A stretch of 64,000 bases of DNA. Origin: Debaryomyces hansenii CBS767. Its lineage: Eukaryota; Ascomycota; Pichiomycetes; Serinales; Debaryomycetaceae. The translations under genes were made by a program, and so were the position numbers. Positions within the stretch are counted from its first letter, which is position 1, and every line of letters starts with the position of its first letter. Of this stretch, positions 1 through 64,000 are shown one piece after another. The stretch is from positions 186,001 through 250,000 of the forward strand of contig NC_006049.2 of the NCBI RefSeq assembly GCF_000006445.2, written 5' to 3'. The notes beneath the pieces were generated by a model, which was given only the letters and a program-made list of their open reading frames with translations, did not search any database and was not told where the DNA came from.

Positions 1-449
1 ATTACACAAAACTCATAGTTAAGCACTAATAATCGCATGGTTATGATCGAAGCGCCTCGATTTTCGTTATCAGTGAATTTAACAAATCACATCAATTTTG
101 CTTTTGATACAGATTTTTTCCCCAGTTTTTGGTTCTTCTTCATTTTAACTCGATACATATATAATGTGACCCCCTGGAAACCAGTCCCGCTAATTAGATT
201 TGCTAAATACGCTTATTTTAGATTATCATCGTACTATCTATCCAGACATTGACGTAAGTTCGCTAGGTCAAGCCGCACTGATAAGTGCGTATTCGAATAT
301 TATTGGCTGGTGCGAGTGGTGAATCAATAAATTACGGTAAGAGAACACGACTTGTCTGTTCCTATATTTTCCGATGACAAGAAAAAATATGGCTGCGAAA
401 TTGCTTACAAGATGACTAAATTCAGGAAATACGTGACATAAGTAGCTAA
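1..449. other. Left-edge flank, no gene supported
   Basis: No convincing gene is visible. The short open frames here lack any recognisable family, signal peptide or splice context. The right part is the 3' flank of the adhesin gene on the minus strand. A gene ending left of the window cannot be excluded. Confidence 0.5.
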
Positions 450-2705
450 CTAGACTAATAACGCGAGAATTGAGAACAATAACACGCTCCAGGAACACCT
501 GTTCGAATTGGATAACGCTTCATAGGACGAAAATGCGTATGGGGGAATGTATTGGGTTGATGATGGGTATTCCGCGGAATATGAAGGCGGGAGAGCTGCG
601 GTGCCGGTAATAATAGCATGCGATGAGATGGACGTATCAGCAATATCGGACTGAGGTTGAGAATTAGTATTGATGGAGGAGTCAACGGTAGACGATGTGG
701 GCAAGATGTCCGAATGTTCTTTTTGAAGTGATTCTGAAGATAATTCAGGAACGTAGGTAGGAAAAGTAGTGGTACAATCTTCGTCGCAAGAAATACTCTC
801 GGTTATGGTTTCGGCGTCGGTAATTGGCGGGTATTCGCACAGGAGACATTCGCCAGTTTCCAGTGGTTCAGCATAAGTTGTAGTGCCGTTTGCTATATCG
901 ATGGTTGACAGAACAAATTCTGACGTCTGAGAATCGACGTACTCACTAGGAACACTTGATTCTTCATACAGTGTGGTCTCTGTTGTTCCAATAGCTGGTG
1001 GAATGGATGTGGACAATATCGAGGAACTTACACAGTCCTGACAAGAATGTGTTTCAGTAGTATTATTGACAGACATCTCGGTTGTTTCCACAACGGGAGG
1101 AACAGACGTAGACGATATCAACGAAATTGAACAGTCGTAACAAGAAATCGTTTCTGTGGTTCTATTGATAGACGTAGTCGTCTCTGTTTGAGTTTGAATG
1201 GTCGATGATAACGTACATTCAGTACAAAGAGTGGTTTCCTCCACACCTGACAGCGGTTCGGTATACGATTCCGTTGTATGACTAACTGGAGGTGGGATTG
1301 ATGTGGACAAGATGGATGAATGTGAGCAGCTTTCACAGGGTGTTTCACTGCTAGTTTCTGATTCGGTAGTTGAAGACTCAAGTTTACTGCTTGTCTCTGA
1401 AGATTTGCTAATTGAAGATACAACTTCACTACTTGTCTTTGTTGATTCACTGGTTGATTCACTTGTAGAGTGTTCCCTGGTTGTTGATTCACTTGAAGAG
1501 GGTTCCCTGTTTGTTGATTCACTGGTTGATTCACTTGAAGAGGGTTCCCTAGTTGCTGATTCACTGGTTTTATGAGCACATTCCGAACAGATGGTTTCAG
1601 TTACTGTATTTGTATTCAATGTAGTTTCCGTCTCTGTTATGGGCGTCGTAGAACACTCATTGCATGGACTACTCGTTTCATGGGTACTTGTCATTTCTAA
1701 ACTTGAAGATAACGCAATCGAACTCGATACTTCAGTATCTCCATTTGAAGAAGATACGCCGTCTACCACCCTTATTATTTTAGTGATTCCATCCACCTTA
1801 GAAGATCCATCGCTACATTTAATATTTTCAGCATATAAATGTTTAACATAAATGGAATTATCTGGATACTTTTCAAATCCTTCAAGGAATACTCTATACC
1901 CCAGTGGAATATTATTAAATGTAGCAGTAAGTTTTTTGTTATCACTTGAACATCTAATTGATCCCACATCGATTGATTTATAGCTCTTAGGTAAGTAGAA
2001 ATCATTCAAGTCATTAGTAATCTTCAACTTGAATTGTGAGCAATCAACCGAGTTATTGGTTGTGAAAACCATAGAACCAGAAGTTATACCTTCATTGCAG
2101 GTGCCACTTAATACAAATACTTGTTCTAAATCTTGTGGGGTTGATCTTGAGTAGTATAATAATTCATCAGTCTTTTTGTCTGTGAAAAAAGGACCTGATT
2201 GAAAATTAACGTCAGATTGAATATTATTGAAGCTAACCTGATTGTCGCCTGAAGTAAACCTTTTTGCAGAAGAAATGTCTGAATCAGAAGAGGAACCGCC
2301 AGCATTAAATACAAAATCAAATGTTATTTCTCCTACTGCGGTCGTATCCTTTTTATCATCCACAGAACTTGTCATCGAACACTTGAGGTATGAAGCATCC
2401 CTATTAAATGAACCATCGTTTACTTGACAGCGAGCATAGATAGTACCGTCTGCTTTTAATAATATTTCGTTGCCACTAAACTTGGTTCTGAAAACATAAG
2501 GCATCAGGAAGAAAAATATGTCATTATGTAGAACATCAGCAGTAACAATTTTCCATCCGACAGTTGCAGTCCTTATATCTTGGGGTCTGCTCGATGTTGA
2601 AGGATTAGTTATTTTCAACGACTGCCATATATTAGTAACTGTTATAGCAGCAGTTGTTTCGAGTAAAACGAGGGATAATAATACTGTAATAAGGCTTGTC
2701 TTCAT
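450..2705 (-). CDS. ALS-family GPI-anchored cell-wall adhesin
   Basis: A 751-residue surface protein. Residues 1-20 form a signal peptide. Residues about 21-320 match the ligand-binding N-terminal domain of the Candida ALS agglutinins, seen in the segments DGTIYARCQV, FVFNAGG, FTSGDNQVSFNN, ITSGSMVF and LNDFYLP. The rest is a Ser/Thr-rich stalk carrying about eight cysteine pairs, mostly CxxC (CNEC, CSEC, CESC, CTEC, CYDC, CQDC, CLLC, plus CDEDC), several followed by a degenerate ILSTSIPP-type segment, and a Ser/Glu repeat tract at roughly residues 375-440. The C-terminus (SNSNRCSWSVLLFSILALLV) is a hydrophobic GPI-addition signal. The expected role is adhesion to cells or surfaces after covalent attachment to the wall. 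Two cysteines conserved in ALS N-domains are replaced (PCVF is PYVF, SKCF is AKRF). The canonical 36-residue ALS repeats are absent. The family assignment is firm; the ligand is unknown. Confidence 0.85.
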   Translation of the reverse strand: MKTSLITVLLSLVLLETTAAITVTNIWQSLKITNPSTSSRPQDIRTATVGWKIVTADVLHNDIFFFLMPYVFRTKFSGNEILLKADGTIYARCQVNDGSFNRDASYLKCSMTSSVDDKKDTTAVGEITFDFVFNAGGSSSDSDISSAKRFTSGDNQVSFNNIQSDVNFQSGPFFTDKKTDELLYYSRSTPQDLEQVFVLSGTCNEGITSGSMVFTTNNSVDCSQFKLKITNDLNDFYLPKSYKSIDVGSIRCSSDNKKLTATFNNIPLGYRVFLEGFEKYPDNSIYVKHLYAENIKCSDGSSKVDGITKIIRVVDGVSSSNGDTEVSSSIALSSSLEMTSTHETSSPCNECSTTPITETETTLNTNTVTETICSECAHKTSESATREPSSSESTSESTNREPSSSESTTREHSTSESTSESTKTSSEVVSSISKSSETSSKLESSTTESETSSETPCESCSHSSILSTSIPPPVSHTTESYTEPLSGVEETTLCTECTLSSTIQTQTETTTSINRTTETISCYDCSISLISSTSVPPVVETTEMSVNNTTETHSCQDCVSSSILSTSIPPAIGTTETTLYEESSVPSEYVDSQTSEFVLSTIDIANGTTTYAEPLETGECLLCEYPPITDAETITESISCDEDCTTTFPTYVPELSSESLQKEHSDILPTSSTVDSSINTNSQPQSDIADTSISSHAIITGTAALPPSYSAEYPSSTQYIPPYAFSSYEALSNSNRCSWSVLLFSILALLV

Positions 2706-3376
2706 ATTTATGAGCGAAGGAATTTAGTTGGTGCAAAATATTGAGATTTGATACAACCCCCAAGACGATACATTACCTATATATACATATTCTTAAAGTA
2801 GTTCGAGGCTTATGAAACACATGTTTCAATACCTTAACTACAAATGTGTAGTCTTTTTTAAACTGGAACAGTTTTTATCGATTTAAGTTTATATTGAATT
2901 ACTCGAATAGGTTATGAAAGGTTGCAACAAAAATTCATATTTTTCGCAATTTTTATTCTTTTTTAAATATTTCCTTAGTTGAGGATTAACTACAATTTAT
3001 TAAGATGACGCACTATCATAGCACTATTAAACATTCTATTTAAATATTCAAGCTAATTACAAAATAGTTTGAAGAAGTAGATATCATCTAATTCCAAAAA
3101 ATGCCGGAAGAAAAAAAAAGTGTCAATAATGACTCGACACCTCAACATCCCGTTTCAAAAGATGCAAGTGCAATGGTCTATGCACCAAATTTTACGATTC
3201 AATTACCTATATGGTAATTACTTAATACGGATTTGAATAAGCTAATTGAAAATATTACTGTAATTGAATGCCAATGGATTTATTATTACCTATTAACGAA
3301 CTTATAAGAAAAGTCGAAAGCATATTTACAAGAAGGTAAAATTCACTTAAAAAAAAAAAAATGCTATTTACATGCT
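2706..3376. other. Adhesin promoter and convergent spacer
   Basis: AT-rich DNA upstream of the adhesin (minus strand) and downstream of MRX10 (minus strand). Apart from the doubtful micro-ORF at 3101-3217 I see no gene. TATA-like ATATATACATA lies about 65 bases upstream of the adhesin start. Confidence 0.4.
3101..3217 (+). CDS. Possible micro-ORF or first exon (doubtful)
   Basis: A 38-codon frame starts MPEEKKSVNN and ends QLPIW. A donor-like GTAATT overlaps the last codons (ATATG|GTAATT), and TATTAAC followed by AG dinucleotides lies downstream near 3290-3315. It could therefore be the first exon of a small spliced gene, but splicing at the first AG after the branch gives an immediate stop and no joined product looked familiar. 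I do not recognise the peptide. It may be chance. Confidence 0.22.
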   Translation: MPEEKKSVNNDSTPQHPVSKDASAMVYAPNFTIQLPIW

Positions 3377-4546
3377 TCACTCATTAGGTTTATCATTATT
3401 TTTATTATTAGCTTTATCTGAGTATCTTTCGTAAAAGTGGAAGGTTTCAAACCCAACTTCGACCATAATAAGAATTATGATGATCCACTCCAACCTGGTG
3501 CTTTTCTTCTCATTCAACACAGCTAACAACGCACTTTGCTCTTCTGTAGCATAATCTAATTTTCTATTCAAAATAGAAATTCTTGGGGAGATGTCTAGAT
3601 TACGTGAAATCAACTCGTAAATTCTCTCTAAGGTAGGTTCAGTCCAGTACAAATCTGGGGTTTCAATTAACTCGGAATATAAGTTCAACTTACCTCTCAA
3701 TAAGAACAATCTCCCCGTTAGTTTTAAGACATCCGATTCTGTCGTTTTTATTTGTTTCCCCTCCGATAAATATTCTGAGTTAACTCTAGTTAGCTGGATG
3801 TGGTTTTCCAACGCATTTTCCAATACAGATAACCGCGTAGACCGAGATAACCCTATTGCAAAGGCCGCTTTATCCAACAAGATTTTGTCTTTATTAGTGC
3901 CCTGTATCACCATGATATCCCCTTGCATGTACGAATTGCCATTATTAGGCGAGTTATCAGGAAGATAATCAAGCTCCACCCAATCAATCTCTTCACTCTC
4001 GGGTTCACATTTATCACATATAGCCGGAAGAAGCGTCGGCATGATTTGTTTCACAATAACTGACTCACTCAACCCCCAACCAACTATTGTTCCGTTTGTC
4101 AATATCATTAAGTCTTTTCCATTGTACTTGACGTTAATTACCTCTTCTGGCATCAACACCGAGTACTCGTTTCTTCTATTCCCGTCGGAATCGAGCCTAT
4201 TAAGTTCATTCAAAACCACTTCGAAATCAATTGTTTCTCCAACCGTCACCGATGTCACCGGAGATAGATATTTCTCCAACACCTCAATGCTTTTTGGCTC
4301 GTTGTTTTTATTCAACAACGACAATATGTACTGCGCCGTCTCCCGTTGCAGATTTGGGCTCGACCGCCTTAAATGCTTGATCGAAGGTTTCTGCTTCTTG
4401 GTGCTCATATTGACCTTCTTGTCTTTCCCATTGGAAAGGTACCGTTTGCAAAGAGTGTCGCTCAATAATGGGACCCGCGTCATCCTCTGCACCGTTCCTG
4501 GGTTCCATCCACCGAGGCACCGCCTTTGAATCAATCTACTTATCAT
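3377..4546 (-). CDS. MRX10: Mitochondrial RMND1/DUF155 protein (Mrx10-like)
   Basis: A 389-residue protein of the DUF155/RMND1 family, like S. cerevisiae Mrx10 (YDR282C), an inner-membrane protein linked to mitochondrial gene expression. The first ATG is at 4546; the open frame continues upstream only through a TTG. The first 40 or so residues are rich in Arg and lack acidic residues (MISRLIQRRCLGGWNP), a typical mitochondrial presequence. The family core spans roughly residues 120-365, with the characteristic NGTIVGWGLSE segment and LSRSTRLSVLEN helix. One hydrophobic segment near the C-terminus (WIIIILIMVEVGF) fits the known single membrane anchor. The assignment rests on family pattern recognition; the exact role in this yeast is inferred. 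Confidence 0.85.
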   Translation of the reverse strand: MISRLIQRRCLGGWNPGTVQRMTRVPLLSDTLCKRYLSNGKDKKVNMSTKKQKPSIKHLRRSSPNLQRETAQYILSLLNKNNEPKSIEVLEKYLSPVTSVTVGETIDFEVVLNELNRLDSDGNRRNEYSVLMPEEVINVKYNGKDLMILTNGTIVGWGLSESVIVKQIMPTLLPAICDKCEPESEEIDWVELDYLPDNSPNNGNSYMQGDIMVIQGTNKDKILLDKAAFAIGLSRSTRLSVLENALENHIQLTRVNSEYLSEGKQIKTTESDVLKLTGRLFLLRGKLNLYSELIETPDLYWTEPTLERIYELISRNLDISPRISILNRKLDYATEEQSALLAVLNEKKSTRLEWIIIILIMVEVGFETFHFYERYSDKANNKNNDKPNE

Positions 4547-5578
4547 TTGCTTCTTCCAAACCAATACTCTTGACTATTATTCGTTCTGGCCGTTATCAGC
4601 TCATCTAACTATTCCTAATGCTGAATGCCTAAATATGTCCCATTCTCACATATACCCAGATAAAAAGCCCCGATTTAAGAATATTTCAGCACGTACCCCG
4701 GTACGAACTCCACGTAAGCCTACCGCGTGATTAGTCCCTATTCATAGCAGAAAAAAGTCCGGTCTAGACACCGTTACCTACAAATTGGGCCTGAAATCTA
4801 ATCGGGCTAAATTACTGCGTACTCTTTTTTCATTTGAATTACGGCCAAAATAATGCTATGCTGTTCTTTTCATTTTGAGTCGGCTTGCGTATTTCATTTT
4901 TAAGTGATACTGGTACCATTCTTCATCCTATATTGTTCCAATGAGGCTCTCGGTTGGGTGACATAATGGCTTTCGAAATATCTATTATTCTTTTAATAGA
5001 ATGGATGGCCATCGGTTTGTTTATATTAGTACTAAATAGGAAGTGTAATAACGAAGAAATCCTTGTAAGACAGGCGTAGGCTCAGTACACCCTTTTACAC
5101 CTCTTCTAAAGGGGAGGTCGAAGGTGGAATGAACCTCTCTTAACACGAACATTCATTACAGTTTTTTGTCCATTAGGGCTTTTCATTAAGCTGAATACAC
5201 CCACTAATTAACAAATTCGTACTCAAATAAACCTCATTGTAATAGCGAGCGGGTCAGAGCCGTTGTGGTCCGCACCGATATCTAGAAGCTGGACATTGTG
5301 GTCTGGGACAGGGGAAGAAAACTGGTATGTTTGACCTATCCCGAGTAGACAGGGGTTATGCTTTGTTTACCAAAAAAAATTAACCAAAATAATTCTATAT
5401 AAAAGTCCACAAAACGCCATTATTGATGAATAGAAGCAAGTGGAATTGGAACATTTGACCATATTAAAGAAGAAAAACTTTCTTGATATATAAATAGGAA
5501 ATAAATCAGTCGTAAAGAAATATATTGGTTTGAAAATACATATATTACGGAATATTATATTACAGAAATTAGATAAAT
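4547..5578. other. Divergent promoter region MRX10/GFA1
   Basis: About 1 kb without a gene. A TATA box (TATATAAAAG, 5396-5405) lies about 180 bases upstream of the GFA1 start, and a forkhead-like TGTTTAC is at 5364-5370. No tRNA, snoRNA guide or further spliced frame was found. Confidence 0.5.
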
Positions 5579-7740
<2,162 letters not shown>

Positions 7741-8033
7741 TCGGCTTCATCGCACCTATTTATCACGCCGCTTTTTCTTGATTATTACTTTACCCCTACT
7801 TTTATTTAACGTGGGTATTTGTTTCTCGCTTATACCTCATAATACCTTTATTTTATCCTGTTTTTGTCCCTTCTTAACTAAATATTAATACAGACCAATA
7901 TACGCAATGAATAAATAATTTCTGTGTATTACTATACTATACTATACACGCGTAGAGTAAAAGTAACATAGATTTCAATAATGCCCTACTATTAACCACC
8001 AATAATATTATAATCTAGAACCCAAAGAAGCGA

Positions 8034-8404
8034 TTATCTACGCTTGAAATAATCCGACGATCCAAAGTACGTCGACGAGTAATCAAATATTCTTTCACCC
8101 AAATCTAAATATTTGCCCGCGTAATATTTAACATCTTCACTATTAGTAGCAGAATCAAGATTTGGCCTATATTCATGTTAATCTACACCCTGGTTGATAA
8201 TACTCTGTCATAATATATATACTTACGTTAAACCAGTGTTTCTTTTGACCCCAGCTAAGAAAGCAGACAATAATACTAAATCAGCACTGATATGAACAAC
8301 TCTTCCAATCTAATTACGTTAGTTTTACGCATATTAATAATCTAACATGGTGATAATGGAGACTTTACTGTTTTCCCATCTTCACCTATGCAAATACATA
8401 CCAT
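8034..8404 (-). CDS. Small DUF1748-family protein, three exons
   Basis: Too fragmented for an ORF finder. Exon 1 is only the ATG (8402-8404). Intron 1 (8310-8401) has donor GTATGT, branch AACTAAC (8318-8324) and acceptor TTAG. Exon 2 is 8227-8309. Intron 2 (8167-8226) has donor GTAAGT, a GATTAAC branch and acceptor TATAG. Exon 3 is 8034-8166. The exons total 219 nt and encode 72 residues starting MIGRVHISADLVLLSAFLAG, followed by VKRNTGL, and ending SSDYFKRR. This is the pattern of the small fungal DUF1748 family, which from memory includes S. cerevisiae YIL156W-B. One hydrophobic helix covers roughly residues 9-22. The function is unknown to me. All three frames join correctly, which strongly supports the model. 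Confidence 0.85.
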
Positions 8405-9337
8405 CCTAACTTATATAACAATGTTATATCTTTATATGACTTATGTTAAATGCTAAATGGCACACTATCAATGTTTTGGCTGGCAACCAAGCGGGTTACC
8501 CGACATTATCACAATACTCAATTTTTTGTTCGATCATTAAATAAGAGTTGCTTATTGAAGGATTGAATTTCTTTATCATTATAACGTTTGATTATTCACG
8601 GAATGGATCAAAAAGAGGTTGTTTAACTAATTATCATGATATTCCGATATATTTAAAGCAATTAAATTGACAAGATAATCGAAGGATGCTACAATAACGA
8701 TGGATTCAGTTGTTGAGGTGTATGTAGAGTGTTATATATAACGGTATGGTTCTAGAATGATGAACTATTGATAAGGTGAAATCATCCATCCAAATACTAT
8801 GGGAATGCGATACAAGTACATCCAGATATATGACGCCGCCATAATATGCTAGTGAGAAATGGGTATCCTGTTTATAGTTCTCAGGTGGCGGCAGAGGTCC
8901 AACAATTACATTTTTTCTTTTACTGACTTTTACTTTGCTCCTTTTACACTTGGGATATGAACATGTGTTAAGCTACGATATACTATTTAACACTTGTTTA
9001 TATGGCTCGTATGGGAGGATTTCTTTTGACTTTTTACTCTACTTATTACATATTTCCGTAAACCCTTGAGTTAGTAATAACCGATTTTCAGAGAAGATGC
9101 TTGGGATAGTTATATTTGATTCATCCTGACAAGAATATTAGGGGACATTGTCATGATAGGTCCCAGTACGTGGTGGTGGGATAGAAAATAGGTTGACGTT
9201 GTTTTAAGTACCGGCGAATGTATCCGGGTAACACCATTGGGGATTTTTTTTAATTCTGTCGCCTTCTTAAAATGATAGTCATAAGGTGATTGAACTTGAC
9301 TAGCTATCAATTCACTAGAACTTACTTAGCGACCAAA
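8405..9337. other. Divergent promoter, DUF1748 gene / CTK1
   Basis: About 930 bases with short chance frames only. I looked for tRNA boxes, C/D snoRNA guides and TACTAAC-type introns and found none convincing. It serves as the upstream region of two divergent genes. Confidence 0.45.
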
Positions 9338-11050
9338 ATGTCAGATAGATATAGACCACCAAGTGGCCCAAGATCTACTAGAGGATATGAAGATCGAAGA
9401 AATCCCAACCCAACAAGTAGTAACAACAACAACTCCAATAGTAATAACAGAAACTATAAATCTTCCTATGGACAGAGAGATACGTACACACCATCAGGAC
9501 CTAAAAGGTATCAAGAACGGGATAACTACAGACCTAATTCGTCTGCGAATGAAAGGAGCGAATCCTATCAACCATCAAAATTCAGACCGTCTGGACCATC
9601 TGGTTACAGAGGTAACGATAGAGACTTTCACTTTCGCCCTGGCTCGAAGAGACCACACCCATCAGAGTCGAAAGGCTATAGAGGAGGGGATGATTACAGA
9701 AAAAGACAGGACAGAACAGATTTCAATGGTCCAGCGCCTGGCCCATCAAGTTATAGGGATAAATCAAGCACATACAGGAATCCAAGGTATGATAATAACA
9801 GTTATAAACCAAAAGTGAACTTAAAAAACTTACCGAAGGGCCCAAGGTCAGGGAATGTGAACGATTCCAGAGCTAAACCAAGACCATATCTGAAGGACGA
9901 AGAGGCTGCACCACCTATTAAATTAAGTAAATCGCAAATATATCTGATACGTATAACGAGACCGTCTGAAATTTATAAAAGAGTTCAGCAGGTAGGTGAA
10001 GGGACATACGGAAAAGTATATAAAGCTACCAATTCTATCACCGATGAATATGTTGCTTTGAAGAAATTAAGATTAGAATCTGAAAGAGAAGGTTTCCCGA
10101 TCACGGCCATGAGAGAAATAAAGCTCTTACAATCGTTTGACCATGAAAATGTTGTCGGATTACTAGAGATGATGGTGGAACACAATCAAATTTATATGAT
10201 ATTTGATTATATGGATCACGACTTGACAGGTTTATTAACACACCCCGATTTAAAGTTAACAGAAAGTCATAGGAAATTCATTTTCAAGCAATTAATGGAA
10301 GGCTTGCAGTATTTACACAAGAAAAGAGTTATCCATCGGGATATTAAAGGTTCGAACATTTTGTTAGATAATATAGGAAGGTTAAAAATAGCAGATTTTG
10401 GCTTGGCAAGAACCATGAATGTTCTTAATGATGGAGAGATTCCAGATTATACCAATAGAGTTATTACAATTTGGTACAGACCACCAGAATTACTTTTAGG
10501 TTCTACAGATTATGGCAGAGAAGTGGATATCTGGGGCGTGGGCTGTCTTTTGATTGAGTTGTATTCGAAAATAGCCGCATTTCAAGGATTTGACGAGATT
10601 GGCCAATTATATAAGATATTTAATGTTATGGGTACTCCAAATATTGAAAATTGGCCTGATATGGAAAATTTGCCTTGGTTTGAGATGTTGAAACCAAAGA
10701 TAAACAAAGCAAGCACTTTTAAGAATGAGTATGAGTCTATCATGTCAGAGCAAAGTTTTGATTTAGCTGTCAAATTATTGACATTGAATCCTAAGAAGAG
10801 GTTAACCGCTAGAGAGGCTTTAGAACATCCATATTTCACGGAGGATCCAAAACCAGAACCTTTGCATTTTTTGAAAGATGTTAAAGGCGAATGGCATGAA
10901 TTTGAAACTAAAAAGAGGAGAAGAAAAGAGCGTAAGAGGTTGCAAGATGCGAAGAATGCATCATCCCAAAACATAGCACAACTCAATAATGGGCCTTCGA
11001 TGGATTCGGTTCCAGATTCAGTAGTACCACCAGATGGGCCAAAGGATTAA
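9338..11050 (+). CDS. CTK1: CTD kinase I catalytic subunit
   Basis: A cyclin-dependent kinase of the Ctk1/CDK12 type that phosphorylates Ser2 of the RNA polymerase II C-terminal repeats during elongation. The frame opens upstream at a TTG, but the first ATG in good context (ACCAAAATG, 9338) gives MSDRYRPPSG and 570 residues. The first ~195 residues are a low-complexity Arg/Ser/Pro/Asn-rich tail, usual for Ctk1. The kinase domain spans about residues 213-495: glycine loop GEGTYGKV, VALKKL lysine, catalytic HRDIKGSN, DFGLAR, and the activation segment VITIWYRPPELLLG with the T-loop threonine. The C-terminus is basic (KKRRRKERKR). Distinction from Bur1 rests on the DHDLTGLL segment and the tail architecture. 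Confidence 0.9.
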   Translation: MSDRYRPPSGPRSTRGYEDRRNPNPTSSNNNNSNSNNRNYKSSYGQRDTYTPSGPKRYQERDNYRPNSSANERSESYQPSKFRPSGPSGYRGNDRDFHFRPGSKRPHPSESKGYRGGDDYRKRQDRTDFNGPAPGPSSYRDKSSTYRNPRYDNNSYKPKVNLKNLPKGPRSGNVNDSRAKPRPYLKDEEAAPPIKLSKSQIYLIRITRPSEIYKRVQQVGEGTYGKVYKATNSITDEYVALKKLRLESEREGFPITAMREIKLLQSFDHENVVGLLEMMVEHNQIYMIFDYMDHDLTGLLTHPDLKLTESHRKFIFKQLMEGLQYLHKKRVIHRDIKGSNILLDNIGRLKIADFGLARTMNVLNDGEIPDYTNRVITIWYRPPELLLGSTDYGREVDIWGVGCLLIELYSKIAAFQGFDEIGQLYKIFNVMGTPNIENWPDMENLPWFEMLKPKINKASTFKNEYESIMSEQSFDLAVKLLTLNPKKRLTAREALEHPYFTEDPKPEPLHFLKDVKGEWHEFETKKRRRKERKRLQDAKNASSQNIAQLNNGPSMDSVPDSVVPPDGPKD

Positions 11051-11246
11051 TATTAAATAGCATAGGAGAACTTAGATGTAGAAATTAATACATTATGAAA
11101 AAATATTCGCATGGTCCGCATATTCTTGCGGAACATTATTGTACGCACAGAAACAAATTTGCGCCCAAAAGGCTTTTCAACATTTACATGGGAAATACTT
11201 GTTAAAGAAGAGTACTAATAAAACCTTTTATTACAACAGTTCCAAT

Positions 11247-12197
11247 ATGAGGACAGAATTCACAAGACCAAGATTTCTATTCCTTTATTTATCATTGGGC
11301 TTATTGTTCACGAGGAGAGCAATTGCAATCAACAATAAGCACCCTTTATCAGATCTACATACAAATGCCTTACGAAAAGACTTCAATGATTGCATGGACA
11401 CAATAGAAAATAACAATTTGAAATTCCATTCATGTCAAGGATTTTCGTCAATTGAAAGTTGTCGTTGCTTCTTCTTGAAAGAGGTTGACCATCAATGTAA
11501 GTCCTTGGGTGAAAAAAGCAGCAATTATTGGTACTTTGAGCACCAGATTCTAACATATTGTAAGAATGTTCACACGACTTCTTACTCTGTGGAAATTCCA
11601 TCCAAAACGAGCGGAAATAATGACTTTAAATTCGATAATAAATTGGGTATTAATGGTTCTGGATCGTACGGAACAGATATATTTGCAAGCGGTAACACCC
11701 CAGAATATTATCCTCCTAAACCTCTTGGAGTCGATGAACCACGTATGCTGGATGATAACATCAATCTAACTCATAGATTACAAAAGAGATGGGATGCTGC
11801 GGCTACTACTTTAGACTTTGAAGAATACTATGAAAAGAAGAAACCAAATGCCATGACAATCAATTGCAAGCTTATGAGATCCTTGAAGATAACAGCTTCA
11901 CCAACCAATCACCAAATGACCCAATTTTCAACGACGATTCTAGTTCAAAATCCAACTGGAACCCACACAACTTCCATCGAAGCTATATTGGTGTTACCGA
12001 AGAATAAAGACCAATCTCAAGACCAGAAACACGAGAAAAGATTGAACATCAACACCGTAAACGCAACAACTAATTTTACAGAAGTGAACGTCGTTTATTT
12101 GTCTGATGCATCTTTTTTCAGCCAAAAGTTACCACTAATTTTACTTGCGGCATCAGTCTTACTTTCCGTTATTTTTTTTTCTTCCTACACCTACTAA
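11247..12197 (+). CDS. Unrecognised secretory-pathway protein with C-terminal hydrophobic tail
   Basis: A 316-residue protein if started at the ATG at 11247; the frame upstream begins only at TTG, and this ATG places a signal sequence at the N-terminus (FLFLYLSLGLLF). Residues about 45-115 hold six closely spaced cysteines (DCMDT, HSCQG, ESCRCFF, HQCKS) and another before the middle (TYCKN), suggesting a disulfide-rich lumenal or extracellular domain. A dibasic LQKR site near residue 196 could be cut by Kex2. Several N-glycosylation sequons (NGS, NLT, NAT, NFT) follow. The last ~25 residues are hydrophobic (LILLAASVLLSVIFFSS), either a membrane anchor or a GPI signal. I do not recognise the family. 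Confidence 0.75.
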   Translation: MRTEFTRPRFLFLYLSLGLLFTRRAIAINNKHPLSDLHTNALRKDFNDCMDTIENNNLKFHSCQGFSSIESCRCFFLKEVDHQCKSLGEKSSNYWYFEHQILTYCKNVHTTSYSVEIPSKTSGNNDFKFDNKLGINGSGSYGTDIFASGNTPEYYPPKPLGVDEPRMLDDNINLTHRLQKRWDAAATTLDFEEYYEKKKPNAMTINCKLMRSLKITASPTNHQMTQFSTTILVQNPTGTHTTSIEAILVLPKNKDQSQDQKHEKRLNINTVNATTNFTEVNVVYLSDASFFSQKLPLILLAASVLLSVIFFSSYTY

Positions 12198-12555
12198 ATA
12201 TCGATTTGCCTGTAACCGTTGTAAAGGGCTCTGTTTATTTCTATAGTCCAATTCCATTTAGATATTACAATTCCAATATTCACCATTGGTTGTCTTTATT
12301 TTAGCAAATGTAAGTTGACCATTTAATATTGTATGCAGTACAATATGAGTGGCTATATTAATGACCAACAAACACTAATTTCCCAAGAAACATACTAGTG
12401 CATTGATTTATAATTTAGCAATTAATCTAGTTAAGCAGTCAGAAGCATAAAAAAAAGTCTCCAGTAGACTCATACATCCCAAGGTTAGCTTATATATAAA
12501 TCTAATTACACGATCGTGAATAATTCATATACTGAAAAAGTGATCCGTGTGCAAA
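12198..12555. other. Spacer and GPA2 promoter
   Basis: AT-rich, no gene seen. It contains the 3' end of the upstream gene and the promoter of the G-alpha gene, with TATATATAAATC about 65 bases before its ATG. Confidence 0.45.
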
Positions 12556-13878
12556 ATGGGATCTTGTACATCTAAGCAGCTGGACAATACCAAGCCATCA
12601 GAGGCACCGAAGGTCAATAACAAGCGCCATGATCAAAAACAATCATTGAACTCAAATAAAAATAATATCAACGCGTCAAAAGACCATAATACATCGACGG
12701 ATTCTTCGAACGAATTGCATTCTTCAACGTACCCAGAAAAGTCTGCAAATGAAACTTCAAATGCCATTTCTTCTTCGGCTGGTTCTGAAAAGGAAGTTAA
12801 AGTGTTGTTGTTGGGATCAGGGGAAAGTGGTAAGTCCACAATTGTTAAGCAGATGAAAATCTTACATCAAAATGGGTATAGCACGGAGGAATTATATGAA
12901 TATAAGCCGTTTGTTTATAAGAATGTCTTGGAGTGTATCAAAAGTGTGATTAATGCAATAATCGATTTGGAACCTGATTTAATACATAAACAGAATGAAA
13001 CCGGAGCAGATGACAATATAGGGAATAACACCGTTGCACCGGACAACCAGGAGGATCGCATACAGCAATTCAGTGGTACAAAGGATGCAAATCGTAAGCA
13101 CGTATTAGATTATGATATGTTAAATGAAGTTTTGGATTATGAGGTCAACATTAATGTTGATGAATCTTTCAATCCAGATATTGCTGGTAAGATTATTCAC
13201 ATTTATAAGACCCCGGAGGTTCAGAAATTTATCAGATACCAACAGGGAAATTTCTATTTAATTGATTCTACTAATTACTTCTTGAATGATTTAGAAAGGA
13301 TTTCGAAAGTCGACTACTGTCCATCAGTTAATGATATTTTGAGAACGCGTAAGAAAACTTCTGGTATTTTTGATTTCAAATTTCAAATGAGCGGTGGATT
13401 GAATATTCATATGTTCGATGTTGGTGGTCAAAGATCAGAAAGAAAGAAATGGATTCATTGCTTTGATAATGTTACTTCTATTATATTTTGTGTTGCTTTG
13501 TCTGAATATGACCAAGTTTTACTCGAAGAAAATAGTCAAAATAGATTAGAAGAATCGTTAATTTTGTTTGATTCCGTGGTTAATTCAAGGTGGTTTGCAA
13601 GAACTTCAATTGTCTTGTTTTTGAATAAAATTGATGTGTTTGCAGAAAAGTTGCCCTATTCTCCTCTAGAAAACCACTTTCCTGATTATACCGGTGGTAA
13701 TAACATTAACAAAGCTGCCAAGTATATTTTATGGAGGTTCAATCAAGTGAATCGATCCGGTTTAAGTATCTATCCCCATGTAACACAAGCTACAGATACC
13801 TCAAATATTCAATTGGTATTTGCAGCTATCAAAGAAACAATTTTGGAAAATAGCTTAAAAGATAGTGGACTCCTATAA
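12556..13878 (+). CDS. GPA2: Heterotrimeric G-protein alpha subunit, Gpa2 type
   Basis: A 440-residue G-alpha subunit for nutrient/cAMP signalling. The frame opens at GTG; the real start at 12556 gives MGSCTSK, a perfect N-myristoylation signal (Gly2) with a neighbouring palmitoylation cysteine (Cys4). A Ser/Asn-rich stretch of about 75 residues precedes the GTPase, as in S. cerevisiae Gpa2. Visible motifs: P-loop GSGESGKST (87-95), switch I RTRKKTSGI, switch II DVGGQRSE, NKID, and TQATDTSN near the end. The segments NSRWFARTS, FPDYTGG and KAAKYILWRF, and the C-terminus ENSLKDSGLL, match Gpa2 rather than the pheromone subunit Gpa1. The enzyme that would myristoylate it, NMT1, happens to lie elsewhere in this window. 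Confidence 0.93.
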   Translation: MGSCTSKQLDNTKPSEAPKVNNKRHDQKQSLNSNKNNINASKDHNTSTDSSNELHSSTYPEKSANETSNAISSSAGSEKEVKVLLLGSGESGKSTIVKQMKILHQNGYSTEELYEYKPFVYKNVLECIKSVINAIIDLEPDLIHKQNETGADDNIGNNTVAPDNQEDRIQQFSGTKDANRKHVLDYDMLNEVLDYEVNINVDESFNPDIAGKIIHIYKTPEVQKFIRYQQGNFYLIDSTNYFLNDLERISKVDYCPSVNDILRTRKKTSGIFDFKFQMSGGLNIHMFDVGGQRSERKKWIHCFDNVTSIIFCVALSEYDQVLLEENSQNRLEESLILFDSVVNSRWFARTSIVLFLNKIDVFAEKLPYSPLENHFPDYTGGNNINKAAKYILWRFNQVNRSGLSIYPHVTQATDTSNIQLVFAAIKETILENSLKDSGLL

Positions 13879-14034
13879 TTTATGTCCAATTTTCGACATT
13901 GAATAGTTTTCATTGAGTATTAATAACACACATAGCTCTCGTGAATTTTGTGCACTATTCTTTTAAAGTAATATTTTAAATTAATATTAGATATAATCTA
14001 TATACTTTATATGCAATATTAATAATTATTCAAC

Positions 14035-16700
14035 TCAACTTTCGGCGTTCTTATCATCTCTACTTCTCACATAATGAAGATTAAAGTTTCCTCTTCCTCG
14101 GTTTCCTCTCGAACCTCTAACAGAACCCCTAAAACCACCCCTACCCCTTCCTCTACCTCCTCTACCTCTACCACGATTGGAGGCAGTAGAAATCTTGTCC
14201 GACAGCACATCTGACTTTGTTGCATCCGTCTCTTTCGTATTTACGGAATCTGCAATATTCTGTTTTCCACCAGTGGAAGACGATGTCTGCCCATTGCTAG
14301 GATCTGTGATGACTTCCTTTCCAATTAATTCTGGGGTTTTGCTTCTTTTTTCGTTAGTTATTATCGCATCATTCAGTGCGTTTATAGATGCTTCAGGCTT
14401 TATATCTTTCATATCTTTGAAGTCTTTTACATCATTTACTTCTTTCACATCCTTAGTACCATTAAGGGCCTCAACTTGATCTGAATTGCTAGTTTCTTTA
14501 GTCTTCTTACCATTTTTACCGGTGTTGTTACCTTTCAGATTAGCTTGTAGCCTTCTGGACTTGACCTCCTCCATTTTTTTAACATCTTTCTTTGGCAAAT
14601 CTGTCGCTTTAGCTCTTCCAGAAGACCTGTTCTTATTTCTTCCGGAAACCTTTGGCCCCGGTACCCGATCATCTTTACTGGTATCCTCATTACTGTTACT
14701 CTTCACCACGATATTCCTCGTATCACTTGCATCTTGAATACCAAGAGATGTGGTTTTCGATACTTCGGTGGGTAAACCTAATTCTTTTGGATCCTGGCGT
14801 CTATAGTTCAAGCCATTGCTCTTTTTATTATTGAGAGTTTGTGAATGAGAGTTACAACGAGTATTTTGGGAATTTTGCATCTTTTCTCTCTGGGCATTCT
14901 GTCTTTTACTTAATTCTGCAAAATGCTTCTTGAAATTTGGTCTGTCCTTTGCCCGTTCAGCTTCTTGGGATGGGGGAGCATGTACTTCGATCGTTTTCTT
15001 GTTTTCCTCTTGAGCAGGGACAGATTGTGCTTCATTTTTCTTGCCGTCTACTTCGCGCGAAGGTTTCACATCAGGAACATTTTCTTTGGATTTGCTTGAA
15101 CCATTCACATGAGACTCATGCATGACTTCCAGTTTATTATTTTGTGATAAAGAATCATTAATTTTCTTCAATTTATCTTCTATTTCCTTATCCTTAGATT
15201 TTTTGTCGAGATCCATATTTGCTGCAGAATTTTCCGAATTTGAAATGAATTGGCTTTCTTTGACCGTTAAGTCTACTGTTGGTGTTTGAGTCTTCTTTTT
15301 CAATATTACTGGTTTATTAGTATTTGGCTTTGGTGAATTTTTAATTGACTTAGGAGTACCTCTCCCTTTAGGGGGAGGAGGGTTTTTGTTTTTACTTAAT
15401 AGCTCTGCAAGACTTTTATTATCATCCTTTGGAGCATATATGGATTCTGGGATAGGAGCTTTCATTAACTGTGATGTTTCTGTTTCCTGCGCCTCTGGAT
15501 GCGATTCAGGACTAGGCACATTCTGATTTGTAGAGGGTGAAGGCCTCTTCAAAATATTAACTGAAGGCCGCCTGGAACTTTTCTGTGACGGTCTTCTTTC
15601 ACGGGGAAAGTGGGATTCTTCTGACGATGCATGCTTTTCTGTCGCATCATGTTGATCCAAATCAAGACTATCAGCCATTGGACCTAAAGTCTTAATAGTC
15701 GTGTGGTTGATCGTAATAAGCTTCTTGTCAATCTCATGTTGTTTTGATAATACGTCTACTGGTTTTGCTGCGCCGAAGGGATTTGGCTTATTCTTTGGAG
15801 GTGCTGCCACTGGAGGTGCTACGGAACCTTCCTGCAGTATTGATGATTTTCTGTCGGATAAACTTGGCTGTAATGATGCAATAGCCAGAGAGTTTAATGG
15901 CTGATACTTCTTTGGAGGAGAGTTTATATTAATATTGCGTGATGGACCATGATCAAATCCGCCATGGCCAAAATGTTGGCTTTGCTTTTGCTTAACAAAA
16001 TCATCCTGGATTTGCTGGATTTCCCGTTCGTGATCTTGATTAAAGCTAATACAGTGCTGAAAATCATGGAAATCTGCCAATTCAACCACAACCCTTCTGG
16101 TCGCGTTGTAATATAAATCTTGCCATTTTAATACCTTATTCATTTCCTGGAATGATTCTAACTCAACGAATGCTACTTTCTTAATAACATGCGTCTCTAG
16201 AATATTCGACGAAGGGTCCACCACTATCTTAAACTTAACAAACGTCGTGTATCTACTCTTAAACAAATCTTCAATAAACCCATCGTTAGACGTAATCGGA
16301 AGATTCAATAACTTCACTATGTACGGCGGCCCATTATCATGAATCCCAGACAGCCTATTATACGAATGGCCACCAAATCCACCAGAGGGATGCGAGCTTC
16401 CAAACGGATCTTTTGAATATACCGAGTGTTTGTGCTTTTCTATGGGAACTGATATAGATGCCATATCTATTTCATCATCTGCCCAAGAGCCTCCAAAAGC
16501 TAATATTTCTAGTTAGTATACTTATTCATACAATGTCAATTGACCCCCTTACTATTATCTTTACTTACACTGGTCACTGAAGAACTCTTGCAATGTCATT
16601 TTTTTTTGAGGTGCTATATAAATTCCGTCTGTTAGTATCATCGGTCTCATTTTTGATCCTTTTTCCTCCCAATTTTCTATTTAATTACAAACATACCCAT
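14035..16700 (-). CDS. TIF3: Translation initiation factor eIF4B, three exons
   Basis: An RNA-binding initiation factor that assists eIF4A. The long frame ends at an internal Met (16464), but two introns extend it. Exon 1 is ATGG (16697-16700). Intron 1 (16614-16696) has GTATGT, TACTAAC (16631-16637) and TATAG. Exon 2 is 16569-16613. Intron 2 (16500-16568) has GTAAGT, TACTAAC (16512-16518) and ATTAG. Exon 3 is 14035-16499. The joined frame is exact and encodes 837 residues beginning MAPQKKMTLQEFFSD, then SFGGSWADDEID, matching the start of S. cerevisiae Tif3 (MAPPKK...FGSSWAEE). An RRM follows at about residues 75-155. The middle is Ser/Lys/Asn-rich and disordered. The C-terminus is an RGG tract (RGRGRGGRGRGRGGF). 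It is much longer than S. cerevisiae Tif3 (about 436 residues). Confidence 0.92.
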
Positions 16701-16950
16701 CTTCCTAAGTATCAATACTTGTTCAATACTATATATATCCTTGGAACTATCGATTGATCTCTTAAATTATTAATCATAAACGCTTTGAAACAGCATATAA
16801 TTTTACGTGACAAATATCCCATAGCTTTGCGGGTCACGTTCTAGTCATTACCGCGTTAAGCAAGAAGATACATAAGGCTATTTTAGCTGGCTAAGACATA
16901 TATTGTATAGACTATAAAGGACTCAATATTGTAGGAAATCGATATATTGC

Positions 16951-18516
16951 TTATAGGGTAGAGTAGCCGTCATAGGTTTTTCTCCAATTGGAGAAGAACC
17001 CGTTAAAAAACTTGATACCCAAACCAATATCTTTGAACCCCACAGTCGCTCTGATTGAATGCATCGAGAGCTGTGAAATACCTAAATCAATAGTTCTGGC
17101 ACCGGTCTGCAGAGAAATCAAGGGACCAATTGAGGAGCCCGACCTAGAATCATTGCGTATCTGGAAGTACTGAAGCGAGTCATTGTTAAGTCTGGCTAAT
17201 TCTTCGGCTAATGCCAATCCAGGTGCATCTGTAGCGAAGTGGCCGTTAGGATCCACAGCGATTGTAATTCCTTTATTTGGGACAGGCTTATGGTGATCGA
17301 GATACTCACTGGCAAAATTGGGGTTCAACAAATGGTTGACATCGGCAGATAGGATAATAGAATTTGCATATGCTAGCTCTAATTGTTCCTGGGTATGCGA
17401 ATCGTCGGGGTTGAAGTATTGGGAAGCCAAAACTCTGGAAATTATCAGATCAGTGATTCCGCCCTTGGCGCCCGTGGCAGACCCTGAGCCGATTTCTTCA
17501 TGGTTAAATAAGGCAACAAGCGAGAACGAATCTGACTCCACAAGGGCATCGTGATTGCTTTCGAGCAAAGAATGAATTGCTGCAAATGAGCAGATTCTGT
17601 CATCAATTCTGGGACTGAAGATGAATTCTTTATTCAAACCACCTCTTGTTCCTTTCTGGACATCGTATAATTGTAAGTCCCATTGAAGAATTTCAGATAC
17701 TTCGACCCCTGCTAAGGACGAAATGTATCTCAATAATTTTAATGGATGCCTGCCGTATAATGGGGACGATTTTTCCTCGTCTGTAGCTTCTTCTTCTTCG
17801 TCATCGGACCCCGAATATCCAATCACTGGAACTGCTTGTGTTTCCTTGTTATAAGGTCTTGCAGAGGCAGCTCCAAAATGGGGTGCTAACGTTGGGATGC
17901 GAGCAATTGGATGTGGGGTAGAATCGACTAGTTGCTGATTGACTCTTTTGGAGGCTGAATCTCTCACCAAGAGACTTCCACCAACTCCTAAATCTCTATC
18001 TAACCAAAGATCATTCAAAGTTCCAGCGTATGGTGCCACACCTAACAACTCATAACCATCAATTTTTTCTTTGCTAGAATTGGGTTTCAAAGGTACAGTT
18101 AAAGAATCAATGTGAGAGCCAATAACACCAACTCCTCTTTCAGCAGTCCAATTTTTACCAACAATAAACGCCCCCAATGCTGCACCATGTCTGATCGTGT
18201 AATATTTACCAGGTTTCAAACTCTCCCACGATTTTTTCTCAGGAAGATACTTGAAACCTTCGTTGTTCAATTTTTCGGCAAAATAGTCAACGACATGGAA
18301 AATGGTTGGATTTGCATAAGTGAATTCTATGTACTCATTAGCGTACTTTTCGTAGAACTCATCATTGTATTTTGAAGTCAAGTCAACTTGATCTTGGGTC
18401 CGTTTTGATAAAGCTGGCTTCTTTTCACTCTCCTTCAAATTTTCTGTAACTTCTTTCAAGTTAATTTTCATTAAAGCTGCTTCAAGGGCTTTAGCAAGGA
18501 TTTCTGAATCGCTCAT
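16951..18516 (-). CDS. LAP4: Vacuolar/aspartyl aminopeptidase, M18 family
   Basis: A 521-residue zinc aminopeptidase closest to S. cerevisiae Ape1/Lap4, the cargo of the cytoplasm-to-vacuole route. M18 metal and catalytic motifs are visible: GSHIDSLTVPLKP, HEEIGSGSATGAKG, SADVNHLLNPNF, and the terminal SQLSMHSIRATVGFKDIG. The N-terminal ~35 residues form a predicted amphipathic helix (ILAKALEAALMKINLK), like the Ape1 propeptide that drives aggregation. An acidic insertion (SDDEEEEATDEE, about residue 240) also occurs in Ape1. Codon 469 is CTG (17110-17112), standing where S. cerevisiae has Ser in the conserved SQTGARTID segment. That supports serine decoding of CTG. Start: ATG at 18516 directly in context. 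Confidence 0.92.
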   Translation of the reverse strand: MSDSEILAKALEAALMKINLKEVTENLKESEKKPALSKRTQDQVDLTSKYNDEFYEKYANEYIEFTYANPTIFHVVDYFAEKLNNEGFKYLPEKKSWESLKPGKYYTIRHGAALGAFIVGKNWTAERGVGVIGSHIDSLTVPLKPNSSKEKIDGYELLGVAPYAGTLNDLWLDRDLGVGGSLLVRDSASKRVNQQLVDSTPHPIARIPTLAPHFGAASARPYNKETQAVPVIGYSGSDDEEEEATDEEKSSPLYGRHPLKLLRYISSLAGVEVSEILQWDLQLYDVQKGTRGGLNKEFIFSPRIDDRICSFAAIHSLLESNHDALVESDSFSLVALFNHEEIGSGSATGAKGGITDLIISRVLASQYFNPDDSHTQEQLELAYANSIILSADVNHLLNPNFASEYLDHHKPVPNKGITIAVDPNGHFATDAPGLALAEELARLNNDSLQYFQIRNDSRSGSSIGPLISLQTGARTIDLGISQLSMHSIRATVGFKDIGLGIKFFNGFFSNWRKTYDGYSTL

Positions 18517-18728
18517 TCTTTAATTGTGGTCTTATATAGTTTTTTATTTGATATTAGTTCAATAGTTGTATATCAGATAAAGTAACCCTTAATATCCTGA
18601 TAACCAAAATTGGTTATCGCGCAAACTCGCGCAACACTGTGGCTCAAGGCATACTATGAATTTACCAAAATACGGTAGCACAACAAAGTCTATTAGATAG
18701 ATAAGTTCTAAATATTATATACAGATTA

Positions 18729-19865
18729 TTAGTTTGGTTTTTCAGATGCAAAGGTTGCAGCAACAATTAATGGGAAAACTATACTTGCATCCGCATAAAC
18801 CTTGACTTGTTTTGCTTCTGCTTTAATCTTACCCCAAGATATGGCCTCATCTGGCCTGGCACCAGCATCGGATCCATCAAACTCTTGACCAGTATTTATG
18901 TAAACGGCGTAATCAGCTCCATTTCTCATTAAACAAGCGTTACAAATATGATGCTTGATCAACCCACCACCTAAAAGAATCATTCCAGCATTGGAAGCAG
19001 CCATCGACATCGAGTTTAATTTTCTGATATCAGCAACAATATCTAACCTGATTTGCTGTGGAGAAGCTTTGAAAGTATGGAAAAAAAGCATGTCACCTAT
19101 GGATCCATCAGTTAAGGCAGGACAGAATACAGGGATATCGTTCTTATGAGCCCAATACAAGACGGAAGATTCGTCGTTTATTTCTTTTCCTAATCTGTTG
19201 ATTAATTTTGAAGGAGTCCAGCATGCTGGGGAGTCTGCATTTAATCCATCAGAACCCATTTTTTTCATACCTTCCTCTTGTTCTTCCAAACATTTGTCCA
19301 AAATTGGAACAATCCATTCCTCGAATTTACAATAGTTGTCATTTGGGACCAATAAGTTACCGATTCTGTTCATACCCTGGTCTCTTAAGCCCTTACCTGG
19401 TAAACTAAACTCACCCATATAAGTAGGGGCCAAGACTTTGATTAAATCTTCTTCAATACCACCAGCACTGGATACGATAGCACTGACCATTTTATGTTGA
19501 ACTAAGAAACGTAATGTATCTCTTAATCCAGACGAGATCAAATTGGAAGTATAACCCATAAAAATAGTTGATTTTTGGTATCCCTCATCATCAAATTCTC
19601 CTGTTCTTTCATGTTCAGGTAAAGAATCGATATGTTTACCTCTCCAGCTTCTCATACCGTTAATAATTTCACACGCTTGACTCACTGAAGAAGCCTGAAA
19701 TCCCATGTTCTTCATAGATTCTATTAAATCAACTGCCTTCATGTTATAAGCGGAGTCTTTGGAGTAATCGATACCCTTGATTTCAACAAAACTATCAGGA
19801 ACTGGAATAGATTGCTTGAGAACGGCATCAGATGCCAATCCTGGTAACTTATCTGAACCACTCAT
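18729..19865 (-). CDS. DYS1: Deoxyhypusine synthase
   Basis: A 378-residue NAD-dependent enzyme that transfers the aminobutyl group of spermidine to a lysine of eIF5A, the first step of hypusine formation. Family signatures are clear: the N-terminal ball-and-chain segment, [44 protein letters not shown], the glycine-rich [14 protein letters not shown], and the ISWGKI segment with the catalytic lysine. The length equals the usual fungal enzyme (about 387). It is divergent in promoter arrangement from nothing: its upstream spacer leads to the NDUFA12 terminator on the same strand. Confidence 0.96.
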
Positions 19866-20303
19866 TTCTTTTGCTGGCGATGTGTATTTCGATACTAAAA
19901 TAATTGGTTACAATATTATGTATGAAAACTTTTATATGAAAAAAGTGCCGAGCCGCACACAGCTTGATTCTATCTTGGCCCCTGGCCCTTGTACCCAATA
20001 GAATTGATTAAAGCCAATAATAATTAGAGATCCTGTTAATGTTACACAAGTACGGTTATAATTGGAAACAATATTAATGTATATTTCAGTGTAAATTCAA
20101 TAATGTAAAAATATATAACGTAGGTATAAGAAATAATGAAATACATAAGCCAATGTAAAACTAACCAGTGAAACCAAAGCTATATAACAACTAGACGTAT
20201 CCATTCATTATACCGATACTGATTAAGCTCTCAATTCAAGCAGCCATTTCTGCCGTATAAAAATCCGAGCTCGACATAACAATAAATATGCAAATGGGTA
20301 AAA
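19866..20303. other. Spacer: DYS1 promoter and NDUFA12 3' flank
   Basis: About 440 bases, AT-rich. Short frames here are shadows or chance. No RNA gene was seen. Confidence 0.45.
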
Positions 20304-20738
20304 TTACGCTTCGACACGTTCTTTAACTTCTGGACTCCAGGCAGTATGTTTTGGTTTAGAGGTATTGTAGGTGACAAACGCACCTGAAGTACCGGTGTAG
20401 TTCTTCTTATGCTGTTCAGGTAATGGGTAAGCCCTAACGACCTTTTGATCAGCTGGTAACTTGTTTGGAGGAGTGTTGGTACCATAACCCAACCAATAAT
20501 GCCATCCTGGTTCAACCTTCGACATATCAACGGCCATACCCCAATCAGCATATTCAACCCATCTAGTTCTTAAATGTATTTCTTCTGCGACGTTGGTTTC
20601 ATAATATTTATTGCCAAAGTCATCTTGACCAACTAACCAACCTCTCTTGGTATCGTTAAGATTATGGACTTGCCAAGCAGCCCTCTTAAGTCCTGACGAG
20701 TATATATTTTTAAGAGTACGAACAATCGAAGTCGACAT
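20304..20738 (-). CDS. NDUFA12: Complex I accessory subunit NDUFA12 (B17.2 / N7BM)
   Basis: A 144-residue accessory subunit of mitochondrial NADH:ubiquinone oxidoreductase. The signature of the B17.2 family is plain: DDFGNKYYE, RTRWVEYADWG, VEPGWHYWLGYGTNTPP, then a Lys/Pro-rich tail (YNTSKPKHTAWSPEVKERV). Its presence shows the organism keeps proton-pumping complex I, which Saccharomyces has lost and CTG-clade yeasts retain. ATG at 20738 gives MSTSIVRTLKNIY, a plausible mitochondrial N-terminus. Confidence 0.93.
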   Translation of the reverse strand: MSTSIVRTLKNIYSSGLKRAAWQVHNLNDTKRGWLVGQDDFGNKYYETNVAEEIHLRTRWVEYADWGMAVDMSKVEPGWHYWLGYGTNTPPNKLPADQKVVRAYPLPEQHKKNYTGTSGAFVTYNTSKPKHTAWSPEVKERVEA

Positions 20739-21400
20739 GTTGGTTATACTTTGATTCTAATGTTAAACACTTCTTTTAGCTTTCTATAGTTTTCTTACAT
20801 TGAGTGAACAAATTTAGTTTGATTGGCTCAAGAAATATAATCACGTGATACATAATTGCAACGAAGCAGAACCTACTAGAGGTATTGATTGATACGGATC
20901 CTGCTGCTACGTGTCTAAGTAATGTTGTTCGTATAGTCGTCTGTTTCAAGGGGAGGTTTGTTACAATATTTCATTAAAATAATTCAACATTAAAATGTTA
21001 TCGAGATGAGAGGGCAAATCAAATTCGGATCCTGCAACGGGCAACCACTACAACAGCATCTTATAGGCGATCAAATTGATTGCAATATGTCAACATAGAA
21101 ACAGAACCGGTCCAATTGAAAGTGCTTACATAGTACTCAGGTACACTTCAGAATCAGCTGGAAGAAAAATGACAAATATATCTTAATTATACAAAATTCG
21201 GTACATGTCAGTAAATACTCTACACATCTGAAAAGTGCTGGGTTGCGCTTTCTACTCAAAGTTCCATTGCTATTCATATATTATGTATATATTATTCAAG
21301 AGAAATTCTAATCGCATTATGTAACAGGTAGTAAGGCGTAAGCTTACTGAAAATTGTTTTCATTCATCATTACAAGAAATCATTTGCTGGGTATTTTTTT
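20739..21400. other. Spacer: NDUFA12 promoter and CAP1 3' flank
   Basis: About 660 bases. No supported gene or RNA. CTGA boxes here are not preceded by sequence complementary to rRNA. Confidence 0.45.
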
Positions 21401-22849
21401 TTACTTACGTCTCAATAAGGCAGATTGCTCCAATAAATGGTTAACGTCGGAAGAGTTAATCACCACACCGGTCTCAGAACATTTAGCCTTGCTCTTCAAC
21501 TCATTACACAACCCGTCAATGTCAAGTTCTGTGTATTTAGGATGTGAGGTAATACGGTCCCATATTTCAGAGCATTTAACGGTATCTTCTGGTGCTGGGA
21601 CAACTTCTTCTTCTTCAGTCTTTTGAGGAGCAGACTCTGTATTAGTCTTCTTGACAGAGTTGTCTTCATGTCCATCGGAAACGCTGGTCCTGACAAAATC
21701 ATTGAAATTGAATCCTTTATCGTTCAATGGATCGTAAACACTTTCTTCTGTGGTCAACAACGACATTGGATCAACTTCGTTGCTCCTCTTAGGTTCCGTA
21801 TAACTATCGGCGAAGGCCAATGAAACATCAAAGTTATTATCGTTTAAAAATGACAATGGGTCTTCATTGTTGCTAGATAATTCAAAATTGAATTTAGAAT
21901 CACCATTAAAGAAAGGGTCAAAGCTTGTGTTGTCGTTAGTTGAAGTCGTATAGTTTTCTTTCTCTGGATTCCTTAAATTGCTAAATGGCGAGTTATATTG
22001 ATATTGATCTTCCTTGTCCTTCGGTACAGGGCAATCTTTGGTGCCACAAGCTTCGTTTAATTTAACACAAAAGGGATCAACCTGCTCTTCAAAAGTCTGA
22101 TGGGTAAACCCGTAATTTTGATCATTCTGGTTATCAAATTGATTAGAATTTACGGTGTTAGGTGCCGAGTTCTGTGAGTCTGGAGAAACCAAAATATTAT
22201 CATTGAGCGGGGACGTAGACGACGAGGACCCGCTGATCAAGTCTGGCACGTATTGTTTCTGGCCGGTCAGGTATCCATCATTGGAGGTATTGGAATCGGC
22301 CAAGTTGTCCTTGGACCATGGAAAGCTGGCAGAAAACTGGCCCACCGAGTCTGGCGATGTGTTGTTCAGTGACTCGTTAGGCGACTGGAACTTAACTTCT
22401 CCGACCGACGACTTATTACTGGCTGAATCCGACTGGGAAGAATGGTGCTTCTCCCCCATTGTCGGCCTATATGTGCCTCCCGTATTAGGGTTCGACAAGT
22501 GGCCCACTCTCGTGGGCAACTTCAAGTCCAGAAAATCTGTATGGCCTCTGTATCTCGCTAACTCGTTCTTTAACATGTCAACCTGAGCCTTCAAGAAGTC
22601 CAGCTCGGTGTTGGCCTTGATTGTCTCGTCCTCCAACGATTTTACCTTGTCTTCCAAATCCTTCATTTTACGCTCCTTTCTCTCCCTGTACGCCCTCTGT
22701 GCCGCCCGATTCTGCGCCGTCCTTTTCGACTTGGGCTCGATCTCTATAGGCTTGCGTCCTGGCTTGGTGTGCAACTTTTTGTCATCATGACTCAAATTCG
22801 ATGATCCTGAAGATACCTCAGAAATATTCCTCTTCACGTCCGCCATCAT
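21401..22849 (-). CDS. CAP1: AP-1 oxidative-stress transcription factor
   Basis: A 482-residue bZIP factor, orthologue of C. albicans Cap1 and S. cerevisiae Yap1. The basic region (RTAQNRAAQRAYRERKERK, about 43-61) is the pap1/Yap type and is followed by a leucine zipper. An N-terminal cysteine cluster lies near residues 257-270 (FCVKLNEACGTKDC). The C-terminal redox domain holds Cys426, Cys448 and Cys457 within CSEIWDRITSHPKY and LCNELKSKAKC, the segment that masks the nuclear export signal when oxidised. Both clusters are intact, so peroxide-regulated nuclear accumulation is expected. The frame starts ATGATG at 22849; either Met is possible. Confidence 0.94.
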   Translation of the reverse strand: MMADVKRNISEVSSGSSNLSHDDKKLHTKPGRKPIEIEPKSKRTAQNRAAQRAYRERKERKMKDLEDKVKSLEDETIKANTELDFLKAQVDMLKNELARYRGHTDFLDLKLPTRVGHLSNPNTGGTYRPTMGEKHHSSQSDSASNKSSVGEVKFQSPNESLNNTSPDSVGQFSASFPWSKDNLADSNTSNDGYLTGQKQYVPDLISGSSSSTSPLNDNILVSPDSQNSAPNTVNSNQFDNQNDQNYGFTHQTFEEQVDPFCVKLNEACGTKDCPVPKDKEDQYQYNSPFSNLRNPEKENYTTSTNDNTSFDPFFNGDSKFNFELSSNNEDPLSFLNDNNFDVSLAFADSYTEPKRSNEVDPMSLLTTEESVYDPLNDKGFNFNDFVRTSVSDGHEDNSVKKTNTESAPQKTEEEEVVPAPEDTVKCSEIWDRITSHPKYTELDIDGLCNELKSKAKCSETGVVINSSDVNHLLEQSALLRRK

Positions 22850-23798
22850 TATACTATCTCTAATATTGCTATCTGAAGCTTCTGTTATTTGTAGTGCCTT
22901 CGCTATTTGTCGCTCTGTATTGGTGTTAATTCCTCAACACCTAATCAGCTAGTAATCCGTATTCTAGCAATTGCTTCTCGTATTTAATGGAGATAAAAAT
23001 TTCTCACTATTCTTACTAATGAATTCAGGAGCACTATTTTATGCTCACTAATCAATATCTCACTATTAATATAATATTAAACGCTTCCACTACTAATTAT
23101 GGGGCTTTCTATACTTGATCTTGTCTCGCAGACTTAATATGGTACTATATATGTATGTATAGACCTTAAAAACTGTATGGTAACGATGTTTCAAAAATCT
23201 ACAAAATCTCCCTTATCCTTTAAAACTAGCGCTTGGGTTTATTATATATCAAATGGCTAGTGCGCCATGTAATTTCTTTTACATTCGCTGTGCTATTGTG
23301 CATGCGAACGTGCAAGACCGGGAGTTTCCTCTTATAGACTCCCCCCGCATCTGCAATTTAATTGGCCCTCGCGACAGAAGATCGGTTGTTCCGCTAACTC
23401 GGTAAGTATGCTGCTGACAAATTAATTTGCTAGGGAACGAGTGCTATCAGTCTAACAACGCCAATGCCCCAGAATAATACAGTCCAAAGGTTGAGTCAGA
23501 GGGAGTCATGAACTGCAAGTCGTAAGTAAATTAGGTTTTATTTTGGTTACGACGGAACTATAAAGCCTAAACGGCCTATCAGCGTTAGTGTTAGCGGAGT
23601 GACATAGGAGACAACACGTGCATTGGGGAGGAGAGGCTCCGAGCTATTCTCGGAATGGTCGTTAAAAGGGTTTTTCGCAGCGTCAATATTCGATCGAATT
23701 CTACGCTCATGCTCATCAATAGGCTATAGAGAGCGCTTATATAATAGGCCTGCGCCGCAGTAAGAGAAAAAGCAGTTTGATCAGATAACTAAAAATAT
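22850..23798. other. Divergent promoter CAP1 / small coiled-coil gene
   Basis: About 950 bases with no gene recognised. Part (23250-23800) is noticeably richer in G+C than the surroundings. No tRNA or snoRNA signature seen. Confidence 0.4.
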
Positions 23799-24092
23799 AT
23801 GGGTTATCCGTCCTCGGAGTTATCTCGGACAACAGCATTGATTCTGGACATGGACTATGTATGTACATTTCGGCAGGGATTGGGGGTCATTCGAGGTTAC
23901 TACTAACACGCACAGCAAACACAAATTGCTAACTTACAGAAGACTCGGTCGGTGGTGGAGACGATACAACAGTCGACATTGAAGATATACGAGGACATTC
24001 AGGTGGCGCGAAAGAATAATGAAGTGGTTCTAAATGAGGCCAGTGAGGCCAGGGACGTGGTCGAGGGGCTTGGAAATAAGAACGAGAAATGA
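23799..24092 (+). CDS. Predicted two-exon small coiled-coil protein
   Basis: Exon 1 (23799-23858) begins MGYPSSELSR and ends LDMDY. The intron (23859-23915, 57 nt) has donor GTATGT, branch TACTAAC (23901-23907) and acceptor CACAG. Exon 2 (23916-24092) continues QTQIANLQKTRSVVETIQ and ends GLGNKNEK before TGA. The joined 237 nt frame is exact and encodes 78 residues. Residues about 20-70 show a heptad-like pattern typical of a short coiled coil. An alternative acceptor at 23939 also keeps the frame but skips eight residues. I do not recognise the family; size and coiled coil resemble small subunits of kinetochore or BLOC-type complexes, but no motif shows this. Confidence 0.65.
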
Positions 24093-25094
24093 TAAGAAAA
24101 ACAAGAGATAATAGCAAGAGAAATAACAAAAAAAAATTAGGTTTATATGCGACGGGTATAAGTAGACAGTAGACGGCTATTGCAACGTTATGATGAATAT
24201 ACGGCTATGGATAGACATACGCGTAGACGATGGGGAATATTGTAGGATTTGGAGGGGATGCGGCCGTGGGGTGGCGGTTCCAGATGCTTTCGGAACAACC
24301 CTAAAATTAGATTATGCATAGAGTTCGGTGGGACGGCGAAGGTGATCTCCGCAAACGAACAAAAGATAAGATGATTATAACATGTGGCATTGTGCCGTGG
24401 ATGTATGATAAGGTTACGGAGAGGACGAATGTGATTGAAGGGATAAGCTGGATTGGCGACACGATAATTGCGAAAATCTGATATTTCGGTAGAAGTTGCA
24501 TATGATCTACTTGATGTTTGTAAATGTCGGTGTAATTTATTATACAGTCAGATGCTAGTGGCTCTCGGTGATATCGATAGACATAGGTAGCCGTAGGTAG
24601 GAATAAGTAAACATAAGTAAAAATATTATTCGATACGGTTTCTGGAACATTACTAGAAATGCTTGCAGTATTATGCTAGAACAGAACCAATTGAACCAAT
24701 GGAAAATAGAAATAAAAACTATTGATAGCATCACGGTGGCGGAGTATTGAGTTCTTCGTTGACAATTAAGAGGCTGATTCCTATTTTTCATAAGTTTGAA
24801 GCTACAACGAGGCATGGAACAAGTAATGCATTGCAACCATCTCTCACAAGAACAATTGGGCATATTCTACACAATCGACCCTTCACATCGATACTTCGAT
24901 TTTCTCTTCACTCCATTTGCAACGAGTGATCTTGCAAACAAAATGTCTACATAAATCTCCATAGTAATGCAGTCTCTACGTTTGGTATTTTCGGACGTCT
25001 GTATATAAGCATTCAGTGATTTACTCCCAAATATAAGTTTGAATTAGAGTGTATTCATGTTTTCTTGTCCAACTTAAACAAACTAGTGCCCCCT
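24093..25094. other. Intergenic, no gene supported
   Basis: About 1 kb upstream of the ARMT1-like gene. Several short minus-strand frames (for example around 24555-24863) have no recognisable content. Imperfect short direct repeats of TAGGTAG/AAGTAAA type occur near 24585-24620. Confidence 0.4.
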
Positions 25095-26465
25095 ATGACT
25101 CAATTACCTCTTCCATATTACAACGACGATCCCAATTCGTTTGCTTATCCTACAGTGCATAAAAGATGGCCTACAATCATCGAAGGATGCATTAAGGACA
25201 TGAAGAATGAGCTTGAATCTGACCCCAAGTTGGAAAACTCCGGGTCCGATATCATCACTAAGTTACAGGATCTTTTAGTTTCGTTTAAGAACGATGAAGA
25301 AGTAAAACCATTTGATGATGCTGCAATTAAATTGAATCCTTCCTTAGCTCGTTATAACGAATCATTGGTTGAACTTAACAAGACCAAGAAGGTCACCTGG
25401 TTGACCGGCCCATGGTTAAACTTAGAATGCTATTTATACCAAGCTATTAACCAATACTTCATTTCTTCTGAAGAATCTTATTGGCACGATTTTGATATTT
25501 TTGAAAACTTGAAGAACCAAACTTTTCAACAATCGGAGCTCGGCGCATTAGAATTATGCAAAAGATATGAAGTACTCACGACTCAATTGTCCAAATCCTT
25601 GGAGAAAGATACGTTGAAACTCCTCTTTTCTGAATTTATAGACATTTCATTATGGGGTAACGCTACAGATTTGTCATTATTAGCCGGTAATGTTACCCTC
25701 GAGGATATTCAATCAGTTCAAGGTGAAGCAAACAGAAAGAAAAATGAAGAAAATATTTTGGTCAATGATTTATCAGAAGCTTGGGAATACTTATTGAAGA
25801 GTGAAGCCAAGGAGAAAAGACTTGATATTGTATTAGACAATTCAGGGTTTGAGTTGTTTGCTGACTTGATTTTTAGTTTATTTGCCTTGGATTCTGGGTT
25901 AGTAAGTGAAATTCATTTACATTGTAAGCAAATTCCATGGTTTGTTAGTGACGTGATGCCAAAGGATTTTTCTATATTGTTGAAGCAATTGATTGATCCT
26001 AAATTTTATGGTAGTATCTCTAATAAAGAGAATTTGCGGGCAATTTCAGCCGTACAAGAGAGAATAACAAATTACCATAAGTCTGACAAGATAGTTATCA
26101 AATCCCATCCATTCTGGACTTTGGATGACAAATATTGGACCATCCCAAAGTTCGATGATTTATATAAGGATTTATTGGCTTCAAATTTAGTTATTTTCAA
26201 GGGTGATTTGAATTACCGTAAATTAACAGGTGATGTGCAATGGGACCCAACAACTCCTTTCACGACGTCCATTCAAGAATTGGCAACATCTAAGCTACCA
26301 GTTTTGAGTTTACGTACTTGCAAAGCCGACGTAGTAGTTGGCTTACCAAAGGGCTTGAATGAAGAATTAATTGAAAAATATAAATCCATGAGTAACGAGA
26401 AGGGAGAATTTTGGAGCTCCTCCGGTAAATGGGCTGTCATATCCTTCTCGGATGGCCGTAACTAG
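25095..26465 (+). CDS. DUF89 metal-dependent damage-control phosphatase (ARMT1-like)
   Basis: A 456-residue protein orthologous to S. cerevisiae YMR027W and human ARMT1, metal-dependent phosphatases acting on damaged sugar phosphates. The frame opens at a TTG at 25065; the first ATG is 25095 (MTQLPLPYYND). Family hallmarks: WLTGPWLNLECYLY, ISLWGNATDLSLLA, the metal-binding VLDNSGFELFADL, LVIFKGDLNYRKLTGD and SLRTCKADVVVGL. A short ATG frame at 25057 ends at once and is not the start. The assignment is secure; the physiological substrate is inferred from the family. Confidence 0.93.
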   Translation: MTQLPLPYYNDDPNSFAYPTVHKRWPTIIEGCIKDMKNELESDPKLENSGSDIITKLQDLLVSFKNDEEVKPFDDAAIKLNPSLARYNESLVELNKTKKVTWLTGPWLNLECYLYQAINQYFISSEESYWHDFDIFENLKNQTFQQSELGALELCKRYEVLTTQLSKSLEKDTLKLLFSEFIDISLWGNATDLSLLAGNVTLEDIQSVQGEANRKKNEENILVNDLSEAWEYLLKSEAKEKRLDIVLDNSGFELFADLIFSLFALDSGLVSEIHLHCKQIPWFVSDVMPKDFSILLKQLIDPKFYGSISNKENLRAISAVQERITNYHKSDKIVIKSHPFWTLDDKYWTIPKFDDLYKDLLASNLVIFKGDLNYRKLTGDVQWDPTTPFTTSIQELATSKLPVLSLRTCKADVVVGLPKGLNEELIEKYKSMSNEKGEFWSSSGKWAVISFSDGRN

Positions 26466-26570
26466 ATTCAATAGATCAAAATACATTATACATTTATTTT
26501 ATATTTAAGAATAAGCAACTCGATGAAGTAAATATCTAATTAGCGCAAGACAAACAATGATAAGTACTAT

Positions 26571-26945
26571 CTACATATCACCAGCTTTTTTGGAGTTACA
26601 AGCAACTATTTTAAATTTATCCACGTTTATTTCATTATCATTTAAGTCATTATTACCTGAATTTGAAACATCAGTCAATTTGATTAGAACGTTTTTGATT
26701 ATGAAAGTCCACACATCATCACAGAATCTATACGTATGCAAATCTCCTTTAAAAGTTAACTTAGATTTGGAAATGCCCAGCTCATTTTTCAACAATTCAG
26801 ATATAATTCGATCGAAGTTATTTAAAATTCTCATAGCTAGTTGTGGTTGTATCTTTTCATCGGAAATTAATGTATCTAATGCATCAGTTAACGTTGTTCC
26901 TATAGTCGACCTTCTATAGAGCTCATAATATGCTGGAGCACTCAT
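26571..26945 (-). CDS. TOA2: TFIIA small subunit
   Basis: A 124-residue gamma subunit of general transcription factor TFIIA, which stabilises TBP on TATA DNA. The N-terminal four-helix part ([19 protein letters not shown]) and the beta-barrel part ([17 protein letters not shown]) are both complete. The length matches S. cerevisiae Toa2 (122). It shares a 164-base divergent promoter with TAP42. Confidence 0.96.
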
Positions 26946-27109
26946 TATCGTATTGTGTTTTTATTTATATTAATTACCACTTATACTGTAGTAATAATCA
27001 ATACTTGATATTTGAAAAGTGACCCTTCATTGTGCGTGTATATAAAATTTGCCTATATTAAAATTGAAAATATTCCATCTAGAATTAAACGAAATCTAAC
27101 TCAATTATA

Positions 27110-28276
27110 ATGGACAACAAAGAGAATAAGAACGACAGAACTGTTTCTGAAAGATATAGGAATGCTATTGGAAAATTTCAAAGTATTTTTAATGGTAGTT
27201 CTGTATTTGGTGATCGCAAAGACTCATTGAAATACCAGACGAACGTTGGTGATTTGATTAAAGAGTTTACTTTGATTCAATTGATTGTTGATAGATTAGA
27301 TTTGTTTAGCGACAACGAGTCTCTTAACGAAATAAATGTCAGTTACATACAATTTATAAACTTGGATTATTATTTGGGATTGTTATATTCGGATTATTTA
27401 TGGAACCCAAAAACTGGACAAGCTCCAGAAGCATCAGATCCAATTGAGTTCAAAGAAATGAATATTACCATTGCTAAGAGCAAACTTGTTCATTTTATAG
27501 CACAACTAGATAACTATGGTGAAGTTTTATCCAAGTCTCAATCTTCCAGAGTGAATTCGTTCAAAGAAATATACAATCCTACGTACGACGAATTAGTATC
27601 CTATAGTAATCCCGCATTGAAAAGAGCAGATAAAATTGAAAATTACAAGCTAGAGAAAGAGTTGAAAGGAAAATTGCAAATATTAAATGACTACTATAAT
27701 CAAAATTCCGAAAAAGGCGAGGAAGAAGACGATTCCATGTTTGAGAGATTTGACGAAGAGATTGTTAAGGCGATTTATATTGATCAACTAAGATTGTACA
27801 GCATCAGCGCCTTTAATAACTTGGAGCTATTGTCGATGGAATTGCAAGTCTTATCCAACAGACCAAAACAGCGTATAACAGAAATAGACCCTCCTAAATC
27901 CAAGGAAGAACCATCAATGGAAAATGATTATGGATATACTTCAAAATTAGAATCCTTACCCTTCAACAATAAAAGCAAGATTTCTGATTTGATTTCGAAA
28001 CAAGGCAAAATTTTACAACCTTTTACAATAACGTCCAATAAGCAAGATCTCAAGCTGAAAGTCTTTGGCACAGGCCAAGTTCTTCCTTCTATGTCTGTTG
28101 AGGAATACCTAGATTATGAATTGGCGAACGGTAAGATGATGAAAGAAGAAGTCAAAGATGAGAAGAATGATAGTGATAGTGATAATTCAGACGAAGAATT
28201 AGAAAAGCGACAATGGGATGACTGGAAGGATGATAATCCAAAGGGTAGCGGTAATATGAAAGCAAATTTAGGTTAA
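27110..28276 (+). CDS. TAP42: Tap42/alpha4 regulator of PP2A-type phosphatases
   Basis: A 388-residue TOR-pathway protein that binds PP2A-family catalytic subunits. The N-terminal helical domain (about 1-240) contains the conserved YYLGLLYSDYLW-like segment (NLDYYLGLLYSDYLWNP), and the C-terminal part has the family motif SVEEYLDYELANGKM and ends with the usual acidic stretch and QWDDWKDDNPKGSGN. Length is close to S. cerevisiae Tap42 (366). Its 3' end converges on NUP120 with only 43 bases between stop codons. Confidence 0.95.
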   Translation: MDNKENKNDRTVSERYRNAIGKFQSIFNGSSVFGDRKDSLKYQTNVGDLIKEFTLIQLIVDRLDLFSDNESLNEINVSYIQFINLDYYLGLLYSDYLWNPKTGQAPEASDPIEFKEMNITIAKSKLVHFIAQLDNYGEVLSKSQSSRVNSFKEIYNPTYDELVSYSNPALKRADKIENYKLEKELKGKLQILNDYYNQNSEKGEEEDDSMFERFDEEIVKAIYIDQLRLYSISAFNNLELLSMELQVLSNRPKQRITEIDPPKSKEEPSMENDYGYTSKLESLPFNNKSKISDLISKQGKILQPFTITSNKQDLKLKVFGTGQVLPSMSVEEYLDYELANGKMMKEEVKDEKNDSDSDNSDEELEKRQWDDWKDDNPKGSGNMKANLG

Positions 28277-28319
28277 ATTATATAATTATTTTAATATCTA
28301 TACATAGATGTACATTATT

Positions 28320-31300
28320 TTAGTTCAAATCGTCTTCTAATTCTCTTAACCATTCGTAATATTCTAAATTTATTTCATCCAATTTGGTAACTGATAATGA
28401 ATCAACACTTTTTGATTTTATAATCCACTTATCTTCATCATCATCGAAGCTTTTCAAACAATTTAAAATTATCATGTATAATTCTAAAATCTTCAATTTA
28501 TATTGTTTGATATCTTCAACAACTGTTGTAGAATTGGCGAGTAAATTCGTTTGCTCATGCTTAAACCTCGTAATAAACATATATAACGATTCAGCTGCAC
28601 CTCTTTTATCGGCTAATTGACTAGAATCTAACGTTGGGCCGAAAAGCCTCCATGTATAAAGATATTCATAACACTTGAGAGAATTAGCCAATGCTAACTC
28701 ATTGTTAGCGGTTTCCAATAGTATCGAATCAATTAATAAATAATGTCTAGAGTATAACTTATTCGAATTTGGTGGAAAAATAATGGATATACGTTGATTT
28801 AACATTAAGTTGTTTATGAACCTACTAAGTAGATCCTTAAAATCGAAAATCTTTGAAACCTTCGAAGAAGACAAATATGATAAGCACTCATATACCAAAT
28901 CATATTTTAATGAACTGAGTGCCATCTCAAATATATTTAGATAGAATTGGTCAATATTCAGGATAACTGTTTCATCTGGGTTATTAATTTTCTTCAAGTT
29001 TTCAACAGCAATTCTTTCAAATTTCAACGCATTATTTATGAACTCCGCTTCAATAGTAGAAGATGAACCATCAGCTGATGTAACAGCATTAATAGCGCTT
29101 GTAGTCGGGGTTATAAACCTTTGACGGTGATGTGAACGATGGCGTAAATCTCTTCCTTGTGATTTTGATAATTCCGATAATGCATGGAAATAGTTTGCTT
29201 TTCCTAATTCACTGTCTATACCATCAAATTCATTTAAAAATATCGTGGTGAGGAAAGATTTTATACGTGGGTTGATAGACAACGAGTTTAGGAATTTTTT
29301 CTTTAAATCTTCTTTAATAGAATCATTATCAAACTTGAAAAATTCGTGCTTTTCAAATATCAGGAAAAACTCCAATGGCTCATTGTTGATTAAATAAACT
29401 AACCCGATCAAAAATCTATCGATGATTTTTGATTGACTTAATTTAGAGAAGAATTTCTCTTTAATTAATAAACTTTCACCATGATTTATTAACTCTATAA
29501 TAACATCAAGAATAAATTTATCATATGATGAAATGACATGACCATAAAAGTAATCGTAACTTTCAGTCAATTTACCTTCTATAATCAAAGAATTAAGTCT
29601 TGGGTTTCTATTGGCTAATCCTGTCCAAAATAACGAGTTTTCGGAATTGCTAAGGTCTGTCGATTCTACTTTAGCATGTATGTTATCTGATTCAAAGCAA
29701 GTATTGAAAACACAATCAACAATAACATAACTGGATAATCTTTGAATTAATTTATTAAGCAAGAGTAGGATCTGTTCATTCACTTCACAAATTAAGAATA
29801 AAACGACCAAGCTTAATAAAATTGACTCATGGTGACGTTTGATATTTCTGAAAGTTACTAGTGTATTCAATTTAGTCAAAGTACCAATAGTGGCTAGTGG
29901 ATTTAATTTTCTTATAGTTTCATCAAGGTTATCTGGCTTAATACGCGAATCAATTAACGATGAAATAACATCGAGGACGTCAGGAATACTTTCCAATTCA
30001 GTCATAATCAGAGAGATTTCATCTGTCGAAATCTTATTATTAAGAATAGTATCATACAACATAGTAGCCTTATCAGCAGTTACTTTTGAAGCTTCAAGGT
30101 TTAGAACACCACGGTAAATTTTATTATATGTCTTTGGAGATAACGCAACTGTTAACCGTTCTAATATTGCTGCCAATTTACCTTCACTGGATGATGGCTT
30201 ATTATAAAAGAATCCTTCATAGTGATGCGATTGCCTAAATATACTGATATTATTAATATTCAAGGTCAATATAGTTGACTTATTGGCTATGCATAATGCT
30301 AATGATTCTTCACCTACTTTCTTAAGTTCTTCACACAAGCAGTCCAATTTATACCAACAAGACTTGCGATCTTGATAATCATTTGCAGCCTTATCAATTG
30401 TCTCGATAACAGTCTCACGAATGGAACTATTATATCTAACGCTTTCAAGACCTATATGCTCTCTGAAGATATTTAATGAAGTTGTAATAATCAAGTCATC
30501 ATAGCTCTCAGAATTCAAAATTTTGTTGGAGTAAAATTCAATATCATGATGAGAAGTAGAATCAGATAATGAGTTCGAACTGTTTGGTTGGGACCAATTT
30601 ATTGATGATACTGCACCATTATTGAAATGAATTTTATAGGTCACAAGGATTGATGATGTATTTGATTTCCATAAAATATGATAGTTCAAATATTCACCAC
30701 GACTTTCGCATCTAAAATCTTGAACAAACCATAAGGAATTATGATACTTTGTCTCTTCATCGCCTTGTGAGGAAATTAGCAAATCTGGCAACTGTGGTTG
30801 GAAGGTCAAGCGATCTAAGGAAATCAATTCTATTTGAGTCTTATGATCTAAAATCTCCCACGCTTTGAAAAGCAAACCCATCTCATTGTAATTTTGTTTT
30901 AAACTATTAGATGTAGTAGTGTAGTGACAAGTTAAATATGCATGACCGGACGCTTCACTTTCAACAACTTGCAAGTATCTAGAAGATACGGAACTTAACC
31001 AGGCCGCATCAGCTCTTGATCCCGACTTATCATCTTTCAAATCTATTGGACTACGCGCTTGTTGATGATTTTCTAGATTCCAGAATTTTAACACTTTGTC
31101 GACAGTCAATGTTATAAGTATAGTACTAACAGCTACCAAGTCCACAAGCGAATTAGACGAGACTCCATCTAGAACAATATCTTGATTTGAAGTATCTCTC
31201 TTGAATAGGCCACTCACAAAATTCAATGGTAATAATGACGTTGGATCACTGAAATTATGAACAGCAAAATCCTTCAAATGCTCCGATCTCTGTAAATGCA

Positions 31301-31895
31301 ATAATCCACCGTCTTTCAAAGAAATTATTATGTTACGAGAATCAATGGCTTTCATAAACGATGGAGGTGATCTTAGTTCGAATGAGTAGGGTATTGATAT
31401 TCTCCCCCATTGATCGAAATTATTTAATGAGAATTTGGCCTTCTGGTTATCTTCTACAATAAAGTCAGTTAAAGATATTTTCAATGTTATAAACAAATAA
31501 TTCTCATCAATCAAATCCATAATTATCCATCCTTCATCTTCAGTCTCCAGCTTTTCATAATAAACACTGATACAGTGATTTGATTTAAGTTCATGCGGTA
31601 ATACCACTTGCAAGCTTTGAAATTTCAAGCGGAAATTATTTACTTGCGAATTCAATGGCGTAAAAGATATAGTCTTCATATCATTTAGAACCACGTACGA
31701 AATTTGGTCAATGAATGAGGAGTTTATTTTACTCAAATTGACTATATCACCCGTGCTAGCTAACTGTCTATGAAATTGTTCATTGGGTGTATATTTCTGC
31801 AGCGTTGATGGGTATTTAAGAGGTAATTTAACAGTCTGTGCTGCTAAATGCCTCTTGTAACCCATTATATTGACTGTAGCGTAGGATAGATCCAT
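28320..31895 (-). CDS. NUP120: Nucleoporin of the Y-complex (Nup120/Nup160)
   Basis: A 1191-residue scaffold nucleoporin. The N-terminal half is beta-propeller-like, with the segment SRADAAWLSSVSSRYLQV and a WD-like VDKVLKFWNLENH. The C-terminal half is alpha-helical. Length and arrangement fit Nup120 (1037 in S. cerevisiae) and the CTG-clade proteins. Assignment relies on overall architecture and the N-terminal propeller pattern; no catalytic motif exists to confirm it. Confidence 0.82.
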   Translation of the reverse strand: MDLSYATVNIMGYKRHLAAQTVKLPLKYPSTLQKYTPNEQFHRQLASTGDIVNLSKINSSFIDQISYVVLNDMKTISFTPLNSQVNNFRLKFQSLQVVLPHELKSNHCISVYYEKLETEDEGWIIMDLIDENYLFITLKISLTDFIVEDNQKAKFSLNNFDQWGRISIPYSFELRSPPSFMKAIDSRNIIISLKDGGLLHLQRSEHLKDFAVHNFSDPTSLLPLNFVSGLFKRDTSNQDIVLDGVSSNSLVDLVAVSTILITLTVDKVLKFWNLENHQQARSPIDLKDDKSGSRADAAWLSSVSSRYLQVVESEASGHAYLTCHYTTTSNSLKQNYNEMGLLFKAWEILDHKTQIELISLDRLTFQPQLPDLLISSQGDEETKYHNSLWFVQDFRCESRGEYLNYHILWKSNTSSILVTYKIHFNNGAVSSINWSQPNSSNSLSDSTSHHDIEFYSNKILNSESYDDLIITTSLNIFREHIGLESVRYNSSIRETVIETIDKAANDYQDRKSCWYKLDCLCEELKKVGEESLALCIANKSTILTLNINNISIFRQSHHYEGFFYNKPSSSEGKLAAILERLTVALSPKTYNKIYRGVLNLEASKVTADKATMLYDTILNNKISTDEISLIMTELESIPDVLDVISSLIDSRIKPDNLDETIRKLNPLATIGTLTKLNTLVTFRNIKRHHESILLSLVVLFLICEVNEQILLLLNKLIQRLSSYVIVDCVFNTCFESDNIHAKVESTDLSNSENSLFWTGLANRNPRLNSLIIEGKLTESYDYFYGHVISSYDKFILDVIIELINHGESLLIKEKFFSKLSQSKIIDRFLIGLVYLINNEPLEFFLIFEKHEFFKFDNDSIKEDLKKKFLNSLSINPRIKSFLTTIFLNEFDGIDSELGKANYFHALSELSKSQGRDLRHRSHHRQRFITPTTSAINAVTSADGSSSTIEAEFINNALKFERIAVENLKKINNPDETVILNIDQFYLNIFEMALSSLKYDLVYECLSYLSSSKVSKIFDFKDLLSRFINNLMLNQRISIIFPPNSNKLYSRHYLLIDSILLETANNELALANSLKCYEYLYTWRLFGPTLDSSQLADKRGAAESLYMFITRFKHEQTNLLANSTTVVEDIKQYKLKILELYMIILNCLKSFDDDEDKWIIKSKSVDSLSVTKLDEINLEYYEWLRELEDDLN

Positions 31896-32077
31896 CCTTT
31901 ATATGCTTAATGGTGTATTTCTTGATATCTATGCTTGTTATTGATACGCTTGTTAATTGAGCGCTTATTTTTTTTTGTTGATGGTTGAGATCATTTTTGT
32001 GTTATTTTCTAAAATATGATTATATTAGATGAAAAGTAGACCTACAAAGAATACTTAGAGTTTGAACTCAACCCACC

Positions 32078-33529
32078 ATGTCATCAACTATATTTTATAA
32101 GTTTTTATCCCAGAAAACTCAATCGACCATTCATTTCGATGGGACGGGTATAAGTGTGTTTGATTTAAAGCATGAAATCATATTACAGAATCAACTTGGT
32201 CAAGGTACAGATTTTAATTTAAGATTGTATCACCTGGAACAGCCAGACTTGGAATACGAAAACGATCAAGATGTTATATCTAGGTCATCCTTTGTTTTAG
32301 CAAAAAGATCGCCGAGTTTATCGAAGAATGGGAAATTCAATAATGCTTCAAGATATGTCAGTGGAAAACCACGTATTAATAAGAAGGTGATGAATACAAC
32401 GGCAACTATGGCAGCCAACGGAGCGGCAAATAAGAATGAGAGTAGACCAGTGGACGAAAATATATCCGAAGAAGACCGTATTAAATTGATGTTCGAAAAT
32501 CAATCCAACGCATGGGCGCAAACGCAAGATGAGCTTTCTACACATAAGGTGGTATACAATAAGCCATCCGCTACTGGTACTAATCCAGAAGACATACCAC
32601 CCCCAGGATATATGTGTTATAGATGTGGTGGCAAAGACCATTGGATTAGAAATTGTCCTACTAATACCGATCCTAATTTTGAAGGTAAAAAGATTAAGAG
32701 GACTACCGGTATCCCAAAGTCATATTTGAAGACTATCTCCAAAGAGGCGGCTACAGCGGCAGAAAATAATAATGATGGGTCCGATAATCAAATAACAACG
32801 AATGAAAATGGTGACCTCGTGGATCAACAGGGCAATACATATATGATTACGGAAACTGGTGAATACGTTATTGCAATGGCCGATAATAAGACTTGGCTTA
32901 ATTACCAACAAAAGCAGCAAAATGCAGCAATGAAGGCAAAGCAGGAATTTGAATCAAAGATCTTGGAATGTATCGAGAAGGACCAAAGGACAGAGTTCTT
33001 GGATCCTTTGGCGAGCTCGATCAAAAAGTTATTGGCACCACCGATAGTTATGACGTCATGCTGTCAGTCTAAAGAAATTTTAAAGAAAATGACAAACTTT
33101 AATTACCATCAACCTACTTTGGAACAAGTATTGATTGAAAATGACTTCCACTGTCCAAACTGTGATTCTGAAGATGTCTTCATAGATACACTTATACGAA
33201 ATGAAGAATTGGAATCGAGTCTCCAGGATTATATCAAAGAAAAGGGGGAACAATTAGGTATCGAAGATCCAATTACTGCCGCAAATAATGCCTTGAAGAG
33301 GTCTAGCGAGGGCGATGACGACCAACCAGATGCAAAGAGACAAAACATTGGATTACCTCTGAGACCAAATATGCTTCCAATGGTTTCGCCATTTGGAATG
33401 CCTCCAGGTATGCCAATGCCACCTATGCCGATGGCTATGAATCCAAACATGCCAATGCCACCAATGTTTATGCCACCAGTTCCACCACCATTTGCAATGA
33501 ATAACCAACAACCCCAACAAAAGAAGTAA
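32078..33529 (+). CDS. MPE1: Cleavage/polyadenylation factor subunit Mpe1
   Basis: A 483-residue subunit of the mRNA 3'-end processing complex (RBBP6 family). The N-terminal DWNN ubiquitin-like domain (residues 1-78, STIFYKFLSQKTQSTIHFDG, then FDLKHEI) is followed by a CCHC zinc knuckle (CYRCGGKDHWIRNC, near residue 185) and a RING-like domain (CCQSKEI ... CPNCDSEDVFIDTL, near 328-375). The C-terminus is Met/Pro-rich. Length is typical (441 in S. cerevisiae). It is divergently arranged with NUP120 across 182 bases. Confidence 0.95.
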   Translation: MSSTIFYKFLSQKTQSTIHFDGTGISVFDLKHEIILQNQLGQGTDFNLRLYHLEQPDLEYENDQDVISRSSFVLAKRSPSLSKNGKFNNASRYVSGKPRINKKVMNTTATMAANGAANKNESRPVDENISEEDRIKLMFENQSNAWAQTQDELSTHKVVYNKPSATGTNPEDIPPPGYMCYRCGGKDHWIRNCPTNTDPNFEGKKIKRTTGIPKSYLKTISKEAATAAENNNDGSDNQITTNENGDLVDQQGNTYMITETGEYVIAMADNKTWLNYQQKQQNAAMKAKQEFESKILECIEKDQRTEFLDPLASSIKKLLAPPIVMTSCCQSKEILKKMTNFNYHQPTLEQVLIENDFHCPNCDSEDVFIDTLIRNEELESSLQDYIKEKGEQLGIEDPITAANNALKRSSEGDDDQPDAKRQNIGLPLRPNMLPMVSPFGMPPGMPMPPMPMAMNPNMPMPPMFMPPVPPPFAMNNQQPQQKK

Positions 33530-33699
33530 AAGTCTACTGTCATATAATTGTATAATAACTCTACATTCTATGTATATCAATACACATATTTTATAATTTC
33601 TATATTAGTTCACCACCTTCAAAATGTATCATTATCGCTAGTAGTTGGGCTTCATACGATAACCTTAAGTCCATCTGGAACCCTATAATCCTTTGGATT

Positions 33700-33706
33700 T
33701 TACCCG
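33700..33706 (+). promoter_or_regulatory. Reb1-like site upstream of the snoRNA host
   Basis: TTACCCG matches the yeast Reb1 core. It lies about 125 bases before the first host donor. A Tbf1-like AACCCTA (33679-33685) is next to it. Both factors are known to mark snoRNA promoters in yeasts; their use here is inferred. Confidence 0.35.
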
Positions 33707-33880
33707 GAGAAACGAAGTTACACAAAATGCAAATTTCAAACGAAAATTTTTATACCATTTTGTCTTTAAAACGTCCAATGCTGTTCTTTCTTTTTCTTGC
33801 TTTTCTTTGAATAATATCAATTTGTTTAGTGTATGTTTATTAAAGAACCAACGTTCTCATAATTTACTCATTGGGTTATT

Positions 33881-33969
33881 ACAACGTAAAAGATGATCCA
33901 AACATAAATTTCAAACTAGAGTATGTGACTATTAAGAATGATCACAAAAGTATTGCTGATATTAGTTGT
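33881..33969 (+). ncRNA. snR78: Box C/D snoRNA snR78 (25S Um2421)
   Basis: C-like box AAGATGA at 33890-33896, box D CTGA at 33956-33959, terminal stem ACAAC/GTTGT (33881-33885 with 33965-33969). The guide TCAAACTAGAGT (33911-33922) is fully complementary to 25S rRNA around U2421. It is followed by a degenerate D' box GTGA (33925-33928), so the fifth base upstream pairs with U2421, the known snR78 target. The GTATGT at 33921 is part of the snoRNA and not a donor. Confidence 0.85.
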
Positions 33970-34112
33970 TTGCCCGAGTAATAGTGAATTTTATAATTCA
34001 AAGTGTTAATACTAACAAGTATAGACATCCTATATTTTTTTTATTCCATTTTTTTTCTAATTCTAATGAAATAAGCAGAATAAGTATGTTACAAATTTGA
34101 AACTTATTTGAG

Positions 34113-34203
34113 ATTGATTTATTATGATGATTTAACAAAAACAAAGCTGGAATTACTGGCTGAAACTCTATGATTGATAAGTTTTTGCACTTCCTGATAC
34201 AAT
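34113..34203 (+). ncRNA. snR77: Box C/D snoRNA snR77 (18S Um578)
   Basis: Canonical C box ATGATGA (34124-34130), D' box CTGA (34160-34163) and D box CTGA (34194-34197). The guide GCTGGAATTAC (34146-34156) pairs perfectly with the universal 18S segment GUAAUUCCAGC; the fifth base upstream of D' is the A opposite U578. A short ATTG/CAAT pairing closes the ends. Confidence 0.9.
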
Positions 34204-34260
34204 ACTTCAATTTCAAATTATTTTTTTGATGTTATCGAACATTTTACTAACAATAATCTT

Positions 34261-34268
34261 AGGTATGT
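34261..34268 (+). other. Abutting 3' and 5' splice sites (AG|GTATGT)
   Basis: The acceptor AG of intron 2 (34261-34262, after TACTAAC 34245-34251) is followed at once by the donor GTATGT of intron 3 (34263-34268). The exon between has length zero, the arrangement of a recursive splice site. Confidence 0.7.
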
Positions 34269-34304
34269 TTTGATCGTTCATGATACGATATCATTAACCT
34301 AAAG

Positions 34305-34400
34305 CTAACATGAGGAATTATTGCACTGGGCACTGAATATTTTGTGAGTGACAACGCATTTATGGTGGGCCTCAGAAACCCACTGTTACTGATCCTATTG
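34305..34400 (+). ncRNA. snR76: Box C/D snoRNA snR76 (25S Cm2197)
   Basis: The guide GCACTGGGCA (34323-34332) is complementary to 25S UGCCCAGUGC, and D' CTGA (34333-34336) puts C2197 at the fifth position. The D box is CTGA at 34389-34392. The C box is less clear: ATGAGGA (34310-34316) is the best candidate, ATGATAC (34280-34286) the alternative, so the 5' end is approximate. Confidence 0.8.
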
Positions 34401-34562
34401 TTTTATTGAAAAATGTGATTAATTGTATTCTGCTGTATCACTATCATTGGACATATATACTAACAAATTTCAATAGACAATATATCCCTTCATTTGGCAA
34501 AACTTGATTATAGTTTTGGGCTTGTAATTGTATGTATCTACCGTTTCGTTGAAGAATAATAA

Positions 34563-34660
34563 TAGATAAAAGATGATCTCCTTAGATGACGAGTCAGAAT
34601 TTCGGGATTCCCGTTGATGACAACCTTTTTTTAATACCATTCATGCAAATCTGATATCTA
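34563..34660 (+). ncRNA. snR75: Box C/D snoRNA snR75 (25S Gm2288)
   Basis: Terminal stem TAGATA/TATCTA (34563-34568 with 34655-34660), C-like box AAGATGA (34570-34576), C' TTGATGA (34614-34620), D CTGA (34651-34654). The guide TTAGATGACGAG (34582-34593) is fully complementary to 25S CUCGUCAUCUAA; the degenerate D' box CAGA (34595-34598) sets the fifth base, C, opposite G2288. Confidence 0.88.
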
Positions 34661-34773
34661 AATTATTTTAACTTGAAATGAAAATGGAAACAATGACTAA
34701 CATGATAGAATCAATGAACATTTACAAATTAATCCAGGTGGGTAATTTGGTTAATGCTTTTGATAAAGTACAG

Positions 34774-34864
34774 CAAATCCAATAAAAGATGAGCTTGAAA
34801 AAAAAGACAAGCATATGTCTGAATCTTTAATGAAGAGAAACTTTTTCGTGTCTGATATTATTTG
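34774..34864 (+). ncRNA. snR74: Box C/D snoRNA snR74 (18S Am28)
   Basis: C-like box AAGATGA (34786-34792), D' CTGA (34819-34822), D CTGA (34852-34855), with end pairing CAAA..AATA to TATT..TTTG. The 13-base guide AGACAAGCATATG (34805-34817) is perfectly complementary to the 5' region of 18S rRNA, and the fifth base upstream of D' pairs with A28. Confidence 0.92.
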
Positions 34865-34983
34865 TTGTATGCTTTATCAATTGTATATAAATTACTCATC
34901 CTCGTATTAACGGATTTTATAATCAGTCGATTATTTGTTCTTTAAAGTGTTTGAGTGAGAAAGATTTAAACGATAGCATATTG

Positions 34984-35103
34984 AAAGTTAATGATGACTT
35001 CACCACATTTATCACGACGGTCTACTGCGTATTGGAACTTGTAATTCCTTTACTTTGATGATAATTTTAGGCCTTGACCGGCCGTGGTTCCTGATATAAC
35101 TTT
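34984..35103 (+). ncRNA. snR73: Box C/D snoRNA snR73 (25S Cm2959)
   Basis: Perfect 7-bp terminal stem AAAGTTA/TAACTTT (34984-34990 with 35097-35103), canonical C box ATGATGA (34991-34997), D CTGA (35091-35094). The 13-base guide TCACGACGGTCTA (35012-35024) pairs perfectly with 25S rRNA and is followed by a degenerate D' CTGC; the fifth base is the G opposite C2959. Good splice signals on either side are missing. Confidence 0.9.
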
Positions 35104-35197
35104 TAATGCTTTTGTTTAAGTCTTTCTTCGCTCAAATTCGTTCGAGGTCCCCAACATAAAAGTATGTATTATATATCACGGCGAATACATTGTATTT

Positions 35198-35278
35198 AAA
35201 ATGATGATTTTTATAATTTCTCGAGAACATCAATGAAGAACTCCAAAAAAAATTCGATTTGCATGTCAGTCTGATTTT
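35198..35278 (+). ncRNA. snR18: Box C/D snoRNA, U18-like (25S Am649)
   Basis: Canonical C box ATGATGA (35201-35207) and D box CTGA (35271-35274) inside the 35162-35340 intron. The guide TCGATTTGCATGTCAG (35254-35269) pairs with 25S CUGACGUGCAAAUCGA through 16 positions with one G-U wobble. The fifth base upstream of D pairs with A649, the site guided by U18. In S. cerevisiae U18 lies in the EFB1 intron instead. Confidence 0.8.
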
Positions 35279-35503
35279 TCAACTTTGTATTCTATCATAA
35301 CCAGCTAGACTGTTAATATGGTATACTAACAATAATCTAGTGTTTATAGTAATAAAATATTTATCTTCCATAAAAGTTGTAGAACTTTTGATAGTGCGCG
35401 GCATCGACATCATCACCTTTATTTATATAATTTGACACTCTTGAAAGACATTTGAAGGAATACTTAAGGATACTTAGATAAAGTAAATATAGTATAAGTG
35501 GGA

Positions 35504-38305
35504 ATGCACTTGAATTTTCACAAACCTTCTGGAGGTTCAAAGAGTCTTGGGAAGTCTCCTACAACGTCTAGTGGAAGTACCCCATCTGACGATCCCCCAT
35601 CTTATGATTTCACAGTATCTTCTACGACATCAAGCGGTTCAATAACTAACGCATCCTCGCCAATACGGAGACCTAATTCAAGTTTGATTTCAAGAGGAAG
35701 CCCATCAAAGAATCAAAAACAACAAAAAAATGTTCCCTATAGACCATCCGATGATTTGAAAAACTATAGCAAGATCCTTAGCAATTCCAATGAAACAAAC
35801 TTATTATCTCCTGCTAGCTCCAACACCCAAACTGAGTATTTTGATGTCCTACCATCATTTCAAATGTTTCAATCGATCTTGAAAAGAGACGATTCCCAAT
35901 TCAGTGAAAATTTATCAGTGAACCCTCCTATATATGGGGATGTTACTAACTCATCACCGACTCCCCCAAGCGGATTATCGCCAATATCATCCAATAGAGA
36001 TAATAATCTAGATTCTATGATGGAGAATGTTAGTGAAAGGATTAATGAGTATGCGTTAGATAACAATGATGAAGAAGAGAACTATTTCTTTGGTGGGGAT
36101 GAAAATGATACTAATCAAGCCAATGAACATTTAATAAACGAGGAGAATACACCAGTCGCAACTAATGATACATACGGTGAAACGGTATTAGATAACATAG
36201 ACAAATTGCCAAAATTAAACAATTCTCCAATAGATATCCAAGTTTATGTAACCAAAAGAGTACCACAACCTAATCTACCAAATGATTTAGAAACTAGATT
36301 GAAAATGTATTCTAGTGGTGATTTGGTAAATGGATATATTATAATTACAAATACGTCAGATGAGCCGGTTGATTTTGGTTTATTTGTAGTAACATTGGAT
36401 GGTACTATAAAGACAACTCATTCAAACCCCAATGCTAATCCTGCGGATATACACAAATATGATAAAGTTTTAATAAAAAAGTTCTTGAAGATGTATGATC
36501 TCAATGCTTCTTATGGATATACTCAGATTCCCAATAGTGCAGGGATTGAATATGAAGCTTTCACTAAGGACCTTCACGATGGCTGTGAACTTGGATTACC
36601 AAACGAAAGAGTTTTGAGGCCTCATACTAAGTATAAAAAATTTTTTACGTTTAAATTTCCTCACAAGCTTTTGGATAACAATTGCATTCACGATGTGTTG
36701 CCTCATATATTACCACCTCCATCGATGGGATTAGATAAAACCTGTTTTTATAATAGGGGTGGTACTATTGTACTTAATAAGGCGTTAGGATACGGATTTC
36801 TAAATGTGAGAGGCACTCCTTTGTTAACCAAAGACTACAGTTTTGATAATATTAGTGTAAGTTATACAATTGAAGCCAAGTTCATAGATAAGTTGAATGC
36901 TAAGAATCAAAAAGATCCCTTATCGCAGCATGAGATTAACGACCCAAATTCACAGGCTGACTACGTTATCTCAAAGCACAGTCAATATTTCTTGAGGTTT
37001 GTACCAGATTTCAAGGAAAAATTTAAATATTACAATGAAGGTTTTCAATATGGTACTGAGACATTTGGAGCAATAGGAATTGATGGAAAATTATTCGAAA
37101 GTTACCTTCATTTGAGTACCTGGAGACAAATCTACGAATTGAATTATAATATAGAAAAGGAAATAGACTCGAAGTTGGCGCGAGAGGAATTCAAAGACGA
37201 TGATGTGAAAAAGAAGAACTTATCAATCGATCGTACAGTTACCAACTCAAACCTATATTACTTGAATATTAAAGAGCATTATTTACAGAAAGATTGTTCC
37301 CAAGCTGAACTTGATGAAGAGCAACAATTTCGAGATGAAAAGATGATTGGATCGAAAGTTCCAGTTACGATATATGGGAAAAAGAAAAAAAAGATTTTGT
37401 CATCGTTAGTTAGAATCGGAGAACTGAGCTTGTATGTTAGAGTACCTCATAAGGTTGTTCCTTACACTTCACCAAAATTATTAATGAAATATAACAATGA
37501 CAATTCTGATGATTTTATATCTGGAGCAGCATTACGTTCGGTAGCTTCAGCATCGTCTATATCTGACAAAATCAAGTTGGCTCCAACCAAATCAAATGAT
37601 CTAGCTCCAAGAATATCTGCAGCGTCTACAACTAGTATTAGTGATCTCTACAATAGAAGTGCATCGGACGTGCTTAACTCGGTTGACATAGTATTGTCGT
37701 TTGTACCTTTTGATAATGCTACGAAACCTCCGCAGATAGACAGTATAGAGACTAACCTTGTGTTTTGGACATACAATGCTGAATTTCCTTTACCTGTGAT
37801 ACTTGAGTACGACTTCTTTTATACAAATCCCGATGAAAGTAAAAGTAAACTACTAGATGATGTTGAAATTACCAGGAATAATTTGCAATCTTTAAAAGAT
37901 CAAGTTTATAATTATATTCAATTCTTACAGGCTAACAAAATTTACATTTCGAAGACATCTTATTTATATTTAAAGTCAATGAAAACTTTAGGAATCAAGA
38001 AGGACACAGTCAAAGAGTACTTCAAGACTCTTACACATTCAACCAATCCAGAGTTATTGAATAATGAACAAGATTGGAAAGCTAAGCAATTGCCAAATAA
38101 GAAAATTAAATGGGAAAGAAAGCTTACGGTACCATTAACTACTATTAATAAGAATAATATAAATTTAATACCCAGCTTTCAGAGTTGTTTGGTCGGAAGA
38201 ATATATTGCTTACAAGTTCTTGTCAAATATAAAGGAAGTGGTGGTGATCAAGATGAGTTCGCAGATAATATAGTGAAGGTCGATGTTCCAATTCTTGTTG
38301 GCTGA
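35504..38305 (+). CDS. BUL1: Bul1/Bul2-type arrestin adaptor of the Rsp5 ubiquitin ligase
   Basis: A 933-residue adaptor that recruits the HECT ligase Rsp5 to permeases and other cargo. The frame opens at a GTG; the ATG at 35504 (MHLNFHKPSGG) is the likely start. Two PPxY motifs are visible, PPSY (31-34) and PPIY (141-144), the Rsp5 WW-binding signal. The segment EYFDVLPSFQMFQSIL resembles the Bul N-terminal signature, and an arrestin-like core follows (GYIIITNTSDEPVDFGLFVVTLDG, about 275-300, then the TKYKKFFTFKFPHKLL segment). Length matches Bul1 (976 in S. cerevisiae). Which of the Bul paralogues it corresponds to cannot be told. Confidence 0.88.
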   Translation: MHLNFHKPSGGSKSLGKSPTTSSGSTPSDDPPSYDFTVSSTTSSGSITNASSPIRRPNSSLISRGSPSKNQKQQKNVPYRPSDDLKNYSKILSNSNETNLLSPASSNTQTEYFDVLPSFQMFQSILKRDDSQFSENLSVNPPIYGDVTNSSPTPPSGLSPISSNRDNNLDSMMENVSERINEYALDNNDEEENYFFGGDENDTNQANEHLINEENTPVATNDTYGETVLDNIDKLPKLNNSPIDIQVYVTKRVPQPNLPNDLETRLKMYSSGDLVNGYIIITNTSDEPVDFGLFVVTLDGTIKTTHSNPNANPADIHKYDKVLIKKFLKMYDLNASYGYTQIPNSAGIEYEAFTKDLHDGCELGLPNERVLRPHTKYKKFFTFKFPHKLLDNNCIHDVLPHILPPPSMGLDKTCFYNRGGTIVLNKALGYGFLNVRGTPLLTKDYSFDNISVSYTIEAKFIDKLNAKNQKDPLSQHEINDPNSQADYVISKHSQYFLRFVPDFKEKFKYYNEGFQYGTETFGAIGIDGKLFESYLHLSTWRQIYELNYNIEKEIDSKLAREEFKDDDVKKKNLSIDRTVTNSNLYYLNIKEHYLQKDCSQAELDEEQQFRDEKMIGSKVPVTIYGKKKKKILSSLVRIGELSLYVRVPHKVVPYTSPKLLMKYNNDNSDDFISGAALRSVASASSISDKIKLAPTKSNDLAPRISAASTTSISDLYNRSASDVLNSVDIVLSFVPFDNATKPPQIDSIETNLVFWTYNAEFPLPVILEYDFFYTNPDESKSKLLDDVEITRNNLQSLKDQVYNYIQFLQANKIYISKTSYLYLKSMKTLGIKKDTVKEYFKTLTHSTNPELLNNEQDWKAKQLPNKKIKWERKLTVPLTTINKNNINLIPSFQSCLVGRIYCLQVLVKYKGSGGDQDEFADNIVKVDVPILVG

Positions 38306-38325
38306 ACGGCCGCGGTGATTGGTGG

Positions 38326-38332
38326 TGACTCA
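38326..38332 (+). promoter_or_regulatory. Gcn4-binding site in the CPA1 promoter
   Basis: A perfect TGACTCA lies 139 bases upstream of the CPA1 ATG in a compact 165-base spacer. This is the general amino-acid-control element expected for an arginine-pathway gene. Use in vivo is inferred. Confidence 0.6.
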
Positions 38333-38470
38333 CTTCCAAATGAGGCAATCCAGATTTTTTTAAAATTAACCGCGATTCGCTATCAATCATCGAGTCCAAA
38401 AAGATAAATTTTTTTCACTTCTATAATTTAATACTTTAGAAACCCATAATTAATATATAGTAAATCGAAG

Positions 38471-39760
38471 ATGATTAGAGTAATTCAACCACCGTTGATT
38501 GCATCTAAACAATTATTCCGTCGTTATTTAGCTACTGGTGGCACATTCACCAACAAAACGTCGCAACTAGACAGGGCTACATTAACAATTAAAGATGGTC
38601 CAGTTTTCAGTGGTTATTCATTTGGTGCTAACAAAAATATAAGTGGTGAAGCAGTTTTTACAACTTCGTTAGTTGGATACCCAGAATCAATGACAGATCC
38701 ATCTTACAAGGGTCAAATCTTGTGTTTTACCCAGCCATTAATTGGTAATTATGGGGTTCCATCGTCGACTCTTAAAGATGAATTTAACTTATTGAAGCAC
38801 ATGGAATCGCCAAGTGTTCAATGTATTGGTATAGTTGTTGCTGATGTTGCATTAGAGTATTCTCATTGGACTGCTGTCGAATCTTTACAACAATGGTGTC
38901 AAAGATCTGGTGTAGCTGCCATTTCTGGTGTTGATACCAGACAACTTGTTTCTTACCTTAGAGAAAAGGGGTCTTCTTTGGCTAAGATTACGATTGGCGA
39001 AGAATACGATGCAGATGAGGATGCCGCATTTGAAGATCCTGGGTCTGTCAACTTGGTGCATAAGGTAAGTACTAAAGCTCCTTTCCATATCAGCTGTCCA
39101 GAAAAGTATGCCAAGGGTCTTCATATTGCAGTTTTAGATTGTGGTGCTAAAGAAAATATTTTACGTTGTTTAGTCGAAAGAGGAGCATCATTAACTGTTT
39201 TCCCTTATAATTATCCAATCGATAAAATCGCTAACAAATTTGATGGTATCTTTATTTCCAATGGTCCAGGTGACCCAACCCATTGTTCAAGTACCACTGA
39301 AAATTTAGCAAAGACTATGGAAAAATACCATGATTTGCCTATCTTTGGTATATGTTTAGGTCATCAATTATTAGCTTTAGCAAGTGGTGCTAGAACCATC
39401 AAGATGAAATATGGTAACAGAGCCCACAATATTCCTGCCTTGGACTTAACTACTGGTAAATGTCATATTACTTCCCAAAATCATGGTTACTCTGTTGACG
39501 CTGAAACATTAGACTCTGACTGGGAACCATATTTCACAAACTTGAATGATTTATCCAATGAAGGTATGAAACATAAGTCAAGGCCTATTTTCTCAACTCA
39601 ATTCCATCCTGAAGCCAAGGGTGGTCCATTAGATACCGCATTCTTATTCGACAAATTCTTCGAAAACATTGAACAATACAGAGCTACTAATGGCTTAAAC
39701 TTAGGTAACGTTGATGATAGCTTATTGGTAGATATTTTACCAAAGGGAAGAGTGCTTTAA
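38471..39760 (+). CDS. CPA1: Carbamoyl-phosphate synthase, arginine-specific small subunit
   Basis: A 429-residue glutaminase subunit that supplies ammonia for carbamoyl phosphate in arginine synthesis. The class I amidotransferase triad is visible: nucleophile Cys in [15 protein letters not shown], and His/Glu in [12 protein letters not shown]. The CPSase small-chain N-domain is complete ([20 protein letters not shown]). The first ~25 residues ([20 protein letters not shown]) are Arg-containing and lack acids, a good mitochondrial presequence, unlike the cytosolic S. cerevisiae enzyme. No arginine-attenuator-type uORF is seen in the 165-base spacer; only a 7-codon uORF at 38340-38363. Confidence 0.95.
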
Positions 39761-40038
39761 ATTGCTAAACATTCCATATAGTTTACATTTAATAGAAAAC
39801 AATTTTAAATACTTCATTAATATATTATCCATCGTATATAGTTTATCGTATAAGCTAGAATAAAATAGTTGGAAGGTGCCATGATTCGTATACCGCATGT
39901 ATAAAAAAAATCATGCCATTCGCAAATCGTTTAGGCTGCCAAAGCATTTTATCAAGCGATCATATAAACGATCCTAGTATATAAATAACATGAATTTGTT
40001 CCATCGAAGTTTCTGTAGTTTGTAGTATATATTGGAAA

Positions 40039-41034
40039 ATGGATTTATTCAAACGGACATCAGCTTTACTGCCCATATTGGCAAATAGTCACTTGGCATC
40101 TAATATCTCTACAGAATCGTATACCGATGTATTTCATAGCTTGCAAAATCTTTCGCAAGGGGACACATCAGTATCCCAGCTCAACATACTTGAAAAGTTG
40201 TGGGCTTCATGGTATATTTACATGAATAATGATATCTTGGCTACTGGTATATTATTTTTTGCTACCCATGAACTTATGTATTTCGGGCGGTGTTTACCTT
40301 GGTTAATAATTGATCGGATTAGTTTTTTTAATAAATGGAAGATCCAGGATGAAAAAATACCTTCTGACAAGGAGCAGTGGGAATGCTTTAAGTCGGTGTT
40401 GAAACTGCACCTACTCGTGGAAGCCTTACCAATCTGGTTATTTCATCCATTATGTGCTACTTTGAACATCTCCATCGACGTCCCATTCCCTTCCTACTTA
40501 GTAATGTTCTTACAAATCTGCTTATTCTTTGTTTGTGAAGACTTCTGGCATTATTGGGCTCACAGACTATTTCATTATGGCTGGCTATACAAATATATTC
40601 ATAAGCAACATCACAGATATGCCGCACCATTTGGCTTGACTGCAGAATATGCGCATCCGGTAGAGGTAATGTCTCTTGGATTTGGAACCGTGGGATTCCC
40701 AATCATTTATGCCTACATAACCAAATGCAAACCCTCGCTTGACCTACCTTCCTTGCATTTATTCACTCTTTCGTTCTGGATAACCTTGAGACTATTCCAA
40801 GCGGTGGATTCCCACTCCGGTTACGACTTTCCATGGTCACTACACAACGTATTACCGTTCTGGGCAGGTGCTGATCACCACGACGACCACCATCATTATT
40901 TTATTGGCAACTATGCCAGCTCTTTTCGTTGGATCGATTATTTCATGAGCACAGAAAGTGGTGAGATTGCGAAAGCTAACAGAGAAAAGCGCATGAGAAG
41001 GAGAGCTGAAATTCAAGCTAAGAAATCACAATAA
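40039..41034 (+). CDS. ERG25: C-4 methylsterol oxidase
   Basis: A 331-residue membrane di-iron oxidase of ergosterol synthesis that removes the C-4 methyl groups of 4,4-dimethylzymosterol. The three histidine boxes of the fatty-acid-hydroxylase superfamily are present: [16 protein letters not shown] and HHDDHHHYF. The N-terminal [21 protein letters not shown] and C-terminal [18 protein letters not shown] match Erg25 closely. The C-terminus is Lys/Arg-rich (KKSQ), an ER-retention-like tail. Codon 123 is CTG (40405-40407) where S. cerevisiae has Ser, supporting CTG=Ser. CTG-clade yeasts may carry two such genes; which paralogue this is cannot be told. Confidence 0.95.
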
Positions 41035-41485
41035 TCAATAAATAGACATACAACTAAATTATATATCGAATTACGTATTTGAATACCAGTATATCCATTT
41101 CAATCTACGCATATTTGTAGCTTTAAGAGGAGATAATTCCAAGAGTTAGTGATAAATATACGTATCCAGAATGTCGACACAGTCATATAACAAATAACCC
41201 CTAATCTCCTCGTGCGCTCCATTCTAACCATAGAGCACCTTGTAGCTACGGAACCAGGATTTTGCAGTTAGGGTCTATACCCTTAACTAAGAATCATCAT
41301 GTGATGTCAGAGAAACTATCGGACTGTCTTTTGTCGGACAGATTGTCAAATGCGAGTTTGTGTAATTTTCCAGCAAAAACTGAATTTCTCAACGATGGCT
41401 CTCGCTACAATAAAAAAAATGTTATAGTGAAAAAAGTCTATTTGCTTGTATAGGTGCCATATACATTTGGAATATCAACAGTAAG
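41035..41485. other. RPL20 promoter region
   Basis: AT-rich 3' flank of ERG25 followed by the promoter and first non-coding exon of RPL20. No further gene. A 63-codon frame at 41262-41453 overlaps the presumed promoter and has no recognisable content. Confidence 0.45.
41268..41274 (-). promoter_or_regulatory. Tbf1-like site upstream of RPL20
   Basis: The minus strand reads ACCCTAA, the core of the Tbf1 element known to drive ribosomal-protein genes in Candida-type yeasts. It lies about 210 bases upstream of the leader-intron donor. Confidence 0.45.
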
Positions 41486-41952
41486 GTATGTGACTTCATA
41501 ATTATAGCATGAGATAAATGTACTAGATTATATACTCCCAGGAAGAACGAGCAAAGCAATTATGATGAAGATAAAGAGTGAGAAGTAATATTGGAAAATG
41601 GCATTAAGACATGAAAAATCAATGAAGACATAGTCTGAAGAAGAATTAAGTACTTATACAAGAAGAGGAGGGCATAATGTAAGATTATTACATTCAAACT
41701 GTAGTGTATCATTCTTCTGAAGCCAGTTTTCAGAGAGATAATTTGTCAAACTCGCCGACCCATAATTAGACCGAGAAACGGAAAATGTTTTCGTACGAGG
41801 GAATAAAGGCTAGGGAACATGTAATGAAAGTCTAAATCGAAGTTGGAAGCTTTACGTCGAGAGATAAAATTTTCGTACATACATTTCCATGCGTGAAAAA
41901 TTTGATGAGAATTATTTTAATTGTACTGAACAAGTTATACTAACCCATTTAG
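41486..41952 (+). other. Predicted 5'UTR intron of RPL20
   Basis: Donor GTATGT (41486-41491), branch TACTAAC (41938-41944) and acceptor TTTAG ending at 41952, two bases before the ATG. Length 467 nt is typical of ribosomal-protein introns. No in-frame ATG lies just upstream of the donor, so the intron sits in the leader. The branch and acceptor are strong; the donor is the best candidate but others exist. Confidence 0.65.
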
Positions 41953-41953
41953 A

Positions 41954-42472
41954 ATGTCTAGATTAAACGAATATCAAGTTATCGGTCGTCGTCTCCCAAC
42001 TGATTCTGCTCCAGAACCAAAGTTGTACCGTATGAGAATTTTTGCTCCAAACACTGTTGTTGCTAAATCTCGTTACTGGTATTTCTTACAAAAATTACAC
42101 AAGGTCAAGAAGACCCTTGGTGAAATCGTTTCCGTTAACACCATCGCTGAAAGCCACCCAACCAAGGTTAAGACTTTCGGTGTCTGGATCAGATACGAAT
42201 CTAGATCTGGTATTCACAACATGTACAAAGAATACCGTGACGTTACCAGAGTTGGTGCTGTTGAAACCATGTACCAAGATTTAGCTGCTAGACACAGAGC
42301 TAGATTTAGAAACATTCACATCTTAAAGGTTGTTGAATTAGAAAAGACTGAAGATGTTAAGAGACAATACGTTAAGCAATACTTAACCAAAGACTTGAAA
42401 TTCCCATTACCTCACAGAATCCAAAAATCTAAGAAGTTATACCAAGCTCAAGTTCCATCTACTTTCTACTAA
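41954..42472 (+). CDS. RPL20: 60S ribosomal protein eL20 (L18a)
   Basis: A 172-residue large-subunit protein, full length and nearly colinear with S. cerevisiae Rpl20: [52 protein letters not shown], and the terminal PSTFY. Codon use is strongly biased as in highly expressed genes. In S. cerevisiae the gene is interrupted near the start; here the intron appears to lie entirely in the leader. Confidence 0.98.
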
Positions 42473-42709
42473 GCTAATTGTAATGTTTATTATTTTTACT
42501 TGCTGGTTGTAATTTTAAATTGGTTGTAATTATTGAAATTTGGATATAATTTTAACTCTACTTATATAAAAAATATATGTGATTTATATTAATTATTTAC
42601 TCCGTTTTAATGGCTCGTTTGTATAACTCTCACCTCTGAAAATTGGTAGGATTCTCGCCCCTTTAATTTGAATTGCTTATAACCTAGTAATCATCATTTG
42701 TCTCTTATT

Positions 42710-43522
42710 ATGTCGTACGGATCTAAAGCTGCTGAACGTGTTGCCAATAAGATTGTCTTAATCACTGGTGCTTCATCTGGAATTGGTGAAGCAACTGCCA
42801 AAGAAATTGCATCAGCCGCTAATGGCAATTTAAAATTAGTGTTGTGTGCTAGACGAAAAGAAAAGTTGGATAATTTATCTAAAGAATTGACTGACAAATA
42901 TTCATCCATCAAGGTTCATGTTGCTCAACTAGATGTATCTAAGCTCGAGACTATCAAGCCATTTATCAATGATTTACCGAAAGAATTCTCTGACGTGGAT
43001 GTATTAGTCAACAATGCAGGCTTGGCTTTGGGCCGTGATGAAGTTGGAACCATTGACACAGATGATATGTTATCGATGTTTCAAACTAATGTTTTAGGGT
43101 TAATTACCATCACACAGGCTGTTTTGCCAATCATGAAAAAGAAGAACAGCGGAGATGTTGTTAATATAGGTTCAATTGCTGGAAGAGACTCTTACCCTGG
43201 AGGTGGAATTTACTGTCCAACTAAGGCAAGTGTCAAGTCGTTTTCGCAAGTTTTAAGAAAGGAATTGATTAGCACCAAGATTAGAGTTCTTGAGGTTGAC
43301 CCTGGTAATGTTGAAACTGAATTTTCAAATGTCAGATTCAAGGGCGATATGGAAAAGGCAAAGCTGGTTTACGCGGGTACTGAACCATTATTATCCGAAG
43401 ACGTAGCTGAGGTTGTCGTATTCGGACTTACAAGAAAGCAAAATACCGTTATTGCTGAGACATTAGTCTTTTCAACCAATCAAGCCAGCTCATCTCACTT
43501 ATACCGTGAAAGCGATAAATAA
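42710..43522 (+). CDS. NADP-dependent short-chain dehydrogenase (YMR226C type), copy 1
   Basis: A 270-residue SDR related to S. cerevisiae YMR226C, which oxidises 3-hydroxy acids such as L-allo-threonine and serine. The frame opens at TTG; the ATG at 42710 gives [14 protein letters not shown]. Cofactor motif [12 protein letters not shown], and the catalytic Ser, Tyr and Lys in [21 protein letters not shown] are intact. The C-terminus ([14 protein letters not shown]) resembles the family. It stands in tandem with a second copy that has the same length (270 residues) and about two-thirds identity by eye. Confidence 0.93.
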
Positions 43523-43702
43523 CTTTAGATTTAGTATTTGAGTATAGAATACAAGACAGTTTAAGTATAGCGTATGAATTATACTAGAGTAGTAGTGATA
43601 ATTCGTTAATGTCATGGACAATTATGAGGTGCTTAAGTGCGAAAAACTAAAGCTAACCCCAGTATTTATATATTATTTATTCTAGTCAATTCTTACTACA
43701 AT

Positions 43703-44515
43703 ATGTCATTTGGAGCCAAGGCTGCTGCACGTTTAGCTAACAAGGTTATTTTAATTACAGGTGCTTCTTCGGGTATTGGCTCTGCAACTGCCAAAGAACT
43801 TGCTTCCGCTGCAAATGGAAACATTAAGCTTATCCTAACTGCCAGAAGGGAGGACAGATTAAAGAAATTATCCAGTCTGTTAATGAATGATTTTCCATCG
43901 CTTAAAATTCATTTGGCTAAACTAGATGTTTCAGTTGTTAATTCGATTAAACCATTCCTCAGTGGTTTACCAGGAGAGTTTTCTGATATCGATGTTTTAA
44001 TCAATAATGCGGGTAAAGCATTGGGGAAGGATGAAATTGGTGAGATCAAAGACGAAGACATTCAAGGGATGTTTCAAACAAACGTCTTAGGGTTAATTGG
44101 ATTGACTCAAGCAGTCATTCCTCGTTTCAAGGAAAAGAATAGTGGAGACATTGTGAATATTGGTTCAGTCGCTGGGAGAGAAACCTACCCAGGAGGTGGG
44201 GTCTATTGTGCAACCAAGGCTAGTGTCAAATATTTTTCTCAAGTATTAAGAAAGGAATTGATTAACACCAAGATTAGAGTTCTTGAAGTTGATCCCGGTG
44301 CTGTTAATACTGAGTTCTCTTTGGTTAGATTTTATGGCGACCAGGCTAAAGCTAATGAAGTATACGAAGGGGTTGAACCCCTTCTAGCTGAGGATATCGC
44401 TGAGGTAATTGTCTTCGGTATTACTAGGAAGCAAAAAACCGTTATTGCGGAGACTTTGGTTTTCCCGACTTACCAAGCAGGATCGGCAAACATTTATAAA
44501 GGCCCTCTTGAATAA
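43703..44515 (+). CDS. NADP-dependent short-chain dehydrogenase (YMR226C type), copy 2
   Basis: The tandem paralogue of the preceding gene, 181 bases downstream. The frame extends upstream through a GTG, but the ATG at 43703 (MSFGAKAAARLANK) aligns with copy 1 and YMR226C. Motifs: [33 protein letters not shown] (Ser, Tyr, Lys of the active site). Both copies are intact, so either redundancy or substrate divergence is possible. Differences cluster in the middle helix (residues 50-75) and near the C-terminus (TYQAGSANIYKG). Confidence 0.93.
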   Translation: MSFGAKAAARLANKVILITGASSGIGSATAKELASAANGNIKLILTARREDRLKKLSSLLMNDFPSLKIHLAKLDVSVVNSIKPFLSGLPGEFSDIDVLINNAGKALGKDEIGEIKDEDIQGMFQTNVLGLIGLTQAVIPRFKEKNSGDIVNIGSVAGRETYPGGGVYCATKASVKYFSQVLRKELINTKIRVLEVDPGAVNTEFSLVRFYGDQAKANEVYEGVEPLLAEDIAEVIVFGITRKQKTVIAETLVFPTYQAGSANIYKGPLE

Positions 44516-44566
44516 TAAATATGAATGCAAAATGTATTAGTACTAAATATTCTATATACTATGATT

Positions 44567-45700
44567 TCAAAAACTTAACTGTTCCAAAGTCTTTGTTAAC
44601 TTTGCAGCACCATCAACTGCAGTGTTATTATCAACACTAACTTTAGCCCTATTCATTTCTAATCCTGCCAATAATACGCAAGCTTTGCAAATTTTATTTG
44701 ATGTTAAGTACCCACAATTTTCACATCTATTACCGTCCTTAAATTCCCTTGTGCCAATTGTAATTGACCCATCAGCATTGATCTCATGCTCATTATCCAC
44801 CTGAGTCTTTTTCTTGTTTTTATATTGTTGAGTCCTCTTCTTTTTAGGAGCTAATGCCAAGTGCTCTCCACTATAAATAATATCCATAATACAAGAAGGC
44901 CTTATAGCTTCTAACGATTTTAACAACTCTCTTGCTGTGCCTCTAAAGGCTTCTGGTGCATAAGAGCATTCAGTTGAGAAATAATCTAATTTCTTATAAT
45001 GAGCATACAACACAATTTCTTTTTGATATGAGTATTTAAATGGTTTGGATCTCTTAATGGGAGAGCCTGTAGACTGTGTTAATATGGTACATGATTTCTC
45101 TAATCTCGCTGTATCACCACGCAATAAGTTCATCAAGACTGTTTCTGCCATATCGTCTGCATTATGACCTGTAACAACATGATTTATTCCCAACTTTGCT
45201 GCACCTCTGTCCAAGGCCTGTCTTCGCAAAACACCACAGTATGTGCATGAGGACCTAATACCAGCACACGAAACGATTTCATCCATAGACCAATTATATA
45301 AATCTTTATAAGATATAATTTCCAAAGCCATATTATATTGAGCCTGATTCCTTTTAACTGTAGCCAAAGAGTCATCTCTGTATCCTTTAATACCCTCATC
45401 AATAGACAAAAGAACGAGTTCTAATCGGTAGTCGTATCTCTCATTCAACGTCTTCAAAACAGATGCAAGCACAGTGGAGTCCTTTCCTCCCGATGCCCCT
45501 ATCGCAACCTTATCTCCGGGTTGGAATAAATTAGCATCAGCTATAGTATTATGTATTTCAGTTTCAAAAACATTGTAAAAGCATTCTTTACATAATTTTT
45601 GAAGATTTTTAGGTCTCTTCATCACTGCCTTACGGCCATTGCAAAGTTCACACAAGGCTGAAAGTTTAATCTTCTTAGTTGCTACTTTCTCTTCAGGCAT
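44567..45700 (-). CDS. NCS6: Cytoplasmic tRNA 2-thiolation protein (Ncs6/Ctu1)
   Basis: A 377-residue PP-loop ATPase that, with Ncs2 and Urm1, thiolates wobble uridine 34 of tRNA-Lys, -Glu and -Gln. The ATP-binding SGGKDST loop, the N-terminal zinc cysteines ([13 protein letters not shown]), the catalytic [12 protein letters not shown] and [19 protein letters not shown], and the C-terminal CENCGYL/CKACVLL zinc site are all present. Length is normal (359 in S. cerevisiae). It converges on the second SDR gene with 51 bases between stops. Confidence 0.97.
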
Positions 45701-46081
45701 TATCTTTTGCTTTACGTATTATTATTTGGCCTTATAATTCGTGTTCTTTGATAGAATTTTATCTTACTATGATTATAATGCCATAAAAAAAAAATTTCTA
45801 AACCTCATTTCTTGCGGCTGAACGTTAACGATATCAAACTATAAAATTTCTGTATATTTAATTAAAACTAAAAGAACAATATTGGGTTATAAATTAAATA
45901 AAAATTAGACTATGATATGTAATAATCATCAGCATCTTTTATAAGCACCATTCATCGTTATCATGATCATCAAATCTATGAATCAAAAGTACACCCCAAT
46001 CTTTCTATGCAGAGAAGCCATGCAAAAATAGGAATGATAGTTAGGAAAGAAAAGTCAATTTGTACAAAGAAAGGTTCAAAC
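45701..46081. other. NCS6 promoter and NIP1 3' flank
   Basis: About 380 AT-rich bases on the upstream side of NCS6 and downstream of NIP1. No gene seen. Confidence 0.45.
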
Positions 46082-48640
46082 TTAAGCAGTAGTTTGGAAT
46101 TCATCATTGTTAGCGTTAACGTTAGCGTATCTGAATCTATTGTTTTCCTCATGTAATAATTCCTTTTGTTCCTTTTGTTGTTGTTGCTGTTGCTGTTGTT
46201 GCTGTTGTTGTTGCATTGGTTGCTTTCTGCTGTAACCGTTAGAAGCGGTCTTCTCATTCTTTTCTGTTAATAAGCCAACCTTTTCGTTCATAACAATAGC
46301 TAATTCTTGTAACTTCGTTCTTTGGTGGTCATTAGTTGTGAAGTTCACGAAGCTCTTAGATTCATCTATAGAGCCGCTGATATCTCCAGGTTGAATCATC
46401 TTATCGATTATAGAATACACGGACTCCTTTTCAATATCGAAAATAGCTGATAATTTTGCAATAGATAATTTGGTGTAAATGGATTTGTAAGTAAAGATGT
46501 AAGTTCTTAACCCTTCAACTTGTAATTGTTTCTTCATCATAGATAATAACTGCTCGTTATCTGGGATAAGTTTCCAAATCTTAATCGAAGATAACAATTT
46601 GTAGGCCTTTGCCCAGTCACCCTTTTGCAATGCTATTGAAGAGTGAACAACGTGATCCTTAATACTTTCTGGTGGGCCAGTGAAATATTGCCTCTCATGG
46701 AAATCCAACTTGCTCTTGAATGATTTAAGAGAAGCCTTACGCTTAGAATCTTTAGAAGAGCTAGAAACTGCAGCCATAGCTGGGATTTCTATTAATAAGG
46801 AGCTAGTCATAAAAACACATTCCAATAATTCTAAATTAATGTGCATGTGGAATGGTAATAACTTTTGCTTTTCAGCAGTGGTAGCTTGACTTGGATACTT
46901 GGAGTTGAAACCTTGACCTAACAATTCCTTTAATCTTTGAGAATTAGCAATTTCATTTAATGCTTGATGAGATTCTTCAATAACACCAGCTTTGAAAGCA
47001 CTTAACCCTAATTGCACCAATGCTCTATTATACATGACCTGCAATGAAGATTCAGAATTATGAATAGTACTATAAATATGGGATGATAAAAATAAGTCCC
47101 TGGCTTTGACATATTGGTTGTTAATTGCATAATAGTAAATGCTGCATAACAATGCATTCTTACCATAGATGGACTTGGCATTTTGGGTCAAGAAGTCAGC
47201 TAAGCCAACAACTAAATCATTTGGATCAGAATTTCTTGGAACAATTGTTGAATCAACATTTGTGTCAATATTCTTCCATGCTTCAGTTTCATTAGCAGCG
47301 ATTAATTGATTTGGTTTATAATGGATATGTTCTAATCTTCTCATTACAATTCTAAATAATTGTCCAGCTTCATGTTTCGATCTTATTTCTACTGGAGTAG
47401 TAGATTCGACGTACAATTGACCTTTCACAATCAATTTGTAGATAATGCTTTCGTCTTTTAATCTTTGAATATATTCGATAGAATGTGGATCGGAATATTG
47501 TAAAGATCTGGTAAATTCGTCATCTAATCTTTCAATCAAGGAAGCGATAGATCCAAATACAACCTTGACACCATCAGCATTGGCAGGAGGTTCGATATCA
47601 ATATCATCGGTAACTGTACCTAATTCAGAAACTTGGTATTCTTTAGACTTGGATTTCAATAATTGCAAGAATGAATTAAGATCAGCTTCATTCTTCTTCC
47701 ATTGATCAATTGGCATAAATGATTGATTAGAAGAAGCATCGAATCTGATTGACAATAACATTTGGTAAATAGAAATCAATTCAAATGGAGTACCGGTAGA
47801 CGACGTATCATTCAACAAGTCCTCTAAGGTTTGGATTTGCTCAACCTTGTCGATGTTTTTCTTACCACGAGTTTCTGAAATTTGCTTTAAAGTTGTGAAG
47901 ATTGGACTGAAAGTCTTAGCACCTACAGAAGTAAAGGCATTCGAATCTTCATCACCATTAAGTTGAGGTGCACCAGCAATTGTGCTTGCAATACCTTCTA
48001 ATGGCTCTTCTGTTTCAAATAATTCTGGTTTAGTTCTGAATAAGTCCATATGAGATTGATATTCTTTAATTTGTTTCTTAACTCTTTGTCTTACGGTGTT
48101 GAAAGCTCTGGAATACGTGGCATTCATTTTCTTGGTAGATTCCTTTTCATTGGTAACGGTTTCATTAATATAATCTTCTAAATTAGCCAAGCACTTAACA
48201 TAAAAATTTGGAGTACCAATTTTTTGTTGTCCTACTTTTATTAATAAACGACCTAACTTTTCGAATTCTGCTAAAATGTTAGTCCAATTTCCTACTCTCT
48301 TTGCGGTATTAATGGATTCAATTGAGTCTCTCATGTCATCTAACAATTTATCCTTTGCGGACTTAACAACTTTTCTACCTTCGTCATCACTGTCTGAATC
48401 TGAACCATCTCCGGAACCTTTCATAAAATCTTTCTTTAAAAAGTAAGTTGGACCAGATGGTGCTCCATCGGAGTCTGAATCACTAGAATCATTGTCAGAG
48501 TCATTTCCGAACTCAGAATCTGATGAGAAATTATCTTCTTCAGATTCAGATGAAAGTAATTCTTCCTCAGAAGAACTCAACAAGTCTTCTTCTTCCGATG
48601 ACGAATCAGAAGGGTAGCCTGAAACAAAGAAACGAGACAT
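46082..48640 (-). CDS. NIP1: eIF3 subunit c
   Basis: An 852-residue core subunit of translation initiation factor 3. It starts MSRFFVSGYPSDSSSEEED, like S. cerevisiae Nip1, with a long acidic Ser/Asp/Glu stretch (about residues 10-60) that binds eIF1/eIF5. The central part shows the eIF3c helical repeats (VGNWTNILAEFEKLGRL) and the C-terminal PCI/winged-helix region (YKSIYTKLSIAKLSAIFDIE). Near the C-terminus is a run of 13 glutamines. Length fits (812 in S. cerevisiae). Confidence 0.96.
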   Translation of the reverse strand: MSRFFVSGYPSDSSSEEEDLLSSSEEELLSSESEEDNFSSDSEFGNDSDNDSSDSDSDGAPSGPTYFLKKDFMKGSGDGSDSDSDDEGRKVVKSAKDKLLDDMRDSIESINTAKRVGNWTNILAEFEKLGRLLIKVGQQKIGTPNFYVKCLANLEDYINETVTNEKESTKKMNATYSRAFNTVRQRVKKQIKEYQSHMDLFRTKPELFETEEPLEGIASTIAGAPQLNGDEDSNAFTSVGAKTFSPIFTTLKQISETRGKKNIDKVEQIQTLEDLLNDTSSTGTPFELISIYQMLLSIRFDASSNQSFMPIDQWKKNEADLNSFLQLLKSKSKEYQVSELGTVTDDIDIEPPANADGVKVVFGSIASLIERLDDEFTRSLQYSDPHSIEYIQRLKDESIIYKLIVKGQLYVESTTPVEIRSKHEAGQLFRIVMRRLEHIHYKPNQLIAANETEAWKNIDTNVDSTIVPRNSDPNDLVVGLADFLTQNAKSIYGKNALLCSIYYYAINNQYVKARDLFLSSHIYSTIHNSESSLQVMYNRALVQLGLSAFKAGVIEESHQALNEIANSQRLKELLGQGFNSKYPSQATTAEKQKLLPFHMHINLELLECVFMTSSLLIEIPAMAAVSSSSKDSKRKASLKSFKSKLDFHERQYFTGPPESIKDHVVHSSIALQKGDWAKAYKLLSSIKIWKLIPDNEQLLSMMKKQLQVEGLRTYIFTYKSIYTKLSIAKLSAIFDIEKESVYSIIDKMIQPGDISGSIDESKSFVNFTTNDHQRTKLQELAIVMNEKVGLLTEKNEKTASNGYSRKQPMQQQQQQQQQQQQQKEQKELLHEENNRFRYANVNANNDEFQTTA
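46175..46214 (-). repeat. Polyglutamine (CAA/CAG) repeat inside NIP1
   Basis: A mixed CAA/CAG microsatellite coding for about 13 Gln in the C-terminal tail of Nip1. Such tracts are usually length-polymorphic between strains. Confidence 0.85.
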
Positions 48641-48857
48641 TTTACTTATTCAATGATTTAAAACGCCGTTGTCTTGATTTTATTCGACGGCTTATACCTT
48701 TAAATCAAATTTTCCAACGAACGATGGTTTAAAACGCACAAAAAAATTTCAGAGATAATTTTCGTGTGTATACTGTTATTTACACGCATGTACCTTATAT
48801 TACCCTAGATTATGTCCTAACTACTACTTCCCCTACACTAAATGGAGTACTATTTAC

Positions 48858-50201
48858 TTAATTGTCAACTTTGTAGCTTCTAACTTTCAGAAACTTAAAT
48901 GCCTTTTCATTCTTAAGAGGAAATTCCGTTTCCTCACCTTCTCTATCGTCATCTTGACTCAATTTTTTACGGATAGCGTAATATGTAATCCAATTAAGCT
49001 TGCTATGTTTAAATATACCGCCTAATGATTTAATCTGGAAATGGTAATGGAAATTGTAATATGGAACAGACCCTTCGTTTATCTCGATGTGAATCTCGCC
49101 ATTAGTCGAGATAGTCCATTTTCCATGATAAATGTTGTGGCTCTCTTTTGTGGGGACTTGGGTATTAGTCATTACTGTTTTAGCACTCGGATCTACAACA
49201 GTTGGGATTAGGCTTTTTTGTGAGTTGTATTTCAGTAAGTTTGGAATCACTCTGTTAGGCTCTAAGGTTGATAAAACTTTGACACATGTTCCATCAGGAT
49301 AAAACCGCAAGTATCTGTAATATGTGATAGTTTTTACGGGATTTGACCAGCTGGATGAAAACTCTGCCTTTCCTCCTTCGCTGTAGTAATTGATGACACT
49401 TATATAACAACCATGAAATTTAATAAATGGCCTGTTGCGTAACATGTACTTCCAAGAGTTCTGGTACTGCGGTAAAATCATCAATTGATCATATGGTACA
49501 GGCAATGAAAGAGAATCAGACATACCTGGTGCCTGCATTGACTCTAGGTATAACTTGTTTTCATAGTAGACCTGTTGAGGATAAACCAAATAGCACAATT
49601 TTCTCCAAATATTTTTTGATCCCAAACCTAGGAATGCATTCTTTTTACATGTTATTGAAAAATTAAACCATGACTCTGGATTCGTTATAAGTAGTATTTC
49701 AAATATATGCATCCATATGTCGTTTGGTAAATGCATTAAAGCCGAAATTGGTTTTAGGTTCTTTATCGTATCCGCATCCAAATCTAAATTTTGAAATTTA
49801 ATAGTCACCATATCGTCATGCTGCTGATCTGGATTATTAGGATCTGGTGCATGAGCTTCTGCGTTCAGAAATGATTCAAGTAGCTTATCAACATCAATGG
49901 ATCGTACCTTCGCTTCATCTACCCTTTTAGCAATATTTTTGCCTCCTTGCTGTTTCAACTTATACACATTATGAGGTACCCGTTTTGTCCTATACAATAA
50001 GTCCACCTTTTCATTAATCCTAAAAGCCTTTCTGTAGAATTCCACGGCATCCGACATCGAGCCATGAGACTCTTTCTCAATTCCCTTCTCAAATAATGCT
50101 ATTGCTTCATTATCTTCAGCTGATAAACTTGTTAGTAGCGAAGTATGAGTATTAACATCATTTTGTAAGTTATTATCAATTATTGAAGTCCCACTGCTCA
50201 T
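48858..50201 (-). CDS. HRT3: F-box protein of the Hrt3/FBXO9 type
   Basis: A 447-residue SCF substrate receptor candidate. The frame opens at GTG; the ATG at 50201 (MSSGTSIIDN) is the likely start. The N-terminal part has an MIT/TPR-like helical segment (AIALFEKGIEKESHGSMSDA, then VEFYRKAFRINEKVDLLYR), followed by an F-box (LMHLPNDIWMHIFEILL, near residue 155) and the FBXO9-type C-terminal domain (RFYPDGTCVKVLST, YHGKWTIS). It is longer than S. cerevisiae Hrt3 (344). The substrate is unknown. Confidence 0.88.
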   Translation of the reverse strand: MSSGTSIIDNNLQNDVNTHTSLLTSLSAEDNEAIALFEKGIEKESHGSMSDAVEFYRKAFRINEKVDLLYRTKRVPHNVYKLKQQGGKNIAKRVDEAKVRSIDVDKLLESFLNAEAHAPDPNNPDQQHDDMVTIKFQNLDLDADTIKNLKPISALMHLPNDIWMHIFEILLITNPESWFNFSITCKKNAFLGLGSKNIWRKLCYLVYPQQVYYENKLYLESMQAPGMSDSLSLPVPYDQLMILPQYQNSWKYMLRNRPFIKFHGCYISVINYYSEGGKAEFSSSWSNPVKTITYYRYLRFYPDGTCVKVLSTLEPNRVIPNLLKYNSQKSLIPTVVDPSAKTVMTNTQVPTKESHNIYHGKWTISTNGEIHIEINEGSVPYYNFHYHFQIKSLGGIFKHSKLNWITYYAIRKKLSQDDDREGEETEFPLKNEKAFKFLKVRSYKVDN

Positions 50202-50344
50202 TTCGCTACGAGTGACAGATTTCACAAGCTAAATTCTTGTTGCAGTATAGTTAAGTTCTTAATAAATAATTAGCATTCGACTATCTATATGAGGTTTGTA
50301 TTATATGCAGTATGTTTTCATTATCTATGTACATCAAGATGTAT

Positions 50345-51544
50345 TTAACTCAACAAATCATCTAGGAAATCCTGATCTGGTAACGTCTTTGGTTCCTGAT
50401 AATTCGGTCTATAGTTCTTTGTTGAATACGTATTCTGATGTAAGCTTTCATTCTTTGAAGCTAGTTTCTTATCCTTAGAAATACTCAAACTCGATAAGAA
50501 GCTGTCTATATTATCATTATGCTGTAAATTTTCAGGCGTGCTGTTCACCTTCTTTGGTTCATTCTTATGTTTGACATCCCCTAATAATATATCTATATCG
50601 TCATCTAGTTCATTATCGACAAGGGCAGGCGCACCCAGGTTATTGTTTATCAATTTGGAATTCAAATTCTTTAGCTGGTCTGCATCATTTTCATTAAAAT
50701 TGTTTATCTCTATTACCTTTGATTTGGTATTTGGGCCAGATTCTGAAACGTTGAATCTTGTTTTTATTTGGTTGTAGAATTTATTCTGTTCCGATTTTAC
50801 AGCTCTTTCTGCATTTTCTTTAATTTCTTCTTCAGTCAAGTTTCTTAGGGTATGGGTATCTTGGTAAGGCGCCTTTGACTTGTTGACCAAAGATGACTCC
50901 CCAATTCTGAACCCATCAAGTTCACTAGCAGGAATCTTATCAATGTTACGTCGCTCCTTTTGCGAATAATATGACAGGTTGTAATCGTCTATGTCTTTCG
51001 TCACGGTATCAGAATAACTTTCTATGCCATATTCTTCCAAAAGATTGTCTTGCATTCTATTTTTCGGTAACTTTCTATTCTTTTTGGTCTTAGTTAATAC
51101 TGTATCTTTCGATACATATTCATCAAGCTTTGTCTTCTTTTCTTCTGCGATATTCTCTTTAATTCTATTTTCCTCCGATCCAAGGTAAATACCATCTTGT
51201 TCCTCTCTGTTTCTTTCTGCTTCATTTGCCTCCTCCTTGCTATTCTCTTGTTCCTCGATAAGACCTTGCAAAATTTGTTGTTTAATCTTTTCTTTCTGTT
51301 CTCGAGTTAGATTTTCTTTGCCTATTTCTGGATAATATTGATTTAAGAGCTCTTCGTCCTCTTCCGAGTCCCATTCACTATCACTGTCTTCAAGAATTAT
51401 TTGTTGATTACTTGTACCAGCACGTTTAGAAGACCATTTAGGTCTTTGGTCTGGCTCAATAGAAACAGGTTTCTTGTTCAACCCATGTTTCTTCAAGTAC
51501 TTGGTTTTGGCTTTCCTATCCCATTTAGAGTTCTTCAATACCAT
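50345..51544 (-). CDS. Unrecognised charged, probably nuclear protein
   Basis: A 399-residue protein from the first ATG (51544). It has a basic start (MVLKNSKWDRKAKTKYLKKH), acidic clusters (EDSDSEWDSEEDEELL), long Lys/Glu helical stretches and two similar short DD(I/L)L-type motifs near the C-terminus (DDDIDILLGD, DFLDDLLS). The frame continues upstream for 23 protein-like codons to a GTG (51613). A four-base first exon ATGG ending at 51634 or nearby with donor GTAATG could add MVSNNDIRRATKLQD, as seen for other genes here, but that donor is unusual. I do not recognise the family; the composition suggests a nucleolar or RNA-related role without proof. Confidence 0.75.
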   Translation of the reverse strand: MVLKNSKWDRKAKTKYLKKHGLNKKPVSIEPDQRPKWSSKRAGTSNQQIILEDSDSEWDSEEDEELLNQYYPEIGKENLTREQKEKIKQQILQGLIEEQENSKEEANEAERNREEQDGIYLGSEENRIKENIAEEKKTKLDEYVSKDTVLTKTKKNRKLPKNRMQDNLLEEYGIESYSDTVTKDIDDYNLSYYSQKERRNIDKIPASELDGFRIGESSLVNKSKAPYQDTHTLRNLTEEEIKENAERAVKSEQNKFYNQIKTRFNVSESGPNTKSKVIEINNFNENDADQLKNLNSKLINNNLGAPALVDNELDDDIDILLGDVKHKNEPKKVNSTPENLQHNDNIDSFLSSLSISKDKKLASKNESLHQNTYSTKNYRPNYQEPKTLPDQDFLDDLLS

Positions 51545-51695
51545 ATCTTGCAATTTAGTAGCTCGTCTAATGTCGTTATTAGAGACTAAAGATCTCAATA
51601 AAATTAGGCTCACACAAAATTTATGCTCGCCCGTCGTTTAAATGTGCTTCGATTTCAGTTATCATTACCCATATACTATAACTCTATAGATAGAA

Positions 51696-53051
51696 ATGTC
51701 TGAAGAAGATAAGAAGGACCCTCCCAAGTCTATTGAGGACTTGATGAAGCTTTTATCTATGGGGGAGTCGTTAACCGAACCCCAACAGAAACAAATGAAA
51801 GACTATAAATTTTGGAAAACCCAACCAGTTCCTAGTTTTGATGAAAAAATTGATTCCGAGGGACCAATTGATCAGACAAAAACACCAGATGATATTCCTG
51901 ATACTCCATTACCGTTACTCAATGAGTTCGAATGGAGCACAGTTGATTTGGAAAAGACAGATCAATTAGACGAGGTTTATAAGCTTTTGTATGAGAACTA
52001 TGTTGAAGATCAAGACGCAACTTTCAGATTCAAGTATTCTCATGAATTCTTTAACTGGGCTTTGAAGCCACCAGGATGGCGTACAGAATGGCATGCCGGA
52101 GTTCGTGTTAAGGAAACAGGCAAATTGGTGGCATTCATAGCTGCGATTCCTATCACTTTGAAGTTAAATAAATCCCAAAAGGTTATTCCTAGTGTTGAAA
52201 TTAATTTCTTGTGTGTGCACAAGAAATTAAGATCTAAAAGACTAGCACCTGTAATGATTAAAGAAATCACCCGGAGAGTCAATAAATATGATATTTGGCA
52301 AGCGTTGTATACTGGCGGTGTCGTTTTACCATCACCGGTCGCAACTTGTCGCTACACTCATCGTCCGATAAACTGGTCTAAATTATACGATGTTGGATTC
52401 TCCCACTTGCCGGCAAACCAGACCAAATCTGGGATGCTTGCTAACTACGCTTTGCCAAATACCACTAAAACCCAAGGTTTGCGTTCCATGAAGATTGAGG
52501 ACTTAGACCAAGTTTACGATTTGTTACATAAGTTTCAAGAAAAGTTTGACATTGTTCAAGTTTTTGAAAAGGACGAACTTGCACATTGGCTATTGGGTGG
52601 TAAATCAACAGACACGTCATCTAACGTTATCAAGTCGTACGTGGTTGAGAATTCTGAAGGCAGTCTAACCGACTTCTTTTCATACTATTTATTACCGTTC
52701 ACGGTATTGGATAATCCATCGCATGATGAATTAGGAATTGCGTATTTGTATTACTACGCCTCCGATACTGCCTTCAAAAATGATGATGAATCTGCCTACA
52801 AGCAAAGATTATCCTCTTTGATGAGCGATGCCCTCGTTACTTCCAAAAAATACAATGTTGATGTTTTCAATTGTTTGTCTTCGCAAGACAATCCATACTT
52901 CATCAAGAATTGTAAGTTTGGAAGTGGTGACGGTTTCTTGAACTACTACTTATTTAATTACAAGACATGGCCTATAACCGGAGGAATTGATCCCCAAACT
53001 AAAGAACTTGTTGAAGATAAGAGTAGTGGAGTTGGTGTTATTTTATTGTAA
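51696..53051 (+). CDS. NMT1: N-myristoyltransferase
   Basis: A 451-residue enzyme that transfers myristate from myristoyl-CoA to N-terminal glycines; G-alpha subunits such as the Gpa2 in this window are classical substrates. Conserved elements: the N-terminal [50 protein letters not shown] (acyl-CoA site), [16 protein letters not shown], and the terminal GVGVILL whose C-terminal carboxylate acts in catalysis. Length equals the C. albicans enzyme (451). Confidence 0.98.
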
Positions 53052-53308
53052 CCTCTAATTATTAATATTATGATAATCTCTGACATGCTTCATCTATTTT
53101 ATAATTTATTACAACTACTTAGTTAAGACTATATGATTGCAACAGTAGGAATCTCTATATTACAGTTTAATAGGGTTTACAGGTTTTATCGAATTTTTTT
53201 TTTTTTACTGCTGAAAAATATTGTGCAGCCTCATCTCAAAAAGATGAATAGATTCCCGATCATTATAACCTTTGTAAGAAAACCTAATTATAAACTTGAG
53301 TAAAAAGG

Positions 53309-55033
53309 ATGATATCTTCAAGTTGTTGGGTACCAAGAGGGTTTGCCTCTGAATTTCCGGAAAAATATGAGTTGAATGATGAAGAAATGGAAAGGATTAC
53401 TGCAATGGCCAACCTTGAATTAAACGATGCTAAAGAAGGATTAGAGGAGGCTCAAGAGCAAGAAACTGAGGGAAAGAAGTCCACCCAATTGAGAGACCAG
53501 ATTGAATTAGATGATGATTTAAAAGAATACGATTTGGAAAACTATGATAATGAAGACGATGGAACTGGAGGTGAGAATATAACAATGTTTCCAGGGTTAT
53601 CGAATAGTGATGCTAAATATCATCAAGGTGAAGAAGGTGAAAACGATGCATACTTAAGTTTGCCAACTGATGTTGATCTCCAAGAAGAAAAAAAAGAATC
53701 CCAAATATATCCTACTGATAACTTAGTTTTGGCTACAAGAACTGAGGACGACATTTCATATCTTGATGTTTATGTCTACGATGACGGTGCAGGTGCGCCT
53801 GAAGGATCCAAAGAAGAGGAAGAGGATAAGTTTGATGCAGATGTAGCAAAGGGCTTAGTTAGAGATTCCAACTTATATGTCCATCACGATATAATGTTAC
53901 CTTCATTTCCATTATGTGTTGAATGGATCAACTATAAACCAGGTCAAACTGATCTCGCAGAAAACGATAGTAATGTTGGTAACTTCGCTGCCGTCGGTAC
54001 CTTTGACCCTCAAATTGAAATTTGGAACTTGGATTACATAGATAAGGCATTTCCAGATTTAATTTTAGGTGAACCACCACAGCAGAACTCGTTCACGGCT
54101 TTATCTAAAAAGAATAAGAAGAAGAAGAAGTCAAAAACCCATGTTACTACTCATCACACTGATGCTGTTTTGTCATTAGCACATAATAGAACTCATAGAA
54201 ATGTATTAGCATCCACTTCGGCCGACCACACTGTTAAATTGTGGGATTTAAATACCGGTACAGCTGTCAGATCATTGAACAATATACACGCTAACAAAAC
54301 CGTCTCTTCATCTCAATGGCACTCGCAAGAGGCTTCTATCTTATTGACTGGTGGGTACGATGGTACTTGTGGTGTGACTGATGTTAGAATTTCAGATGAA
54401 TCGCAAATGACTAAGAATTATAAGGTGGCTAATGGGGAAGAAGTTGAAAATGTTAGATGGGGACATTCGCCAGAGATTTTCTATGCTGGTACTGATAACG
54501 GTAATATTTACTGCTTTGATGTTAGAATCGTTGATAAACCATTATGGACTTTGCATGCCCATGATGCAGGAATTTCATCTTTGGATGTTAATAGTCATGT
54601 TCCTGGAATGTTAGTAACGTCTGCTATGGGTGAAAAAGTTGTAAAGCTTTGGAAATGTCCAACAGAAGGTAACAAGGGTCCTTCGATGGTTTTATCGCGT
54701 GATTTTGGTGTTGGTAATGTTTTGACATCATCATTTGCTGATGATATTGAAGTCGCAGGTAATTTGACAATTGGTGGTGTCAGTGGTGCATTAAAGATGA
54801 TGGATACATTTTCGAATAGATCGGTCCGTAATTCATTCCGTGATGAATTAAAGCAGTTGCAAGTTCAAGCTAAAGCATCTGCAAAGGAGCAAGGCAGAGC
54901 TTCAAGACTTGCTAGAAAATATCAGAATGATTCTTACAAAGAAAACGTTATGACTGTTGAAGCTGGTGACTCAGATGACTCTGATTCTGATGGTGCTGAT
55001 GGTGCTCATGAAATGGAAGAAGATGAAGATTGA
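53309..55033 (+). CDS. PWP1: WD-repeat ribosome biogenesis protein Pwp1
   Basis: A 574-residue nucleolar protein needed for 25S rRNA processing. It starts MISSSCWVPRGFASEFPEKY, the Pwp1 signature, then an acidic region and about six WD repeats (STSADHTVKLWDL, TGGYDGTCGVTDVR, AGTDNGNIYCFDVR, TSAMGEKVVKLWK). The C-terminus is basic then acidic (DSDDSDSDGADG). Length matches S. cerevisiae Pwp1 (576). Confidence 0.97.
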   Translation: MISSSCWVPRGFASEFPEKYELNDEEMERITAMANLELNDAKEGLEEAQEQETEGKKSTQLRDQIELDDDLKEYDLENYDNEDDGTGGENITMFPGLSNSDAKYHQGEEGENDAYLSLPTDVDLQEEKKESQIYPTDNLVLATRTEDDISYLDVYVYDDGAGAPEGSKEEEEDKFDADVAKGLVRDSNLYVHHDIMLPSFPLCVEWINYKPGQTDLAENDSNVGNFAAVGTFDPQIEIWNLDYIDKAFPDLILGEPPQQNSFTALSKKNKKKKKSKTHVTTHHTDAVLSLAHNRTHRNVLASTSADHTVKLWDLNTGTAVRSLNNIHANKTVSSSQWHSQEASILLTGGYDGTCGVTDVRISDESQMTKNYKVANGEEVENVRWGHSPEIFYAGTDNGNIYCFDVRIVDKPLWTLHAHDAGISSLDVNSHVPGMLVTSAMGEKVVKLWKCPTEGNKGPSMVLSRDFGVGNVLTSSFADDIEVAGNLTIGGVSGALKMMDTFSNRSVRNSFRDELKQLQVQAKASAKEQGRASRLARKYQNDSYKENVMTVEAGDSDDSDSDGADGAHEMEEDED

Positions 55034-55224
55034 GACATGCATTATACCGAACTTTATATTATTTAGTTGTATAGAATCAATAATAGTATGATTTTTTAGT
55101 TCCTGTAAACCATAGAGTTTGCCACTGTATAACAATCATGTAATGCCTTGAAAATAGATATTTTAAAGGTCAAGTATATGTTCGTCTCATAGTGAACCGA
55201 TTTAGTTTAGTATATCAGAAATTT

Positions 55225-55298
55225 GGTCCCTTGGCCCAGTTGGTTAAGGCGTGGTGCTAATAACGCCAAGATCAGCAGTTCGATCCTGCTAGGGACCA
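55225..55298 (+). tRNA. tRNA-Ile (AAT)
   Basis: A 74-base cloverleaf without intron: acceptor GGTCCCT/AGGGACC with discriminator A, anticodon loop CTAATAA, T loop TTCGATC. The anticodon AAT reads isoleucine (as IAU). Only three Ts follow, so the usual pol III terminator is missing before the next tRNA. Confidence 0.97.
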
Positions 55299-55316
55299 TT
55301 TCTCTCTATTTACACA

Positions 55317-55389
55317 GGGCGTGTGGCGTAGTTGGTAGCGCGCTCCCTTAGCATGGGAGAGGTCTCCGGTTCGACTCCGGACTCGTCCA
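55317..55389 (+). tRNA. tRNA-Ala (AGC)
   Basis: A 73-base cloverleaf almost identical to S. cerevisiae tRNA-Ala: anticodon AGC in loop TTAGCAT, and the G3-U70 pair that identifies alanine tRNAs (acceptor GGGCGTG with CTCGTCC). It starts 18 bases after the tRNA-Ile and is followed by a run of nine or more Ts, a strong pol III terminator. Confidence 0.97.
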
Positions 55390-55690
55390 ATTTTTTTTTG
55401 ATAAGCTCCTATCCTTAATTTTGCAGCCTCAATATTTACACACAAAGAGAATGTGGTGAGTAAAAACAAAATTCGACTTCGTTAGACACTCGATAGACGT
55501 GATGAAACAAACATTCGTTTCAATTCAGAGTGTATACTAGTTTACTAATACTTCTACTCAAGTTCAGAGACTTACTTTAATTTTATCTTTATTCTATCTA
55601 AGCAGTTATCTAGGCGGAGTATTATCTATTACAACCGAATGTCGTACTAACTAACTATCTTGTTATAAAATTCACACATTTACCTACTGA
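55390..55690. other. Spacer after tRNA pair; T-run terminator at start
   Basis: The T-run directly after the tRNA-Ala (55391-55399) is the pol III terminator. The rest is AT-rich and reminiscent of LTR 3' ends, but no terminal TG...CA pair or target duplication was found. Confidence 0.4.
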
Positions 55691-56266
55691 TTATAGTTCT
55701 ATTGTAAAATCAGTTAACTCAATTTTACTGAAAATATAATGCATCTGAGTTCCTTCATGTGGGTCACCAGCTTCAGACACTAGTCTCAAACTGTGAACTG
55801 TTCGTTCAAATACTTCCCTAATATACGGCTTGAATTTCAAGTAGTCTGGGTCCTCTTCTATCATATCGGCAAACATTTTCAAAGCATTAGCCATGTCACG
55901 GCTGTTTCCACAGTAACCTGAATATATTTCTTGCACGAATGAACACATATGTATTCCTTCTCTATCTTCATAACCAAGCCATTTTTCAGCCTGCCAAAAA
56001 TTCAGATACTCGTCTGCTAATTCGTCTAAAGCGTCTTCTTCAACTATATCGTGGTCGCATATAAGTACACCCCATAAGCTATAGAGACATATATTCTGAT
56101 GTCTCAGATCTCCACTGCACCAATCAAATAAGTACACAATACTAGCAGAACAACTAGAGCACGCAGAACGGTGTTTAAGTTTGCCGGCTATTTCATGAAT
56201 ATCGTGTACCGATCCATGATCTGATCGTATTATTATTTCTGGTTCAATATCTACCAATGAAAACAT
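55691..56266 (-). CDS. Unrecognised 191-residue protein
   Basis: Begins MFSLVDIEPEIIIRSDHGSV and ends YIFSKIELTDFTIEL. It contains several cysteines early on (ACSSCSASIVYLFDWCSGD) and acidic helical segments in the middle (EEDALDELADEYLNFW, MFADMIEEDPDYLKF). No signal peptide, membrane segment or known domain is evident. Coding character is reasonable: no frame interruptions, ATG in the sequence context GAAAACAT on the plus strand. It may be a lineage-specific gene. Confidence 0.6.
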   Translation of the reverse strand: MFSLVDIEPEIIIRSDHGSVHDIHEIAGKLKHRSACSSCSASIVYLFDWCSGDLRHQNICLYSLWGVLICDHDIVEEDALDELADEYLNFWQAEKWLGYEDREGIHMCSFVQEIYSGYCGNSRDMANALKMFADMIEEDPDYLKFKPYIREVFERTVHSLRLVSEAGDPHEGTQMHYIFSKIELTDFTIEL

Positions 56267-56868
56267 CTTCGCTTTCCTCTGCCCCTACTTTTCTTTCATA
56301 AACATAGCCACTCCATAATGACCGTATAATTTTCTCATCCATGTATTCCAATTCTTTTCTATGTGACTAACAGATTGCACTTGTAATTGAACTACACACG
56401 TAGTTGCGTGCTCCTAAATTAGACAAATTCGATAATTATGGAAAACTGTAGATCATAGGTTATCAAAATGAAAGAATCTAGCATAGCAGGCATTTGGTCT
56501 ACAGGGCATACAACCATAAATTCAATAGGACTATGCCGGCTTTCCAAACAATAGTCGACCAGCAAGGATAATCGAAAGGTGATGATCTGCTCGGTAAGGT
56601 TCAATACGAGCGATCTCAGTATGCAGATTAGATGCTTGGTCCGAGAGTACCATAACACCGTTCGAAACTTGCTACCGGACGGGATGCTGATGGTGGATGA
56701 GCTATAGGAGGAGTTTCGGAAGCACGCAAAAGATATGTTCAGCTGCAGGCATTTAGCATATCCAGATTACAATCCAAAATAAGTCTACAGTGTAACGCAT
56801 AATAATAAGTTACATATTATAAGTTCGAAGTAAAATACATAATTAGATAAGTTAGTTGATTATTGAAC
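56267..56868. other. Spacer with possible decayed coding sequence
   Basis: About 600 bases between the 191-residue gene and ARB1, more G+C-rich than other spacers at 56580-56750. See the entry at 56438-56782 for the possible relic. Otherwise nothing recognised. Confidence 0.35.
56438..56782 (+). pseudogene. Possible gene relic with three in-frame TAG stops
   Basis: From an ATG at 56438 to a TAA at 56780 one frame runs 114 codons with only three internal stops, all TAG. The part after the second stop (FNTSDLSMQIRCLVREYHN, then DMFSCRHLAYPDYNPK after the last stop) has protein-like composition. I do not recognise a parent gene, and given local base composition three stops may be chance. Confidence 0.25.
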
Positions 56869-58698
56869 CTAAATGACAACGTCTTTAGCTAAACTCTTCT
56901 TGTAATCCAAGATAGTACCATCCCATCTAGTGGCACCCTTGTTCTCAATGACATAAATATCCTTGGCAACCTTATCCAATAATCTGAAATCGTGCGAAAC
57001 AACGACAACACCACCATTGAAAGCCTTGATGGCTTCTGCCAAAGAATCAATAGTACTCAAGTCTAAACCGTTAGTAGGTTCATCCAATAAAATTAAATTA
57101 GGAGCTTCTAAAGCTAACAATGCAAAAACAACACGAGATCTTTGACCTTCCGACAAAGTAGCCATTTGAGAAGTTTGACCTTCACCAGTTAAACCATAAC
57201 GACCTAATTGTTGTCTCCAGTATTGGAAATCTTGAGAAATGTGGGAAAATTTGTCACGGACGAATTCCAATGGGTTCTTAGTCAAGTCTAATTGTTCAGC
57301 AGAATGTTGTGAATAGACACCTAATTTAATATGTGTATGCTGAATAACTCTACCCTGTTGAGGTTGTAATTTACCTTGGAATAAGTTCAATAACGTGGAT
57401 TTACCAATACCATTTGGCCCGACTAAAGCAACTCTTGAATCCATATCAATACCTATATCTAAGTTTTCATATAAGTTATCTTCTTTCTTACCGGAATAGG
57501 AGAATGACATACCATCAAACGCCAAAACTGGTGGTGGCAACTTATCGACATCAGGGAATCTGAAGGTGAAAACCTTATCAGGAACAACCGCTTGAATTAA
57601 ACCAGCGGCTTCCATCTTATCCAAGGTCTTTTGTCTTGACTTTGCTTGTCTAACCAAGTTAGCATAAGTACCAGCTGAGGCAATGAACTTCTTAATATGA
57701 GCGATTTCTTCTTGTTGCTTAGCATATTGCTTCATTTGGTTAGTTTCCAATTCAGCTCTAGTCTTGACATAGGAATCGTAGTTACCACCGTATAATTGCA
57801 ATTCCTTCAATCTCATATCAATCATGTTGGTACAGACACCGTTCAAGAAATCTTGAGAGTGCGAGACCAAAATCAAGATTCTGTCGAATCTCTTTAAGTA
57901 TTCTTCTAACCAGACACAAGCAGCCAAATCCAAATGGGCAGTTGGGTCATCCAATAACAACAAGGTTGGCTTAACGAATAAAGCTTTGGCCAATGCAACA
58001 CGCATTCTCCAACCACCAGACATATCTCTGGTTCTCTTCTTGATGGTGACACCGTTGAAACCTAAACCGGTCAAAATAATAGCAGCTCTAGATTCAAAAG
58101 TAGATGGATCCATTTCATCGATCTTTTCATACAAACCTTCCAATGCTGGGTTTTCTGGTCCATCCTTGATAATGATTTCTTCAACTAAGTCTTCCAATCT
58201 CTTCATTTCAGCTTCCGCTTCTCTGACAACATATTCCAAAGCTGAGAAGTCGGTAGCAGCAGCTGGCTCGTTCAACAAGTATATATCAATGTGTTCAGGG
58301 ATTGGGAATTCTCTGGCGGCGATGGAATTCAATAATGTCGACTTACCACATCCGTTTTCACCCAATAACCCGTATCTTCTACCATAATTCAATTCAATGG
58401 TCGAATCTTGAATTAAAACCTTACCATGGAACAATAACGAAACTGACGATAATTTAATATCTCTCGACGTATTTAACGATTCCAAAACACCGGTGGTCAC
58501 TCTATCTGATATACCATATTCATCAGTTTGTAACTGCATTTTAGAGATTTGTGCTTCAGTGTCATCGATTTCCTTTTCTTCTGAGTCCTTTGCTGCTTGC
58601 TTCTTGGTCTTCTTCATGGTCTTACCAGCAGCCGACTTTTGGGCTTCTCTTTCCAAACGCTTTTGTTCTCTCTTAGCTTTTGAAGATGAAACAGACAT
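56869..58698 (-). CDS. ARB1: ABCF ATPase of ribosome biogenesis
   Basis: A 609-residue soluble ABC protein with two nucleotide-binding domains, required for 40S and 60S maturation. The frame opens at TTG; the ATG at 58698 gives MSVSSSKAKREQKR. Walker A motifs GENGCGKST and GPNGIGKST, signatures SGGWRMR and SEGQRSR, Walker B LLLLDDPTAHLD and LILLDEPTNGLD are all intact. The linker matches Arb1 (LETNQMKQYAKQQEEIAHIK), which separates it from Gcn20, New1 and eEF3. The basic N-terminal extension is normal for Arb1 (610 residues in S. cerevisiae). Confidence 0.97.
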   Translation of the reverse strand: MSVSSSKAKREQKRLEREAQKSAAGKTMKKTKKQAAKDSEEKEIDDTEAQISKMQLQTDEYGISDRVTTGVLESLNTSRDIKLSSVSLLFHGKVLIQDSTIELNYGRRYGLLGENGCGKSTLLNSIAAREFPIPEHIDIYLLNEPAAATDFSALEYVVREAEAEMKRLEDLVEEIIIKDGPENPALEGLYEKIDEMDPSTFESRAAIILTGLGFNGVTIKKRTRDMSGGWRMRVALAKALFVKPTLLLLDDPTAHLDLAACVWLEEYLKRFDRILILVSHSQDFLNGVCTNMIDMRLKELQLYGGNYDSYVKTRAELETNQMKQYAKQQEEIAHIKKFIASAGTYANLVRQAKSRQKTLDKMEAAGLIQAVVPDKVFTFRFPDVDKLPPPVLAFDGMSFSYSGKKEDNLYENLDIGIDMDSRVALVGPNGIGKSTLLNLFQGKLQPQQGRVIQHTHIKLGVYSQHSAEQLDLTKNPLEFVRDKFSHISQDFQYWRQQLGRYGLTGEGQTSQMATLSEGQRSRVVFALLALEAPNLILLDEPTNGLDLSTIDSLAEAIKAFNGGVVVVSHDFRLLDKVAKDIYVIENKGATRWDGTILDYKKSLAKDVVI

Positions 58699-59323
58699 CT
58701 TTGGATAAATCAATTAATATGTTACGAATTGCTATGATTAAGAGAAAAAAACTATATCTAGTATTTTTCACTTAAGTACGCACTGTCGAAGACCTGAGAA
58801 TTTTTTTGCGAAGGGAACATAACCATTAAAAAAAAGACTTCAATGCCATTACGTAATGCATCTTCTGGAATGGTCCATCGTGGTTTGTAGACATAGATAT
58901 CAATCAAGGGAAACGTTTTGGGTTCAACTGATGAGGATAACGGTGTTTAACGGTGTAAGACACATGTACGTATTCGCTGTGTATTAGTTATAGAATAATT
59001 GTAAAATCGTAGTTTGGTCGTTGACGCTTCTTATCTCTACAATTGCTGCACAATGCCACAGAGGGCCGTGGGAAGAATATCAATCCGATATCACAGAATT
59101 GAGAGGCAAACAGATAGGGGATTGGAATCCTAGATTTAGGAGAGGGCTGATGTCACAAGAGAAATGAAGGAAAAAGATACTGAGTGGTTTTGTGATACCT
59201 GGGCTGATATGTAGTGGCAACGGCGAAAGACGACTTTTGATTATGATTTGTAAAGAACTTAACAGCTAAAACATCCAATTGGTCTTGAAATCGCTTGTAA
59301 TACGACCAGAATACAGCTAAGCG
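58699..59323. other. Divergent promoter ARB1 / BLM10
   Basis: About 625 bases. The minus-strand frame at 59153-59464 overlaps the BLM10 start and is a shadow. GTGGCAA at 59214-59220, 104 bases upstream of BLM10, resembles part of the Rpn4 proteasome element GGTGGCAAA; weak. Confidence 0.4.
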
Positions 59324-62300
59324 ATGACACCAGTGGGAAATAAGCCAGAAAGTACACATGATTCGGGACAAAAGTCCAAGGTCAGCGCACCAATTCCTAT
59401 CAGGAAGCAAAACCCCATCGTAGAGAGAGCGGTCTCGCAGATGCACGAAGAGGACAAAGCACAATTTGACAATTCATTGAGGTCATATACTCCCAATACG
59501 GCGAAGCGGGTTCAGCAAACCACCACAAGAAGGCCATCATATTCGAGTGTTGAATTCACCAGGGAGTCGCACTACAACTTGGACTATCCTGAAGGGTGGG
59601 ACGAGATAGAAAAAGAACAATTGGATCCTAAATCTCGATTTTTTGCGAGAGCTAGGCCTAGGACTTTGAACCTTCCTAGGTTGCTTCCCTATGAGACTGA
59701 ACATCCTAAAGATCAAGCAAAATTTTTGAGCCATATTGTATCGCATCTCTACATTGCTATCAAGAGTCTTGATATCCAGGGTTCGTTATCAATTACTGCT
59801 AAAGATTTGGCATCGTTGAAAAATGTTAGCGGTTTGTCTGATGTTGATTTGGCACTTGAAACAAACCTCTTTGAGATGAACAATGCCAACAATGAGGACA
59901 TTAGTATGGATGATGAGTCGAGTAATTATTTCGCAGTAGAAGAATTTGCTGAGTCGGACAGCGAATATGAAGAAGAGGAGGAAGACGAAGAGGGAGATGA
60001 AGGCGATGAAGGCGAAGGTAACGAATCTACTGTCCAGCATAAGAAATCGCCTAAGTCAGCTGCGGTGGTGGGTGTTCGTATTTGGACACATGAGTTACTC
60101 GTTTGGCTCAAAATGAAATACGACATGCCCTTGAGCTTGAGAATGAGCTTGGCGAGAGCCTATTATGCTATTTGTCTTTCCCGGGGACAGCATATTAACT
60201 TGAAAATATATGTTAAAGCATTCGAATTATTAACGAAAGACCAGGAATTGCTCAAAATGCACGGCCTTGTTCTTCCATGGGATGGCTTGTGCAAAGAATT
60301 GGAAAACCAATTCCCGCAAATAGACTCATCTCATGAACAATTTGAAAAAAAGGACCACAAGCATTTGATACGTTTGGCCGAGAAGGCCTCCAATTTCTTC
60401 TCCAAAGAATCCTTACCTTTGATCTACGCAAGATTCGGTAGTAAGTTTTCAATTTCTAATGCAGCATTATCTCTTTCATCTATGTCTTTATTGCCGCTTC
60501 CCTTTACTGAAGGTGGTATGAATGATACAGAGGATATTCGTCATTACATTGCATCTTTCTTTTACATCTGGTCGAAATTAAGTAAGAGCTCCGGTATTGA
60601 CTCGCATCTTACTTCCAGGCTCGGCACAATCGCAATGGCATCATTGTTGGAATTGAGTCGTAATCCAAATAGTTCGAATTATATGAATCTTGGAAAATTC
60701 GGTGTCTTCTCCGACGAGCAAATGCAATTCTTTATTAATACTTTGATTAATAGTCTAAGCATTATGAACGAAAAATATTCATCGTTAAAGACTAAATTTT
60801 TCCAAGGGTTTGCGTCGGTGATTATATTCTCTATTAATGGAGAAAGATGTTTGGAGCCTGATGGAATAATAAAATACCTTGAAACATTACTAAATGCGAT
60901 AGAAAGTTACGTGCATCCTTCTAACAGTGGTGAATGGTCTAGACCAATTTCGAAATTAATTTTAAGTTTGGTTTATCAATACCATAAAAGAATTAATTTG
61001 GAAACCGAAGAACATGGATCTTTGAAAAATTTGCCGAAGGACTATAAATTGACAGATAACATAACTACCAAATTTGTAGAAATATTTTTACCTTTAATTA
61101 GAACTGGTGTTCAGTCTAAAAAGCATAATGTTACAGATGATTACCTTACCTGTCTCCATTTGTTGGCGTATTTAAGACCACTCGTGGTATCAGAACATAT
61201 TCTTTTAGATATATATGAATCCCTTGAAGGTGTTATATCAACACATAGAGTGACAGTTGCGTTACGTTCTGTTGAAGAATTAGCAAGATATTTTGCCTCA
61301 ACTCCAATTATAAGAATACACTTAACGAGAATATTGCTGTTAGCCTTGCCCGGGATTGACTCAAATGACTTAGAAAAAACAATTCATACTTTAAATATGT
61401 TTGCTTCTGTCGCAAACTTCGTCCCCTTCCACGATTTAACTGATGGTAATGGTGACCCTAATTTTGCCATTCAATTTACTCAAGATCACCTTGAATATTT
61501 GCAAAGAAAAATGTATAATAATAATGATGAAGACTTACAAGGCTTTGAAGTTGATGATCAATTGGAATTAGATGCATTGAAGTCATCGTCTGCTGGCTTC
61601 AAAATAATAATGAAAACTCTAAGTGAAAGGTTGTTCATACTTATGGAGAATTTACCGGACCCTTCGAAAAGTACGGGTATTGAAAAAGATTTGGCAGATG
61701 CCTTACCAAAATTCTTGTACGTTGTATTTGAATCATTATCTGACGATATTTTCTCGCAATTTCGTGATGATTTCTTCAAGTTTGTCACAGATAATACATA
61801 CCACACGATTGCTGATGTAGCAGCTGAAATTTGTGGTGGCCTTATAAAGCATGATCCAAAAAGCTTCAAAAGGTTTGCGGGAGTCTTGATAGATAAGATT
61901 AAAGAGGACATTGAAGAAAACGGTGCAGGTGCATCAAGGACAGGTGTGGAAATTGTTCCTCGCGATCAGCCTCTATTTTGGAACCTAGTTATATTAAACG
62001 AATGTATCGGAAATGCTGGAAGCTATGTTGTGGACTGTGCAAAGGAACTTACTGACTTGTCATTCTTCTTGATGGACAATGTAAAAGGTCCTACGGTATT
62101 TGCAGGTTCTTACTTATTGAATCAAATGTTACAGTCAACAACGAAAATAAGACTTAAGGAGAATAGGTTGATTTCTCCACAGTATATAGAGAAGTATGGA
62201 ATTGATGAAAAATGTTGGGGAGGCTTTCAGTTCGATAAAGAACGATTTTCAAAAGAAAGTTTAAATTTTGAATGGTTTATACCAACTGAACGTGAGGTTA

Positions 62301-64000
62301 AATTTGCGGTTGAGTGTTTTAGAAGTCATGTTTCTAGAAGTTTGGAGAATATTCTGAAATTAATGAAAAGATATTCTGAGGTTGAAAGTGGAGATGCCAA
62401 TGCTGCTCTTCAACTTTCTGACGAGCTTAGACTGTACTTTTTGTACTTGAGCTATTCTATCAGTGGTATATCTTTCTTATTGGATCCATCTTTTGATGAA
62501 GATATACCTAAATTGAATCACCATGAAACGCAATCCATTCAGCAAAGGTTAATTTTGTTAAACCAAATAAGGGGCGTGAAAAACAGTAGGTCTTTAGGAA
62601 AGGACGAATTACGTATTGAAAATATCCACGAGAATCTTGAAAGGATCGTTGAAGACATAGAAAGTGATGATCTAATAAATTATATGTTAGACTTTGATAA
62701 ATTGGCGGAATATAATATTGCAGATGACGAAAATGATATTAAAAATAAGGAAGTTTCGAGTCATCATGATATTAGTGATTCATTTTCAAACGTAAATCAT
62801 CATCTTGAGTCTTTAAGTAAATCTGAATCGCCTGCTCCATCAGTTGATGCTTCTGGTAGGGGTACCCCACATATTGAAGGTATTGATATGTCTACTATGA
62901 ATCCTGGTATAACATTCAGAGAAAGGAAGCTATATACATCAAGATACTTTTTTGGAGATGACATGGAAACTAGAAGGTCAAATGAGTTGTACCTTATATT
63001 ACATAAAACTCGTAATTTGATAGGTAAGAGTTTACACATTATATGCAAATTTCTAACAAATCATTTTCACGATAATACGAAACTTTTCAAGCATTTTCTA
63101 TACTTGATGAACATGTGGTTTGCAGATGTTGGTCGTGAACGCTTATTGGACCATAGTCATGCAAAAATCAATTTTGGCTATGTTAGCAGTATTCAACATA
63201 TAAATAGGGTTCGCAAGCCATATACCAGAATTGCGCTTGGTGGTAGAATTGAATCCTATCATCTGCTTAGAGTCGCACTTCATGCTACTGCTAGAACGCA
63301 AACTGGTCTCGATAAGACTTTGTTGGAAGATGTTGTAAAATTATCTGTTTCAACATATTTGGCAATCGCTAAGCCGGCGCAGTCAACTTTAGTGGATGCA
63401 ATGAAAAGATTGAATGGGTCTTACAACGTAATAATTCGTTCATCGTTTAAATACCTTGCGAAAGCTTTAGAAGAAAATGACTATAGAAAAATTGAAAGTG
63501 GGTTAAGTATTTTTAGCCTAAAGAGAATCAAAAATAAGATTCAAAATGATTATTTTAATCTTCAGAAATATGTGGAATTAATTCATCGTTGTTTGCTTGT
63601 TGATAATTTTGAAGTAAATGAGCTCTCTCAAAGATTGTTCAAGGGAGTCTATAATAGCATCACGCCACCTAGCAGCGTATGCTTGATTGATCATTCGGAG
63701 GTGGATTGTATCAGACCACCAGATGAGTATATTGATTTAGAAATACGGGCTGTAAGGTTGGCTAAAGAAAAGAAGAGAAAATTTTATTTTGAAAAGCTAA
63801 GGAAGTTAGAAGATAGTGTTTTGTTAGATGAAAAGACAAACTCACATTGGAAGATAACTTCTCTCAATTTATTTTTACTTATTGATTTGCAACTTGATTT
63901 AGAGATGGTAGTCAATCACGACGTGCTACAGCTTTTAGCAAAAGAAGCTTCAAGTGATCATCCCCTTATCTCGAGATTAGCTTTGAAGGGTATAACAAAG
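59324..64000 (+). CDS. BLM10: Proteasome activator Blm10/PA200, 3' end outside the window
   Basis: An uninterrupted frame of 1559 codons reaches the window edge with no stop. It starts at the ATG at 59324 (MTPVGNKPESTHDSG), two codons after an in-frame TAA. The segment FFARARPRTLNLPRLLPYE, then AKFLSHIVSHLYIAIKSLDIQG, is characteristic of Blm10, a HEAT-repeat cap that opens the 20S proteasome gate. An acidic stretch (EYEEEEEDEEGDEGDEGEG, near residue 215) also occurs in the family. S. cerevisiae Blm10 has 2143 residues, so roughly the last quarter is missing, including the C-terminal activation motif. Confidence 0.92.
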   Translation, partial: MTPVGNKPESTHDSGQKSKVSAPIPIRKQNPIVERAVSQMHEEDKAQFDNSLRSYTPNTAKRVQQTTTRRPSYSSVEFTRESHYNLDYPEGWDEIEKEQLDPKSRFFARARPRTLNLPRLLPYETEHPKDQAKFLSHIVSHLYIAIKSLDIQGSLSITAKDLASLKNVSGLSDVDLALETNLFEMNNANNEDISMDDESSNYFAVEEFAESDSEYEEEEEDEEGDEGDEGEGNESTVQHKKSPKSAAVVGVRIWTHELLVWLKMKYDMPLSLRMSLARAYYAICLSRGQHINLKIYVKAFELLTKDQELLKMHGLVLPWDGLCKELENQFPQIDSSHEQFEKKDHKHLIRLAEKASNFFSKESLPLIYARFGSKFSISNAALSLSSMSLLPLPFTEGGMNDTEDIRHYIASFFYIWSKLSKSSGIDSHLTSRLGTIAMASLLELSRNPNSSNYMNLGKFGVFSDEQMQFFINTLINSLSIMNEKYSSLKTKFFQGFASVIIFSINGERCLEPDGIIKYLETLLNAIESYVHPSNSGEWSRPISKLILSLVYQYHKRINLETEEHGSLKNLPKDYKLTDNITTKFVEIFLPLIRTGVQSKKHNVTDDYLTCLHLLAYLRPLVVSEHILLDIYESLEGVISTHRVTVALRSVEELARYFASTPIIRIHLTRILLLALPGIDSNDLEKTIHTLNMFASVANFVPFHDLTDGNGDPNFAIQFTQDHLEYLQRKMYNNNDEDLQGFEVDDQLELDALKSSSAGFKIIMKTLSERLFILMENLPDPSKSTGIEKDLADALPKFLYVVFESLSDDIFSQFRDDFFKFVTDNTYHTIADVAAEICGGLIKHDPKSFKRFAGVLIDKIKEDIEENGAGASRTGVEIVPRDQPLFWNLVILNECIGNAGSYVVDCAKELTDLSFFLMDNVKGPTVFAGSYLLNQMLQSTTKIRLKENRLISPQYIEKYGIDEKCWGGFQFDKERFSKESLNFEWFIPTEREVKFAVECFRSHVSRSLENILKLMKRYSEVESGDANAALQLSDELRLYFLYLSYSISGISFLLDPSFDEDIPKLNHHETQSIQQRLILLNQIRGVKNSRSLGKDELRIENIHENLERIVEDIESDDLINYMLDFDKLAEYNIADDENDIKNKEVSSHHDISDSFSNVNHHLESLSKSESPAPSVDASGRGTPHIEGIDMSTMNPGITFRERKLYTSRYFFGDDMETRRSNELYLILHKTRNLIGKSLHIICKFLTNHFHDNTKLFKHFLYLMNMWFADVGRERLLDHSHAKINFGYVSSIQHINRVRKPYTRIALGGRIESYHLLRVALHATARTQTGLDKTLLEDVVKLSVSTYLAIAKPAQSTLVDAMKRLNGSYNVIIRSSFKYLAKALEENDYRKIESGLSIFSLKRIKNKIQNDYFNLQKYVELIHRCLLVDNFEVNELSQRLFKGVYNSITPPSSVCLIDHSEVDCIRPPDEYIDLEIRAVRLAKEKKRKFYFEKLRKLEDSVLLDEKTNSHWKITSLNLFLLIDLQLDLEMVVNHDVLQLLAKEASSDHPLISRLALKGITK

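Follow-up and report, generated by a model that had tools for sequence, protein, structure and literature searches.

A box C/D snoRNA cluster I of the CTG-clade form in Debaryomyces hansenii

Cluster I in related fungi

The S. cerevisiae snR72-snR78 polycistron carries the same seven snoRNAs, in the same order, as the locus described here, and its target sites are the same. The Candida-type cluster I has been studied as well, reportedly by Mitrovich et al. 2010 among others. The first-pass annotation of this DNA had described the S. cerevisiae cluster as intronless with the same order. This agrees with the excerpted text of Donovan et al. 2016 (PMC5033589), according to which the polycistron is without introns and the stem-loops in its linkers are cut by Rnt1, followed by exonucleases. 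In excerpts of Luo et al. 2013 (PMC3596301), the clusters are unspliced in S. cerevisiae and its relatives, internal exons are absent in the Candida clade, and D. hansenii itself is one of the species in which clusters I to III were analysed, with RT-PCR on its clusters II and III.

Intronic clusters had also been noted for Candida-type yeasts, and passages of Donovan et al. do describe the cluster in four Candida-clade species, where the transcripts lack protein-coding potential, five snoRNAs of cluster I are intronic and the snR75 intron contains GACTAAC (PMC5033589). For C. parapsilosis, C. orthopsilosis, Lodderomyces elongisporus and C. albicans, parts of both papers (PMC5033589, PMC3596301) give the order, the non-coding host and the five intronic members that we predict here; shared, too, are the branch sequence GACTAAC of the snR75 intron and, except in C. 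albicans, a GTATGT inside snR78 (excerpts of PMC5033589). C. parapsilosis has lost snR72 from the cluster. In filamentous fungi cluster I is all intronic, as far as the excerpted text goes (PMC5033589), whereas snR74 and snR73 are exonic in our locus. The Neurospora crassa cluster I consists of intronic snoRNAs in a non-coding, UHG-like host that is alternatively spliced, and one snoRNA, CD5, carries the functions of both snR72 and snR78 (excerpts of PMC2780460).

We are close to certain that the locus represents the CTG-clade form of cluster I, the box C/D polycistron snR78-77-76-75-74-73-72, and that it would give a single Pol II transcript and no protein product. It was first called a hidden gene; its kind, however, is already described (Donovan et al. 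2016, PMC5033589; Luo et al. 2013, PMC3596301), and publications on relatives already report the gene order, the non-coding host, the loss of exons and the snR78-internal donor. The proposed ancestral-type intronic form with a non-coding host matches both the sequence and this literature (PMC5033589, PMC3596301).

Seven box C/D units and their guides

The window, a 64,000-nucleotide stretch of the D. hansenii CBS767 genome, carries seven box C/D units between 33790 and 35400, all on the + strand and in the same order as in the snR78-72 polycistron of S. cerevisiae. When the whole window was searched with cmscan, five matches exceeded the Rfam gathering score: snR77 (90.9 bits), snR75 (73.2), snR76 (73.1), SNORD27 (59.4) and snR73 (55.3). 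They span 34120-35096 on the + strand and cover five of the seven units. At a loose threshold, in 32500-37000, snR78 was found upstream with 31.8 bits (cut-off 48) and snoZ122, presumably a plant family, downstream with 34.9 bits (cut-off 38). The SNORD27 match was taken as snR74 because the N. crassa table, in its excerpted part, pairs snR74 with U27 (PMC2780460). Rfam supports the order 78-77-76-75-74-73 plus one further unit, with snR78 and the seventh unit below cut-off. The seven units of the first-pass annotation are thus present at the place and on the strand it gave, and the covariance search that it had proposed recovers five of them above the gathering score and two below.

The units are snR78 (33886-33961), snR77 (34120-34199), snR76 (34305-34396), snR75 (34568-34656), snR74 (34781-34859), snR73 (34987-35096) and, most likely, snR72 (35193-35281). 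Every unit ends with a CTGA D box. The C-box pattern RTGA(T/G)GA is found in four and AGATGA in the remaining three. Counting by hand along the coordinates, we found the correct nucleotide opposite the D+5 or D'+5 base in all seven units, given D' boxes one letter off CTGA in snR78 (GTGA), snR75 (CAGA) and snR73 (CTGC).

Two targets are in 18S. In the complete eukaryotic SSU of one rDNA record (L005), the base at D'+5 lies opposite position 578, a U, for snR77 and opposite position 28, an A, for snR74. The record itself is a eukaryotic rDNA unit (SSU, 5.8S and the start of LSU, at 2050-4963) whose contig is listed as belonging to the bacterium Planomonospora parontospora, probably through contamination.

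In the stretch inspected, the 25S part of this record reads N beyond about the first 400 bases, and rDNA was not found in the window's own assembly when two short motifs were searched. Therefore, we used provisional 25S fragments that were chosen to surround the expected sites, so that the comparison was not a blind search. Against these, snR78 paired over 12 bases (guide 33911-33922, D' GTGA), snR76 over 10, snR75 over 12 and snR73 over 13, with the expected +5 bases U, C, G and C, respectively. A second stretch of snR75, 34637-34646, also pairs with the same provisional fragment. The respective site numbers U2421, C2197, G2288 and C2959, which we assume to be right, are those of the first-pass annotation. 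Pairing length alone proves little, because chance-type pairings occur: snR78 pairs with SSU 19-33 over 15 bases (11 Watson-Crick and 4 G-U). Against the provisional fragments, these four sites and the A876 discussed below are the predicted 25S targets.

The seventh unit had been read as a guide for A649, the one of seven proposed target sites that did not stand. Its guide forms 16 base pairs (15 Watson-Crick and one G-U) with a provisional 25S stretch that places one A at D+5. When this A is set to 876, the provisional fragment has the expected letters at 649, 650, 663, 805, 807, 817, 867, 898 and 908, nine numbers from a list of methylated yeast sites that we take to be correct. The unit is most likely snR72, because the guide places A876 at D+5 and A876 is the snR72 site; in the excerpted N. 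crassa table, snR72 is the homologue for the matching site Am856 (PMC2780460). The series snR78-snR73 was borne out, and with the probable snR72 it is complete. All seven snoRNAs of cluster I are thus present in order on one strand, with snR72 identified through its guide on the provisional 25S stretch. An exact search of the genome (12.18 Mb, 8 contigs) for the core of this guide returned this copy only, and the lack of a second match, in rRNA, fits the absence of rDNA from the assembly.

The guide for A649, U18, has one match in the genome, on contig C3, confirmed as Rfam SNORD18 (L003 1501-1599). The match is intronic; the translation of the surrounding gene, read by eye, starts MSFSDFSKVETIKSLNEF, and we take this gene to be EFB1. 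In C. albicans, snR18 is likewise in the EFB1 intron, according to an excerpt of PMC2926782. With the SNORD18 match on contig C3 and the pairing at A876 of the provisional stretch, we rejected the seventh unit as the U18/A649 guide.

It is very improbable that the seventh unit is some new or relocated guide instead of snR72, whether for A649 or as a U18 copy that moved into the cluster. Rfam has no snR72 match at this place, its best family there being the sub-threshold snoZ122, and most fungal species have lost the snR72 intron from cluster I, as stated in an excerpt of Luo et al. (PMC3596301). However, the 16-base pairing with the provisional stretch puts A876 at D+5, the letters at the nine other sites between A649 and G908 are those expected, and the U18 guide is a different sequence in the EFB1 intron on contig C3. 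Moreover, in cluster I as Luo et al. define it in the excerpted text, snR72 follows snR73 (PMC3596301). We therefore retain snR72 as the most likely identity of the unit.

Intron signals and the non-coding host

We scanned for introns as a GTATGT donor followed, within spacing limits, by TACTAAC or GACTAAC and the next YAG. Five modules were found on the + strand in the cluster, all with GTATGT donors and TAG acceptors. Intron 1 (33831-34024, branch TACTAAC at 34010-34016) carries snR78 and is followed by exon 2 of the predicted non-coding host (34025-34083, 59 bases). Intron 2 (34084-34262, TACTAAC at 34245-34251) carries snR77 and abuts intron 3 (34263-34476, TACTAAC at 34458-34464), which carries snR76. 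After an internal exon of 53 bases (34477-34529) comes intron 4 (34530-34708) with snR75 and the branch GACTAAC at 34695-34701. A long non-coding exon of 453 bases (34709-35161) contains snR74 and snR73, and intron 5 (35162-35340, TACTAAC at 35324-35330) carries the probable snR72. The distance from the branch A to the acceptor end is 8-13 bases in all five introns. As first proposed, most units lie inside introns with full signals; snR74 and snR73 are without one, and the intron scans gave no donor-branch pair in the 453-base exon that holds them.

Dinucleotide shuffles of 33790-35400 (n=2000) had a mean of 0.003 intron modules and a maximum of 1, compared with the five observed in 1.6 kb. 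Elsewhere in the window, the same pattern occurred 0 times on the rest of the + strand and once on the whole minus strand. A looser scan without spacing limits gave four further candidates per strand in the 64 kb and listed, as a sixth row in the cluster, a donor inside snR78.

At the boundary of introns 2 and 3 (34262/34263), the sequence reads CTTAG|GTATGT, which leaves an exon of length zero between them. The acceptor directly adjoins the next donor, so these two introns must leave sequentially or together. As read from the sequence, removal in either order leaves the sites of the other intact.

The predicted spliced host is 696 bases long, with an assumed start at 33790 and an assumed end at 35430. 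It holds no long ORF, the longest from an ATG being 31 codons, and the longest ORF listed in the interval is 72 aa (ORFs of at least 40 aa, ends closed). The host is without protein-coding potential, as in the described clusters, and the view that no protein gene explains this region was upheld. Five members are predicted to lie in spliceosomal introns, which is the Candida form.

The genes of the neighbourhood encode a Nup120/160-type nucleoporin, a DWNN/zinc-knuckle protein (Mpe1), a Bul1-like protein and the small chain of carbamoyl-phosphate synthase. Among the best 120 of 428 matches, the named proteins closest to Mpe1 come from Priceomyces carsonii (75% identity), [Candida] anglica and [Candida] railenensis, and the next ones from Scheffersomyces, Meyerozyma and other CTG-clade yeasts; a further match is 99% identical. 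Farther along, at 55224-55389, the genes for tRNA-Ile (AAT) and tRNA-Ala (AGC) lie on the same strand, 17 bases apart.

Predicted processing and the donor inside snR78

Judged from the arrangement of the signals, the cluster would be transcribed and spliced, and snR78, snR77, snR76, snR75 and snR72 would be released from debranched introns. snR74 and snR73 would be cut from the long exon by an endonuclease and exonucleases. The mature snoRNPs would then guide 2'-O-methylation of U578 and A28 in 18S and of U2421, C2197, G2288, C2959 and A876 in 25S. It is likewise very improbable that the introns are decayed remnants and that an unspliced transcript yields all seven snoRNAs, as it does in S. 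cerevisiae: two of the seven are already without introns and AGNN-loop hairpins flank one of these, but in each of the five introns the consensus donor, branch and acceptor are intact and closely spaced (8-13 bases from branch A to acceptor end), and RNA-seq detected the spliced cluster I RNA in C. parapsilosis, according to an excerpt of PMC5033589.

The two hairpins flank snR74 on the + strand. The one before snR74 (34725-34749) has an AGGU loop at 34736-34739, and the one between snR74 and snR73 (34919-34934) has an AGUC loop at 34925-34928. Yeast Rnt1 recognises loops of this AGNN kind, and both hairpins are possible RNase III (Rnt1-type) signals. In a test that was conceived after seeing the fold and excluded the bodies of the snoRNAs and the 5' portions of introns 2 to 5, AGNN-loop hairpins were in the best fold of two of 13 segments, both of them the linkers flanking snR74, and in none of the other 11. 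Shuffles of the two linkers formed such a hairpin in 12/500 and 10/500 cases, and same-size segments elsewhere in the window in 11/864, 17/888, 17/489 and 15/503 (1.3 to 3.5 percent). Neither linker folds better than its own shuffles (z -0.83 and -0.64). When the whole 453-base exon was folded, the pairs of the first hairpin had a probability of 0.0 and those of the second about 0.6 to 0.7. We regard the Rnt1-like hairpins around snR74 as a weak lead and not as a finding. Processing of Candida snoRNAs needs further analysis, as Donovan et al. state in an excerpt (PMC5033589).

The GTATGT inside snR78 (33921-33926, + strand) is a candidate alternative donor. It overlaps the guide end and the D' box (GTGA) and is the sole GTATGT within any of the seven snoRNA bodies. 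Splicing from it would cost snR78 41 of its 76 bases. In the excerpted text of Donovan et al. 2016, a splice event within snR78 is described, with GTATGT at this place in C. parapsilosis, C. orthopsilosis and L. elongisporus (PMC5033589). It is absent from C. albicans, whose snR78 is without the internal donor, unlike here (same excerpt). One could read this donor as a switch and, together with the Rnt1-like hairpins around snR74, the locus as an intronic/endonuclease hybrid, halfway to the S. cerevisiae state; we consider this rather improbable. If it were true, splicing from the internal donor would destroy snR78, and one transcript would give either snR78 or a host RNA without it.

For the CTG clade, our analysis confirms the conserved intronic cluster I in one of its yeasts. 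It adds little that is new, and the exact parts given here can be used for annotation.
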